DNA from: a virus
Direction: 5' to 3' (one strand)
Virus record (IMG/VR): IMGVR_UViG_3300030389_004419
Span: 1-38,150 of that record
Length of the DNA stretch: 38,150 bases
The notes beneath the pieces were generated by a model. The model saw only the letters and a program-made list of their open reading frames with translations, did no database searches and was not told the origin of the DNA. Below are positions 1 to 38,150 of the stretch, in pieces. Each line of letters begins with the position of its first letter. Positions within the stretch are counted from its first letter, which is position 1. The position numbers and the translations under genes are program-made.

Positions 1-169
1 TCTGGAGACACCGTAAAATTTTCAATAATGGGATATTCGATTGACACTTCAATGGGAGGAACAGGTGGAGATTTAAGTGGTGGCGTTGAACATTGTGTAT
101 CTCCATCAACAATAACAGGAACTGGATATAAAATAGCTTATAACCAAGATTTAACAATAAGTTCTGCCG
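1..169 (+). repeat. Left-edge copy of a 169-bp diverged repeat
   Basis: Bases 1-169 align without gaps to 37982-38150 (offset 37981), with about 26 differences counted by eye (about 85% identity). The reading frame is kept and most changes are silent. The repeat runs to both physical ends of the window. Confidence 0.9.
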
Positions 170-273
170 ATGTAAATGCAGGCAAAGTAATAGTTGCCTG
201 TGTTCATCAAGATGGAACAAATGCTGATTTAACCGTAAATATGCAGGTTGTTTATCATCTAAGAAGTGCTTAA
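1..273 (+). CDS. C-terminal part of a fibre-like structural protein (5' end missing)
   Basis: The frame is open from base 1 and ends at TAA 271-273, so only about 90 C-terminal residues are present. The segment is rich in Gly, Ser and Thr and ends in a hydrophobic beta-like stretch (VVYHLRSA), as in trimeric fibre or virion-surface domains. Its first 56 codons match the last 56 codons of the gene cut by the right edge (37454-38150) in the same frame. Most of the base differences between them are synonymous, with few residue changes. It is therefore either the end of that same gene, read from a different variant, or the end of a tandem paralogue. The exact role is unknown; membership in that fibre-like family is fairly safe. 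Confidence 0.8.
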   Translation, partial: SGDTVKFSIMGYSIDTSMGGTGGDLSGGVEHCVSPSTITGTGYKIAYNQDLTISSADVNAGKVIVACVHQDGTNADLTVNMQVVYHLRSA

Positions 274-318
274 AATTAGATAGTATTTTTTAAAAAATTT
301 TAATAAATAGGAGTAGTT

Positions 319-1845
319 ATGGCATACGGAAGTATGATCGGGTCTGGAAGAGCAACAAAGAAAACTAATAAATCTAAAAATAAAACTGTAGCTGTAAATT
401 TAGATAATCAAGAGTCTCTTTCTTTTTTATGTAAAGCTGATATAGTTCACGATTCTACATATATAGTTGAAGATGTAGACACTTTATCAACTATAGTTAA
501 TTTTAATATAGGAGCTTTGGCTTCTAATGATTTTACTGATTTTAATTGTGCAATTATTCAATGTGTGTCTGAAACTCCTGTAGAAATGACTTTAGAAATT
601 CCAGCTGTAGCTGTTGGAACAGATATTTCATCTTCACAAACACACGTTAATTGCATATTAACTCCTAATAAATATATGGTCTTGCCTACATCAAATATAT
701 TTGAATATAATACAACATCGGCAGCAAGAAAAACAGGAACAGGAGGTGCTGGAAATACACAAACTTTTGTAGCTCCTTCGAATACAGGTGCTGAAAATTT
801 AACTACATTAGATGGTGCAATAACTGATGCGACTGCTACAACTTTAACTGCATCAGATGGGCCTTATTTTAAAGTTAATGATGTTATAAAAATTGGATCA
901 GAACTTATGCTTGTTACTAATGTAGATGCTCATGTTTTGACAGTAGAAAGAGGACATTTAGGAACGACGGCAGCCACTCATTCTGATACTGCAAATATTG
1001 CTATATGGTTTTATAATGAACAAAATGATACAAGAGTATCAACCAATGATAGAGGTTATTATTCAGCAAATACATTTTTTGGTAAAGGTAGAAATTCTCA
1101 ATCTCCTATGGGATTGGTTCCAGGTAGTGTTGCTGTTAAAGTTCCATTTGATGCTTATCAAGAATTAGGATTGTCAGGGCAATCTCTTGCATCTGATACA
1201 GGGCTAACTACTAATACTGCTTATAAATTTAAAATAACAATGACAGAAAAAGGTACATCTACAAATTATGATGACATAACAATAACAACAAGTGCAAGTC
1301 ATGCAAGATGGGGTGGTTCTGATGGCGTATTGCAAAAAATACAAGATGCTATGGATGCCTTAAATATTGGAGCTGATATAGCTATTGTAGGTGGTGACAT
1401 AAGATTTACAGCAAGAAATCATCATATAGATCAAAAAATAAATATATTAGCACCTTCAGGTTCTCCAGCTATATGGAATGTTGGTAATATACCTGCAATA
1501 GGTGATATTCTTGCTTTTAATGATTCAAGATTTCCAACTGATACACAAAAAGATTTTATAATGTTAGATGATGGTGAAGGAAATTTATTTAGAAAAGCTG
1601 GTGGTGGTGGTACTATATCGTATGATACAGGTGCTATTACTTTATATGGTTTACCTCCAAGATCAGAATTTAATGTATCTGCTTATTTTAATTCTTTTGC
1701 AGGTGAAATTACTGACGACACTAACAATCAAGTATTTAGCATAAGAGCAAGAAGCACAACTGCATTTAATGATGGAAAAGTTAGAGTAATTATTTATAAT
1801 AGTAAGAAAAAAGTAGAAGAATTGTCACAAGGAGCATTTAGATAA
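319..1845 (+). CDS. Virion structural protein, 508 aa
   Basis: I do not recognise a named family. A Shine-Dalgarno site (aggag, about 7 bases upstream) supports the start. The N-terminus is Lys-rich (KKTNKSKNK, residues 14-22). A middle module near residues 165-228 reads ATTLTASDG..FKVNDVIKIGSELMLVTNV followed by LTVERGHLGTT, a pattern common in phage structural proteins that pack small beta-barrels. The rest is Thr, Asn and Gly rich and beta-like, with no signal peptide or membrane segment. The next gene overlaps its stop by one base (TAATG) and encodes a connector-like protein. The context suggests a virion component assembled at the head or neck, but that is inference. Confidence 0.8.
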   Translation: MAYGSMIGSGRATKKTNKSKNKTVAVNLDNQESLSFLCKADIVHDSTYIVEDVDTLSTIVNFNIGALASNDFTDFNCAIIQCVSETPVEMTLEIPAVAVGTDISSSQTHVNCILTPNKYMVLPTSNIFEYNTTSAARKTGTGGAGNTQTFVAPSNTGAENLTTLDGAITDATATTLTASDGPYFKVNDVIKIGSELMLVTNVDAHVLTVERGHLGTTAATHSDTANIAIWFYNEQNDTRVSTNDRGYYSANTFFGKGRNSQSPMGLVPGSVAVKVPFDAYQELGLSGQSLASDTGLTTNTAYKFKITMTEKGTSTNYDDITITTSASHARWGGSDGVLQKIQDAMDALNIGADIAIVGGDIRFTARNHHIDQKINILAPSGSPAIWNVGNIPAIGDILAFNDSRFPTDTQKDFIMLDDGEGNLFRKAGGGGTISYDTGAITLYGLPPRSEFNVSAYFNSFAGEITDDTNNQVFSIRARSTTAFNDGKVRVIIYNSKKKVEELSQGAFR

Positions 1846-2843
1846 TGGCTACGTCAAGTGTATATTGTACAAATAGAGATTTAAAAGATGTATATCCTAA
1901 TATAGATGAATTTGATTCTAAAACACCTATATATGGTTGGAATGTAGCAACAGGATCACAATATGTAGCATATAATGTTGGTTTAGTTACTGCTTTATTT
2001 GTTGCAGGAAATAATCAAGGGACTGCAAGAACATCTGCTGATGATGTTAATAATAATGGCGAATGGTATTATGACTCTACAACTGATGCTATATATTATT
2101 ATAATGATACTACAAGTCCTAATGATTTGCTTATGGAGTCAGGCGAAGATTATGCTACATTAAAAACAAGATATATAGCAAATGCATCGAGATATATAGA
2201 CTCAAGACTTGATGGCGAATTACCAAGAGATGCTTTTAAAGATAAAGAAGGAAATTATGATTATGTTATAGTTAGATTAACTGCTTTATATGCTTGTTCT
2301 TTTTTAATTAAAAGTATGGAAGCTACATCAGAGGTAGCCAATGAATTTACAAAAGAAGCTGAATTTCTTATCTCTCAATTAAATGATGGAAAAACAAAAT
2401 TATCATTTCAAATATCTGGAGATGCATCACAAGGTAATTTAAGAGAGGTTACATCACCACAAGCTGACAATGCTTTAAGAATAGTAGATGTACAAGGCGT
2501 ATATACAGGTTCTGGATATGATTTAATGAAAATATATATAGATACTGGAGATGGTGGTGCATTAGGTGTTGGTAAATTTTCTGTTCAAAATAAAGATAGT
2601 GTAAAGCTTAAAAATAATTTACTTGTAGATTCAGAAATCATTACTGGAGATTATCAACATTTAGGTAATGGATTAAAAATTAGATTTTCAGGGAAAAATG
2701 ACAGCTCTATAGCGACTGAAGGCGATGAATATGAATTAGAAGTTTTTGGTTGGTCTGAGCCTACTGACAATCCAACTGTACGTGGAATAAAAATGTCAAG
2801 ATCATACCCTTTTAGTAATTCAATAATAAAACGTAGACTCTAA
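1845..2843 (+). CDS. Putative head-tail connector (adaptor) protein, 332 aa
   Basis: The start overlaps the previous stop and the stop overlaps the next start, so the gene is translationally coupled on both sides. Near the N-terminus it has YCTNRDLKDVYPNI. At about residues 105-185 there is a helical bundle (TRYIANASRYIDSRL..., TALYACSFLIKSME, EFTKEAEFLISQL). This resembles gp6/gp15-type head completion adaptors, which build a ring under the portal. The C-terminal 140 residues are beta-rich and extend beyond the usual 100-150-residue adaptor, which suggests an added surface domain. Its place just before a tail-terminator-like gene fits a neck role. The family assignment is by helix pattern and context, not by a diagnostic motif. 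Confidence 0.55.
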   Translation: MATSSVYCTNRDLKDVYPNIDEFDSKTPIYGWNVATGSQYVAYNVGLVTALFVAGNNQGTARTSADDVNNNGEWYYDSTTDAIYYYNDTTSPNDLLMESGEDYATLKTRYIANASRYIDSRLDGELPRDAFKDKEGNYDYVIVRLTALYACSFLIKSMEATSEVANEFTKEAEFLISQLNDGKTKLSFQISGDASQGNLREVTSPQADNALRIVDVQGVYTGSGYDLMKIYIDTGDGGALGVGKFSVQNKDSVKLKNNLLVDSEIITGDYQHLGNGLKIRFSGKNDSSIATEGDEYELEVFGWSEPTDNPTVRGIKMSRSYPFSNSIIKRRL

Positions 2844-5404
2844 TGCCTATAACTTATAATACAGTTTGGTGGGATAAAGTATTAAATCCTATAAAAAACA
2901 TCATAAAAAATGAGTTTCCTCATTTTAGTACATATATATCAGAATCTTACAAACCTATGGGAAACATATCATTTCGTTTGTTTGGCATATCTTCTACCTT
3001 ATTGCAAAGACATCATAAATCAGAAATTAGAGAATATGAAATAGAAATTGCATATTATTTAAAAGATGCAGGAGAAAGAGAAAGAACATACGAAAAAATA
3101 TATAGAGATATGGATCGTTTAAATACGTTAGTATTTAAAAATAGAACATATTCAGGAACAGGTGGAGTATTTTTTGATATGAAAATGGATTCTATATCTA
3201 TAGATGATAAAGATGATATAGAAGAAACCATTGCTGATTTATTTGTAGCAAAATCAACAATTACTTGTAAATATTCTGCTGTATTTGCAGATACAACATC
3301 TTCAGACCCTTTAATAACGGGTGGATTAGGATCTTTGCAAACTTTTTACAATAGAAAATCAATGTTGTTTGATGGTGTTGATGAGTATCTTCAAAGCACA
3401 GCAACTTATGATCCTTATAATAGTGGTAATATTTCACCTTTTACTATGTCTGCATGGGTAAAATTATCATCAGATGCAACAAGTGGTCAAACAAGTGGTG
3501 CTATTTTTTCTCATAATGGATATCAAACTCAGTTTGCTTTTAGAAATACTACTTGGAATGGTAGTGGTTTTGATCAAATAAGAATAATTGGGCAAACAGG
3601 TGGTATTGGCGAAAGTAATCTTGGTAATGGTTGGAATTATTATATGTCTCATGATACTAATTGGCATCACATTGTATGGGTAGCAGAACAAGCAGTATGG
3701 GGAACAAATGCTGAAGGAGTGACACCTGGAACTCCTGCAAAATATTTTGTTAAAAATTCTCTTTATGTTGATGGGGTACAAGTTCAAATACAATATGGTG
3801 ATGGACACTCATCTGCAGGGTTAAACAGATCAGGACAAACCGTAGGAACATATACACCTGAAACACAAACTTGGACTGGTAATATAGTTTTTAATGAACA
3901 ATCGTCTCAACAATTATATAGAACAACAAGAGTTTTAAGAGGCGATTTGAGCATGACAGATGCTTTGGCAGAGGATGTTCCTTCTTATTATAGTTTAAGT
4001 AGTATAAGATTAGGGGCAGATAGAAATACAACTTTTTATCCTGGTTATATTGATGAAGCTACTATGTGGACAAAAGCTTTAAGTGCAAGTGAAATATTAT
4101 CTTTGTACAATTCTGGAAAACCAACTAATGTTAAGCAAAATTCTGGAGATTATGTTTCGAAAGACAATATATTATTTTTCTATAGAATGGGAGATAATGC
4201 TGAAACACGAAATTTAGATACTGATTCTAACAATTTAATTGTTCCTGATGATAATACATCGTCTGTTTTTACAACAAAATCATGTCAATTTGATGGAGTA
4301 GATGATCAAATAAATTTTGGAAGCAATTCATCTTTAGATAATATTTTTGATGGTGGAGGTTCTATTAGTTTTTGGATAAAACCAACTCAACAATCTAATA
4401 CTATGGGAATTATTCAAAAAATTTATGTAGGTGGTTGGTATTTTGTTTTATCTGATCATGCAAGTGGAAATTCTTGGAGAGCAAAATTTGTTCAATCATT
4501 TGATGGCGGGAGTCATTATCAAGTTCAAGGTCAGCAAAGAATTTTTGAAAAAAATAATTGGTATCATGTTGTAATAGTTTATGATAATTCATCTACAAGT
4601 AATACAGTTATTATATATGTTAATGGTTCGGCTATTGGAATTAATACAGACTCAACTCCTTCAGGAACAAGAATGGACGATTCAAGTGCCAATTTAGTTA
4701 TGGGCGACACTGGTCAATATGAATTTTCTGGAAATATTTCTGATGTATCAATTTTTAATACAATTTTAAATGCTAATACAGTAAATTCTATATATAATTC
4801 TGGTGTTCCTAATAATTTATTATTAAGTTCAAGTTACACATCAGGAAGTGGGTCAGACTCCTCTTCAAATCTTACTAATTATTGGAGATTAGGTAGCGAT
4901 TCTCAAGATTTAGAGGGATTAGACAAAACTTTATTAATAAATAAAGTCAATAATACTTTAGGGAACAATATAGCTACAATTTCAACAAAATCTGCAAATG
5001 TTAGTGCAAGTGCAGTTGTTCAAAATAGTGTTTCTTCTGCATTAGAAGCAGGAGTTATTTACAAAATAAGTTTTACAATATCATCTTTTGTAAAAGGTGG
5101 ATTTAATATAACACAATCAAGTGGAGTAGATTCAAGTACAATTATAAATGGTCAAGTAGGAACAAAAAATGGTAATCATATTGTTTATTTAAGATCACAA
5201 AATACCAATGTTTTTAATTTAGTTTCTGATTCTTTAGGATATGAAGGATCAATTAGTAATTTTAAAGTAGAAAAATTAAATAGCAATTCAGGTATTATGG
5301 GTAATATGAGTGAATTTGATATTATAGATCAAGCTCCAACAAGATTGCATGGAACTATGACTAATTTTGATTCAACAAATGATATAACATCTACAGTCCC
5401 ATAG
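2843..5404 (+). CDS. Tail-terminator-like domain fused to two LamG domains, 853 aa
   Basis: Residues 1-150 have the size and alternating alpha/beta pattern of tail terminator or tail completion proteins: N-terminal helix, then SFRLFG and EIEIAYYLKD strands, and a C-terminal ITCKYSA strand. Such proteins normally stop there. Here two concanavalin-type LamG domains follow. The first spans about 173-440, opening MLFDGVDEYLQS and ending with the LamG_3-type tail TKALSASEILSLYNSGKP. The second spans about 478-660, opening CQFDGVDDQINFG and ending IYNSGVPNN. Residues 690-853 form a further beta-rich domain. LamG domains typically bind glycans or proteins, so this may decorate the neck with a binding surface. 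LamG is well supported; the terminator call is context-based. Confidence 0.75.
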   Translation: MPITYNTVWWDKVLNPIKNIIKNEFPHFSTYISESYKPMGNISFRLFGISSTLLQRHHKSEIREYEIEIAYYLKDAGERERTYEKIYRDMDRLNTLVFKNRTYSGTGGVFFDMKMDSISIDDKDDIEETIADLFVAKSTITCKYSAVFADTTSSDPLITGGLGSLQTFYNRKSMLFDGVDEYLQSTATYDPYNSGNISPFTMSAWVKLSSDATSGQTSGAIFSHNGYQTQFAFRNTTWNGSGFDQIRIIGQTGGIGESNLGNGWNYYMSHDTNWHHIVWVAEQAVWGTNAEGVTPGTPAKYFVKNSLYVDGVQVQIQYGDGHSSAGLNRSGQTVGTYTPETQTWTGNIVFNEQSSQQLYRTTRVLRGDLSMTDALAEDVPSYYSLSSIRLGADRNTTFYPGYIDEATMWTKALSASEILSLYNSGKPTNVKQNSGDYVSKDNILFFYRMGDNAETRNLDTDSNNLIVPDDNTSSVFTTKSCQFDGVDDQINFGSNSSLDNIFDGGGSISFWIKPTQQSNTMGIIQKIYVGGWYFVLSDHASGNSWRAKFVQSFDGGSHYQVQGQQRIFEKNNWYHVVIVYDNSSTSNTVIIYVNGSAIGINTDSTPSGTRMDDSSANLVMGDTGQYEFSGNISDVSIFNTILNANTVNSIYNSGVPNNLLLSSSYTSGSGSDSSSNLTNYWRLGSDSQDLEGLDKTLLINKVNNTLGNNIATISTKSANVSASAVVQNSVSSALEAGVIYKISFTISSFVKGGFNITQSSGVDSSTIINGQVGTKNGNHIVYLRSQNTNVFNLVSDSLGYEGSISNFKVEKLNSNSGIMGNMSEFDIIDQAPTRLHGTMTNFDSTNDITSTVP

Positions 5405-5415
5405 TTAGGAGATAT

Positions 5416-5664
5416 ATGTTTGAAAATAGAAAATATGTAATAATAACTTTAGCAGATTATGACAATGCAAAATTAAAAGAAATGATTTTAAATTCCTTGC
5501 AATCAAGTTTAGATTCAGCAAGAAAATCTGTTAATGAAGAAAAAATAATATTAAAATGGAATGGGACAACTCCATCTGTTTTTGAAAATATGACAATATA
5601 TACACATTCTGAAATATTAAATGTTTTAACCACATCGGAATGGAATGTACCAATTGAAGAATAA
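5416..5664 (+). CDS. Small unrecognised protein in the tail module, 82 aa
   Basis: The start is set by ttaggagatat just upstream. The protein is soluble, alternating helix and strand (KYVIITLADYDNAKLKEMILNSLQ near the start), with no cysteine, membrane helix or known motif. It lies 11 bases after the LamG gene and before the tail tube, so a role in tail assembly or neck completion is plausible but unproven. Confidence 0.7.
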   Translation: MFENRKYVIITLADYDNAKLKEMILNSLQSSLDSARKSVNEEKIILKWNGTTPSVFENMTIYTHSEILNVLTTSEWNVPIEE

Positions 5665-5710
5665 TAGGTTTTATAAAAACAAAAATGTTTATTAAATTAA
5701 TGAGGATATT

Positions 5711-5899
5711 ATGAAGATAAAATTAATAAAAGAATTTCCTGAGGGATTTGGTTTTGGTGGACTACCTGATACTTTTTTAAAAATGAAAGTAGGAGATCAA
5801 CTTGAAATGGACGAAATTCCAGCTAAAATTAACGAATATGTTGAAGAAGTTGCAGTTAAAAAGACAACAAAATCAACTAAAGAAGAAAAAGAGGAGTAG
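5711..5899 (+). CDS. Small acidic/lysine-rich protein, 62 aa
   Basis: A tgaggatatt site precedes the ATG. The N-terminal 45 residues read like a small folded domain (KLIKEFPEGFGFGG, MKVGDQLEMDEIPAKI). The last 15 are a charged, probably disordered tail (KKTTKSTKEEKEE). It ends 3 bases before the tail tube start and contributes the gaggag Shine-Dalgarno for it. No function can be assigned from sequence. Confidence 0.7.
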   Translation: MKIKLIKEFPEGFGFGGLPDTFLKMKVGDQLEMDEIPAKINEYVEEVAVKKTTKSTKEEKEE

Positions 5900-5902
5900 A
5901 AA

Positions 5903-6970
5903 ATGGCAGTATCAACAAAGGCATGGTCGCCAAAAGAATTTAGCATAGCTATAGGAGCTGAAGCTACTGTTGGAACAGCAAGTTCAGCTATGAAAATGAT
6001 AGAAGCAGAAGGTATGCCTTCTCTTTTTACTTATAATGATATTAAAGCTACAGATCAACGCCAAAATTCTTCATATAGAGCATTAACTGCTGGCGACGTT
6101 CAAAGTATTGCAAACAATGCAACATCTGAAGCTACTTTTTCAGGGTTTCTTGATACAACTATTTTCCCATTATTATTAGAAAATGCTATGGGTGTTGAAT
6201 TTTCAAGTGGTTTAGCTATTGTTGGATATCAACATAGTCCAACAAGTTTTGCTCATGCCGCAGGATCAAGTGGCGCTCACAATACAGTGTCTTTGGGTAT
6301 TCAAGGTGCTACTACTCAATCTATTGGAGATACATCATTTCTTTTAAAAGGTTGTGTTTGTACCTCATTAACTATTTCAGGAGATGTAAATGAAGATGGC
6401 GGAAGATTAAAATTTGATGCATCTTTTATGACTAAAACACCTCCAGGTGCTACTCTTGAAGATAGTAATTCTGATCATTTTGGTGGTGATCCAACTGATT
6501 ATACTGAAGCTTATTTATATATGAGTCAATTTACACAAAATGGGTTATTTTATGGTGCTGAATCTTTAATTGAATCTTTTTCATTGACTATATCAAATCC
6601 AGTTTCATTTCTTGGAAACATAGGCGGTGCTACAGGCACACCAGAAAGTTATCTAAGAAGTGTTCCATCTCTTGATGTTACAGGTAATGTTGTTATGAAA
6701 TATGATGACAGTAATGAAAATTTAGCATCTAAACATAAAGCTTTAACTTTAAGTGGAACAAAAGCAGGGTTTTATTTAGGTTCAGATGCTGATGTACTTT
6801 CAGGAAGTAATACAACAGTTCAAAATGACTCATCAGGTCTTGGATTTTTATGTAATCATGTAATAATAACTGATTTAGCTTTAGAAGAAGGAGATTTTGC
6901 AAAATGGAATGCATCATTTAAATCTGTACAAAGTGGAACAAATGCTTTATTACAAGTCTTACAAGGATAG
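5903..6970 (+). CDS. Major tail tube protein, 355 aa
   Basis: This is the best candidate for the protein that stacks in rings to form the tail tube. The length fits large tail tube proteins. The N-terminus (SPKEFSIAIGAEATVGTASS) has the style of phage tail tube proteins, which open with a strand followed by an ATxGT loop. The remainder is beta-rich with frequent Gly/Ser/Thr and no membrane segment. It sits where siphoviruses place this gene, shortly before the tail assembly chaperone pair and tape measure. The start is supported by gaggagtagaaa immediately upstream. Strong and regular translation signals fit a high-copy virion protein. Confidence 0.75.
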   Translation: MAVSTKAWSPKEFSIAIGAEATVGTASSAMKMIEAEGMPSLFTYNDIKATDQRQNSSYRALTAGDVQSIANNATSEATFSGFLDTTIFPLLLENAMGVEFSSGLAIVGYQHSPTSFAHAAGSSGAHNTVSLGIQGATTQSIGDTSFLLKGCVCTSLTISGDVNEDGGRLKFDASFMTKTPPGATLEDSNSDHFGGDPTDYTEAYLYMSQFTQNGLFYGAESLIESFSLTISNPVSFLGNIGGATGTPESYLRSVPSLDVTGNVVMKYDDSNENLASKHKALTLSGTKAGFYLGSDADVLSGSNTTVQNDSSGLGFLCNHVIITDLALEEGDFAKWNASFKSVQSGTNALLQVLQG

Positions 6971-6978
6971 GAGATTAT

Positions 6979-7056
6979 ATGCCTTACGGAAAAGGAACAT
7001 ACGGTAAAAAAAGAGGTCGCCCTAAAAAGAAAAAAAAGATGAAAAAAAGTAAGTGA
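6979..7056 (+). CDS. Very basic 25-residue protein
   Basis: This short ORF has a good Shine-Dalgarno (taggagatt) and a start 9 bases after the tail tube stop. The product begins MPYGKGTYGKKRGRPKKKKK. Thirteen of its 25 residues are Lys or Arg, including a five-Lys run and an AT-hook-like RGRP. Similar MPYGKGTYG peptides are, to my recollection, common in marine phage genomes, but no function is known. DNA or RNA binding, or charge neutralisation in the virion, are guesses. It is followed at once by a second basic gene. Confidence 0.7.
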   Translation: MPYGKGTYGKKRGRPKKKKKMKKSK

Positions 7057-7057
7057 A

Positions 7058-7315
7058 ATGGCTAAGTATAAAGGAAAAACAGTTCGTTTAAACAAGCCAA
7101 GTAGAATTACTAAAGGTCAACCTGGATATGGTCGTAAAAAATTTAAAGTCTTTGTAAAGGCTGGAAAGAAAGTAAAAAAAGTTATGTTTGGGGATCCAAA
7201 TATGAAGATAAGAAAAAACAACCCCAAAGCAAGAAAATCATTTAGAGCAAGACACAATTGTAGCAATCCTGGTCCCAAGACTAAGGCAAGATATTGGTCT
7301 TGTAAAAAATGGTAA
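7058..7315 (+). CDS. Basic conserved phage protein, 85 aa
   Basis: The ATG follows the previous stop by one base. The protein is strongly basic. Its core, FKVFVKAGKKVKKVMFGDPN followed by KSFRARHNC and a C-terminal ARYWSCKKW, recurs in many marine phages, including T4-like cyanophages, by my recollection of the family. Two Cys (RHNC and WSC) plus His could bind a metal, but two Cys alone do not prove this. Function is unknown; the context is between tail tube and tail chaperone. A role in packaging or virion DNA contact is speculation from charge. Confidence 0.75.
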   Translation: MAKYKGKTVRLNKPSRITKGQPGYGRKKFKVFVKAGKKVKKVMFGDPNMKIRKNNPKARKSFRARHNCSNPGPKTKARYWSCKKW

Positions 7316-7343
7316 AGTAGATTTAATAAAAAAAGGGAAATAG

Positions 7344-7643
7344 ATGAAATCAGATTACAAGCTATCAACCGGTAGAAAGGTTGAAATAAAAGAAATGTCT
7401 GTTGATGAAGTAGATGAATGTAATGATGTTTCTTATATAGTAAACGATGGACCAAATCAAATCATTAAAAACTTATCAAAAGCAAGAACAGCTTGGATAA
7501 GAAAAGGTTTAAAAGGTGGTGATTTTAAAAAGTTTAAATTAGACGATGGTGTGGTCTCTGACTCTGTTTTAAAACAAATGACTGAAGCAGAAAAAAGTGA
7601 ACTTGCTGTAATTATACAAGGTGCCCAACTTATGGGGGAATAG
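7344..7643 (+). CDS. Tail assembly chaperone, short product (lambda gpG-like), 99 aa
   Basis: In siphoviruses the gene before the tape measure makes a helical chaperone that coats it during tail assembly, with a minority of ribosomes shifting -1 to make a longer product. This gene fits. It is about 100 residues, helical and charged (KMSVDEVDECNDVSYIV-style N-terminal half), ends one codon after a run of five G at 7634-7638, and a long -1 frame continues to the tape measure start. A purine-rich aaaaaaagggaaa precedes the ATG. The family varies greatly in sequence, so this call rests on position, size and frame structure. Confidence 0.75.
   Translation: MKSDYKLSTGRKVEIKEMSVDEVDECNDVSYIVNDGPNQIIKNLSKARTAWIRKGLKGGDFKKFKLDDGVVSDSVLKQMTEAEKSELAVIIQGAQLMGE
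7634..7643 (+). other. Probable -1 ribosomal frameshift site
   Basis: A run of five G (7634-7638) precedes the 0-frame codon GAA and stop TAG 7641-7643. If the P-site GGG at 7635-7637 slips back one base it re-pairs perfectly as GGG at 7634-7636, and reading continues GGA ATA GAA in the -1 frame. The A-site codon does not re-pair perfectly, so the site is not a textbook heptamer. Confidence 0.6.
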
Positions 7644-8110
7644 AATCCCTCACATTATCTCTTAATGTTTATATAGACAATTGGTGTGAGGGCTGTAATT
7701 TTCATAGCTTTCCATATAAAGCACGTATACCTGTTAAAAAGAACAATAAGTATGTTGTTCAAGAATTTAAATCAAAAGAAGATGTTTACAACGTATGTAA
7801 ATTAATATCTAAAGAAGTAAAAGATTATAATTTGAATAATAAAGATAATTTTGATGTAGGGCTTTCTATATACAATCAGTTATCTTTTTTTGCTTGTAAA
7901 AACATATTTCTTGATGATCAATCTCAAAAAGACATATCTCAGTATATATACTGTAAAGATTTTGGGGTTTCTCCGTATGAAGGAACCTATAAACAGCATC
8001 CACGTAAATGGGTCCAAAAGTATTATATTATCAAAACTGCAATTGCTAAAAAAGAAAAGCTTGAAATAGAAAAGCAGAGAAACAAAGCTAAAAAGGTAAG
8101 TAATGGCTAA
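7637..8110 (+). CDS. Frameshift extension of the tail assembly chaperone (gpGT-like)
   Basis: The -1 frame is open from 7601, after a stop at 7598-7600, to 8110, where it ends 8 bases inside the tape measure gene. Between the G-run and the first plausible independent start (TTG 7832, without a clear Shine-Dalgarno) lie about 65 open, protein-like codons with no ATG. Translation by frameshift from 7344 is therefore the best explanation. The extension holds a CEGC motif soon after the shift and a Lys/Glu-rich helical C-terminus (KKEKLEIEKQRNKAKK). The full fusion would be about 255 residues, a normal size for gpGT-like proteins. It should bind the tape measure and recruit tail tube subunits. 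Confidence 0.7.
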   Translation, partial: GIESLTLSLNVYIDNWCEGCNFHSFPYKARIPVKKNNKYVVQEFKSKEDVYNVCKLISKEVKDYNLNNKDNFDVGLSIYNQLSFFACKNIFLDDQSQKDISQYIYCKDFGVSPYEGTYKQHPRKWVQKYYIIKTAIAKKEKLEIEKQRNKAKKVSNG

Positions 8111-10454
8111 TAGAATATTTATAGATTTTAGTAAAGAAATTAAAAAAGCTACAGAGGCTCTAAAGCAATATTCGGCTGGTGCTAATTCGGCTGCCAACAG
8201 TACAAAAAAAGTTGATGATGCAAATAATAAAGCTAAAAGAGGGTTTTTAGGTTTACAAAAAGGTTTAAGAAACGTACATAACGAATTTTCTGTTTTACGT
8301 TCTAAAATGTTGTTGGGTGCTTTTGCTATAGGATTAGTAGAAAAAAGTGTTGTAAGACTTACAAAAGCTTTTGGTGAACAAGAAGATGCTGAAACAAGAG
8401 TAAATCAAGCAATTGTAAGTACAGGCAGACTTGCACAAATATCAGGACAGCAGTTACAACAATATGCATCTGATCTTCAAAAAGTTACAAAATTTGGAGA
8501 TGAGGTTATTCTTTCGTCAAGTGCATTATTATTAACATTTACAAAAATAGGTTCTGATGTATTTCCTCAAGCACAAAAAGCAGTATTAGATCTTGCATCT
8601 GCTATGGGTACAGATTTAAAATCTGCATCTGTACAAGTGGGTAAAGCATTAAACGATCCTCTTAAAGGACTTACAGCTCTGCAAAGAGTGGGTATAGTAT
8701 TTACACAATCACAACGAGAGCAAATAAAAGTATTTATGGCTAATAATGAGGTTGCAAAAGCTCAAGCTATAATATTAAAAGAATTAAATGTAGAGTTTGG
8801 TGGAATGGCTGATATACTTGCTCAGACAGTTAATGGGCAATTAGCACAAGCAAATAATGCATTTGGAGATATGGCTGAAAATATTGGTCAAAATTTAGCT
8901 CCTGTAGTTTTATCTGTTGCAAAGGCATTAAAAGAACTTTCAGAAGAAGCAAATCAAGAGTCTACTAAGAAATTTGTTCAAACAATTCTATTTTTAGCAC
9001 AAGCATTTTTAACTTTAAAAGTAGCATCAGGCGCCGCCTTAGTAGTAACAAAAAATTTCAACAAAGTTATTAAAGGTTTAGGTAGAATTGCTTTTGGATT
9101 AACAGGAACAATGTCAAATTTATTTCTTATGAATAAAGTTAATACTGTTCAAATTCAAAAACTTACTGATGGTCTTGATTTAGCTACAATTTCTATGAGT
9201 CATTTTGATCAGGCAGCCAAATTAAAATTAGCTCAAGAAGGCATAGAAGGTTCAAAAAAACTTATAAAAGAACTAAGAAAAGAAGCACAAGAATCTGCTA
9301 TTGCTGATATAGCATTAGAAACAGGTCAAAATTATGAATTTGTAAAACATCAAATAGAAACATTAACAAATAATGAATTTAAAACATGGCTTAAACAATT
9401 AAGAGTAGGAAAAACAGCTACACAAATGCTTAGTGATGGTACACTATCATTAATTGAAAGATATAAAAGATTAGAAGAAATAACTAAAAATGTTGGTAAT
9501 ATGACTGTAGCTGAGTCTGAAGCATTAATTAAAATGCGAAAAGCTTATGAAAAACTTGAAGTTGGTAGTCGAATACAAGATATTAAAAATTTGACAGATC
9601 AAACAGGTTTTATGACTAATGAGCAATTCAAATTGTTAGAAATGCAAGAAAAAGAAAGACTGAGCTTACAAACTTTAGGAATATCATACGATAAAATTAC
9701 AGAAATACAATTACAAAATATGATAGATAAAACTGCTGAATTATCTATTGAAAAACAAAAAGGAATACAACAATCTCGTCTTGATATACAAGAAACACAA
9801 ATGAACAATCAAGTAATACTTGACTTAGAAACAACATTGGTTATGGGATTAACTGATTTGTGGAACTCTTATAGCAGATCAAGAATGAAAGACATCAATG
9901 CTGAATATGATTTAAAAGTACAAAATGCTAAAAAAACTATAAAGAATGAACGATTATTAGATATTGAATTAGGTAAAATAGCAAGTCAAAAAGAACAAGC
10001 AGAAAAACAAGCTCATAACAAGCTAATTAATATGCAAATATTATCTACTATAGCAGAAGGTGCCGCGGCAGCCTTTAAAATATATGCTAATATGGCTCCT
10101 GGAATGGCTAATCCTTGGACTACATCAGTTTATACACCATTATTTTATAAACAAATGGGTGTTTTAGCTATACAAAAAGCTCTTGCTATAGGCTCATTAC
10201 AAGCACAAAAAGCAGAATATGGTGCCGATTTTGTTACTCAGGGTCCACAAATGTTAATGGTAGGCGATAATCCGGGTGGGCGTGAACGTGTTCAAGTTAC
10301 TCCAATAGGTAGCCCTAATGTTAATGGACCAAGTGGTGGTAATGTTAATATAACATTTACAGGAAATGTAATGACACAATCATTTATAGAAGATGAAGCT
10401 ATACCTGCAATAAAAGAAGCTGTTAGACGTGGCGCTGATATAGGAATCTCATAA
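8103..10454 (+). CDS. Tail tape measure protein, 783 aa
   Basis: This protein sets tail length and travels down the tube at infection. It is a long, mostly helical protein directly after the chaperone pair. Near residues 55-75 a hydrophobic segment (SKMLLGAFAIGLVEKSVV) follows a LGLQKGLRNV helix, and a second hydrophobic stretch lies near 290-315. The block QAQKAVLDLASAMGTDLKSA followed by VGKALNDPLKGLTALQRVG is typical of tape measure N-terminal halves. The C-terminal third carries charged coiled-coil-like helices (TLVMGLTDLWNS..., EQAEKQAHNKL). At about 1.5 angstroms per residue it predicts a tail somewhat over 100 nm. It is the most confident tail gene here. Confidence 0.9.
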   Translation: MANRIFIDFSKEIKKATEALKQYSAGANSAANSTKKVDDANNKAKRGFLGLQKGLRNVHNEFSVLRSKMLLGAFAIGLVEKSVVRLTKAFGEQEDAETRVNQAIVSTGRLAQISGQQLQQYASDLQKVTKFGDEVILSSSALLLTFTKIGSDVFPQAQKAVLDLASAMGTDLKSASVQVGKALNDPLKGLTALQRVGIVFTQSQREQIKVFMANNEVAKAQAIILKELNVEFGGMADILAQTVNGQLAQANNAFGDMAENIGQNLAPVVLSVAKALKELSEEANQESTKKFVQTILFLAQAFLTLKVASGAALVVTKNFNKVIKGLGRIAFGLTGTMSNLFLMNKVNTVQIQKLTDGLDLATISMSHFDQAAKLKLAQEGIEGSKKLIKELRKEAQESAIADIALETGQNYEFVKHQIETLTNNEFKTWLKQLRVGKTATQMLSDGTLSLIERYKRLEEITKNVGNMTVAESEALIKMRKAYEKLEVGSRIQDIKNLTDQTGFMTNEQFKLLEMQEKERLSLQTLGISYDKITEIQLQNMIDKTAELSIEKQKGIQQSRLDIQETQMNNQVILDLETTLVMGLTDLWNSYSRSRMKDINAEYDLKVQNAKKTIKNERLLDIELGKIASQKEQAEKQAHNKLINMQILSTIAEGAAAAFKIYANMAPGMANPWTTSVYTPLFYKQMGVLAIQKALAIGSLQAQKAEYGADFVTQGPQMLMVGDNPGGRERVQVTPIGSPNVNGPSGGNVNITFTGNVMTQSFIEDEAIPAIKEAVRRGADIGIS

Positions 10455-13400
10455 TGAAAAGTGTACCTTCAATATTTAGAGAAGATATTTATTCTAATGT
10501 TAATGCATTAGTTCCTTTTGTTATTATACATTCTGATCCTAAAACATATATATCTACACAAGAATTTGATTTAGATAACAATCATTACTATCCTTATTTA
10601 AATTCATTCTCAGGAGTTAGAGAAAGTATCAATATGAAAGATATTTTTTCTAAAAGAACTTGGAGAAATAGTAATGTATCAATAAAAGTAGAAAACTTTA
10701 AAAGACATACAGATGATGGTACTGATTATTTTTCTGATTTTATTAATGAAAATGGTGGATACACTAATTTAAAAGTTGAAATATATTTAAAATCGCAAAG
10801 TGGAACAAGTTTAACTGATTGTTTAAAAGTATATACAGGCAAAATAAGATCAATACAGCAAACAAGCACATTTCTGCAATTAAATATAGAAGATGAATCC
10901 TCTATAAAATTAAAAGATTTTAAAGTTCCTGCATCTAAACTTGATGATAGTGAAAATGTTCCTGAAAATTTTAGAAATAAAATTATTCCTATGACTTATG
11001 GAAGAGTATTAAGAGCACCAACAGTACAAATAACGAAAGAATCAAGCTCTTTACAGTCGGATTATCAACCAGACAGAAATATAGCTGTTAAAGTAGATAA
11101 TAAACCTATATATGCATTTGGTGGAGATAATGCAGAAATAAATAGTGATGGTTATTTGAATCAAAGAACTCCTTTACAAGTTAAAGCAGGAGAAAAAACT
11201 TATGCTTGGGTTCCTAATAATCATACAGAAACTTTCGAAGGGAATCTTGATTGTAATCCTGATGCAGAATTTCCACAAACAATATATGATCAAGAAACTG
11301 CAAGTGTAGAATTACCAGCTTTTGCTGAAAGAAATGTAGATGGTGGAGATGCAGATGGAACAGTTATAAGAACAAAAAACCCTATTGGTGATGGTTTATT
11401 AGAATGTTGGGTAAGAAGAAAAATTGATTCTGTACACCCACCACAAGGAGATATTGTTGAAGATTATTATAATTTAGAAAAATCTTATGATGGGGTAAGA
11501 AAAGATGAAGATTGGATAGAAAATACAGATCCAGATAGCGAAGAATATATTACTAATCCTTATGCATATTTTCAAGGATATGTAACTAATTCACTTTATG
11601 GTCAAAGAACTTTTTTAACATATAATTTAAATTCAGATATAGATTTGCCTTCTATATTTAGTCAAGCATATTTTCAAATATGTTTATGGTTGCAAGGAAC
11701 AGATAATATTGATATAGATTTAATTGCAACTGCTGAATTTGGAGAAAGCGATACTGGTTGGTCAGGGTCATACGATGTTGCAAATGTTTGGAATGCTCCA
11801 GGGGATAGTCTAACAAATTTGCCTTATAAAAATTCTGGTGGTCAAGAATATAATTGGAGAGATTTAGATACATATTATTCTCAAAGTTGGTCAAATGCTA
11901 TTAATGGATCATCATCAGGTGTTAGTTGGTTTGGTGGAGTTGCAGATCAGCATAGATTTGGTAACCCATGGGGCTATATACCAGGATTTACAAGATGGGA
12001 TAATATAAATCAATTTAATAAAGTTAAACTATATGTGTGGGGAAGATATCCTGATCCTGATGGGACTCCAGCTGGCTATCAACTAAGAATAGGGCAAGTA
12101 GGTATTTTTCATAAAACATTGTGCGAGATGAAAGACCTTGATTTTTTTGTAGATGTTTATGGTAGAGTTGATAATAATTTAGGTATTTATACAGGGATTC
12201 AAGATAGAAACCCTATATCTACAGAAAGAGATTGGATTTTAATTGATACTACTGAATCTACTGAACTTTGGAATTGTAGAACCGGTTATCAAAATTATGA
12301 TGAAATAACTTTAGTCCCATATCAATCAGGGAGTGCAGTAAATTTAAAATGTTCTAATTTTGCAGAACAAGTATTTGGAATGTCTGTTTATAGCTATGAA
12401 ATAGATGAAGATATTGCTCCTTTAAATATACAAGATTATTCAATTTCTTTAGGTTGGGGAGAATTAGAGGGATATTTTAATCAAGTAGAATCTATAACAG
12501 TTTATTATGGTAATGATTGGTTGCAATATAATTATCAAGGACAATATTTTTATTGGATAAATGGTGGCAGAGTTTTTTATAAAACTTATAGTGCAGGGTT
12601 TGGGCAAACTCAGTTTGTTTATTTAGATGATAATTATTTTGGAGATACTGCTCCTGGTAGTGGTTTTGATGTTGAACCAGCTGATCCTTTAGATGTAAGA
12701 TATATACATATAGTAATACAAAGAAATCCAGGAATTGAAACAGATTATAATTTAGCTATAAAAGTTTTGTATTATAATGGTCCATTAACTAATGTAGTAT
12801 ATGGTTGTACTGATGAACTTGCATCTAACTATAATATAGATGCGACAATAGATGATGGTAGTTGTGAATATGAAATGGTTCCTAATTGTGTTGCAACTTT
12901 ACTTGTAAATAGTGAAGTATATGAGGGGCAAAATCTTGTAAATTATGATAATTGTGCTATAAATTTGTTAGATAGTCAGCATGATGATGAATCAATAGCT
13001 ATTTCAAGCTATCATTGTGAACAAGTATTAGGCACACAACAACAAATTACAAATACAAGTAATGAAGCAGTTTTTGAATTTGAACTTTTTTCTAATTTAA
13101 ATCAAGAAACAATAGCATTTGATTGTTATGTTATAGATGAAAATGGAGATTATTCTGAAACAGTAAGAGTTAGTGTTTTTAAAAATCAACCGGTAAATGA
13201 ATATGGTTGTACTGATCCTCTCGCATTTAATTATAATCCTGATGCTATATATGATGATGATAGTTGTGAATATGTTATTCCTGATGAAGATATTCCTGAT
13301 GATTCATCTTCATTAATAGAAAACCCTGCAGATGTATTATATCATTTATTAGGAGAAGAAGTTGGATTAACATCTATTGGAAGTCAAGGAACACAAGAGG

Positions 13401-14761
13401 GACCATTTGATGTAGAATCTATAGAAAAATCAAGAGCCAATCATGTATTTACACAAGATTATACTAATTTTTCAAACTCTGTAGTACCTGCAGGATCTCA
13501 ATGGAAATTAGGGTTTTCTGTAAATAAAGAAATAGATACAAAATCATTATTAGAAAACATATCTACAAATTCTATGTGTTTTCCTTATTTTAACAGTAAA
13601 GGTATTTTTTCATTAATAACTGTTAGAGGTACCTATCATCAATTGCTTTCAAGTGGTGGAGCAGAGACATATTTTAATGAAATAAAAGCTCAAGACATTT
13701 TTAGTTATAAAATAGAAAGATCATCAATAGACGAGGTATATACAAATGTACAAGTTAATTATTCTAAAGATTATGGTAATGATAATTATGGAAAAACAAC
13801 AGGTGCTAAAAATTGGGATCAAATGTCAAGAGTATATATTAATGACCCTGATGCTAATTTAATTGATTATTACGGTTTAAATGAAGATTTATCTAAATTA
13901 AATTTTGATTCTGATTATATAACAGATACGGCAACAGCCAAAGCATTAAGAGATTTTATACTTGGTTGGAGTATGAATCAACATACTATTATAAAAATAA
14001 AATTACCATTAAAATATATTAAATATGAAGTAGGCGATATTTTGTATTTTAAAGATTTGATAGATAATAAAAAAGCTTTTGGAGAAGATTATTCTTATAA
14101 CAAAATTATTAATTCAGATGAATACACTATAAGAAATGGTCAAGTTATTTATCCTTTATTTATGGTATTTGAGTCATTAGCATCTACAAAAGAAGTTTCT
14201 CTATCTTTAATACAATTGCATGATTGGACAGGAGAAGTAGATAGAGGTTTTAATTTAGGAAACATTGAAGAAACTCCTGGAACATTTACAATAGAAAATA
14301 ATAGTGCTTTTGATGTGCCTTCAAATTATGCTAAGACAAGTAAATTAGAATCTTTATGTAATAGTCTTGTATTTACAAATACAACTCAACATGAAATTGA
14401 TAGAACAATATGGGATTTTGGCGATGGTAATATAGTAGAAACAACAGATACAGAAATAACACATAAATATACAAATATAGATAACTCAGAATTAACTCCT
14501 TATGCGATAAAACCTGTAACAATGACATCAATATCTGTATCAGGAGAAGAATCTGTAAAAACTTTAAATGTTCATGTATATAGAGTAGGAGACTATAGTC
14601 AAGATGGTATAGTTGATATAATAGATATAATAATGTTAGTTAATATTTTGCTTTCTGTAGATACTCCTGATCCTTTGCTTGGATTTTGTTGCGATACTGA
14701 TAATAGTGGAATATTAAACATAATTGATATAATTTCAATAATAAACGATGTGTTGAGCTAA
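10454..14761 (+). CDS. Giant tail tip/host-interaction protein with Cys-rich repeats, PKD and dockerin-like C-terminus, 1435 aa
   Basis: The gene follows the tape measure with a one-base overlap, the place of distal tail and tail hub proteins. Residues 1-200 (FDLDNNHYYPYLNS, KDIFSKRTWRNS) look like a baseplate/hub N-terminal region. The middle is rich in Tyr, Asn and Asp and beta-like. Two copies of the pattern GCTD..A.NYN..A..DD.SCEY begin at G784 and G918. A PKD-type signature WDFGDG lies at 1320-1325. The C-terminus has two EF-hand-like loops, D1380-D1391 (DYSQDG) and D1414-D1425 (DTDNSG), each followed by an IIDII helix, matching the duplicated layout of type I dockerins. The Ca-binding positions are filled. 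These modules suggest receptor or carbohydrate-surface contact. Tail tip placement is inference; the C-terminal modules are directly visible. Confidence 0.8.
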   Translation: MKSVPSIFREDIYSNVNALVPFVIIHSDPKTYISTQEFDLDNNHYYPYLNSFSGVRESINMKDIFSKRTWRNSNVSIKVENFKRHTDDGTDYFSDFINENGGYTNLKVEIYLKSQSGTSLTDCLKVYTGKIRSIQQTSTFLQLNIEDESSIKLKDFKVPASKLDDSENVPENFRNKIIPMTYGRVLRAPTVQITKESSSLQSDYQPDRNIAVKVDNKPIYAFGGDNAEINSDGYLNQRTPLQVKAGEKTYAWVPNNHTETFEGNLDCNPDAEFPQTIYDQETASVELPAFAERNVDGGDADGTVIRTKNPIGDGLLECWVRRKIDSVHPPQGDIVEDYYNLEKSYDGVRKDEDWIENTDPDSEEYITNPYAYFQGYVTNSLYGQRTFLTYNLNSDIDLPSIFSQAYFQICLWLQGTDNIDIDLIATAEFGESDTGWSGSYDVANVWNAPGDSLTNLPYKNSGGQEYNWRDLDTYYSQSWSNAINGSSSGVSWFGGVADQHRFGNPWGYIPGFTRWDNINQFNKVKLYVWGRYPDPDGTPAGYQLRIGQVGIFHKTLCEMKDLDFFVDVYGRVDNNLGIYTGIQDRNPISTERDWILIDTTESTELWNCRTGYQNYDEITLVPYQSGSAVNLKCSNFAEQVFGMSVYSYEIDEDIAPLNIQDYSISLGWGELEGYFNQVESITVYYGNDWLQYNYQGQYFYWINGGRVFYKTYSAGFGQTQFVYLDDNYFGDTAPGSGFDVEPADPLDVRYIHIVIQRNPGIETDYNLAIKVLYYNGPLTNVVYGCTDELASNYNIDATIDDGSCEYEMVPNCVATLLVNSEVYEGQNLVNYDNCAINLLDSQHDDESIAISSYHCEQVLGTQQQITNTSNEAVFEFELFSNLNQETIAFDCYVIDENGDYSETVRVSVFKNQPVNEYGCTDPLAFNYNPDAIYDDDSCEYVIPDEDIPDDSSSLIENPADVLYHLLGEEVGLTSIGSQGTQEGPFDVESIEKSRANHVFTQDYTNFSNSVVPAGSQWKLGFSVNKEIDTKSLLENISTNSMCFPYFNSKGIFSLITVRGTYHQLLSSGGAETYFNEIKAQDIFSYKIERSSIDEVYTNVQVNYSKDYGNDNYGKTTGAKNWDQMSRVYINDPDANLIDYYGLNEDLSKLNFDSDYITDTATAKALRDFILGWSMNQHTIIKIKLPLKYIKYEVGDILYFKDLIDNKKAFGEDYSYNKIINSDEYTIRNGQVIYPLFMVFESLASTKEVSLSLIQLHDWTGEVDRGFNLGNIEETPGTFTIENNSAFDVPSNYAKTSKLESLCNSLVFTNTTQHEIDRTIWDFGDGNIVETTDTEITHKYTNIDNSELTPYAIKPVTMTSISVSGEESVKTLNVHVYRVGDYSQDGIVDIIDIIMLVNILLSVDTPDPLLGFCCDTDNSGILNIIDIISIINDVLS

Positions 14762-14763
14762 TT

Positions 14764-15378
14764 ATGAAAAATATTTTAAACGTTGTCAATAAAAAGATAG
14801 ATACAAATCTAAAAAATCCACAAGAACAAGATTTAAGTTTGCCTAAAATGTTTTATGGTCTTGGTGAAGTTAATTTAGCTACATCAAATAATATTATAGG
14901 AATGGAAATACATTATAAAGGCAACGAAAACACTATAATACAAAAAACTTTATCTAAAAATTGGAAACTTTTACACTCTAAAGATAAAATTATTATATTT
15001 ACATTAACAAAAAATGCATCTCTTGCTTTACATAAAAAATCTGGAGGGCAAGATAGAGATATAAAGCTTGGAAACGGTGTGTATGATACAATTGAGCCTA
15101 TACCATCTTATTATACATTATTTAAATATTCAGGTTATTTTGAATTAACAAAAGCTACTGTAATAGGATATGATATAAATCCCGTAGTTTTAACAAAAGA
15201 CAACAAATTAATATTTAGCAATGGTTTAGATTTATATAAAAGTTTTAAAGGATCGTACTCAACAACTAATGAAAAGTATTCTAATTTAAACATAGGAAAC
15301 TCATATAATAAAAGTACAAGTTCTCCAAAAAATGATAATAAATTATTAAAGGATATAATAAAGAGAAATGATAAATAA
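14764..15378 (+). CDS. Putative distal tail protein, 204 aa
   Basis: No family recognised. The start lies 2 bases after the tail tip stop and the end overlaps the next gene by 11 bases. The middle is beta-strand-like (IIGMEIHYKGNENTI, KDKIIIFTLTKNASLALH), and residues 165-204 are a Ser/Asn/Lys-rich, probably flexible tail. There is no membrane helix. Its position in the rightward arm after the tail tip protein suggests a small tail tip or fibre-attachment component. Confidence 0.7.
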   Translation: MKNILNVVNKKIDTNLKNPQEQDLSLPKMFYGLGEVNLATSNNIIGMEIHYKGNENTIIQKTLSKNWKLLHSKDKIIIFTLTKNASLALHKKSGGQDRDIKLGNGVYDTIEPIPSYYTLFKYSGYFELTKATVIGYDINPVVLTKDNKLIFSNGLDLYKSFKGSYSTTNEKYSNLNIGNSYNKSTSSPKNDNKLLKDIIKRNDK

Positions 15379-16711
15379 AAGCTCATCAAAATACGAAACA
15401 GGCGGGGGAACACCTGGGAATAGAAGAGGAACATCTTATGATGGATCTATATTAAAACCATCATTTTATATTGATGTTGTAAATTTTGTTTTACATAACA
15501 GAAAAAGACCAAATCAAAATGCTAATCTACCTCGAATATTGTTAGAAAATGGGACAATACAAGGTAATAAAAGTATATATGAAGTTTTTGATGGTAATCC
15601 TTTAAATTTTGTTAGAATAGTTCCTGATGATGCTAATAGTGATATTAGAATTGCATTAGAGCTTGAGACACCGTTATCTATTTTAGATATAGATTATATA
15701 GCTTTTTTAGGTCACAATTTAAATAGAATAACAAATGAAGGCTTTACAAAACATCATCATGATTCTGTACAAACTTATCCTGGGGAAGGATCTATATCTT
15801 TAAGTTCTTATAATAATTATCCTGAATTATCATGGGGAGAAGGATATTTTCAATTAAAAGATTTAGGCTATGATGATAACGACAGTTTAATTAGTTCTAA
15901 TATTTTAAATGCTATATCTAATGCATCAGATGGTGCAAATTTTGAAAAAATTCAATTCCCAGAACATCAAGGTTCTTCAATATATTCAGTAAAATTATCA
16001 GAAATAAGTGTTTATTCTAATTCTATATTAATAACATTTCATGCTCCTGAAAATGGTTGGGAAGCTTTTACACAAGACAATGGAATACAATTAGGTGCTA
16101 TTTTTATGGGATCTAAAATAGATTTTTCTAATAGTCCTGATATTATGACTATAAAACAAAACAATTTATATGATGGAGTAAAAAAATCAAGAGGCATAGG
16201 AGGTTACGATAATACATCTATAAATTATACTTTGCCTTTTTATGATATAAATGGTAATAAAGTTCCACCTTTTGAAATGCTTCCAATATCAGATTTTGGT
16301 AGTTACATGATTGGCGAAGATTATGCATATAGCACAAACGGATCTTTATATAATCATTCTATGGGCAAGTATATGGGTTCACCTTATCAAGCAAGACGTG
16401 AATGGCAATTTGAATTTTCACATTTAACATCAGAAGAAATATATCCCTCACAAGATAAATTATTATGGAATTTAGATATGGAATCAAATGCAGGCGATAT
16501 ATATACAGATAATATAATGAAGTTTATGGATAGAACAATAGGCGGTTCTTTGCCTTTTATATTTCAACAAAATAAAACACTTGTGGGTTATTATTATGGT
16601 TTTCACCCAAGATCATTTTGTATTGCTACTTTAAAAGAAAATAGTTTACAAGTAGATCAAGTTGGGCCATCTGTATTTAAATATGCTTTTAATATAGAAG
16701 AATCTTGGTAA
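15368..16711 (+). CDS. Tail tip-associated structural protein, 447 aa
   Basis: Last gene of the rightward arm. The protein is soluble and beta-rich, with many aromatic, Asn and Ser residues (SFYIDVVNFVLHNRKRP near residue 35, ILDIDYIAFLGHNLNRIT near 115). A statement-like region DNIMKFMDRTIGGSLPFIFQ appears near the C-terminus, and such closing segments are common in marine phage tail proteins. It probably sits at the tail tip with 10454-14761 and 14764-15378. The stop codon at 16709-16711 directly abuts the stop of the convergent gene at 16712, leaving no room for a terminator. Confidence 0.75.
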   Translation: MINKSSSKYETGGGTPGNRRGTSYDGSILKPSFYIDVVNFVLHNRKRPNQNANLPRILLENGTIQGNKSIYEVFDGNPLNFVRIVPDDANSDIRIALELETPLSILDIDYIAFLGHNLNRITNEGFTKHHHDSVQTYPGEGSISLSSYNNYPELSWGEGYFQLKDLGYDDNDSLISSNILNAISNASDGANFEKIQFPEHQGSSIYSVKLSEISVYSNSILITFHAPENGWEAFTQDNGIQLGAIFMGSKIDFSNSPDIMTIKQNNLYDGVKKSRGIGGYDNTSINYTLPFYDINGNKVPPFEMLPISDFGSYMIGEDYAYSTNGSLYNHSMGKYMGSPYQARREWQFEFSHLTSEEIYPSQDKLLWNLDMESNAGDIYTDNIMKFMDRTIGGSLPFIFQQNKTLVGYYYGFHPRSFCIATLKENSLQVDQVGPSVFKYAFNIEESW

Positions 16712-17026
16712 TTAAAAGTTTTTTGGGTAGTTAGTCTTTTCCACTTTAACTTTAAAATGATTAAACTTTTCCATTCCTAATATATGTGCATCAGTTGGGA
16801 AAAAATATCTCCACTCTTTATATACAGTTAGAAAGAAGAAAAAACCACAAGCTTTTTTGCCTGTATCTTTTTGATATGTAACACAAGCAGTTGTTTCACT
16901 TAATGGATCAATATCACATACAGAGAATTTCTCATTATTATGATTTTGTGATCTATTCTCCATACTAAACATCATTGCAACCTCATTGGCTTTTTCATGT
17001 AATTTAATAGCTACGTCTTTTTTCAT
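16712..17026 (-). CDS. Small conserved-looking early-arm protein, 104 aa
   Basis: I do not recognise a named domain. The protein is soluble, mixed helix and strand, with an N-terminal helix (KKDVAIKLHEKANEVAMMFS) and a C-terminal segment YFFPTDAHILGMEKFNHFK that reads like a conserved fold core. Two Cys are unpaired by motif. It is the last gene of the leftward arm; its stop touches the stop of the convergent tail gene. It lies 2 bases after the preceding basic protein, so it is co-transcribed with it. Confidence 0.65.
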   Translation of the reverse strand: MKKDVAIKLHEKANEVAMMFSMENRSQNHNNEKFSVCDIDPLSETTACVTYQKDTGKKACGFFFFLTVYKEWRYFFPTDAHILGMEKFNHFKVKVEKTNYPKNF

Positions 17027-17028
17027 TT

Positions 17029-17226
17029 TTACCTTTTTGTTAATTTTGGGTCTGACATTAAAAACTTATATATCCACCAACATCTACCATTGTCACTTGC
17101 TTTTAAAGCCATTTCTTGAACTCTATTGTGAGATGACTTTCTATTTGAATACATATTATCATAGTTTTTTCTAAACCCTTGTTTTTTACCTATATTCTTT
17201 TTTAGCTTTGCAAAACTACTTTTCAA
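17029..17226 (-). CDS. Small basic protein, 65 aa
   Basis: Highly basic N-terminal half (KSSFAKLKKNIGKKQGFRKN), then a helical segment SSHNRVQEMALKASDNGR and WWIYKFL. A TTTGAAAAG-like weak leader and an AGGTAAC purine stretch precede the start. No motif gives a function; nucleic acid binding is only suggested by charge. It is co-directional and tightly packed with its neighbours. Confidence 0.6.
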   Translation of the reverse strand: MKSSFAKLKKNIGKKQGFRKNYDNMYSNRKSSHNRVQEMALKASDNGRCWWIYKFLMSDPKLTKR

Positions 17227-17273
17227 ATTGTTACCTCTTTTTTACGATCAGACCGATCAATCTTTGGTGTTTT

Positions 17274-17375
17274 TCAACCTGATATATAACCACAATTATA
17301 GCACTTATATTTACAATTTATAGTTTGAACAATAGCATTGCATATTTCACAATTTTCTTTTTTAAACATATTCAT
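17274..17375 (-). CDS. Micro zinc-ribbon protein, 33 aa
   Basis: The start codon overlaps the RuvC stop by one base (TAATG), showing translational coupling. The product begins MNMFKKENCEICN and ends with CKYKCYNCGYISG, giving five Cys: C9-x2-C12, C21, and C25-x2-C28. That is enough for one zinc ribbon with almost no other sequence. Such tiny ribbons can contact nucleic acids or other proteins. A role alongside the resolvase is suggested only by coupling. Confidence 0.7.
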   Translation of the reverse strand: MNMFKKENCEICNAIVQTINCKYKCYNCGYISG

Positions 17376-17851
17376 TAGAACATCATCTCCTTCGCATAAT
17401 GAGCTATTAACAATGAATCACTTATATTAAATGTTACTTTAATATTAGGGAATAACTTTATAGCTTTTTCCTTTAAAGCTCTTTTTCTTTCTGTTTTTGT
17501 TAATTTGCCTATTTCAAAATATTTAATCCATTTTTGAGGACTAACCTCAGCATACTCTATATCATAAGATGCTACAATGCCTCTCCATAAACCGTAATTA
17601 GTACCAAATTTAAATGCTGATCTTCTTGAATCAGTAGGAAAAGCATGAACAAATTCCATACATACTTTTGTATTTGATAAGCTATCTACTTGTTCAAGCA
17701 TATTCATAAACTCTCCAGCCATTTTTTCAGGAGTATCAGGGCATTTTTTAGAAACTACACCATTTTTAGTTATAAGTGTAATTCCTCCTTTTGCACCAGG
17801 ATCTATTCCTATTACATTTATGTTTCTTTTTTTAGGGTTATTTTTTGGCAT
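17375..17851 (-). CDS. RuvC-like Holliday junction resolvase, 158 aa
   Basis: Belongs to the RNase H-fold RuvC superfamily, which cuts four-way DNA junctions and so clears recombination or branched replication products before packaging. The first strand VIGIDPGAKGG carries the catalytic Asp (D17), the VCMEF strand the Glu (E66), and the C-terminal NISDSLLIAHYA helix another acid (D145). The length is typical. It overlaps the DnaB helicase gene by 14 bases and is coupled downstream to the micro zinc ribbon. Key acidic residues are all present, so activity is likely. Confidence 0.9.
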   Translation of the reverse strand: MPKNNPKKRNINVIGIDPGAKGGITLITKNGVVSKKCPDTPEKMAGEFMNMLEQVDSLSNTKVCMEFVHAFPTDSRRSAFKFGTNYGLWRGIVASYDIEYAEVSPQKWIKYFEIGKLTKTERKRALKEKAIKLFPNIKVTFNISDSLLIAHYAKEMMF

Positions 17852-19169
17852 TTCTAAAGTCCTCTATTGATTGATATAATTTTGCTTTGTCTCCATTAAA
17901 TCCTAATCTTGCAGTTCCAGAATTTCCATATCTTACTTTTGAACATATAGCCTCAATAACATTTGGTCCTAATCTACTATCTGTGGTATGTATCTTATAA
18001 TCATAATAAACAAATATAACATTTTCAGCCACTTGTTCTATTGATCCTGATTCAGCTAAATCAGACAATCTTGGCTTAGCATCTCCCCTATGTTCCAACA
18101 TTCTATTTAATTGGCTTACTAAAATTACAACACAATTATTATTCTTTGCTAACCATTTGTAATCATTTACAATTTTTTCCAATTGTAGTCGCCTTTGATC
18201 TATTCCATTTTCAGGGCTAATTAATTGTATATAATCATCTATAATTACATCAGGCTTAAACTTTTTTATTTCACTTGCACCATTAGAGAAATTATATATC
18301 TTATCGAACATTAAAAATCTGTCCTTATTGTATTTTTCCTCTATTACTTTTTTAGTACGTTCTATTTCTTCAACATCGCCATTTTCAAATATTCCTTGTC
18401 TTATCATCATATAAGATAGATTTTCACTTTCAAGAGTAATAAGCTTTTTTAGCATCTCTACGTTTGTCATTTCTCTATTAATCATTAACACTTTGTTCCC
18501 TGCATCAACACAATTTTTAAGCACATTTAATATCATTGTAGTTTTACCATGACCAGGTCTACCACCTATAATAGATATTTCTCCTCTTGTCATTCCACCA
18601 CATAAATCGTCTATAGATTTAAATCCTGTTTTTATAAGATTCTCTTTACTATTTTTAATACTTGATATGGCGTTCATAATCTCATCACTAATATTAAATT
18701 CTCCACCAGGTCTAATGGATATCATTTCACTTATTAAATTATGTGCAGTATTTAAAGAGGAAAATACATCTTTATTACCATGAGCCTCTTGTTGAATATC
18801 TTTGGTTTTTTCTAATACCGTTCTTACAAGATACTTTTCATATATCTTTTTAGCATATACAATGGCTGTTTCACGTGTTAAATTAGAATTAGTTAATCCT
18901 GTTATGAAATATTCATTAACACCTTGCTCTTTATCATCATCAGAAAGGGCACAACATACGGTTATCATATCTACGTGTTCATTGTTTCTTTCCATCTTAT
19001 TGATAATATTAAACAACAAAACACTTTTTTCATCGTATAATGTCTTGGTATTTGCATAGACTTGAACATCTGTTAATAATGTTTTGTCCTCTAAAATTGC
19101 TCCAAGCAGAGCAAATTCAGCATCTACAGCATTAGGCTCTGTCATCTCCTTGTAAGTCTTTTCTCTCAT
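17838..19169 (-). CDS. dnaB: DnaB-like replicative DNA helicase, 443 aa
   Basis: Hexameric 5'-3' helicase that unwinds the fork. The N-terminal region (VDAEFALLGAILEDKTLL) is the DnaB N domain, which contacts primase. The RecA-type domain has Walker A GGRPGHGKTT near residue 200, MINREMT as the H1a-type motif with Glu, VIIDDYIQLI as Walker B, VVILVSQLNR as the Gln-containing motif III, and a C-terminal KVRYGNSG-type arginine region. All motor motifs look intact. An upstream AGGAGAAAAAAC supports this start, so its first 38 bases overlap the ABC-GNAT gene. No primase is visible nearby, so a host primase may be recruited. Confidence 0.95.
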   Translation of the reverse strand: MREKTYKEMTEPNAVDAEFALLGAILEDKTLLTDVQVYANTKTLYDEKSVLLFNIINKMERNNEHVDMITVCCALSDDDKEQGVNEYFITGLTNSNLTRETAIVYAKKIYEKYLVRTVLEKTKDIQQEAHGNKDVFSSLNTAHNLISEMISIRPGGEFNISDEIMNAISSIKNSKENLIKTGFKSIDDLCGGMTRGEISIIGGRPGHGKTTMILNVLKNCVDAGNKVLMINREMTNVEMLKKLITLESENLSYMMIRQGIFENGDVEEIERTKKVIEEKYNKDRFLMFDKIYNFSNGASEIKKFKPDVIIDDYIQLISPENGIDQRRLQLEKIVNDYKWLAKNNNCVVILVSQLNRMLEHRGDAKPRLSDLAESGSIEQVAENVIFVYYDYKIHTTDSRLGPNVIEAICSKVRYGNSGTARLGFNGDKAKLYQSIEDFRNAKK

Positions 19170-20238
19170 TTGTTTTTTCTCCTATGTATTCATGAGAGTA
19201 ACATATTCTTGTATCAAGTTTCCAATTGTCAAATTTCCCTTGTTTGCTGACAATCTTACCCGAAGAACTTGTTGCTCTCCACTTTTTTGATTCATTTCTA
19301 TACCCACCTAATCTTGGGTGTGCAGTTCTGGAATAGTATCTTTTACCTTCATCTATATGCAATTGTGCTATTGCATCAGACAATCTTGGCCCAACGCCAA
19401 GTCCTTGATAGTCTGGTAATATAACAGTTCTATGCTCTCTATATGCATTTTTAACTGTTCCTGATGGTAAAGGTAATGATGAACTAAACCCTATTAAAGT
19501 ATCTTCCCATACAGCTCCATAACATCTGGCAGCCTTACTAACCTCATTACTTAAATAGTGATGTTGAGCAAAGAAGGTCCATAACGAAGTCGTTCCACGA
19601 TAGATTGTAATGGTGATTTTTGGTCGCCTAAGCCACCTCCCTTGTGCATAACTACCATCAAGAGTATCGAATACCCAATCAGGTTGTAACCATTCAAGTA
19701 TATCTCTATGACAAGATGCTATAACTATTTTATTTATATCAGAACGATCAACAAAACGTCTTAAAGAACGAGAAACTGCTTTAGCTACTACTCTATCTAC
19801 TACAGATGTAAACTCATCTATAACAGCATTATCTTTCATTCTACGAGCAAGATCAGCTCTAAACTTTTCTCCTGTTGATAGTACGTGATAAGGTCGCATC
19901 CAAGACGGAGTAGTATTTAATCCTACAGCAGATAGTCTTTCAATAGCAACCTCAGGGTTTTCAAAATGCGATACAATGGCTTTGTTTCTGTTCCAAGATA
20001 TTTCTTCTTCTTTGCCAAATTCATCTAACATAGATGATTTCCCTGATCCACTTGGACCAACTATAAGCCCTATTTTAAAATCATCAGGAATTTTAGGGAT
20101 CCCCCACAATTTAAACTTAGATGTTCCATCAAACTCATAGTCAAAGCATTGCGATGCATACTCTGTATATTCATCTGTTTCTACAGATACAGATACCTCT
20201 GTTTTGTTTTCGTGTTGAAATAAAGATAAATCACTCAT
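19132..20238 (-). CDS. ABC-type ATPase fused to a GNAT acyltransferase-like domain, 368 aa
   Basis: Residues 1-200 form a compact ABC ATPase: Walker A GPSGSGKSS (61-69), a signature-like LSTGEKFRADLARR (120-133), Walker B AVIDE with catalytic E142, and H-loop H177. No membrane segment exists, so it is not a transporter. Residues 205-345 look like a GNAT fold, with the acyl-CoA loop pattern in LPDYQGLGVGPRL (274-286). They also carry HHYLS (226-230) and TAHPRLGGYRNESKKW (305-320), which recall Mom-type DNA-modifying GNAT proteins. The architecture resembles COG2401, an ABC ATPase with a predicted acetyltransferase. It overlaps dnaB and a zinc-ribbon gene. Nucleic acid modification is a reasonable guess; the substrate is unknown. 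Confidence 0.85.
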   Translation of the reverse strand: MSDLSLFQHENKTEVSVSVETDEYTEYASQCFDYEFDGTSKFKLWGIPKIPDDFKIGLIVGPSGSGKSSMLDEFGKEEEISWNRNKAIVSHFENPEVAIERLSAVGLNTTPSWMRPYHVLSTGEKFRADLARRMKDNAVIDEFTSVVDRVVAKAVSRSLRRFVDRSDINKIVIASCHRDILEWLQPDWVFDTLDGSYAQGRWLRRPKITITIYRGTTSLWTFFAQHHYLSNEVSKAARCYGAVWEDTLIGFSSSLPLPSGTVKNAYREHRTVILPDYQGLGVGPRLSDAIAQLHIDEGKRYYSRTAHPRLGGYRNESKKWRATSSSGKIVSKQGKFDNWKLDTRICYSHEYIGEKTNERKDLQGDDRA

Positions 20239-20437
20239 AAACTTCCTTTATATTTTGATCTTTACAAGAAGGGCAAGTATGTCTTTTCTTGCCTATTGAG
20301 GGAATTTCAGAATAATATATAATTCTTTTTCTTTCATCATAACAATATCTTGATTCTCTGGCAATACCATAACACCAAACTCTCTTACAAGATTTACAAA
20401 ATTTTATCTTGGAATCAGTTCGATAGTTTTCTGCCAT
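20231..20437 (-). CDS. Zinc-ribbon protein, 68 aa
   Basis: Contains CKSCKRVWC (C14, C17, C22) near the N-terminus and CPSC near the C-terminus, giving a four-Cys zinc-binding site separated by about 35 residues including several Tyr and Arg. A GATAAAGGAAAAT leader supports the start. Its end overlaps the ABC-GNAT start by 8 bases, so the two are likely made together and the ribbon could serve as a nucleic acid-binding partner. That pairing is inference from overlap only. Confidence 0.75.
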   Translation of the reverse strand: MAENYRTDSKIKFCKSCKRVWCYGIARESRYCYDERKRIIYYSEIPSIGKKRHTCPSCKDQNIKEVYE

Positions 20438-20492
20438 ATTTTCCTTTATCGTATAGTGTTATTTATAAATTCTCTCATTGCATATATTATAA

Positions 20493-20726
20493 TTAATTTT
20501 GACTTATTGGTGCAATAAAATTACTTATTTCTTTTATCTGTATTTCAGCTAATCTTTTCTTTAAGGTCATTATAAAATTTTCTGTTATAATAACACCATA
20601 TTCAGATTGTTGTCCTAACATTGTTTCATATTTCTTTATCATTTTAGTATATGAATCCTTTATAAACCAATCATCTGATTTAATTATCTTATTGTACTGC
20701 CTTTTTTTATCTTTCTTTTCTGTCAT
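20493..20726 (-). CDS. Small helical protein, 77 aa
   Basis: Charged and mostly helical, with a Lys-rich N-terminus (TEKKDKKRQYNKIIKSDDWF) and a helix MTLKKRLAEIQIKEIS near the C-terminus. An AAATTGGAGAAACA leader gives a clear start. No family recognised. Notably, the mRNA leader just upstream (20751-20870) can fold into a long nested structure ending 24 bases before this start codon, so expression of this gene may be controlled by RNA structure. Confidence 0.7.
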   Translation of the reverse strand: MTEKKDKKRQYNKIIKSDDWFIKDSYTKMIKKYETMLGQQSEYGVIITENFIMTLKKRLAEIQIKEISNFIAPISQN

Positions 20727-20750
20727 TGTTTCTCCAATTTAAAATTTAAA

Positions 20751-20870
20751 GAAAAGTTGGCGAGAGACTCGGACAACCTATTAGAGTTTTGAGAGACGTA
20801 GAGTAAGGGATTCTAATAGAAACCGAATCTAAATCATATTTCAATGTTTATTTATTACTCGCCACTTTTC
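20751..20870. ncRNA. Nested inverted repeats: candidate structured RNA or leader
   Basis: Three nested helices can form. Helix 1 pairs 20751-20764 with 20858-20870 (13 bp, one bulge; core GGCGAG/CTCGCC). Helix 2 pairs 20765-20772 with 20823-20830 (7 of 8). Helix 3 pairs 20778-20785 with 20812-20819 (8 of 8), extendable by two pairs. Helices 1 and 2 are contiguous on the 5' side, and an AT-rich 27-base strand joins them on the other. Leftward transcription would make it the leader of 20493-20726. I could not match it to hammerhead, glnA-type or other families I know. Confidence 0.55.
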
Positions 20871-20892
20871 ACTACACGATCAAGGAGCAAAT

Positions 20893-21048
20893 TTAATTCT
20901 TATGTAATTTACGGAAGTTTTTTATGTTTTTATAACGATAAAAAGTTGCCCTTGAAATTTTTCCTAAACTCATCACTTTTTCTTTGCTGAGTCCAAAATC
21001 ATTTAAGAACATAAGAACCTTTACCCACTTATTGTATTTTGCTTTCAT
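20893..21048 (-). CDS. Small helix-turn-helix-like protein, 51 aa
   Basis: An AAGGGGAAT leader gives a strong start 9 bases after the SSB-like stop. The product begins MKAKYNKWVKVLMFLNDFG. The segment GLSKEKVMSLGKISRATFYRYKNI (residues 19-42) has the spacing and composition of a resolvase/Tc3-type helix-turn-helix: two short helices around a GKIS turn and a polar recognition helix. It is very basic. It may be a DNA-binding regulator; no partner domain is present. It lies directly upstream of the structured RNA region. Confidence 0.7.
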   Translation of the reverse strand: MKAKYNKWVKVLMFLNDFGLSKEKVMSLGKISRATFYRYKNIKNFRKLHKN

Positions 21049-21057
21049 TTATTCCCC

Positions 21058-21603
21058 TTAAAATGGTATATCAACATCATATACAGGTGCATCTTCCCAA
21101 GTAGTTACACTTTTAACTCTTAACCTTTTAACAGTTTCTCCCTCTGTATTTTTCCAAGGTTTTTCAAAATCTACTACAACATTTACTCCTTTGTGTAATA
21201 AATCATCTTCAGTTAAATCGGGCAATTGACTTACCATTCTCTTTTCTCCATTGACATTGATTTCTACTTCCTTACAATCAATACCAACAGCCTTAGCTAA
21301 ACTTAGGTATCTTCCATTGCCACCTGGATTAGCTTGAAAAGTATCGCCATTACTTGGTGCTAAGAAATAAAATATTCCTGTAGACCATACTTTGCGACCT
21401 TTAAAGCCTTCATCAATTAACTCTGTTTCAAAGTTAAAGATTTTAGCCATATACTTACCACCACCTATATCTCTCTTGTTTACTTGAACTTGAGTAATAT
21501 GACCTTTATATTTACCTGCAACAAGCTGTTGAGGCGATTTATCTTCTTTAGGGTCATAATAATTAGATGGTGTCATTATATCAATTTCTGATACGTTTGC
21601 CAT
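21058..21603 (-). CDS. Single-stranded DNA-binding protein-like, 181 aa
   Basis: Likely coats single-stranded DNA in replication and recombination. Strands such as GKYKGHITQVQVNKR and AKIFNFETELID suggest an OB-like beta barrel, and the protein ends in a DVDIPF tail that closely copies the acidic DDDIPF tip bacterial SSBs use to bind partner enzymes. The middle GGNGRYLSLAKAVGID resembles phage DUF669-type or SSB-like proteins rather than canonical SSB. A GGAGAAAAAAC leader supports the start. It is next to the annealing protein 21720-22259, a common pairing. The tail is clear evidence; exact family is less sure. Confidence 0.75.
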   Translation of the reverse strand: MANVSEIDIMTPSNYYDPKEDKSPQQLVAGKYKGHITQVQVNKRDIGGGKYMAKIFNFETELIDEGFKGRKVWSTGIFYFLAPSNGDTFQANPGGNGRYLSLAKAVGIDCKEVEINVNGEKRMVSQLPDLTEDDLLHKGVNVVVDFEKPWKNTEGETVKRLRVKSVTTWEDAPVYDVDIPF

Positions 21604-21730
21604 GTTTTTTCTCCTTTTTCTTTTTGTTTGTTTTCTTTCTCTGTTTTATAACAGGTTTTTTACCAAATAATATATTGTCTATAATCTCAACAATATCTTT
21701 AAACTTTTCCAAATCAGATTTATTTTGCAT
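21581..21730 (-). CDS. Small Lys-rich protein overlapping both neighbours, 49 aa
   Basis: An ATG at 21730 lies inside the end of the annealing protein gene with AAAGGATC 6 bases upstream. The ORF runs into the SSB-like gene and stops at 21581. The product starts MQNKSDLEKFKDIVEIIDNI, an amphipathic helix, and continues as a long Lys-rich tail (KKTNKKKKEKK). It fills the otherwise empty 116-base gap. The Lys tail partly reflects a purine-rich Shine-Dalgarno stretch for the next gene, so the C-terminus may not be selected. Confidence 0.5.
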   Translation of the reverse strand: MQNKSDLEKFKDIVEIIDNILFGKKPVIKQRKKTNKKKKEKKHGKRIRN

Positions 21731-22259
21731 TTTGATCCTTTATCATTTTATCCAATTTCGTAAGACAACGATTATAATTAGATTTATTGATTTCTTTTTT
21801 ATCAATCTGAGCCATAATCTTGGTTGTAAAATCTTTATCATTAATGTCATCAAGGATTAAAACTATTTCATTTATTTCAGAATCAGTTAAGGCTTTTTTC
21901 GTAGAACTCTGATTATTAATCGCATTAGCTACCTCATCAGCACTACAAAACTCACTACCATTATAACCGGCACTACTTAATGCTCTACCTATAGCAGATG
22001 TCTCACAATTCTCCACATAGCTTGTTTTGTTTATAAAGCTTGACGTTTCTTTTTCCATAGCATGACCGGTATAAACACCTATTGTTCTTTCTTTATCTGC
22101 TAAAGTAATTCTTGCCTTTATAAGACAAGTTCCATCTAACTCTCCAATAACATCGGTAACAAGACTATAATATATCTTTTTCTTCTTGCAATCCTCTTTA
22201 AGTATATTCAATCTCTCAGCTACCGTGAAATATTCTTTCCCATGTATTTTAACTGGCAT
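21720..22259 (-). CDS. ERF/Rad52-type single-strand annealing protein, 179 aa
   Basis: Recombinase that anneals complementary strands, usually working with an exonuclease. The core SYVENCETSAIGRALSSAGY followed by ADEVANAI (about residues 80-112) is the hallmark of ERF-like annealing proteins, and the N-terminal region (YYSLVTDVIGELDGTCLIKARITL) fits the preceding beta sheet. The C-terminal third is a separate helical, charged domain (residues 120-179). A PD-(D/E)XK nuclease gene lies 1.1 kb upstream in the same arm and an SSB-like gene just downstream, giving a full recombination set. An AAAAAGGAGAATAAA leader fixes the start. Confidence 0.85.
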   Translation of the reverse strand: MPVKIHGKEYFTVAERLNILKEDCKKKKIYYSLVTDVIGELDGTCLIKARITLADKERTIGVYTGHAMEKETSSFINKTSYVENCETSAIGRALSSAGYNGSEFCSADEVANAINNQSSTKKALTDSEINEIVLILDDINDKDFTTKIMAQIDKKEINKSNYNRCLTKLDKMIKDQNAK

Positions 22260-22272
22260 TTTATTCTCCTTT

Positions 22273-22410
22273 TTATAAACCTATGTAGCGATCATCATAG
22301 TCGCCATCTTCTCTCATTTTCTTGGTATAGCAAGTACAACAAAACAATTCTGTTCCTTCTCTAATTACACCATCTCTTTCTTCGCAAGTATCGCAACTAC
22401 CTCTTTCCAT
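22273..22410 (-). CDS. Small zinc-finger protein, 45 aa
   Basis: The product begins MERGSCDTCEERDG and carries a second knuckle LFCCTCYTKK, so C6, C9, C24 or C25, and C27 can bind one zinc. The C-terminus is Asp/Tyr-rich. A TAAGGAGGTTCC-type site lies just upstream, inside the preceding gene, which overlaps it by 14 bases. It shares the CxxC-x14-CxC layout of DksA/TraR-type knuckles but lacks their DxxD coiled coil. Function is unknown. Confidence 0.75.
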   Translation of the reverse strand: MERGSCDTCEERDGVIREGTELFCCTCYTKKMREDGDYDDRYIGL

Positions 22411-22609
22411 AAGGAACCTCCTTTAGCTTATTAGCAACAAATGTTGGATTATGATTTGGATCTCGTGCTATCTCTAATATACTCAACAACTCTTTATTCA
22501 CATTCATTACAGCTTCCAAAAATGTTTGCAACTCACAAATTAAAAGGTCTTTATCTTCATAGGATAAAGCATCTTTATCATACTTATCTAATAATTCCTT
22601 ATAAAGCAT
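22397..22609 (-). CDS. Small helical protein, 70 aa
   Basis: Almost wholly helical and acidic, with LLDKYDKDALSYEDKDLLIC then LQTFLEAVMNVNKELLSILEIAR. There is no known motif. It overlaps both the preceding (11 bases) and following gene (14 bases), so it is part of a translationally coupled chain. A protein-protein interaction role is possible, but nothing specific is visible. Confidence 0.7.
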   Translation of the reverse strand: MLYKELLDKYDKDALSYEDKDLLICELQTFLEAVMNVNKELLSILEIARDPNHNPTFVANKLKEVPYGKR

Positions 22610-22802
22610 CTATAATACTCCTAACTCTCTTGCTATCTGTAGCATTGAGCTTACTATACCATTCTGGACATACGTCTTGAACTTGTACTTTCCCTAATGG
22701 ATAATCACAAGGTGTATTGTCATCGTTTTGTGCATATACAAAACCCTCTTTATCGATATATGATCCTACACTTTTTAATAAATATATATTGTTTTTGCTC
22801 AT
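22599..22802 (-). CDS. Small unrecognised protein, 67 aa
   Basis: I chose the ATG at 22802 because it sits 6 bases after GAGGAG and forms an ATGA overlap with the gp88-like stop. A longer in-frame start at 22859 lacks such support and would lie deep in the upstream gene. The product starts MSKNNIYLLKSVGSYIDKEG, a beta-rich small domain, and contains CDYPLGKVQVQDVCPEWY. Two Cys lie about 16 apart. No family assigned. Confidence 0.7.
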   Translation of the reverse strand: MSKNNIYLLKSVGSYIDKEGFVYAQNDDNTPCDYPLGKVQVQDVCPEWYSKLNATDSKRVRSIIDAL

Positions 22803-23389
22803 TTTATCTCCTCGTAGATATGTGTTGTTGTGTCTGTTTTTGTGTAACATTTTAGACAATCAATACAATTGCCGAAACAATTAGTTTTGTTGTCTTTTTT
22901 AGTTTGTACTATAAAAACTTTGTCAAAATACATAGGCACATTAGTTTCTTCATCTAATTTCACAGCAGAATAAACCAATATTAAATTACTTGGCTTGCCA
23001 ATAGCCATTATAGCTTTCCATACCAACCCTTTACGTTTAGTCCATAGAGTAAAAGTCGTATTTGGCGCAAGTGAGCATATCTTAAACAGGTTAATAGTAT
23101 GATTAAGATTGATTAGTTCTCCATGTGCAGAAAATCGCACATACAATGCATTTGGTGGTTTTGGTAAGTATTCTGATGGGTGTATCTTTTTACTTAAAAA
23201 CTCCCCATACTTTTGAAATGGTGCATCACACATTTTTCTAAATGTTTTTAGCATATTAATTGAATAACAACTACCACAAATACTATCTTTTTTCTGACTC
23301 ATAGCCTTGCAGAAATCGTTGTTTAAGGGCGATGTATTTAAAGCAGGGATACCCTTTAATTTCCCTGACATAACACTATATTTAATCAT
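22799..23389 (-). CDS. Mycobacteriophage gp88-like Cys-containing protein, 196 aa
   Basis: Matches the phage Gene product 88 style: an N-terminal GIPALNTSPLNNDFC segment, a CGSCYS motif (C38/C41) followed by MLKTFRKMCD, a VRFSAHGELIN strand, WTKRKGLV, and a C-terminal Cys cluster (CFGNCIDCLKC). The Cys arrangement could hold a metal or Fe-S cluster. The family is widespread in phages but its biochemistry is unknown to me. The start codon overlaps the nuclease stop by one base, and the gene is coupled by ATGA to the next, so all three are made together. Confidence 0.7.
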   Translation of the reverse strand: MIKYSVMSGKLKGIPALNTSPLNNDFCKAMSQKKDSICGSCYSINMLKTFRKMCDAPFQKYGEFLSKKIHPSEYLPKPPNALYVRFSAHGELINLNHTINLFKICSLAPNTTFTLWTKRKGLVWKAIMAIGKPSNLILVYSAVKLDEETNVPMYFDKVFIVQTKKDNKTNCFGNCIDCLKCYTKTDTTTHIYEEIK

Positions 23390-24150
23390 TATGGTCTCTC
23401 CTCACAATAATCTTTGTAATTGCAATAGCTACATTCCCATTTCTTTACAGGGGATACACCGTCCAAAAATGGTGGTAATGTATCTAAAGCTTTTGCTTGT
23501 TTGTGTATCCTATTCACACCATACCAAAAATCAACAGAATGATCAATATAATCCATTGAAACCTCTGTTGTACGGATCATAGATGTGTCTTTGTTGTAAT
23601 AGACAAGAAACAGACCGTCCAATCTACCAAATTCCTCACGAATTGCATGACCATAAATGGACAACTGCATCTCTTGATGAATAGATGGATCAGTCTCTCT
23701 GTTAGCTTTTCTACCAAATTTGAGTTTGTATGGATATGATGCGATAGATTTAAAATCATAGACATAAACCTTGTCATCACTCATACGAACAACCAAGTCA
23801 ATATACCCTCGAACATTGATCTCAGGGATTTCAATGTATTTTTCAATAAAATTTTCCCTGATATATATATTTTCTTTTTCTTTTGCTTCTTTTCTTTTTC
23901 TTTTAGAATCCAGCTCAATTGCATTTTGCAGATCCTCGTGGATAATTTGACCTAAACGAAATATTCGAAATGTTTTGCGATTAGGGAGATTTGTAGGCTC
24001 TACATCTAAACAAGTCTCAATGAATATTTTTCTCGAACACATACCCGATGAAGATGCACGATACATCTTCTTGTCCGATGGGTTATTCTTCTTCCACTCC
24101 TCAGAAAGATGATCAATGTAATTGCTGTATATTTCCTCGATTTTTATCAT
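23389..24150 (-). CDS. Cas4-like PD-(D/E)XK nuclease with Fe-S cluster cysteines, 253 aa
   Basis: RecB-family nuclease. The active site is visible: H71 in QIIHEDLQ, D118 in RGYIDLV, D132-F-K134 in VYVYDFKS, and the QLSIYGHA helix near 162-169 with its Gln and Tyr. Four Cys fit a 4Fe-4S cluster: C38 near the N-terminus, then C240, C243 and C249 at the C-terminus, the Cas4/AddB layout. It likely makes single-stranded tails for the annealing protein. There are no cas genes or CRISPR array nearby, so it is a phage recombination exonuclease. Residues 83-94 (KRKRKEAKEKEN) are a low-complexity insert whose DNA is repeated at 28762-28796. Confidence 0.88.
   Translation of the reverse strand: MIKIEEIYSNYIDHLSEEWKKNNPSDKKMYRASSSGMCSRKIFIETCLDVEPTNLPNRKTFRIFRLGQIIHEDLQNAIELDSKRKRKEAKEKENIYIRENFIEKYIEIPEINVRGYIDLVVRMSDDKVYVYDFKSIASYPYKLKFGRKANRETDPSIHQEMQLSIYGHAIREEFGRLDGLFLVYYNKDTSMIRTTEVSMDYIDHSVDFWYGVNRIHKQAKALDTLPPFLDGVSPVKKWECSYCNYKDYCEERP
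23870..23904 (+). repeat. 35-nt pyrimidine-tract repeat, copy 1 (antisense within nuclease gene)
   Basis: By direct comparison this T/C-only tract, with a single G, is identical over 35 bases to 28762-28796. Here it is the complement of codons 83-94 of the nuclease and encodes the Lys/Glu/Arg-rich insert. Confidence 0.85.
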
Positions 24151-24230
24151 GTCTCAATAAGTTTTTTTGTTTAAAAATATGATAATTAAATTTATTATGA
24201 TTATTTTAAAAAAACAAGTAATATTTTTAA

Positions 24231-24458
24231 TTATTTTTTAGCATTATTTAGGTTTCTCCAGGCATATAAAATCATTTCAAATTCTTGCAAGGTAATCCCT
24301 TTGTCACGAAAAGGTTTCTCAATAAATATTTTTTCTGTCTCATTCTGAATATAACCCACTACCAAATCATGTTCAGGGTGTTCTGAGTTAGCCTTTAATA
24401 TAAGCTTATCTGTGTATGTTCCTTGTTGTATTATAACGTTTGTATACGGTTTGTTCAT
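24231..24458 (-). CDS. Small unrecognised protein, 75 aa
   Basis: An AAAGGATAATAAT leader supports the ATG. The product has two strands (NVIIQQGTYTDKLILKAN), then VVGYIQNETEKIFIEKPF, and ends in a helix TLQEFEMILYAWRNLNNAKK. It is a compact alpha/beta protein without Cys or a membrane segment. An 80-base gap separates it from the nuclease gene downstream, with only AT-rich sequence in it. Function unknown. Confidence 0.7.
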   Translation of the reverse strand: MNKPYTNVIIQQGTYTDKLILKANSEHPEHDLVVGYIQNETEKIFIEKPFRDKGITLQEFEMILYAWRNLNNAKK

Positions 24459-24469
24459 ATTATTATCCT

Positions 24470-24688
24470 TTATTTTATAACTTCTCCATTAAAAATTTCC
24501 ATGATATAATTAAATAATTCATTATCCTGCAATGATTTATCCTTATAAAGTTTACAACCTTTATCGACTATTTCTATTGGTATAGGCTTAGGTTTTTTCC
24601 CAAGCTTCTCGAAATAAGCACACTTTCCTATTCTATCCTTTTTAGTTACCTTTTGATATATACAGGTAAAACAGGTTTTATTATTCAT
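24470..24688 (-). CDS. Small Cys-containing protein, 72 aa
   Basis: Begins MNNKTCFTCIYQKVTKK and contains CFTC (C6, C9), C23 (GKCAYF) and C45 (DKGCKLY), a plausible four-Cys metal site. The C-terminus is helical. The start is unusual: the only good Shine-Dalgarno, AGGAG at 24708-24704, is 15 bases from the ATG and can pair with CTCCT immediately before the ATG, forming a 5-bp hairpin with a 10-base loop. Translation may therefore be restrained. Function unknown. Confidence 0.68.
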   Translation of the reverse strand: MNNKTCFTCIYQKVTKKDRIGKCAYFEKLGKKPKPIPIEIVDKGCKLYKDKSLQDNELFNYIMEIFNGEVIK

Positions 24689-24747
24689 AGGAGGCGAGCC
24701 CTACTCCTTTTAGTGTGCGAAAAAGTTTCAGGCTCTTTGGTTGGCTA

Positions 24748-24867
24748 TTATTCTTCAGATTCGAATGAATCCCTTTGGATATAGACTATTGCAAGTCTTA
24801 CTATTGCATAGACTACCCAAACGGTAGTTATACAGATTGTGGTTGTGATTAGGGTTTGATCAGTCAA
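24748..24867 (-). CDS. Small single-span membrane protein, 39 aa (TTG start)
   Basis: The start TTG at 24867 is preceded by AGAGGAGAG and overlaps the upstream gene by 8 bases. The product begins TDQTLITTTICITT after the start and runs into WVVYAIVRLAIVYIQR. That gives one transmembrane helix of about 23 residues, followed by a charged tail (DSFESEE). No function is known. Its hydrophobic core and coupling make it a credible gene despite its size. Confidence 0.6.
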   Translation of the reverse strand: MTDQTLITTTICITTVWVVYAIVRLAIVYIQRDSFESEE

Positions 24868-25486
24868 TATTACTCTCCTCTAAAAAGAATGGATTGGATT
24901 TAAGAAAGCTTTTATCACTACATTCAACCTTGTCGAATACGGATACTCTTTGACGAATTATGTTGTTACCATTTTCATCACTTTCTATTATAGGATTCTG
25001 TACATCTTGAATTTCTTCCTTGTACTTGATCTTACAACTTTCAGGTAATCCCCAACGAAACTCTACTGATATCCAAGTAGTAGAATCGAAATCAGAATCT
25101 TCATTTACAGGATTGACATTTAACTTAATCCATGTCCACATCTTTAATCCATATTGAGTTGATTCTTTTTTCCATTTTGAAATTTCGTATACGTCGGCAT
25201 ATACACCACTATCTGCAACGTACTTTTTGAATCCATTAACATAGGCTCTCATCTCCCTGACAAAGTCTCGGCTCGGATTTTGCATCTCTATATAAGTTGC
25301 TCCGGCATGAAGGCTAAATTTGTCATTATTCATATAGGATAGTTTATCGACTTGGCTTACTATCGCATTAATAATTTCATAGGAAGCTATGTTTTCTGTT
25401 AGCTTTTTAAAGGCATAAGAAGATCCCCCTTCATGAGGGATCGTTATTGGTGGACTAATTAAAGCCTGTTTTTTACTCTCTATCAT
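24860..25486 (-). CDS. Unrecognised early-arm protein, 208 aa
   Basis: One of the larger unknown proteins of the early arm. It is soluble, alpha/beta, with an N-terminal ISPPITIPHEGGSSYAFKKL, a helical section near residues 35-65 (IINAIVSQVDKLSYM) and a beta section around MWTWIKLNVNP and STTWISVEFRWGLP. It has no membrane segment and no clear catalytic motif. It overlaps the coiled-coil gene upstream (14 bases) and the small membrane protein downstream. Confidence 0.75.
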   Translation of the reverse strand: MIESKKQALISPPITIPHEGGSSYAFKKLTENIASYEIINAIVSQVDKLSYMNNDKFSLHAGATYIEMQNPSRDFVREMRAYVNGFKKYVADSGVYADVYEISKWKKESTQYGLKMWTWIKLNVNPVNEDSDFDSTTWISVEFRWGLPESCKIKYKEEIQDVQNPIIESDENGNNIIRQRVSVFDKVECSDKSFLKSNPFFLEESNID

Positions 25487-25805
25487 CTTTATTCTCCTTC
25501 AGTAGATCGTTAGTAGATTCCTCTAAAATAGATATAGCTGATTGCATATTATCCATTTCCAATTCAGCAGATTCTATTGCAGAATAGGCATTAGAAATTT
25601 CACCTTCTAAGGAATTCGCTTTATATTTTAAATCATCTATCTTTTCCATTATATAGTCATAACTTAAAGATTTGCCTATATGCACATCTTTAGGGTTACT
25701 TACGTTTTGTTCCTTCATGATTTTCATCATATAAAAGGCACAATCACATATAAAAGAAAGATCGGTTACTTTCCTAAGATCTGTTTTTATATTATCTTTT
25801 TCCAA
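25473..25805 (-). CDS. Coiled-coil protein, 110 aa (TTG start preferred)
   Basis: A TTG at 25805 has a strong AAGGAGAATAAG Shine-Dalgarno just upstream; an in-frame ATG at 25838 would add 11 residues but lacks such a site. The C-terminal 70 residues form a heptad-like coiled coil (YDYIMEKIDDLKYKANSLEGE, then AIESAELEMDNMQSAISILEE). The N-terminal part has DLSFICDCAFYMMKIM, a hydrophobic helix with two Cys. It may be a structural or scaffolding partner for the overlapping 208-aa protein; nothing more specific can be said. Confidence 0.7.
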   Translation of the reverse strand: MEKDNIKTDLRKVTDLSFICDCAFYMMKIMKEQNVSNPKDVHIGKSLSYDYIMEKIDDLKYKANSLEGEISNAYSAIESAELEMDNMQSAISILEESTNDLLKENKDDRE

Positions 25806-25893
25806 CTTATTCTCCTTGTTTTTTTGACAAGACAACACAAGGGTGCTTGTTGCGAAAGGAATAACAACTCACACCCTCGTATCGGAGACAAAA

Positions 25894-26223
25894 CTACTGC
25901 TCCACCTCGTCTATTCGTTTTAATATACCCTTTCTATAACTTTCTGCTTGAAATCCTCTACCCGATTTCGTCTCGTAATCAGCTCCAACAATATCTGCTA
26001 TGGCTTGTAGTATATGTAGACCATATACACCTTTTAGTTCGTCTAAAACTTTGCCATCTTTATAGATATTGCCTTTTCCTGTTCCGTTTGACTTGAAAGT
26101 TCTTGTATAGTTTTCCACAAATTCTTGTGGTAAACCATCTTTAATTAGATGATCAGGATCAAAGATCGTGTGACCGTCTAAATACTCACATACTTTTTTT
26201 ACTGCCTTTCTATTTAACTGCAT
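25894..26223 (-). CDS. Unrecognised early protein, 109 aa
   Basis: Begins MQLNRKAVKKVCEYLDGHTI, mostly helical, with a Gly-rich NGTGKGNIYKDGKV loop in the middle and a conserved-looking VGADYETKSGRGFQAE segment near residues 78-93. The C-terminus is helical and charged. It overlaps the upstream 91-aa gene by 10 bases. The 88 bases after its stop hold no convincing gene. No function can be given. Confidence 0.7.
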   Translation of the reverse strand: MQLNRKAVKKVCEYLDGHTIFDPDHLIKDGLPQEFVENYTRTFKSNGTGKGNIYKDGKVLDELKGVYGLHILQAIADIVGADYETKSGRGFQAESYRKGILKRIDEVEQ

Positions 26224-26489
26224 ATGCTCTCCTGTATTACGTTGTAAAGTTTCATAAAATTGCCATACAATGTTTTTTTGGTACCTTTAATTCCGTAATA
26301 TTTCTTGACATAATTAACTTTCCAGTGTCGATGGATTCTCAAACCCTTTGTATATAGATAAATGTCTCGTTTAGACAACATCATATTCCATATAGAAGGA
26401 TACATTTTTATACCATTTACCATTGTATAGGTATTGTCATTGATTTCCTCCATCAAATCTCGCATAAAAGGCGAATTAATATTAGTCAT
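26214..26489 (-). CDS. Unrecognised early protein, 91 aa
   Basis: Basic and helical, with IWNMMLSKRDIYLYTKGLRI followed by HRHWKVNYVKKYYGIKGTKK, a segment with the size and charge of a DNA-binding helix-turn-helix, though the turn is not diagnostic. It starts right after the stop of the 96-aa gene (GAGGATCATTAGATG-type leader). A nucleic acid-binding role is a low-confidence guess. Confidence 0.7.
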   Translation of the reverse strand: MTNINSPFMRDLMEEINDNTYTMVNGIKMYPSIWNMMLSKRDIYLYTKGLRIHRHWKVNYVKKYYGIKGTKKTLYGNFMKLYNVIQESICS

Positions 26490-26780
26490 CTAATGATCCT
26501 CCAATTGTATTTCGTCAATAAAGGTTAAATTAGCAACTTTCGTAATTTCGGAGATATACACATCACCTAAATCATAAGTTCCGAATGTATAAGGACTCTT
26601 GACAGCACAAAACCAACGAGCATAAGGATTCTTTTTTTCCAATGCAGGTTTTTGGTACTTCTTGAGTACACGCCACTCCCAACTACCATCAGCACTTTGC
26701 CAAATTTCGTAAGGGTTTTGTTTATTACGTGTTTTACCACATACATTTTTCGTCAAATCTTGACCTTGTTTATTTACCAT
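26490..26780 (-). CDS. Conserved phage protein, 96 aa
   Basis: The core NPYEIWQSADGSWEWRVLKKY followed by YARWFCAVKSPYTFG and DLGDVYISEI is, from memory, a recurrent small domain in marine phages and cyanophages, beta-rich with several Trp/Tyr. Function is unknown. A TTAGGAGGATTAGATA leader just upstream gives a near-perfect Shine-Dalgarno, and that leader lies within the preceding 52-aa gene, which overlaps it by 11 bases. Confidence 0.78.
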   Translation of the reverse strand: MVNKQGQDLTKNVCGKTRNKQNPYEIWQSADGSWEWRVLKKYQKPALEKKNPYARWFCAVKSPYTFGTYDLGDVYISEITKVANLTFIDEIQLEDH

Positions 26781-26928
26781 TATCTAATCCTCCTAACATT
26801 AATCGATAACAAACATACAAGCCTAATATATGAATTATCCTAATTGATAAGGGATTCATAACGCCATAGTTACCGAAAGGTTGAAAGTTTAGAAAAGCTA
26901 CTAAACCGTTCATGATTGTCTCTATCAT
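26770..26928 (-). CDS. Small membrane-associated protein, 52 aa
   Basis: An AGGAGGCAAA Shine-Dalgarno gives a strong start. The product opens MIETIMNGLVAFLNFQPFG and has a second hydrophobic helix IRIIHILGLYVCYRLMLGG, so it probably lies in or on the membrane. It overlaps the next gene by 11 bases and supplies its Shine-Dalgarno. Small membrane proteins at the head of early arms often modify the host envelope or block superinfection, but no evidence here picks between these. Confidence 0.68.
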   Translation of the reverse strand: MIETIMNGLVAFLNFQPFGNYGVMNPLSIRIIHILGLYVCYRLMLGGLDNGK

Positions 26929-27011
26929 TTTGCCTCCTGTTTTTTTATTGTCTCTATAAAATTTAATTTACAATTAAATTTAATTATTTATATATATATA
27001 CAGCTATAAAA

Positions 27012-27035
27012 ATATTGTAACAATATGTAACAATA
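27012..27035 (-). promoter_or_regulatory. Two phased TGTTACA repeats upstream of the early operon
   Basis: On the minus strand TGTTACA occurs at 27032-27026 and 27022-27016, exactly 10 bases apart, matching the spacing and sequence of the arrays at 27806-27976 but reversed. They lie in the 111-base gap before the 52-aa gene, followed by a TATATATATATA tract, so they face the early arm in the same relative orientation as the others face the late arm. Confidence 0.7.
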
Positions 27036-27039
27036 TACC

Positions 27040-27171
27040 TTAAAATACCTGTTTAAATCTATGGTAAAATTCTATCCATATATCTGAGGTTAAATATATA
27101 CAGCCTATTAAGAACAACCATAATACTACATATTCCACTTTTTCGGTTGTATTCATTTCTTTCCAAAACAT
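27040..27171 (-). CDS. Small single-span membrane protein, 43 aa
   Basis: An AGGAGACACGAA leader supports the ATG. The product begins MFWKEMNTTEKVEYVVLWLF and continues LIGCIYLTS, forming one membrane helix of about 20 residues, followed by an aromatic, basic C-terminus (EFYHRFKQVF). It is the first gene after the terminator at 27314-27337. Function unknown. Confidence 0.65.
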   Translation of the reverse strand: MFWKEMNTTEKVEYVVLWLFLIGCIYLTSDIWIEFYHRFKQVF

Positions 27172-27262
27172 TTCGTGTCTCCTATTTTATTGTCTAAAAA
27201 AAATTTCGTATATTCTTCCATATAAGCAAATCGGAAAAGCAAGTCGGCATCTCGATTTTTTT

Positions 27263-27302
27263 CTAATTTTGACTCCTGAGGTTGAGACTCAGTCTCAATT
27301 AG
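27263..27302. promoter_or_regulatory. Nested palindrome, candidate operator
   Basis: TTGAGACTcAGTCTCAA at 27282-27298 is a perfect inverted repeat of 8-bp arms around one base. A wider pairing joins 27263-27274 with 27291-27302 (10 of 12). It lies between the regulator-like gene 27353-27709 and the early genes; GACTC/GAGTC half-sites also flank that gene upstream. A bound repressor site is the simplest reading; the protein is not known. Confidence 0.55.
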
Positions 27303-27313
27303 GAATTACAAAA

Positions 27314-27337
27314 AAGCGTCTATATTTCAAGACGCTT
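27314..27337. terminator. Bidirectional rho-independent terminator
   Basis: Eight-base perfect stem AAGCGTCT/AGACGCTT around an 8-base loop. It is flanked by TTTTTT on the leftward side (minus strand) and by a T-run at 27342-27348 on the plus strand. It lies 16 bases past the stop of 27353-27709, so it ends that gene's transcript and separates it from the rest of the early arm. Confidence 0.8.
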
Positions 27338-27352
27338 AATTGTTTTTTCTAC

Positions 27353-27709
27353 TTACTTTTTTTCTTTAATCGTAGGAAACGCGAAGCGAGGTCGAATCAC
27401 TATCTCGTTATTTTTATCGTCTACATATCTAATTTTTTGATCTGTAATTTGATATTTTTCAAAAACTTTGTCAAGCAATATTTGACTTTCTTTTTTCAAT
27501 TCTTCGATAATTTCTAAACGTTTGTGTCTACGTTTCGCAATGTGTAACAAGTTTTTTTCTGTTAATGTTTCTAACAATTTGTTAATTGTTTCATCATCAA
27601 ACAGAATCGAGTAAGCTTTGATTATCTCATCTTCTTTAACTCTTTTGTTAGTCTCTAAAAATCTTTTTTCAGATTCTTTTACTATTTTATCGATAACTTT
27701 TTTATTCAT
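27353..27709 (-). CDS. Small charged protein, possible regulator, 118 aa
   Basis: First gene of the leftward arm, with its own terminator. It is highly charged and helical: RVKEDEIIKAYSILFDDETIN, then LLETLTEKNLLHIAKRRHKRLEIIEELKKES. The pattern could hold a winged or helix-turn-helix fold in residues 20-65, but no diagnostic motif is clear. It ends in a basic strand region (NNEIVIRPRFAFP). Its position beside the control region, flanked by GAGTC/GACTC inverted repeats on both sides, suggests an autoregulated DNA-binding protein. That role is inference. An oligo-purine ACAAAAAAAAA leader, not a true Shine-Dalgarno, precedes the ATG. Confidence 0.72.
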   Translation of the reverse strand: MNKKVIDKIVKESEKRFLETNKRVKEDEIIKAYSILFDDETINKLLETLTEKNLLHIAKRRHKRLEIIEELKKESQILLDKVFEKYQITDQKIRYVDDKNNEIVIRPRFAFPTIKEKK

Positions 27710-27805
27710 TTTTTTTTGTCTCTTTCTGAGTCTATTTTGTGACTCTTTTATTTGTTATTTAATTACTATCTAAAATTAAAGACATTTTAAAACATAGACA
27801 ACAGC

Positions 27806-27832
27806 TGTTACAATTTGTTACATTTAGTTACA
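27806..27832 (+). repeat. Phased TGTTACA array 1 (three units)
   Basis: Units at 27806-27812, 27816-27822 and 27826-27832 (the last is AGTTACA) recur every 10 bases, on one face of the helix. The last unit ends 9 bases before TTGACA 27842-27847. Confidence 0.85.
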
Positions 27833-27882
27833 ACTTTTTACTTGACAAGATCATGAAAAACAATTTCGAATTATGCAAGATT

Positions 27883-27909
27883 TGTTACATTCTGTTACAT
27901 CTTGTTACA
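27883..27909 (+). repeat. Phased TGTTACA array 2 (three units)
   Basis: Units at 27883, 27893 and 27903, again every 10 bases and all exact. The last unit ends 9 bases before TTGACA 27919-27924, copying the geometry of array 1. Confidence 0.88.
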
Positions 27910-27959
27910 ATAAAATACTTGACATAACCTATTGGCACCCGGATCATTATTGCAAGGAT

Positions 27960-27976
27960 TGTTACAAATTGTTACA
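27960..27976 (+). repeat. Phased TGTTACA array 3 (two units)
   Basis: Units at 27960-27966 and 27970-27976, 10 bases apart. The array lies 13 bases upstream of the promoter-like element at 27990-28018. Confidence 0.85.
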
Positions 27977-27989
27977 TACCCATAGGCGT

Positions 27990-28018
27990 ATGACATTTTT
28001 CCGAAGTGCGGGTATACG
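27990..28018 (+). promoter_or_regulatory. Candidate late promoter
   Basis: ATGACA (27990-27995) is followed after 17 bases by TATACG (28013-28018), a reasonable -35/-10 pair pointing at the terminase small subunit gene 51 bases on. The -10 is weak. The upstream TGTTACA arrays could bind an activator. Other TTGACA elements in the region lack a clear -10. Confidence 0.45.
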
Positions 28019-28040
28019 TGTGACACAAAAAGTTTGCTAA

Positions 28041-28058
28041 TTAACGTGAATCTAACGT
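28041..28058 (+). promoter_or_regulatory. Paired TAACGT sites before terminase
   Basis: TTAACGT at 28041-28047 and CTAACGT at 28052-28058 (11 bases apart). The same TTAACGT pair occurs before the scaffold gene at 32528 and 32541. Confidence 0.4.
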
Positions 28059-28068
28059 AAGTTGTTTT

Positions 28069-28737
28069 ATGTCAAATATCGTGAAATTTAATACAAAGCA
28101 ATTAGATGCTCTTGAATTATTTTCTAAGAATCCCCATATAACTTATGATGAAGTTGCTGAAGTTGTAGATGTTCATGTGCGAACTATAAACAATTGGATG
28201 GCTGATCCTAACTTTCTTGATGCTTTCTATAAGAGATACATGGAAGTGTCGGGAAAAGAGCTACCTATGGTTATTAAAGCTATGATTGAGGAAGCTAAGT
28301 GTGGTAATGTTTATGCTGGACGTTTAGTTTTAGAACATTTTGGAAAATTAGAAAAAAAAGTGAGAGTTACTGTAGAAAGTCCTTTTGAAAAGTTTTTAAA
28401 GCTTGATAACATTGAAGATGCTGAATTTACTGTTCCAGATGCAAAGGAAGTTGGTTCTATTGCAGACACAGTTTCAGACATTAACGTTAATCTTCCTGAA
28501 AGAGATAAAAGAAACGACAATCCAAGAAAACGTATGGACAATGAAAAAGTTAAATTATCTAACTATACTCGTCATTCTATGAAAAAAGAAAGTGTTGCTA
28601 AACAACAAAACTCTGCTTATCAAATTAGAAAAAGAGCTAAAAAAGTGGGTTTAGATTTATTGCCACCTGGTAGGCATAGTAAGAAGGTTAGATTAGATTG
28701 GTTAAAAAAATTGGAAAAATTGGAAGAAAAAACTTGA
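28069..28737 (+). CDS. terS: Terminase small subunit-like protein, 222 aa
   Basis: Recognises phage DNA and delivers it to the packaging motor. Residues 12-50 (LDALELFSKNPHITYDEVAEVVDVHVRTINNWMAD split over two helices) form the helix-turn-helix typical of phBC6A51-type small terminases. A helical oligomerisation region follows (ELPMVIKAMIEEAKCGNVYA, residues 66-85) with GRLVLEHFGKLEKK. The C-terminal 90 residues are basic and disordered-looking. It is the first late gene, close to TerL as expected, with an oxygenase-like gene between. The start lacks a clear Shine-Dalgarno. Confidence 0.8.
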   Translation: MSNIVKFNTKQLDALELFSKNPHITYDEVAEVVDVHVRTINNWMADPNFLDAFYKRYMEVSGKELPMVIKAMIEEAKCGNVYAGRLVLEHFGKLEKKVRVTVESPFEKFLKLDNIEDAEFTVPDAKEVGSIADTVSDINVNLPERDKRNDNPRKRMDNEKVKLSNYTRHSMKKESVAKQQNSAYQIRKRAKKVGLDLLPPGRHSKKVRLDWLKKLEKLEEKT

Positions 28738-28761
28738 CTTTAGTATATAAGTCTATTATTT

Positions 28762-28796
28762 TTTTCTTTTTCTTTTGCTTCTTTTCTTTTTCTTTT
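28762..28796 (+). repeat. 35-nt pyrimidine-tract repeat, copy 2
   Basis: Identical over 35 bases to 23870-23904. Here it is in the 64-base gap before the oxygenase gene, where a Shine-Dalgarno would be expected and none is seen. Confidence 0.85.
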
Positions 28797-28801
28797 TTTA
28801 G

Positions 28802-29263
28802 ATGAACATAATTTCAAACATCATTACAAAGCAAGATGCTAAGACTCTTATGAGCAATAAAGATATGTTTTGTAAGAAAATTAAAGTATTTGATGGGATA
28901 GCTTTAGACGTAGTAAAAAAAATTCGTGTAGCTACAAATATAAAGTTTAATTTAAAAGATAACAGTTATTGGAAAGTAGAGAAAAGACCTAATGGTCATA
29001 ATTGGCATTACGATACAGGAACAAACGATCACATGACTTGGTGTGATTATTCTGTTTCTATTTTATTATCTGATCCTAATTTTAAAGGTGGTGATATGAT
29101 TTTTAAATTAGATAAGTCAAACTATACTGTAGACAAGAAAGAGCATTATTTAAGTGCATTGCATTATCGTAGCAATAAGAAGGAAAAATTAAATAAACAC
29201 ATGGTTACAAAACATAATGGAGAAAGAATAGTTCTTCTATTATTTTTAGAATATCAAAAATGA
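28802..29263 (+). CDS. 2-oxoglutarate/Fe(II)-dependent oxygenase-like protein, 153 aa
   Basis: Small member of the double-stranded beta-helix oxygenases, which hydroxylate proteins, nucleic acids or small molecules using iron and 2-oxoglutarate. The HxD iron motif is seen as WHYDTG (H69, D71), the distal His as H133 in KHMVTKHNGERIV, and the 2-oxoglutarate-binding Arg as R142. LSDPNFKGGDMIF (90-101) matches the conserved GGxL/M strand of prolyl-hydroxylase-type phage enzymes. The gene sits between the terminase subunits and overlaps TerL by ATGA. Pyrimidine tract upstream, no Shine-Dalgarno. Substrate unknown. Confidence 0.8.
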   Translation: MNIISNIITKQDAKTLMSNKDMFCKKIKVFDGIALDVVKKIRVATNIKFNLKDNSYWKVEKRPNGHNWHYDTGTNDHMTWCDYSVSILLSDPNFKGGDMIFKLDKSNYTVDKKEHYLSALHYRSNKKEKLNKHMVTKHNGERIVLLLFLEYQK

Positions 29264-30570
29264 ACTTATCAGAAAAAGAATATAAAAAAAAGTGGTTTCA
29301 ATTTACTGACTATACTCCACATAGTGGTCAAGAACGATTGCATTTTCCGACTAAAGACTCTCGATTTATTGTTGCTGTTTGTGGTCGTAGATGGGGTAAA
29401 TCTGTATCTGCATCAAAAGAAATAGAATGTCTAATTACACAACCAAATAAACGTGCTTGGGTAGTAGCTCCAACGTATGGTTCTTCTGAAAAAGTATTTA
29501 GAGAAATATGGAATGAGTTGATTATACGTAAACAAATGCCTACGAGAAGGGCTTCTTACAAACAACAATACATAGAATTTGAATGGGGTAGTGTTTTTGA
29601 AGGTAAATCTGGAGATAACCCTGACTCACTTGTTGGAGAAGGACTTGATTTACTTGTAATTGACGAATGTGCTAAAATTAGTAAGAAAGTTTGGGATATG
29701 TATCTTCGACCAACTCTTGCTGATCGTAAAGGTAAATGCATTTTCATAACAACTCCTGAAGGTTATAATTGGATATATGATTTGTATTTGCTTGGGCTTG
29801 ATGATAAAATGTGGTATTCTTTTAATTCTCCGTCTTGGGAAAATCAATTTGCATTTCCTGATGGTAATAAAGATGAGTTCTTGTTAGAAGCCAAGAGAAA
29901 TATGTCAAAAGAAATATTTGAACAAGAGTTCGGTGCTAAGTTTACGTCACTTGAAGGTCGAGTATATCCATTTGATAGGGATCTCGATATGGGTCATTTC
30001 CCATACGATCCGTCTCTACCTACTTTTTGCAGTATTGACTTTGGATTTAGAATGCCAGCCGTAGGGTTTTTTCAGACAAGCTATGTCAATGGTAAATGGC
30101 ATATCTATATCTTTGATGAAATTGTTCATCAACAAAATATAAAGACAGATGAACTTGCAAAAATGATAAAATCACGTGGATATAACATACAAGCTTACTT
30201 CGGTGATCCTGCTGGTAAAAATGTTTCTACACAATCAGGGCTTGGAGATATAGAAATATTTCGTAAGTTTGGCATTGTAGTACGAACAATAAGAGATAGA
30301 GTGAGTCGAGATTTGACAGGTAGCATATCTCATGTTAGAGGTTTTATAGAAAATGCTGAAGGAGAAAGATTTTTGCATTTAGATAGAAAATGTGTAGGGC
30401 TGTGCGAAGATTTAGAAAATTACAGATACCCTGAACATAAAGATGGTGCAGACTTAAAAGCAGTACCTAAAAAAGATGGATATCATGATCATGGTTGCGA
30501 TATGATAAGATATTTTTTTCTTAATAGATTTCCAATTAAATCACACAAATTAATGGTAGCTCAAAGATGA
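29260..30570 (+). CDS. terL: Terminase large subunit, 436 aa
   Basis: Packaging ATPase and nuclease. The ATPase shows a Walker A GRRWGKS (42-48), with Arg-rich style typical of terminases, Walker B LDLLVIDE (129-136) and the coupling motif FITTPEG soon after. The RNase H-type nuclease domain carries IDFGFRM (first Asp), YFGDPAGKN (second Asp) and HDHGCDMIRY near the C-terminus (third Asp). All key residues appear intact and the length is normal. It overlaps the oxygenase upstream and the portal downstream by ATGA. Confidence 0.95.
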   Translation: MNLSEKEYKKKWFQFTDYTPHSGQERLHFPTKDSRFIVAVCGRRWGKSVSASKEIECLITQPNKRAWVVAPTYGSSEKVFREIWNELIIRKQMPTRRASYKQQYIEFEWGSVFEGKSGDNPDSLVGEGLDLLVIDECAKISKKVWDMYLRPTLADRKGKCIFITTPEGYNWIYDLYLLGLDDKMWYSFNSPSWENQFAFPDGNKDEFLLEAKRNMSKEIFEQEFGAKFTSLEGRVYPFDRDLDMGHFPYDPSLPTFCSIDFGFRMPAVGFFQTSYVNGKWHIYIFDEIVHQQNIKTDELAKMIKSRGYNIQAYFGDPAGKNVSTQSGLGDIEIFRKFGIVVRTIRDRVSRDLTGSISHVRGFIENAEGERFLHLDRKCVGLCEDLENYRYPEHKDGADLKAVPKKDGYHDHGCDMIRYFFLNRFPIKSHKLMVAQR

Positions 30571-31889
30571 ATAACTTAGCAAAACAAATGATAACAGAGT
30601 CTATTCAAGATTTAAAGCTTGACTGGGCTAAACACAAAAGAAAAGAAATTATCAAACATTTAGATTATTATTCTGGAACATCTACAGATCAATATATCGA
30701 ACAATATTTTAGACCTGATATTTTTCAAGAGGTACCAACTTATCAAGCTAATATAACTCGTAAATTTATAAACAAAATGTCAAGAATTTACAATATTAAA
30801 CCTGATAGAAATGTAAGCAATGCATATACAAAATTAACAAAACATAAAGATGTTAGATTTAAGCACGTAGAAAGAATGACAAGATTGCTTGGTACGATTG
30901 CTTTACAAGTAGGTTGGAATGAACAAAAAGAAATCTTTACATATCAGCCAATTTATTATTTCAATCCATTTTTTGATGATGGCGATCCTTACAATCCTTC
31001 TGCTTTAATTTACCCTCTCAATCAACCTGTTGATGATATTAGCTATGCTAATGACATGAAATATGTATATTTTGATTCGGAAGTTAGAGTCATATTTGAT
31101 GAGAATGGTAACATTGTAGATGAGGTTCCTAATCCGTACAATACTCTTCCATTTGTATTTTTACATAGAGAAGATCAAATAGATAGTTTTTTTGTACAAG
31201 GTGCTAATGATATTATAAATTGCAATGAACACGTAAACATAACAATGACAGAAATGCAACTTGGTCTTAGATTCCAAATGTTTGGACAACCTTTTGCTAC
31301 AGGAATATATTCTGATGATCCTATTGCAAGAGTTGGTTCTGATACAATATTAAATTTACCTGAGGGTGGTAATTTTGGAATAGCAAGTCCACAAGGTGAT
31401 TTAGATGCAGTTGTTAATAATATAAAATTTCAAATAGAAATTGTAGCTCAAGCTAATCATTTATGGGTGCATTGGGCTGAACAAGGTGGCGAAATGCCTT
31501 CAGGAATAAGTTTAATCATAAAAGATTTTGAAAGATCAGAAGATTATAAAGATGATATAGAGCTTTGGAGAGTTTATGAGCATGAAATATATGAACTTGA
31601 AAAAGTTATAGCAGAATACAATGGTGTGTCTTTGCCGAGTGAAGAAAAATTTGTTGTTAAATTTAAAGAGCCAGAATACCCAAGAAGCTTACAAGAAATG
31701 ATTATGAAGAATGATTGGGATTTAGAGCATGGTTTGACTACGGAAGTTGATATATTAATGAAAGAAAATACAGATTTATCATTTAGTCAAGCTAAGAAAA
31801 TAATAGAAAAAAATAAAGAAATAAACTCAAATGGCAAAGAAAACGAAAGTACGATTGGAGTTCGAGAAACAAGCACAGAATCCGATTAA
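30567..31889 (+). CDS. Portal protein, 440 aa
   Basis: Forms the dodecameric vertex through which DNA enters. It has the expected place after TerL and the SPP1/DUF1483-type style: N-terminal KEIIKHLDYYSG, then YQANITRKFINKMSRIYN, a beta-rich wing with FDSEVRVIFDENGNIVDEVPNPY, HREDQ, and a helical stem region later. The C-terminus is a charged helix with an Asn/Glu/Ser tail, within which the next gene starts (59-base overlap). No fusion or truncation seen. Confidence 0.9.
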   Translation: MNNLAKQMITESIQDLKLDWAKHKRKEIIKHLDYYSGTSTDQYIEQYFRPDIFQEVPTYQANITRKFINKMSRIYNIKPDRNVSNAYTKLTKHKDVRFKHVERMTRLLGTIALQVGWNEQKEIFTYQPIYYFNPFFDDGDPYNPSALIYPLNQPVDDISYANDMKYVYFDSEVRVIFDENGNIVDEVPNPYNTLPFVFLHREDQIDSFFVQGANDIINCNEHVNITMTEMQLGLRFQMFGQPFATGIYSDDPIARVGSDTILNLPEGGNFGIASPQGDLDAVVNNIKFQIEIVAQANHLWVHWAEQGGEMPSGISLIIKDFERSEDYKDDIELWRVYEHEIYELEKVIAEYNGVSLPSEEKFVVKFKEPEYPRSLQEMIMKNDWDLEHGLTTEVDILMKENTDLSFSQAKKIIEKNKEINSNGKENESTIGVRETSTESD

Positions 31890-32277
31890 AGTATTTGAAG
31901 AAGAAATGCAAAACTTTATTACTGATTTTGCATCAAGTCTCGAAACAAGATTAAAAAACGGTATAAATTCTCTCGGAAAAGATATAAAAGGTAACCCTTT
32001 TGAAAGTGGTCCTTATGTAAGCTCCCCAATATTGAAAAAAACAGGTGCTATGGTTAATAGCATATCTGTAAAGTCTGAAAAATTCACAGTAAGCTCTGAA
32101 ATACCACAAGTTTTTGGTAAAAGTGGTAGAAATTATGCTGAAATTCACAATGAAGGCGAAGGGAATCAAAAAACAAGAGAGTTTTATGGTGTTCCTGAAG
32201 AATTTGATGAAAATGGCAAAAAACGTCAAGCTCTTTTTCAAAAAGCCCTTCAAAATATGGAAAGGCGGTTAAAATAA
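31831..32277 (+). CDS. Tail completion/virion morphogenesis-like protein, 148 aa
   Basis: Resembles the gpS/HK97 gp10-type morphogenesis family. It has an N-terminal basic helix (KTKVRLEFEKQAQN), a middle SSPILKKTGAMVNSISVK where the family has a Leu-x-x-Ser-Gly-like loop, then YAEIHNEGEGNQKTREFYGV, the AxIHNxG...REF(L/Y)G signature. It ends with a helix that would close the fold. It begins inside the portal gene by 59 bases and its stop overlaps the next start. Its place before the scaffold, not near the tail genes, is typical for phages that attach neck parts early. Confidence 0.75.
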   Translation: MAKKTKVRLEFEKQAQNPIKVFEEEMQNFITDFASSLETRLKNGINSLGKDIKGNPFESGPYVSSPILKKTGAMVNSISVKSEKFTVSSEIPQVFGKSGRNYAEIHNEGEGNQKTREFYGVPEEFDENGKKRQALFQKALQNMERRLK

Positions 32278-32504
32278 TGCCAAAAAAAGACAAAAATAAA
32301 CGTAAATTTTTAGATTCTGTAGATGAAATAGTAGATTTGTTAAAAAAAATAGATCAATCTACAAGTAGAATGAGAGAAATAGAAGAACAATACTTGGCTG
32401 GAGACATAAAAGAAGAGGTTTTAGTACCTATTACTAAAGAAGTATATGAAGAAATGCAATTATATTTATCAGATGTTCAAATAAGATTTATGGGCATTGC
32501 TTAA
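32277..32504 (+). CDS. Small helical head-module protein, 75 aa
   Basis: Lys-rich N-terminus (PKKDKNKRKFLDSVDEIVDL), then helices (MREIEEQYLAGDIKEEVLV, EEMQLYLSDVQIRF). Coupled to the preceding gene by TAATG. It has no recognised family. Position between tail-completion and scaffold genes suggests a minor assembly protein. Confidence 0.7.
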   Translation: MPKKDKNKRKFLDSVDEIVDLLKKIDQSTSRMREIEEQYLAGDIKEEVLVPITKEVYEEMQLYLSDVQIRFMGIA

Positions 32505-32515
32505 AAAGTTTTTTA

Positions 32516-32550
32516 TTACGTTTTACATTAACGTAACTTATTAACGTTAA
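32516..32550 (+). promoter_or_regulatory. TTAACGT repeats before scaffold and capsid
   Basis: TTAACGT at 32528-32534 and 32541-32547, the second within the palindrome TTAACGTTAA, plus TTACGTTT at 32516. They lie in the only sizeable gap of the head operon (64 bases), ahead of the high-level scaffold and capsid genes, and match the pair before the terminase gene. A second late promoter or a factor site is possible. Confidence 0.4.
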
Positions 32551-32568
32551 AATAATAGGAGATTTTTA

Positions 32569-33096
32569 ATGGTAGACCAGTCGGTTCAAGAAAATAACGT
32601 TCAGATGAACGAATCATCAGCTCAGGAGAGCAATGAGAGTATAGATTATAAAAGCCTTTATCTTTCGGAGATTGCAAATGCAAAAAAACTTCGAAACAGG
32701 GCACAAGTAGCAGAAGATGAAAACAAATCGTTGAAAAGCAAGATGGAAACAGATGCTGAAAAGAAAATGCGAAAAAATCAGGAGTTCAGAGAACTTGCTG
32801 ATAAATACAAAACAGAACGTGATCAAGCAATGGAAATTGCTCAAAAGTGGAACGATTATAAAACAAGCAAGAAGGAAAGTCTTTTAGCTAAATTGCCAGA
32901 TGAAGATAGAGAAGCTTTAAAGAATAAAGATTTAGAAACTATTGAATATTTTGCATCAAGAATTAATAAACCTTCTAATAACCCTAACCCAGTACCAGGT
33001 ACTGCTCGTTCAGAGAAAGTTGTCAAAAACTATAATGAACTTAGTGAAGAAGATAAAAGAAATAATTGGGAACAAATAGTCAATAGCTTTAGATAA
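32569..33096 (+). CDS. Capsid scaffolding protein, 175 aa
   Basis: Transient core around which capsid subunits assemble. Very charged and helical: KSLYLSEIANAKKLRNRAQV then EKKMRKNQEFRELADKYKTE, forming a long coiled coil (residues 30-105). A flexible Asn/Pro linker and a short C-terminal helix (LSEEDKRNNWEQIVNSF) likely dock to the capsid. It sits right before the capsid gene. No protease gene lies in the head module, so capsid maturation does not appear to use a phage protease here. A TAATAGGAGATTT leader supports the start. Confidence 0.85.
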   Translation: MVDQSVQENNVQMNESSAQESNESIDYKSLYLSEIANAKKLRNRAQVAEDENKSLKSKMETDAEKKMRKNQEFRELADKYKTERDQAMEIAQKWNDYKTSKKESLLAKLPDEDREALKNKDLETIEYFASRINKPSNNPNPVPGTARSEKVVKNYNELSEEDKRNNWEQIVNSFR

Positions 33097-33132
33097 CATT
33101 TAAATTAAAATTAGAAAGTGAAGGTAAAATAA

Positions 33133-34086
33133 ATGGCAACTGATATATATTCGGGTGGTGCCGTAGCCGCCGCTCAAAGTCCTGCTGTTACTGTTGCGGG
33201 TAGTGTCTTTATCCCAGAGGTTTGGGAAAAAGAGTTAGAATTAGCTTTTAAAAGAAAGTTAGTATTTGGATCATTAGCAAGAGACCTTAGTACAGGTGGT
33301 CAAATGAAAGGCGATACTGTACATATTCCAATGATAAATGAAATAGCATCAGGTACCAAAAAACCTGAAGAAGCAATTACTTGGGGTACAGGTGCAAGTG
33401 CTGTAACAGAAAACACTTTATCAATAGATCAACATACTGTTGCGGGTGTTTTAATAGAAGATTTGTTGACAGCTCAATCATCTTATAATCTTGTAAGTAT
33501 GTATTCAAATGAGTTAGGCTATAGTATAGCTTTAGCAATAGATGATTATATTGAAAATGCTTTATTAGACTCTTGTAAAAGTGCAGATGGCGCTATTAAT
33601 TCAATTGATTTGTCAGGCGCTATTACAACAACAGCAGAGATAGAATCTATTTTTGGAGCTGTTTGGGCACATGATCCTGACCCAGCAAATTGGTCATTAG
33701 TAGTTACTCCTGAGTGCTATGCTGGAATGGCTAATTTAGCAAGTTTTGGAGCTGGAACTCAAGGCGCCGCAATTGGTGCTGGTTTTACTACTTCGGGTAG
33801 ATTACCAAGTGGTACTTTAATGGGTTCTCCTGTTTATATTAGTAATAATATAACAACAGCTTCTACTAATATGGATAATTCTTCTCCTGGTACAGATAAT
33901 CAAACTGCCGCAGGGTATTGTATACATAAAACTGCTATTAACATGGCTTATTCTTTAAAACCACGTATGCAGTCTGAGTATTCAATAGATTATTTGGGTA
34001 CTAAAATGGCCGCTGATGCTGTTTATGGCTGTAAAGTTATAAACTCAAGCACAGACTTGCAAAAAAGAGTATTCATCTTTGATTAA
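33133..34086 (+). CDS. Major capsid protein (HK97-type fold), 317 aa
   Basis: Shell-forming protein. The N-terminal region GSVFIPEVWEKELELAFKRK, then LSTGGQMKGDTVHIPMI and the long spine helix YSNELGYSIALAIDDYIENAL, follow the HK97-like order of N-arm, E-loop and spine helix, as in many marine siphoviruses and P22/gp5-like proteins. The middle VVTPECYAGMANL and LMGSPVYISN are also usual in this fold. Ala/Gly/Ser-rich with no long N-terminal prodomain, consistent with a separate scaffold. Followed at 34106 by a strong terminator, as often seen after capsid genes. Confidence 0.88.
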   Translation: MATDIYSGGAVAAAQSPAVTVAGSVFIPEVWEKELELAFKRKLVFGSLARDLSTGGQMKGDTVHIPMINEIASGTKKPEEAITWGTGASAVTENTLSIDQHTVAGVLIEDLLTAQSSYNLVSMYSNELGYSIALAIDDYIENALLDSCKSADGAINSIDLSGAITTTAEIESIFGAVWAHDPDPANWSLVVTPECYAGMANLASFGAGTQGAAIGAGFTTSGRLPSGTLMGSPVYISNNITTASTNMDNSSPGTDNQTAAGYCIHKTAINMAYSLKPRMQSEYSIDYLGTKMAADAVYGCKVINSSTDLQKRVFIFD

Positions 34087-34105
34087 TAGTTAGTCGTTAA
34101 TAAAA

Positions 34106-34133
34106 TAAGGGGTGGGCAACTGCCCCTTTTTTT
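34106..34133 (+). terminator. Rho-independent terminator after the capsid gene
   Basis: AAGGGG (34108 region) pairs with CCCCTT across a short loop, followed by a seven-T run. The stem is the most GC-rich stretch in the late arm. It should reduce transcription of the lysis genes relative to the capsid gene. Confidence 0.85.
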
Positions 34134-34147
34134 AAAAAGGAGAAAAA

Positions 34148-34348
34148 ATGGCAGTTACAGTAGATACATTATCACATGATGCATTAGATAGCACAAAATT
34201 AGTAGGCACAGAAAGCTCATCTGCAGGTGTTTTACCTAAAGATATAGCTGATCTTTTAGATGATAGTGAGCAAGTTATATCTATTTCGAGTGTATATGTA
34301 GAACCAACAGGTAAAATTTATACAACTATTGTAAGAGAAACAGATTAA
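34148..34348 (+). CDS. Small unrecognised protein, 66 aa
   Basis: A TAAAAAGGAGAAAAA leader, partly made from the terminator, gives a strong start. The product begins MAVTVDTLSHDALDSTKLVG, acidic, with no Cys or membrane segment and a short beta-like end (VYVEPTGKIYTTIVRE). It could be a minor virion protein; its strong leader suggests good expression. Confidence 0.7.
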   Translation: MAVTVDTLSHDALDSTKLVGTESSSAGVLPKDIADLLDDSEQVISISSVYVEPTGKIYTTIVRETD

Positions 34349-34369
34349 TAATATATATTTTGGAGTTTT

Positions 34370-34768
34370 ATGTCGTTAATAGATTCAATAAAAGAAGGCG
34401 AAGGATACAGAGCTAAAGTATATAAGTGTACTGAAGGATATGATACAATAGGCTATGGCTTTGCTATTAAAGATTTAGATTTAGATGAAGAAGTTTGTGA
34501 TTTGATACTAATTAAAAAATTAGACAAGTTAATAGATAATACAAATAAAAAATTCTCGTTTTTAGCAAAGATACCTCAAGATAAGTGTGAGGTAATATAT
34601 GAAATGTGCTATCAACTTGGAATAAATGGAGTATCAAAGTTCAAAAAAATGCTTAAACATTTAGAAAATGAAGATTTTGAACAGGCATCTGTTGAAATGT
34701 TAGATTCTTTATGGGCTAAGCAAACACCAAACAGGGCTAAGAAACTTAGCAATCAAATGAAATCATGA
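34370..34768 (+). CDS. T4-type lysozyme (endolysin) with Cys at the Asp20 position, 132 aa
   Basis: Cleaves peptidoglycan between N-acetylmuramic acid and N-acetylglucosamine at lysis. The N-terminus aligns position by position with T4 lysozyme: catalytic E11 in EGEGYR, then C20 and T26 in YKCTEGYDTIGYG. The usual Asp20 is Cys here, a substitution known to keep activity in T4 lysozyme and seen in some phage lysozymes. The helical C-terminal lobe with NRAKKL at the end (T4 has a similar TPNRAK) is present. No signal peptide, so release needs the holin. It overlaps the next gene by ATGA. Confidence 0.92.
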   Translation: MSLIDSIKEGEGYRAKVYKCTEGYDTIGYGFAIKDLDLDEEVCDLILIKKLDKLIDNTNKKFSFLAKIPQDKCEVIYEMCYQLGINGVSKFKKMLKHLENEDFEQASVEMLDSLWAKQTPNRAKKLSNQMKS

Positions 34769-34992
34769 AAGAAGAAAAAGAGCATCGTGAATATGTTATT
34801 GGAGCTTTGTCAGAACTTAAAAGTGATACTGAACATATCAAAGAAGGTCTGAAAAAGAATGAAGAACATTTACTTGCAATCAATGGTAGAGTCCGTAAAA
34901 ATGAAAAGGAAGTTTCTTTTATTAAAGGCGTTGGTAGTATTGTTAGTGCTATTATTGGTGTCCTTTTTGGGTTTTTGATAAATAAAATATGA
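34765..34992 (+). CDS. XhlA-like holin/lysis accessory protein, 75 aa
   Basis: A charged coiled-coil N-terminal part (KEGLKKNEEHLLAINGRVRKNEKE split by a turn) followed by one C-terminal membrane helix (GVGSIVSAIIGVLFGFLI) and a short NKI end. This layout is that of XhlA/hemolysin-type lysis proteins. It overlaps the lysozyme and the phosphoesterase genes by ATGA. Likely acts in the inner membrane to let the lysozyme reach the wall; the second membrane protein at 35764 may be its partner holin. Confidence 0.75.
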   Translation: MKEEKEHREYVIGALSELKSDTEHIKEGLKKNEEHLLAINGRVRKNEKEVSFIKGVGSIVSAIIGVLFGFLINKI

Positions 34993-35777
34993 CCAAAAAA
35001 AATAACGGTGTTGTTCAGAGAGCTATTGTAACTCCTGATAAACACTTTCCTTTAGCTGACAAAAAAGCTATAAATGTTGTTTGTAAAGCTATAGAATTAG
35101 TAAAACCTGATACTTATATAGATTTAGGTGATACAGGAGAATGGGAATTATTTAGTAGTCATTATTGGAAAAATAAAGAAAAACCTCCGTTAGAAGTATT
35201 AATACCTATGTTGAATAAAGAGGTTCAACAAGTTAATAAAGGTATGAATATTATCGATAAGTCTTTAGATAAAATAAATTGCAAAGAAAGACATTTTATA
35301 CAAGGTAATCATGAACTATGGTTAGATAACTTTGTAAATAAACACCCATATTTACCGTCTTTTATGACTGAGACAGCATTAAAATTAGATAAAAGAGGAT
35401 ATAAATATTGGAAGTATGTATCGAGAAAAAAATTAAAAATAGGTAAATTAAACTTTACACATGGAGATTATGTTCCTATACATCATGCTAAAAAGCATTT
35501 AAGCTCTTATAAAGAGAATATTATATATGGACATACACATGATCTTCAAAGATTTACTGAAACAGGTTTAGGTGGAACACAAAGTGCTTGGAGTCTTGGT
35601 TGTTTAAAAGATATGAGTTCAGAAAGCAATGCATGGTTAAAAGGTAATTTACATAATTGGAATCATGCTTTTGCTATAGTTGATTGGTTTAAAAACGGAG
35701 ATTTTAAAGTAGAAGTAGTAGAAATAATAAAAGGTAGAACAACAGTATGGGGAGAGGTTATAGATGGCTCTAAGTAA
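34989..35777 (+). CDS. Calcineurin-like metallophosphoesterase, 262 aa
   Basis: Two-metal phosphoesterase. All motifs are visible: D17-x-H19 (PDKHFP), G47-D48 (IDLGDTGEW), G106-NHE, H158-G-D (FTHGDYV) and G181-HTH. The fold often hydrolyses nucleotides, nucleic acids or phosphoproteins; the substrate cannot be read here. Its placement between the holin-like gene and another membrane protein (ATGA overlap upstream, 14-base overlap downstream) is unusual for a DNA repair or nucleotide enzyme and suggests late action. No signal peptide. Confidence 0.88.
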   Translation: MTKKNNGVVQRAIVTPDKHFPLADKKAINVVCKAIELVKPDTYIDLGDTGEWELFSSHYWKNKEKPPLEVLIPMLNKEVQQVNKGMNIIDKSLDKINCKERHFIQGNHELWLDNFVNKHPYLPSFMTETALKLDKRGYKYWKYVSRKKLKIGKLNFTHGDYVPIHHAKKHLSSYKENIIYGHTHDLQRFTETGLGGTQSAWSLGCLKDMSSESNAWLKGNLHNWNHAFAIVDWFKNGDFKVEVVEIIKGRTTVWGEVIDGSK

Positions 35778-36204
35778 AGAAGAAATACTGAAAAAGAAAA
35801 AAGAACGGGCGGCAGCCAAAAGACTTATGATAGACAAGTTAAGATTTTGGGTAGGTGTATTTTCTGTACCTACCATTCTTATAATGGCTTGTATGCTTAT
35901 TGCCTCTGCTTATTTCTTAGGTGAAAGTCAATTAGCTGTGGTCACGGGTCTAATTTCCACAATTACAATTGGTCTTATTAATGTTTTAAACGGAATGGTG
36001 GCGCCTCCTGCACCTGAGGATCCTTTGGCTGTAGTTGCAAAAGATTTAGTACATCACTTGCAAGATCAATCTAATAAAGATATGGAAGTGTCTATGGATA
36101 GAAACAAAATTAAAATTGGTGGTAATGGTGTGAAAATGGAGTCTAAAACTCCTGCTAATCCTGTTTGGGGAGATGATAAACCATTAAAAAAAGGTAAAAA
36201 GTAG
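35764..36204 (+). CDS. Two-helix membrane protein, holin candidate, 146 aa
   Basis: A Lys-rich N-terminus (EEILKKKKERAAAKRLMIDK) is followed by two membrane helices (VGVFSVPTILIMACMLIASAY split in the middle, and LAVVTGLISTITIGLINVLNG), a class II holin layout. A long soluble tail (residues 80-146) has a Met-Asp-Arg region (KDMEVSMDRNKIKIGGNG) and a basic end (KPLKKGKK). Many phage holins are shorter, so the tail is extra. It starts within the phosphoesterase gene; its stop overlaps a GTG start. Confidence 0.72.
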   Translation: MALSKEEILKKKKERAAAKRLMIDKLRFWVGVFSVPTILIMACMLIASAYFLGESQLAVVTGLISTITIGLINVLNGMVAPPAPEDPLAVVAKDLVHHLQDQSNKDMEVSMDRNKIKIGGNGVKMESKTPANPVWGDDKPLKKGKK

Positions 36205-36434
36205 TGGACTTTACTACATATCTTATTTATGCTATATCATTCACTATTGTTGGGGAAGGTTTAAACTGTATGTACCCAAGAATTGAAGATCATTATGATA
36301 GCGAAGGATTAATATGTAGTTGGGAAGAAGATGATTTTTATTTAATAAATAATCAATATATTTTAGCTCCAGAAGATTCTACTGATAATTATTTTGAAGC
36401 TAAGGCTCGTAAAAGATATTGGGAAAATCAATAA
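36204..36434 (+). CDS. Small protein with N-terminal hydrophobic helix, 76 aa (GTG start)
   Basis: GTG at 36204 overlaps the previous stop (TAGTG). The first 20 residues (DFTTYLIYAISFTIVGEGLN) form a signal-anchor-like helix; the remainder is acidic and Tyr/Asp-rich (WEEDDFYLINN). It is followed by another small membrane protein. An i-spanin or envelope role is possible in this lysis cluster, but no lipobox or spanin motif is clear. Confidence 0.7.
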   Translation: MDFTTYLIYAISFTIVGEGLNCMYPRIEDHYDSEGLICSWEEDDFYLINNQYILAPEDSTDNYFEAKARKRYWENQ

Positions 36435-36544
36435 TGAAATTGTTAATTGCTATCTTTGAATCTTTTTTTATATCTATACCAATATTTATATGCTATATCG
36501 CATTAAAAATAAAAATACAAGAGTGGAGAGAAAGAGAGAGATGA
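36434..36544 (+). CDS. Small single-span membrane protein, 36 aa
   Basis: TAATG overlap with the upstream gene sets the start. Almost all of the product is one hydrophobic helix (MKLLIAIFESFFISIPIFIC), then YIALKIKIQEWRERER with a basic end. Its length and charge fit a membrane protein of the lysis cluster. Function not assignable. Confidence 0.62.
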   Translation: MKLLIAIFESFFISIPIFICYIALKIKIQEWRERER

Positions 36545-36545
36545 G

Positions 36546-36713
36546 TTGTATGAACAACTGATTATTATAATTTTTGCTATATCGTTACATTATGTATTAG
36601 AGTTTGGTGCTAAATTAGGCGATTATAGTTGCCCAGAATATTGCGAGGTAAACCATAAACATATAATAAAGAAGGAGAAGTTAGATGGTAGTAATCATAA
36701 AGATGGTGATTAA
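36546..36713 (+). CDS. Small membrane-anchored protein, 55 aa (TTG start)
   Basis: No ATG fits, but TTG at 36546 follows a purine-rich GAGAGAAAGAGAGAG and lies one base after the preceding stop. The frame encodes YEQLIIIIFAISLHYVLEFG, one membrane helix, followed by a Cys pair (DYSCPEYCEVNHKH) and a charged tail. The two Cys could pair in the periplasm. The start codon is tentative. Confidence 0.5.
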   Translation: MYEQLIIIIFAISLHYVLEFGAKLGDYSCPEYCEVNHKHIIKKEKLDGSNHKDGD

Positions 36714-36840
36714 AATGCTTTTTACTGAAGCTATGAAAAAGAAATTAGTTGTTGCAGTATTAGATCATGTTGTTGCATCGTCTAAAAATAAAATGGACGA
36801 CAAAGCTTGGGCTATAATTAGAAAACAACTTGTAAAATAA
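36685..36840 (+). CDS. Small helical protein, 51 aa
   Basis: A near-ideal GAAGGAGAAG leader precedes the ATG, which lies inside the end of the previous gene. The product begins MVVIIKMVIKMLFTEAMKKK and continues VVAVLDHVVASSKNKMDD, with a hydrophobic then amphipathic helix and a basic end. The stop overlaps the next start (TAATG). Function unknown. Confidence 0.65.
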   Translation: MVVIIKMVIKMLFTEAMKKKLVVAVLDHVVASSKNKMDDKAWAIIRKQLVK

Positions 36841-37454
36841 TGCCTAATATATCTTTAGAAAAACATCTTGATAAAAATGTAAAACCTTTAAAAGTAGATG
36901 ATAAAAATCTACCTTTAGAGATTTCTGAAGATAAAGTATTATATAATAAAACAGCTACTGAAGATAGAGAAATAGCAAATAAAAAATATGTAGATGATAA
37001 TTCAGGTAGTGGTGGTATAAGTGTAGATAAGTTTTATAGATCATCTGCTTTTTATCATGGTGGTGCAAATCTTGAATATATACCATTAGCAGGGGGTGCT
37101 ACAGGAGAAGTATCAAGTTTACAAGACTACACTACTGATGATAGTAATTTTATTTGTCCTTACGATCTTAAAATAACTACAATATATGTACAAGCTACAA
37201 GAGCAAGTAGTTCGAGTTCTATTGCAGGGAATACATCTATGAGGTTATATAAAAATGGTTCTGCATTGTCTAATAGTGTAACAGTAAATATGTCTACAAT
37301 AGGATATAATAGTACAGATATATATACAGTTTATACATTTGATTTTAGTGGAGAAACTAATACATATTCAGCAGGTGAAATTATGCAAATATCTATTGAT
37401 CCCACACTTTCAATATTTTATGTAACCGTAACAGTAGTAGGAGAATATACATAA
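36840..37454 (+). CDS. Fibre-like virion protein, 204 aa
   Basis: The N-terminal 60 residues include REIANKKYVDDNS, a short motif typical of phage tail and fibre proteins where a trimeric stalk begins. The remainder is a beta-rich Ser/Thr/Asn domain (RLYKNGSALSNSVTVNMS, DPTLSIFYVTVTVVGEYT), probably a receptor-binding or head-fibre tip. No membrane helix. It overlaps the next fibre-like gene by one base, so both are made together. Confidence 0.72.
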   Translation: MPNISLEKHLDKNVKPLKVDDKNLPLEISEDKVLYNKTATEDREIANKKYVDDNSGSGGISVDKFYRSSAFYHGGANLEYIPLAGGATGEVSSLQDYTTDDSNFICPYDLKITTIYVQATRASSSSSIAGNTSMRLYKNGSALSNSVTVNMSTIGYNSTDIYTVYTFDFSGETNTYSAGEIMQISIDPTLSIFYVTVTVVGEYT

Positions 37455-38150
37455 TGAGTTTAGAAAACAAAACAATAGCAAATACATATAAAGATTTATT
37501 ACAAATAGATAATGGTAATAATGGAATAGGTGCAGTTATTAAAACAGTTAAATCAGGAGATGGTGAAAATTCAGCATTAAGATTGGCAAACGATATAGTG
37601 AGTATAAGACCAACAACTGCTGAAACTACAACAGCATTAAGAGTGCAATCTTATGAAGGAAGTACATTACTGCAAGCAGATTCTACAAATACAGCAGTAA
37701 AAGCATTGGGTCAATATGTAAATACAGGTGTTCATCAATTTCATTATACATCTGTAAATGCAAAGCCTACATCTGCAAATACTTGGAGTGCTTTAGATGC
37801 TCAAAGTGGAGGTGGTAGATTTAGAAGTACTGTAATAGAATTGGGTACAGGTTCATCTCCTGCGACAACTTATGATGTGTCAGGTGGAAATGTAGCTGAT
37901 GATTTGGTACAATCAATTTGGTATGTTCCATTTAATATAACTATAGATTCTGTAAAAGTATGGTTTGGGCAAGATTCATCTTCAGGAGATGTAGTTAAAT
38001 TTTCGGTAATGGGATATTCGATAGATACAAGCAATGGAGGAACAGGTGGAGATTTGAGTGGTGGGATTGAACATTGTGTGTCGCCATCAACGATAACAGG
38101 GACTGGATATAAAACAGCTTATAATCAAGACTTAACAATAAGTTCTGCCG
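37454..38150 (+). CDS. Fibre-like virion protein, 3' end missing at window edge
   Basis: Begins MSLENKTIANTYKDLLQIDN, a start I associate with a family of marine phage structural proteins that often occur as several neighbouring copies. Two further domains follow: ALRLANDIVSIRP then SYEGSTLLQADS, and a Trp-containing jelly-roll-like segment (VQSIWYVPFNITIDSVKVWF). From codon 177 it matches the left-edge fragment in frame. If it ended like that copy it would be about 266 residues. It lies between lysis and neck genes, so it may be a capsid or neck fibre rather than a tail fibre. Confidence 0.78.
   Translation, partial: MSLENKTIANTYKDLLQIDNGNNGIGAVIKTVKSGDGENSALRLANDIVSIRPTTAETTTALRVQSYEGSTLLQADSTNTAVKALGQYVNTGVHQFHYTSVNAKPTSANTWSALDAQSGGGRFRSTVIELGTGSSPATTYDVSGGNVADDLVQSIWYVPFNITIDSVKVWFGQDSSSGDVVKFSVMGYSIDTSNGGTGGDLSGGIEHCVSPSTITGTGYKTAYNQDLTISSA
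37982..38150 (+). repeat. Right-edge copy of the 169-bp diverged repeat
   Basis: Aligns base for base with 1-169, with about 26 differences, mostly silent. It ends at the same codon as the left copy does at base 169. Confidence 0.9.

Follow-up and report, generated by a model that had tools for sequence, protein, structure and literature searches.

Sequence comparison and structure prediction identify the 1435-aa protein encoded in the analysed DNA as the central protein of a siphophage tail tip, with a gpJ-like hub and a C-terminal dockerin. Dockerins are the calcium-binding plugs of bacterial surface assemblies, with cohesins as the matching sockets. At the distal tip of a virion, such a domain could act as a receptor-binding or first-adsorption module, with a cohesin-like domain on the host surface as its likely partner; we assign this reading a probability of about 50%. 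The combination of a gpJ-like tip protein with a dockerin as its C-terminal end is kept across a large group of uncultured phages.

The window, i.e. the whole stretch of DNA that was analysed, is an IMG/VR record of the linear class with a length of 38,150 bases and belongs to a tailed phage. On the plus strand, the tape-measure gene is followed by the gene of the tip protein, a 204-aa gene and a 447-aa gene (Table 1). DnaB helicase, terminase, the major head protein and a Cas4-like nuclease are also encoded. No relatives of the tape-measure protein were found in IMG/VR. The product of the 447-aa gene shows a weak tail-tube/Dit-like fold (Z about 9). An 853-aa protein (positions 2843–5404, plus strand) combines a tail-terminator-like match (phrog_347) with a lectin-like Laminin_G_3 domain (82 bits). 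On the minus strand (positions 19132–20238), P-loop ATPase and GNAT acetyltransferase portions are joined in one protein, which matches phrog_11143 (E 1e-111) and shares 47% identity with an Aeromonas phage PX29 protein.

Table 1 Features of the tail-tip region of the window
Feature	Positions	Strand	Basis and remarks
Tape-measure protein gene	8103..10454	+	Directly upstream of tip gene; PF06791 TMP_2 48.1 bits; phrog_27166 125.5 bits
Tail-tip (central hub/fibre) protein, gpJ-like, 1435 aa	10454..14761	+	ORF, ATG start; after tape-measure gene; hub fold
First GCTD..DDGSC repeat, residues 784–804	12803..12865	+	Sequence
Possible PKD/Ig-like domain, residues 836–908, between GCTD repeats	12959..13177	+	K319L-like_PKD 19.4 bits, cut-off of 27 not reached
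Second GCTD..DDDSC repeat, residues 918–938	13205..13267	+	Sequence
Hub region, about residues 985–1265	13406..14248	+	Fold matches; conserved in relatives
PKD-like stretch with WDFGDG, residues 1307–1341	14372..14476	+	PKD_4 16.8 bits, under cut-off; low model confidence there
Dockerin type I domain, residues 1379–1433	14588..14752	+	PF00404; leave-one-out profile; fold; stops 2 residues short of C-terminus
Calcium loop 1, DYSQDGIVDIID, residues 1380–1391	14591..14626	+	Sequence; ligand positions 1, 3, 5, 9 and 12 filled
Calcium loop 2, DTDNSGILNIID, residues 1414–1425	14693..14728	+	Sequence; ligand positions 1, 3, 5, 9 and 12 filled
Next tail gene, 204 aa	14764..15378	+	Gene order; same place bears C-terminal dockerin in G037, probably also in L395
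Second next tail gene, 447 aa	15368..16711	+	G003 homologue with dockerin inserted in loop (alignment)

The earlier note had placed the reading frame of the tip protein exactly (10454–14761, plus strand, ATG start, 1435 aa), and its assignment to the phage tail tip is borne out both by the gene position just after the tape-measure gene and by a hub fold like that of lambda gpJ and GTA. Residues 985–1435 were modelled with AlphaFold from 28 sequences. When the predicted structure was compared with VIA-align, the hub matched the lambda tip (8xcg_F) at Z 12.9 (Foldseek E 4e-8), the GTA hub (6tba_8A) at Z 10.2 and that of the marine siphophage R4C (8gtc_M) at Z 9.7; phages Chi and JBD30 show matching folds as well. 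Because the hub region folds like lambda gpJ and the GTA hub, the protein is a tail-tip protein. The whole protein yielded no matches in INPHARED, PDB sequences or PHROGs. It shares with gpJ the hub fold, the location of the gene after the tail tape-measure region and the distal C-terminus. The protein of the window ends in a dockerin; gpJ instead extends through FNIII domains and a central fibre to a tip that binds LamB (PMC10721106). Since LamB is bound by the C-terminal tip of gpJ, the dockerin sits where a receptor-binding end is expected.

In a six-frame search of the window, the Pfam family Dockerin_1 (PF00404) scored 24.9 bits (E 9.1e-7), which is above the cut-off of 22.9, and the dockerin domain on its own also matches this family. 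A profile of relatives that excludes the window recovered its dockerin at E 7e-7 among 1100 frames; in the PDB, the profile of the relatives found dockerins of clostridia at E values down to 3e-10. The pattern of the calcium loop occurs just twice in the six frames of the window, namely as DYSQDGIVDIID and DTDNSGILNIID. In 2000 shuffles of the tip protein, single loops appeared with a mean of 0.009, and pairs at the observed spacing did not appear. One value falls short, as hmmscan of the whole 1435-aa protein against Dockerin_1 gave just 19.5 bits (E 0.0012), below the Pfam cut-off, as would be expected if the match were a product of chance or a generic EF-hand-like pair. Against this stand the six-frame score, the finding that PF00404 is the best family for all 15 phage members compared, a fold match specific for dockerins and the conservation of the domain throughout the clade, which together rule out this explanation as extremely improbable.

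The earlier note had proposed a duplicated dockerin type I layout at the C-terminus and had named the two F-hand helices as the feature to look for in a predicted fold. Sequence profile, predicted fold and relatives all agree with this layout. In the model, each calcium loop is followed by a helix (residues 1389–1399 and 1423–1434, corresponding to 405–415 and 439–450 in model numbering), and a linker helix connects the two loop-helix units (model residues 423–429); pLDDT values in the dockerin part are about 60–87. The predicted domain superposes on 8x39_A with an rmsd of 0.9 Å over 62 residues (Z 12.2), on 1ohz_B with 1.0 Å over 56 residues (Z 11.1) and on 2ccl with 1.1 Å over 60 residues (Z 11–12). 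Type I dockerins of clostridial cellulosomes (e.g. C. thermocellum Xyn10B, 1ohz; Clo1313_0689, 8x39) likewise consist of two calcium loop-helix repeats with a linker helix, fold within 0.9–1.1 Å of the phage domain and have an internal two-fold sequence symmetry. The identity between the two repeats is 50% in the window and 52% on average in phage dockerins. While the clostridial domains are borne on enzymes, the phage dockerin is found on a tail tip and carries V/I and L/V/I at positions 10 and 11. Based on profile and model, we consider the dockerin of the window to be real.

Other modules named in the earlier note fared less uniformly. Both GCTD repeats are present, about 450–600 residues upstream of the dockerin. 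HMM searches confirmed Dockerin_1 (in the six-frame, not the whole-protein search), but not the PKD families: the WDFGDG motif exists (residue 1320), whereas PKD_4 and K319L-like PKD both score under their cut-offs. A PKD domain in the tip protein is nevertheless likely from its sequence. GCTD..DDGSC repeats were seen again in the tips of G011, L272 and L319, with or without a dockerin. As a lead only, marine Bacteroidota and Marinimicrobia commonly contain such repeats and dockerins of this kind. One candidate tip relative (L002) was rejected, as it is a T4-type contig that matches through the PKD-like stretch only.

Relatives of the terminase with 53–88% identity were found at 80 loci. The search of 50 of their records yielded tip relatives in 18 and dockerins above the cut-off in 15, with scores of up to 48.8 bits for PF00404. 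With the hub core as query, 80 further tip loci were obtained from IMG/VR. The 67 complete tips were grouped into 49 clusters at 80% identity, of which 40 carry a dockerin: it is C-terminal in 29, internal right after the hub in 10 and on a downstream gene in one. Since the remaining nine clusters have none, the dockerin is not essential to the tip. The internal dockerins were found through an iterated profile; among six such segments compared with Pfam, four were above the cut-off, one was just under it and one had no match. Two canonical loops are present in 40 of 45 terminal phage dockerins. In many tips (L240, L245, L282 and others), a second, degenerate dockerin lies between the hub and the terminal one, resulting in four loop-helix repeats.

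A DNA pattern for the dockerin loop, used over IMG/VR and holding no hub information, led, among the matches listed, to at least 71 loci in which the profile detected a dockerin, and in 56 of these 71 the dockerin is in an ORF with the hub core. Again among the matches listed, 53 of the 56 hub-protein dockerins end no more than 15 residues from the C-terminus. Dockerin domains gave no tblastn match in INPHARED (two queries) or PLSDB plasmids (one query), searches run with the low-complexity filter on and without a positive control. The best value for 15 dockerins against PHROGs was only E 0.0077.

The attachment point of the dockerin shifts within the group. In one relative (G037), the tip has no dockerin and the next gene, a 217-aa ORF, has one at its C-terminus. 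In another (G003), the tip is again devoid of it and a dockerin is inserted into a loop encoded by the second next gene, where 15 aligned homologues lack it. A third locus (L395), which also has a hub, encodes a 186-aa ORF ending in a dockerin, probably at the same gene place as in G037. Where the domain is missing from the tip, it can be found on a neighbouring tail gene; thus, the tip complex retains a dockerin while the attachment point changes, which fits an exposed binder. Selection seems to act on the presence of the dockerin at the tail end rather than on its fastening site.

The dockerin diverges more than the hub in 459 of 518 phage pairs, which are not independent of each other. Beyond the calcium ligands, both repeats of the phage set show conservation at positions 10, 11, 14, 17 and 18, with V/I at position 10 in 99% of first and 94% of second repeats and mostly L/V/I at position 11. 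In known dockerins, cohesin specificity is determined by the residues at positions 10 and 11 in the two repeats (PMC8063739). Alternatively, the domain may be passive and lack a specific partner, serving as a cap or spacer that is stabilised by calcium and was taken over from bacterial surface proteins along with the PKD-like and GCTD modules. Such modules, which are common decorations of secreted proteins, do occur in the tips, and the additional degenerate dockerin right after the hub in some of them is in line with a cap. We regard this explanation as rather unlikely, given that the five non-ligand positions are strongly conserved in both repeats, that the placement at the extreme C-terminus is nearly constant and that the domain reappears on neighbouring genes. 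From this combination of conservation, placement and reappearance, we infer a selected role of the dockerin.

Besides docking to a host cohesin, the earlier note had considered that the domain holds another part of the virion. As an assembly joint, the dockerin would fasten another tail protein, such as a side fibre or decoration, whose cohesin-like domain is too diverged for Pfam. Dockerins are joints by origin, and weak cohesin-like scores of 11–17 bits were indeed obtained for a few phage proteins, i.e. a minor protein of G003 (201 aa, 17.3 bits) and the tips of G377–G379 and G389 (internal matches of 11–14 bits). However, these matches are located in unrelated places, with no one gene showing them repeatedly within the group, and cohesins (PF00963) above the cut-off numbered zero in 70 distinct related virus records, many of them fragments. 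The absence of such phage cohesins from these records weighs against a virion partner, and a dockerin whose attachment varies among three genes is awkward for a fixed joint, so that this role appears quite unlikely.

A receptor-binding role leads to the question of suitable sockets in bacteria. At a threshold of 1e-6, the phage-built dockerin profile hit large proteins in 21 of 395 Bacteroidota genomes, with scores of up to 56.6 bits. In the three proteins checked, a type IX sorting tail comes after the dockerin (Por_Secre_tail; one above the curated cut-off, two just under it). The dockerins of these large secreted T9SS proteins resemble the phage domain in profile score, but the proteins are cellular and their dockerin is internal, while that of the phage is terminal. 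Cohesins (at 1e-5) were detected in 13 of the 21 genomes with phage-type dockerins compared to 80 of the 374 genomes without (Fisher p 1e-4, uncorrected for genome kinship). Several of the Bacteroidota cohesins adjoin a dockerin gene or stand in tandem. For example, the Bacteroidota genomes G514, G649, G590, G562 and G420 (L446–L452, L466–L472) have cohesins near phage-type dockerin genes, some in tandem within one ORF, and a non-cellulosomal cohesin-dockerin surface system is possible there. According to these results, suitable sockets are available in bacteria that carry dockerins of the phage type, which is compatible with a host cohesin as partner but does not identify those bacteria as hosts. 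Many bacteria have dockerins without known cohesins, hence the fold alone is no proof of cohesin binding.

In cellular genomes, a close relative of the terminase was found in the MAG TMED88 only. This genome contains neither dockerins nor cohesins, and this terminase was found in none of the other genomes among the 282 of its phylum; the contig may therefore be misbinned. TMED88 was discarded as a host lead.

Dockerins were also observed in other genes of phages. Three T4-type contigs (L362; L367, positions 3490–4662; L404, positions 2358–3530) carry a gene for a secreted trypsin-like protease with a dockerin, adjoining DNA polymerase and sliding-clamp-like genes. The L362 protein scores 206 bits for Trypsin and 43 bits for Dockerin, while protease part and dockerin part are in adjacent frames in L367 and L404. 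These dockerins are of the same flavour as those of the tips (64 bits with the phage profile) and likewise lie on phage contigs; in contrast, they belong to an enzyme beside T4-type replication genes and not to a tail protein. As a possible auxiliary gene, the trypsin-dockerin gene may serve to dock a protease to the surface of the cell. A 51-kb virus contig (L389) encodes an arylsulfotransferase with a C-terminal dockerin (positions 5535–6806) and a 285-aa protein (positions 2158–3012), in which a dockerin is followed by a GCMD..DDGSC repeat resembling those of the tip in the window.

No report of a tail-tip dockerin was found in a literature search combining dockerin with phage tail, marine virus, virion and auxiliary genes, in which few subscription journals were covered. 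For an E. coli phage protein, one paper modelled a carbohydrate-binding module (2wz8), and another mentioned a dockerin blast match for gene 40 of VvAW1.

Taken together, the following course of adsorption is conceivable for the receptor-binding reading. The gpJ-like hub would cap the tail tube, with the dockerin as the distal and presumably exposed end of the tip. By analogy with lambda, such hubs being trimeric, three copies would probably be present per virion. Calcium from sea water would load the dockerin, which could then dock on a host partner; a surface protein with a cohesin-like domain is the most likely one, and this docking would constitute the receptor-binding or first-adsorption step. 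The binding face may be formed by the conserved hydrophobic residues that occupy positions 10 and 11, the specificity positions, in both repeats. That the phage group adsorbs via the tail-tip dockerin to cohesins of host surface scaffolds, with the bacterial cohesin-dockerin system as receptor, is a narrower proposal, which we put forward tentatively.

Cohesin and dockerin are among the strongest known protein-protein docking pairs. If the proposal is true, docking of this type would represent a new mode of host recognition by phages. It would also provide a handle on unculturable hosts, as the receptor would be a cohesin and could be found in genomes by its sequence. For non-cellulosomal cohesins and dockerins, the purpose of which is mostly obscure, a possible role would emerge, and the module in question is a 60-residue domain that is open to direct study.

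Follow-up and report, generated by a model that had tools for sequence, protein, structure and literature searches.

The DNA analysed here, referred to as the window, is a viral sequence 38,150 nt long in which the terminase, capsid and tail region lies on the plus strand and the replication block on the minus strand. The replication block starts at its upstream end with the gene for a Cas4-like PD-(D/E)XK nuclease (23389..24150; PF12705 2.5e-11, phrog_1706 2.3e-22), followed by genes for several small proteins, a zinc-ribbon protein, an ABC ATPase-GNAT acyltransferase fusion of 368 amino acids (ABC-GNAT), the replicative helicase DnaB (17838..19169; PF03796 2.6e-49) and a RuvC-like Holliday junction resolvase (17375..17851; phrog_1770 4e-24) that is part of the same syntenic block; all of these are encoded on the minus strand. 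The ABC-GNAT gene (19132..20238), supported by its ORF, profile, alignment and AlphaFold2 model, is a single ORF of 368 codons without interruption that reads from 20238 to 19132. The original prediction had the gene, its span and its key residues right, but its strand has to be corrected to minus; a reading on the plus strand was rejected because of many stops. The placement in the replication module, with Cas4-like, DnaB and RuvC-like neighbours, was confirmed, and so was the overlap with dnaB, which starts at 19169 and shares 38 nt with the end of the ABC-GNAT gene.

The zinc-ribbon protein next door (68 aa; 20231..20437, minus strand) had been thought to be coupled to ABC-GNAT. The overlap of 8 nt with the start of the ABC-GNAT gene is real, but the zinc ribbon was rejected as a conserved partner. 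A scan with the protein itself found no viral relatives; homologues of 39-42% identity were found by synteny in L374 and L376-L378, where they are located elsewhere in the replication blocks, and none of the relatives' 17 loci examined carries an ABC-GNAT gene. Zinc ribbons also lie upstream of the ABC-GNAT genes in L083 and L087, but these are members of other families.

ABC-GNAT is one protein in which both domains are complete, and their motifs as well as their folds are conserved. The profile of phrog_11143, a family without a named function, matches over the full length (residues 13-357, 1.2e-111), well outside what chance would give, and the AlphaFold2 model has a pLDDT of 91.3 and a pTM of 0.86. 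The soluble ABC ATPase domain comprises residues 9-204 (19627..20214, minus strand like all features of the protein). In Pfam this half stays under the cut-off with only P-loop hints, and a PDB sequence search with the protein returned weak ABC matches only, but the domain is clear by phrog_293 (1e-12) and by its fold, residues 9-201 aligning to the dimeric NBD MJ0796 (1l2t) with a VIA-align Z of 13.5 and 3.6 A over 170 residues. Conservation was counted in an alignment of 84 homologues, in which G61, S63, G64, G66 and K67 of the Walker A motif GPSGSGKSS (residues 61-69; 20032..20058), S121, G123 and R127 of the ABC signature LSTGEKFRADLARR (residues 120-133; 19840..19881), D141 of Walker B together with the catalytic E142 (19813..19818) and H177 of the H-loop, or switch (19708..19710), are invariant. 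The GNAT acyltransferase domain (residues 207-354; 19177..19620) is recognised by its fold and by Pfam Acetyltransf_1 (25.4 bits vs a cut-off of 20.7); its aligned residues 208-359 reach a VIA-align Z of 14.1 to 1y9k and of 13.4 to the acetyl-CoA-bound structure 6ao7. GNAT motif A, the CoA pyrophosphate-binding loop, reads QGLGVG (Q278-G283; 19390..19407), with Q278 and G279 invariant and G281 and G283 nearly so. The HHYL motif (H226-L229; 19552..19563) is located where the first GNAT helix ends, and its residues H227, Y228 and L229 are invariant together with W220 and F223; we regard the motif as contributing candidate acceptor-side residues. R270 and W320 are further invariant positions on the GNAT side. 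Every residue named beforehand (Walker A 61-69, signature 120-133, E142, H177, HHYLS 226-230 and TAHPRLGG 305-312) is correct. The claims of a complete soluble ABC ATPase and of a GNAT-like acyltransferase in the same protein were thus borne out, and the structure prediction suggested for both halves yielded a C-terminal domain that folds as a GNAT with its CoA motif intact.

Homologues are deposited as 'ABC transporter', as siderophore/hemin importer or as 'hypothetical protein', and several of these annotations would agree with a transporter subunit that has strayed into a phage. We consider the probability of this negligible: the ABC domain is fused to a GNAT, no permease was found beside homologues in the annotated loci examined, and no transmembrane protein is present in the module. 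The latter had been stated before and was corroborated by a hydropathy scan of 20 module products, in which the highest mean 19-residue hydropathy was 1.23. A soluble ABC ATPase in a replication and recombination block, beside DnaB, RuvC and a Cas4-like nuclease, could also serve DNA repair or recombination in the manner of SbcC/Rad50 or UvrA, the GNAT being a passive or regulatory add-on. Such a function appears very improbable, because the CoA-binding and putative acceptor-side residues of the GNAT are invariant across 84 sequences, which argues that this domain is under selection, and because no nuclease partner is conserved beside ABC-GNAT. A role in anti-phage defence was rejected, as the PADLOC matches on the window protein span short ATPase stretches only.

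ABC-GNAT proteins form a large family, with relatives in 77 phage records, at least 594 in viral contigs and 467 in a one-genome-per-species set. Lactococcus phage P335, Nonlabens phage P12024S and the Gordonia phages NHagos and Jace are cultured members whose hosts are harmless. A peptide pattern derived from P0001 alone found no close relatives, and alignments were required. In the tree the window protein falls inside a well supported (97/95) group of 45 rows, mostly viral sequences without ParB, and most ParB-linked members are found elsewhere. A GNAT coupled to an ABC ATPase has previously been predicted to perform an uncharacterised acyl modification on a DNA base, with phage pT24 named as an example (Iyer et al. 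2021, PMC7824862); there the prediction is restated and credited to Iyer et al. 2013. Judged by its sequence, the window protein belongs to this predicted ABC-ATPase/GNAT DNA-acylation family (phrog_11143). The protein of the Tenacibaculum phage pT24 is 36% identical to it over 96% of the length and likewise has the ABC ATPase ahead of the GNAT. The window gene is, however, a single unbroken ORF within a replication module, whereas the pT24 ORF has an in-frame stop after WNGVPV (L004:5757-5759), past which the same frame continues. To our knowledge, no chemistry is known for any family member, and the literature searched contained no experimental test of the predicted DNA-base acylation.

Some members of the family are split. 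In L005:5450-5552, L022:4453-4555 and L017:4456-4558 (Streptococcus phages Javan141 and MismyG, Lactococcus phage P335), and also in L019, ABC and GNAT occupy separate reading frames, that of the GNAT being -1, and the ABC/GNAT overlap of 103 nt is identical in the three loci listed first. In the split members no start codon precedes the HYL motif in the GNAT frame, and the overlap contains slippery heptamers (A_AAA_AAT/AAG or G_AAA_AAG); programmed -1 frameshifting that yields an ABC-GNAT fusion is therefore predicted.

Relatives of the window phage were gathered by their DnaB, which gave 31 informative loci, some of them near duplicates. The gene order is conserved: a Cas4-like gene, a homologue of the 181-aa protein of the window (21058-21603), a variable position directly upstream of dnaB, dnaB and ruvC. 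In 21/31 loci the variable position is occupied by a DNA methyltransferase from one of three Pfam families, namely N6_N4_Mtase (15 loci, two sequence groups), D12 adenine (4) and C5-cytosine (2); the remaining 10 hold only small or unknown genes. An ABC-GNAT gene is found in this position in the window only: none of 17 loci in a first set carries the gene, and in 0/32 loci does it fill the position. Conversely, the window encodes no homologue of those N6_N4 and D12 methyltransferases that were compared with it. The methyltransferases are enzymes unrelated to ABC-GNAT, and the likeness consists in the same genomic position and presumably the same purpose. That unrelated enzymes swap in one position suggests a shared job, the marking of phage DNA, and since ABC-GNAT occupies the exact position of the relatives' DNA methyltransferases, its most likely role is to attach an acyl group to the DNA of its own phage and so conceal it from the defences of the host. 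The nearest viral relatives of ABC-GNAT are often located beside DnaB or primase genes.

Other branches of the family point to DNA modification by different neighbours. In the Komp branch of Mu-like phages a Com gene lies just upstream of ABC-GNAT in 30 of the 71 loci with sufficient upstream DNA, a ParB gene in another 30, and in no locus both. The transposable, Mu-like Pseudomonas phage Komp_PAO1_1 encodes a transposase, a DNA transposition protein and Gam, and its gene order is tail-fibre genes, a Com zinc ribbon (PF10122 9e-21), a 49-aa ORF, ABC-GNAT and a Formyl_trans_N gene. This position resembles that of mom in Mu, which also follows the tail-fibre genes. Matches to PF10122 confirmed another four Com genes (4e-16, 2e-16, 5e-14 and 3e-9). 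Com activates the translation of mom (PMC6483171), and the gene behind com in phage B3 encodes a DNA methyltransferase; com thus marks DNA-modification genes. In cellular or prophage loci a ParB gene lies at most 600 bp upstream of ABC-GNAT in 61 of 72 cases, and ParBc domains are frequently fused to DNA methyltransferases (PMC12783734). Many cellular loci continue downstream with a terminase gene and are for this reason likely prophages. No ParB gene was found upstream of ABC-GNAT in the window or in any of 72 viral loci close to it, so that the ParB/Srx gene or tail module is a common but not a family-defining companion. A fusion of ParB to an N6_N4 methyltransferase is encoded downstream of ABC-GNAT in L050:7079-8323.

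At their C-terminus the ParB partners carry a segment, some 32 residues long, resembling a beta-alpha-beta unit. In Mu-like members the segment also occurs as a stand-alone ORF of 41-49 aa (L010:3768-3893, L013:3870-3998, L015:3858-4007), placed upstream of ABC-GNAT either behind Com or with no Com before it; the window does not have it. The segment may be what actually contacts the ABC-GNAT enzyme. A Porphyromonas phage copy of the stand-alone ORF is annotated as 'acr candidate protein'. In one branch the ABC-GNAT gene is overlapped or followed by a Formyl_trans_N gene (L015:5116-5733, L013:5125-5598, L016:1826-2473 and most of L186-L265). Its product could possibly perform a second step on the acyl group, and one might speculate that the group transferred in this sister branch has a free amine.

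The GNAT structures closest to the model include the protein acetyltransferases RimI and Naa50, and this would fit an enzyme that acylates proteins for host takeover, as exemplified by the Rac acetyltransferase of phiKMV-like phages, or that acts as a toxin; its ABC domain would then be a switch. We nevertheless judge a protein target improbable in view of the location of the gene in the replication block, where it replaces DNA methyltransferases, of its linkage to com and ParB, and of the terminase gene that commonly comes next in cellular loci.

The original prediction had described the protein as Mom-like. In the sense of a family this did not hold: PF25680 (Mom) gave no match to the window protein at E 0.1 or 0.001, HHalign of the GNAT half against Mom gave a probability of 0.2-1.5%, and no Com is present in the window, where the zinc ribbon has no match to PF10122. 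Membership of the window ABC-GNAT in the Mom family was consequently rejected. The likeness to Mu Mom (PF25680; PDB 8bv8) lies in the GNAT fold and the phage DNA-modification context, in an HY pair that both proteins carry toward the N-terminal end of the fold, about the end of the first helix, and in the com-mom operon of Mu, since Mu-like relatives of the window gene place ABC-GNAT behind com. In contrast to Mom, the window protein has an additional ABC ATPase and is encoded without Com. The structure 8bv8 was absent among the 50 fold matches listed, which carries no weight either way. A true Mom gene (PF25680 5e-38) begins 33 bp after ABC-GNAT in L099:3123-3770 and L101:5577-6224. With ABC-GNAT nearby in only 1/79 Mom loci, this pairing represents one lineage, and the two genes were rejected as habitual partners.

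A relation to the archaeal COG2401 architecture had also been proposed. The comparison was made with a single, partial archaeal protein, which we take to be of the COG2401 kind although its record is not labelled as such. It agrees with the window protein in that it combines a GNAT with an ABC ATPase of related sequence (7.9e-13). It differs in its reverse domain order, with the GNAT before the ABC domain, and in an NPFFEKVGF motif that it has in common with the GNAT of a T5-like phage and that the window protein lacks. In T5-like phages the ABC and GNAT genes are separate and lie side by side; in their operons a pair of ParB genes precedes ABC, and GNAT-like or unnamed genes come after it (L006:3497-6394, L020:2494-5444, L021:2214-5680). 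A search for archaeal COG2401 proteins in 41 genomes with a T5-like GNAT as a query gave no match, a result that is uninformative as the search had no positive control.

TmcA, the tRNA(Met) cytidine acetyltransferase, also combines an ATPase module with a GNAT and acts on the amino group of a nucleobase, and its structure 2zpa is among the Foldseek matches to the ABC-GNAT model (rank 48). Its ATPase is, however, a helicase-type module and not an ABC domain, and its gene context differs. By the same ATPase-plus-GNAT logic ABC-GNAT might acylate bases of tRNA or rRNA and thereby tune translation or shield phage or host RNA from tRNA-cleaving defences. P-loop ATPase-acetyltransferase fusion proteins are conserved in the minimal genomes of tiny archaea (PMC3655853), a hint that at least some distant relatives may act on RNA or on a housekeeping substrate. 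For the window protein we regard RNA as an unlikely target, since the context (methyltransferase position, com operons, ParB partners) favours DNA and no translation gene is conserved beside ABC-GNAT in the loci examined.

We therefore favour, with a probability of roughly three in four, a function of ABC-GNAT as a phage DNA-modification enzyme that catalyses an acyl-CoA-dependent, ATP-gated and replication-coupled acylation of a base and counters restriction. The C-terminal GNAT, whose QGLGVG pocket is intact, would take the acyl group from a CoA thioester and hand it on to an amino group on one of the bases of the phage DNA. The ABC ATPase at the N-terminus, acting without transport, is expected to dimerise when ATP binds, and the dimer might clamp or deform the DNA or control whether the base can reach the GNAT site. 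Given the placement in the replication module and the overlap with dnaB, modification would occur while the DNA is copied, and packaged genomes would then resist host restriction or other DNA-sensing defences. ABC-GNAT would thus stand in for the DNA methyltransferase that relatives encode in the same position. That DNA is the substrate, and not RNA or protein, is an inference, and so are the identities of base and acyl group, the part played by ATP and the benefit against restriction. It counts against DNA acylation in the window that its branch has neither ParB nor Com, that the placement upstream of dnaB is seen in the window alone and that 10 of the 31 loci have no methyltransferase there. 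The idea of an acylase directed against restriction, as first noted for this gene, is supported by the methyltransferase position and the com operons, but acylation itself is not a new proposal, since PMC7824862 states it for the protein class. The gene-neighbourhood evidence, on the other hand, is new here, measured against the 2013 prediction as it is cited in that paper.

ABC-GNAT is, on strong evidence, a real and well conserved enzyme of a published predicted class that now has strong contextual support. The chances seem about even that it installs, under the control of ATP, an undescribed acylated base in phage DNA, perhaps elaborated by the formyltransferase in the sister branch (e.g. 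to an N-formylated aminoacyl group), and that the family thus accounts for a widespread hypermodification not yet directly seen. The family is common, with hundreds of relatives in each collection scanned. If DNA acylation is true, many phages and prophages carry a modification that no current catalogue lists; this would bear on how phages evade restriction and on the sequencing of phage DNA and might provide a new tool for DNA labelling. The main interest is that a published prediction becomes testable at once, as the genomic contexts lead to cultured phages that are members of the family.
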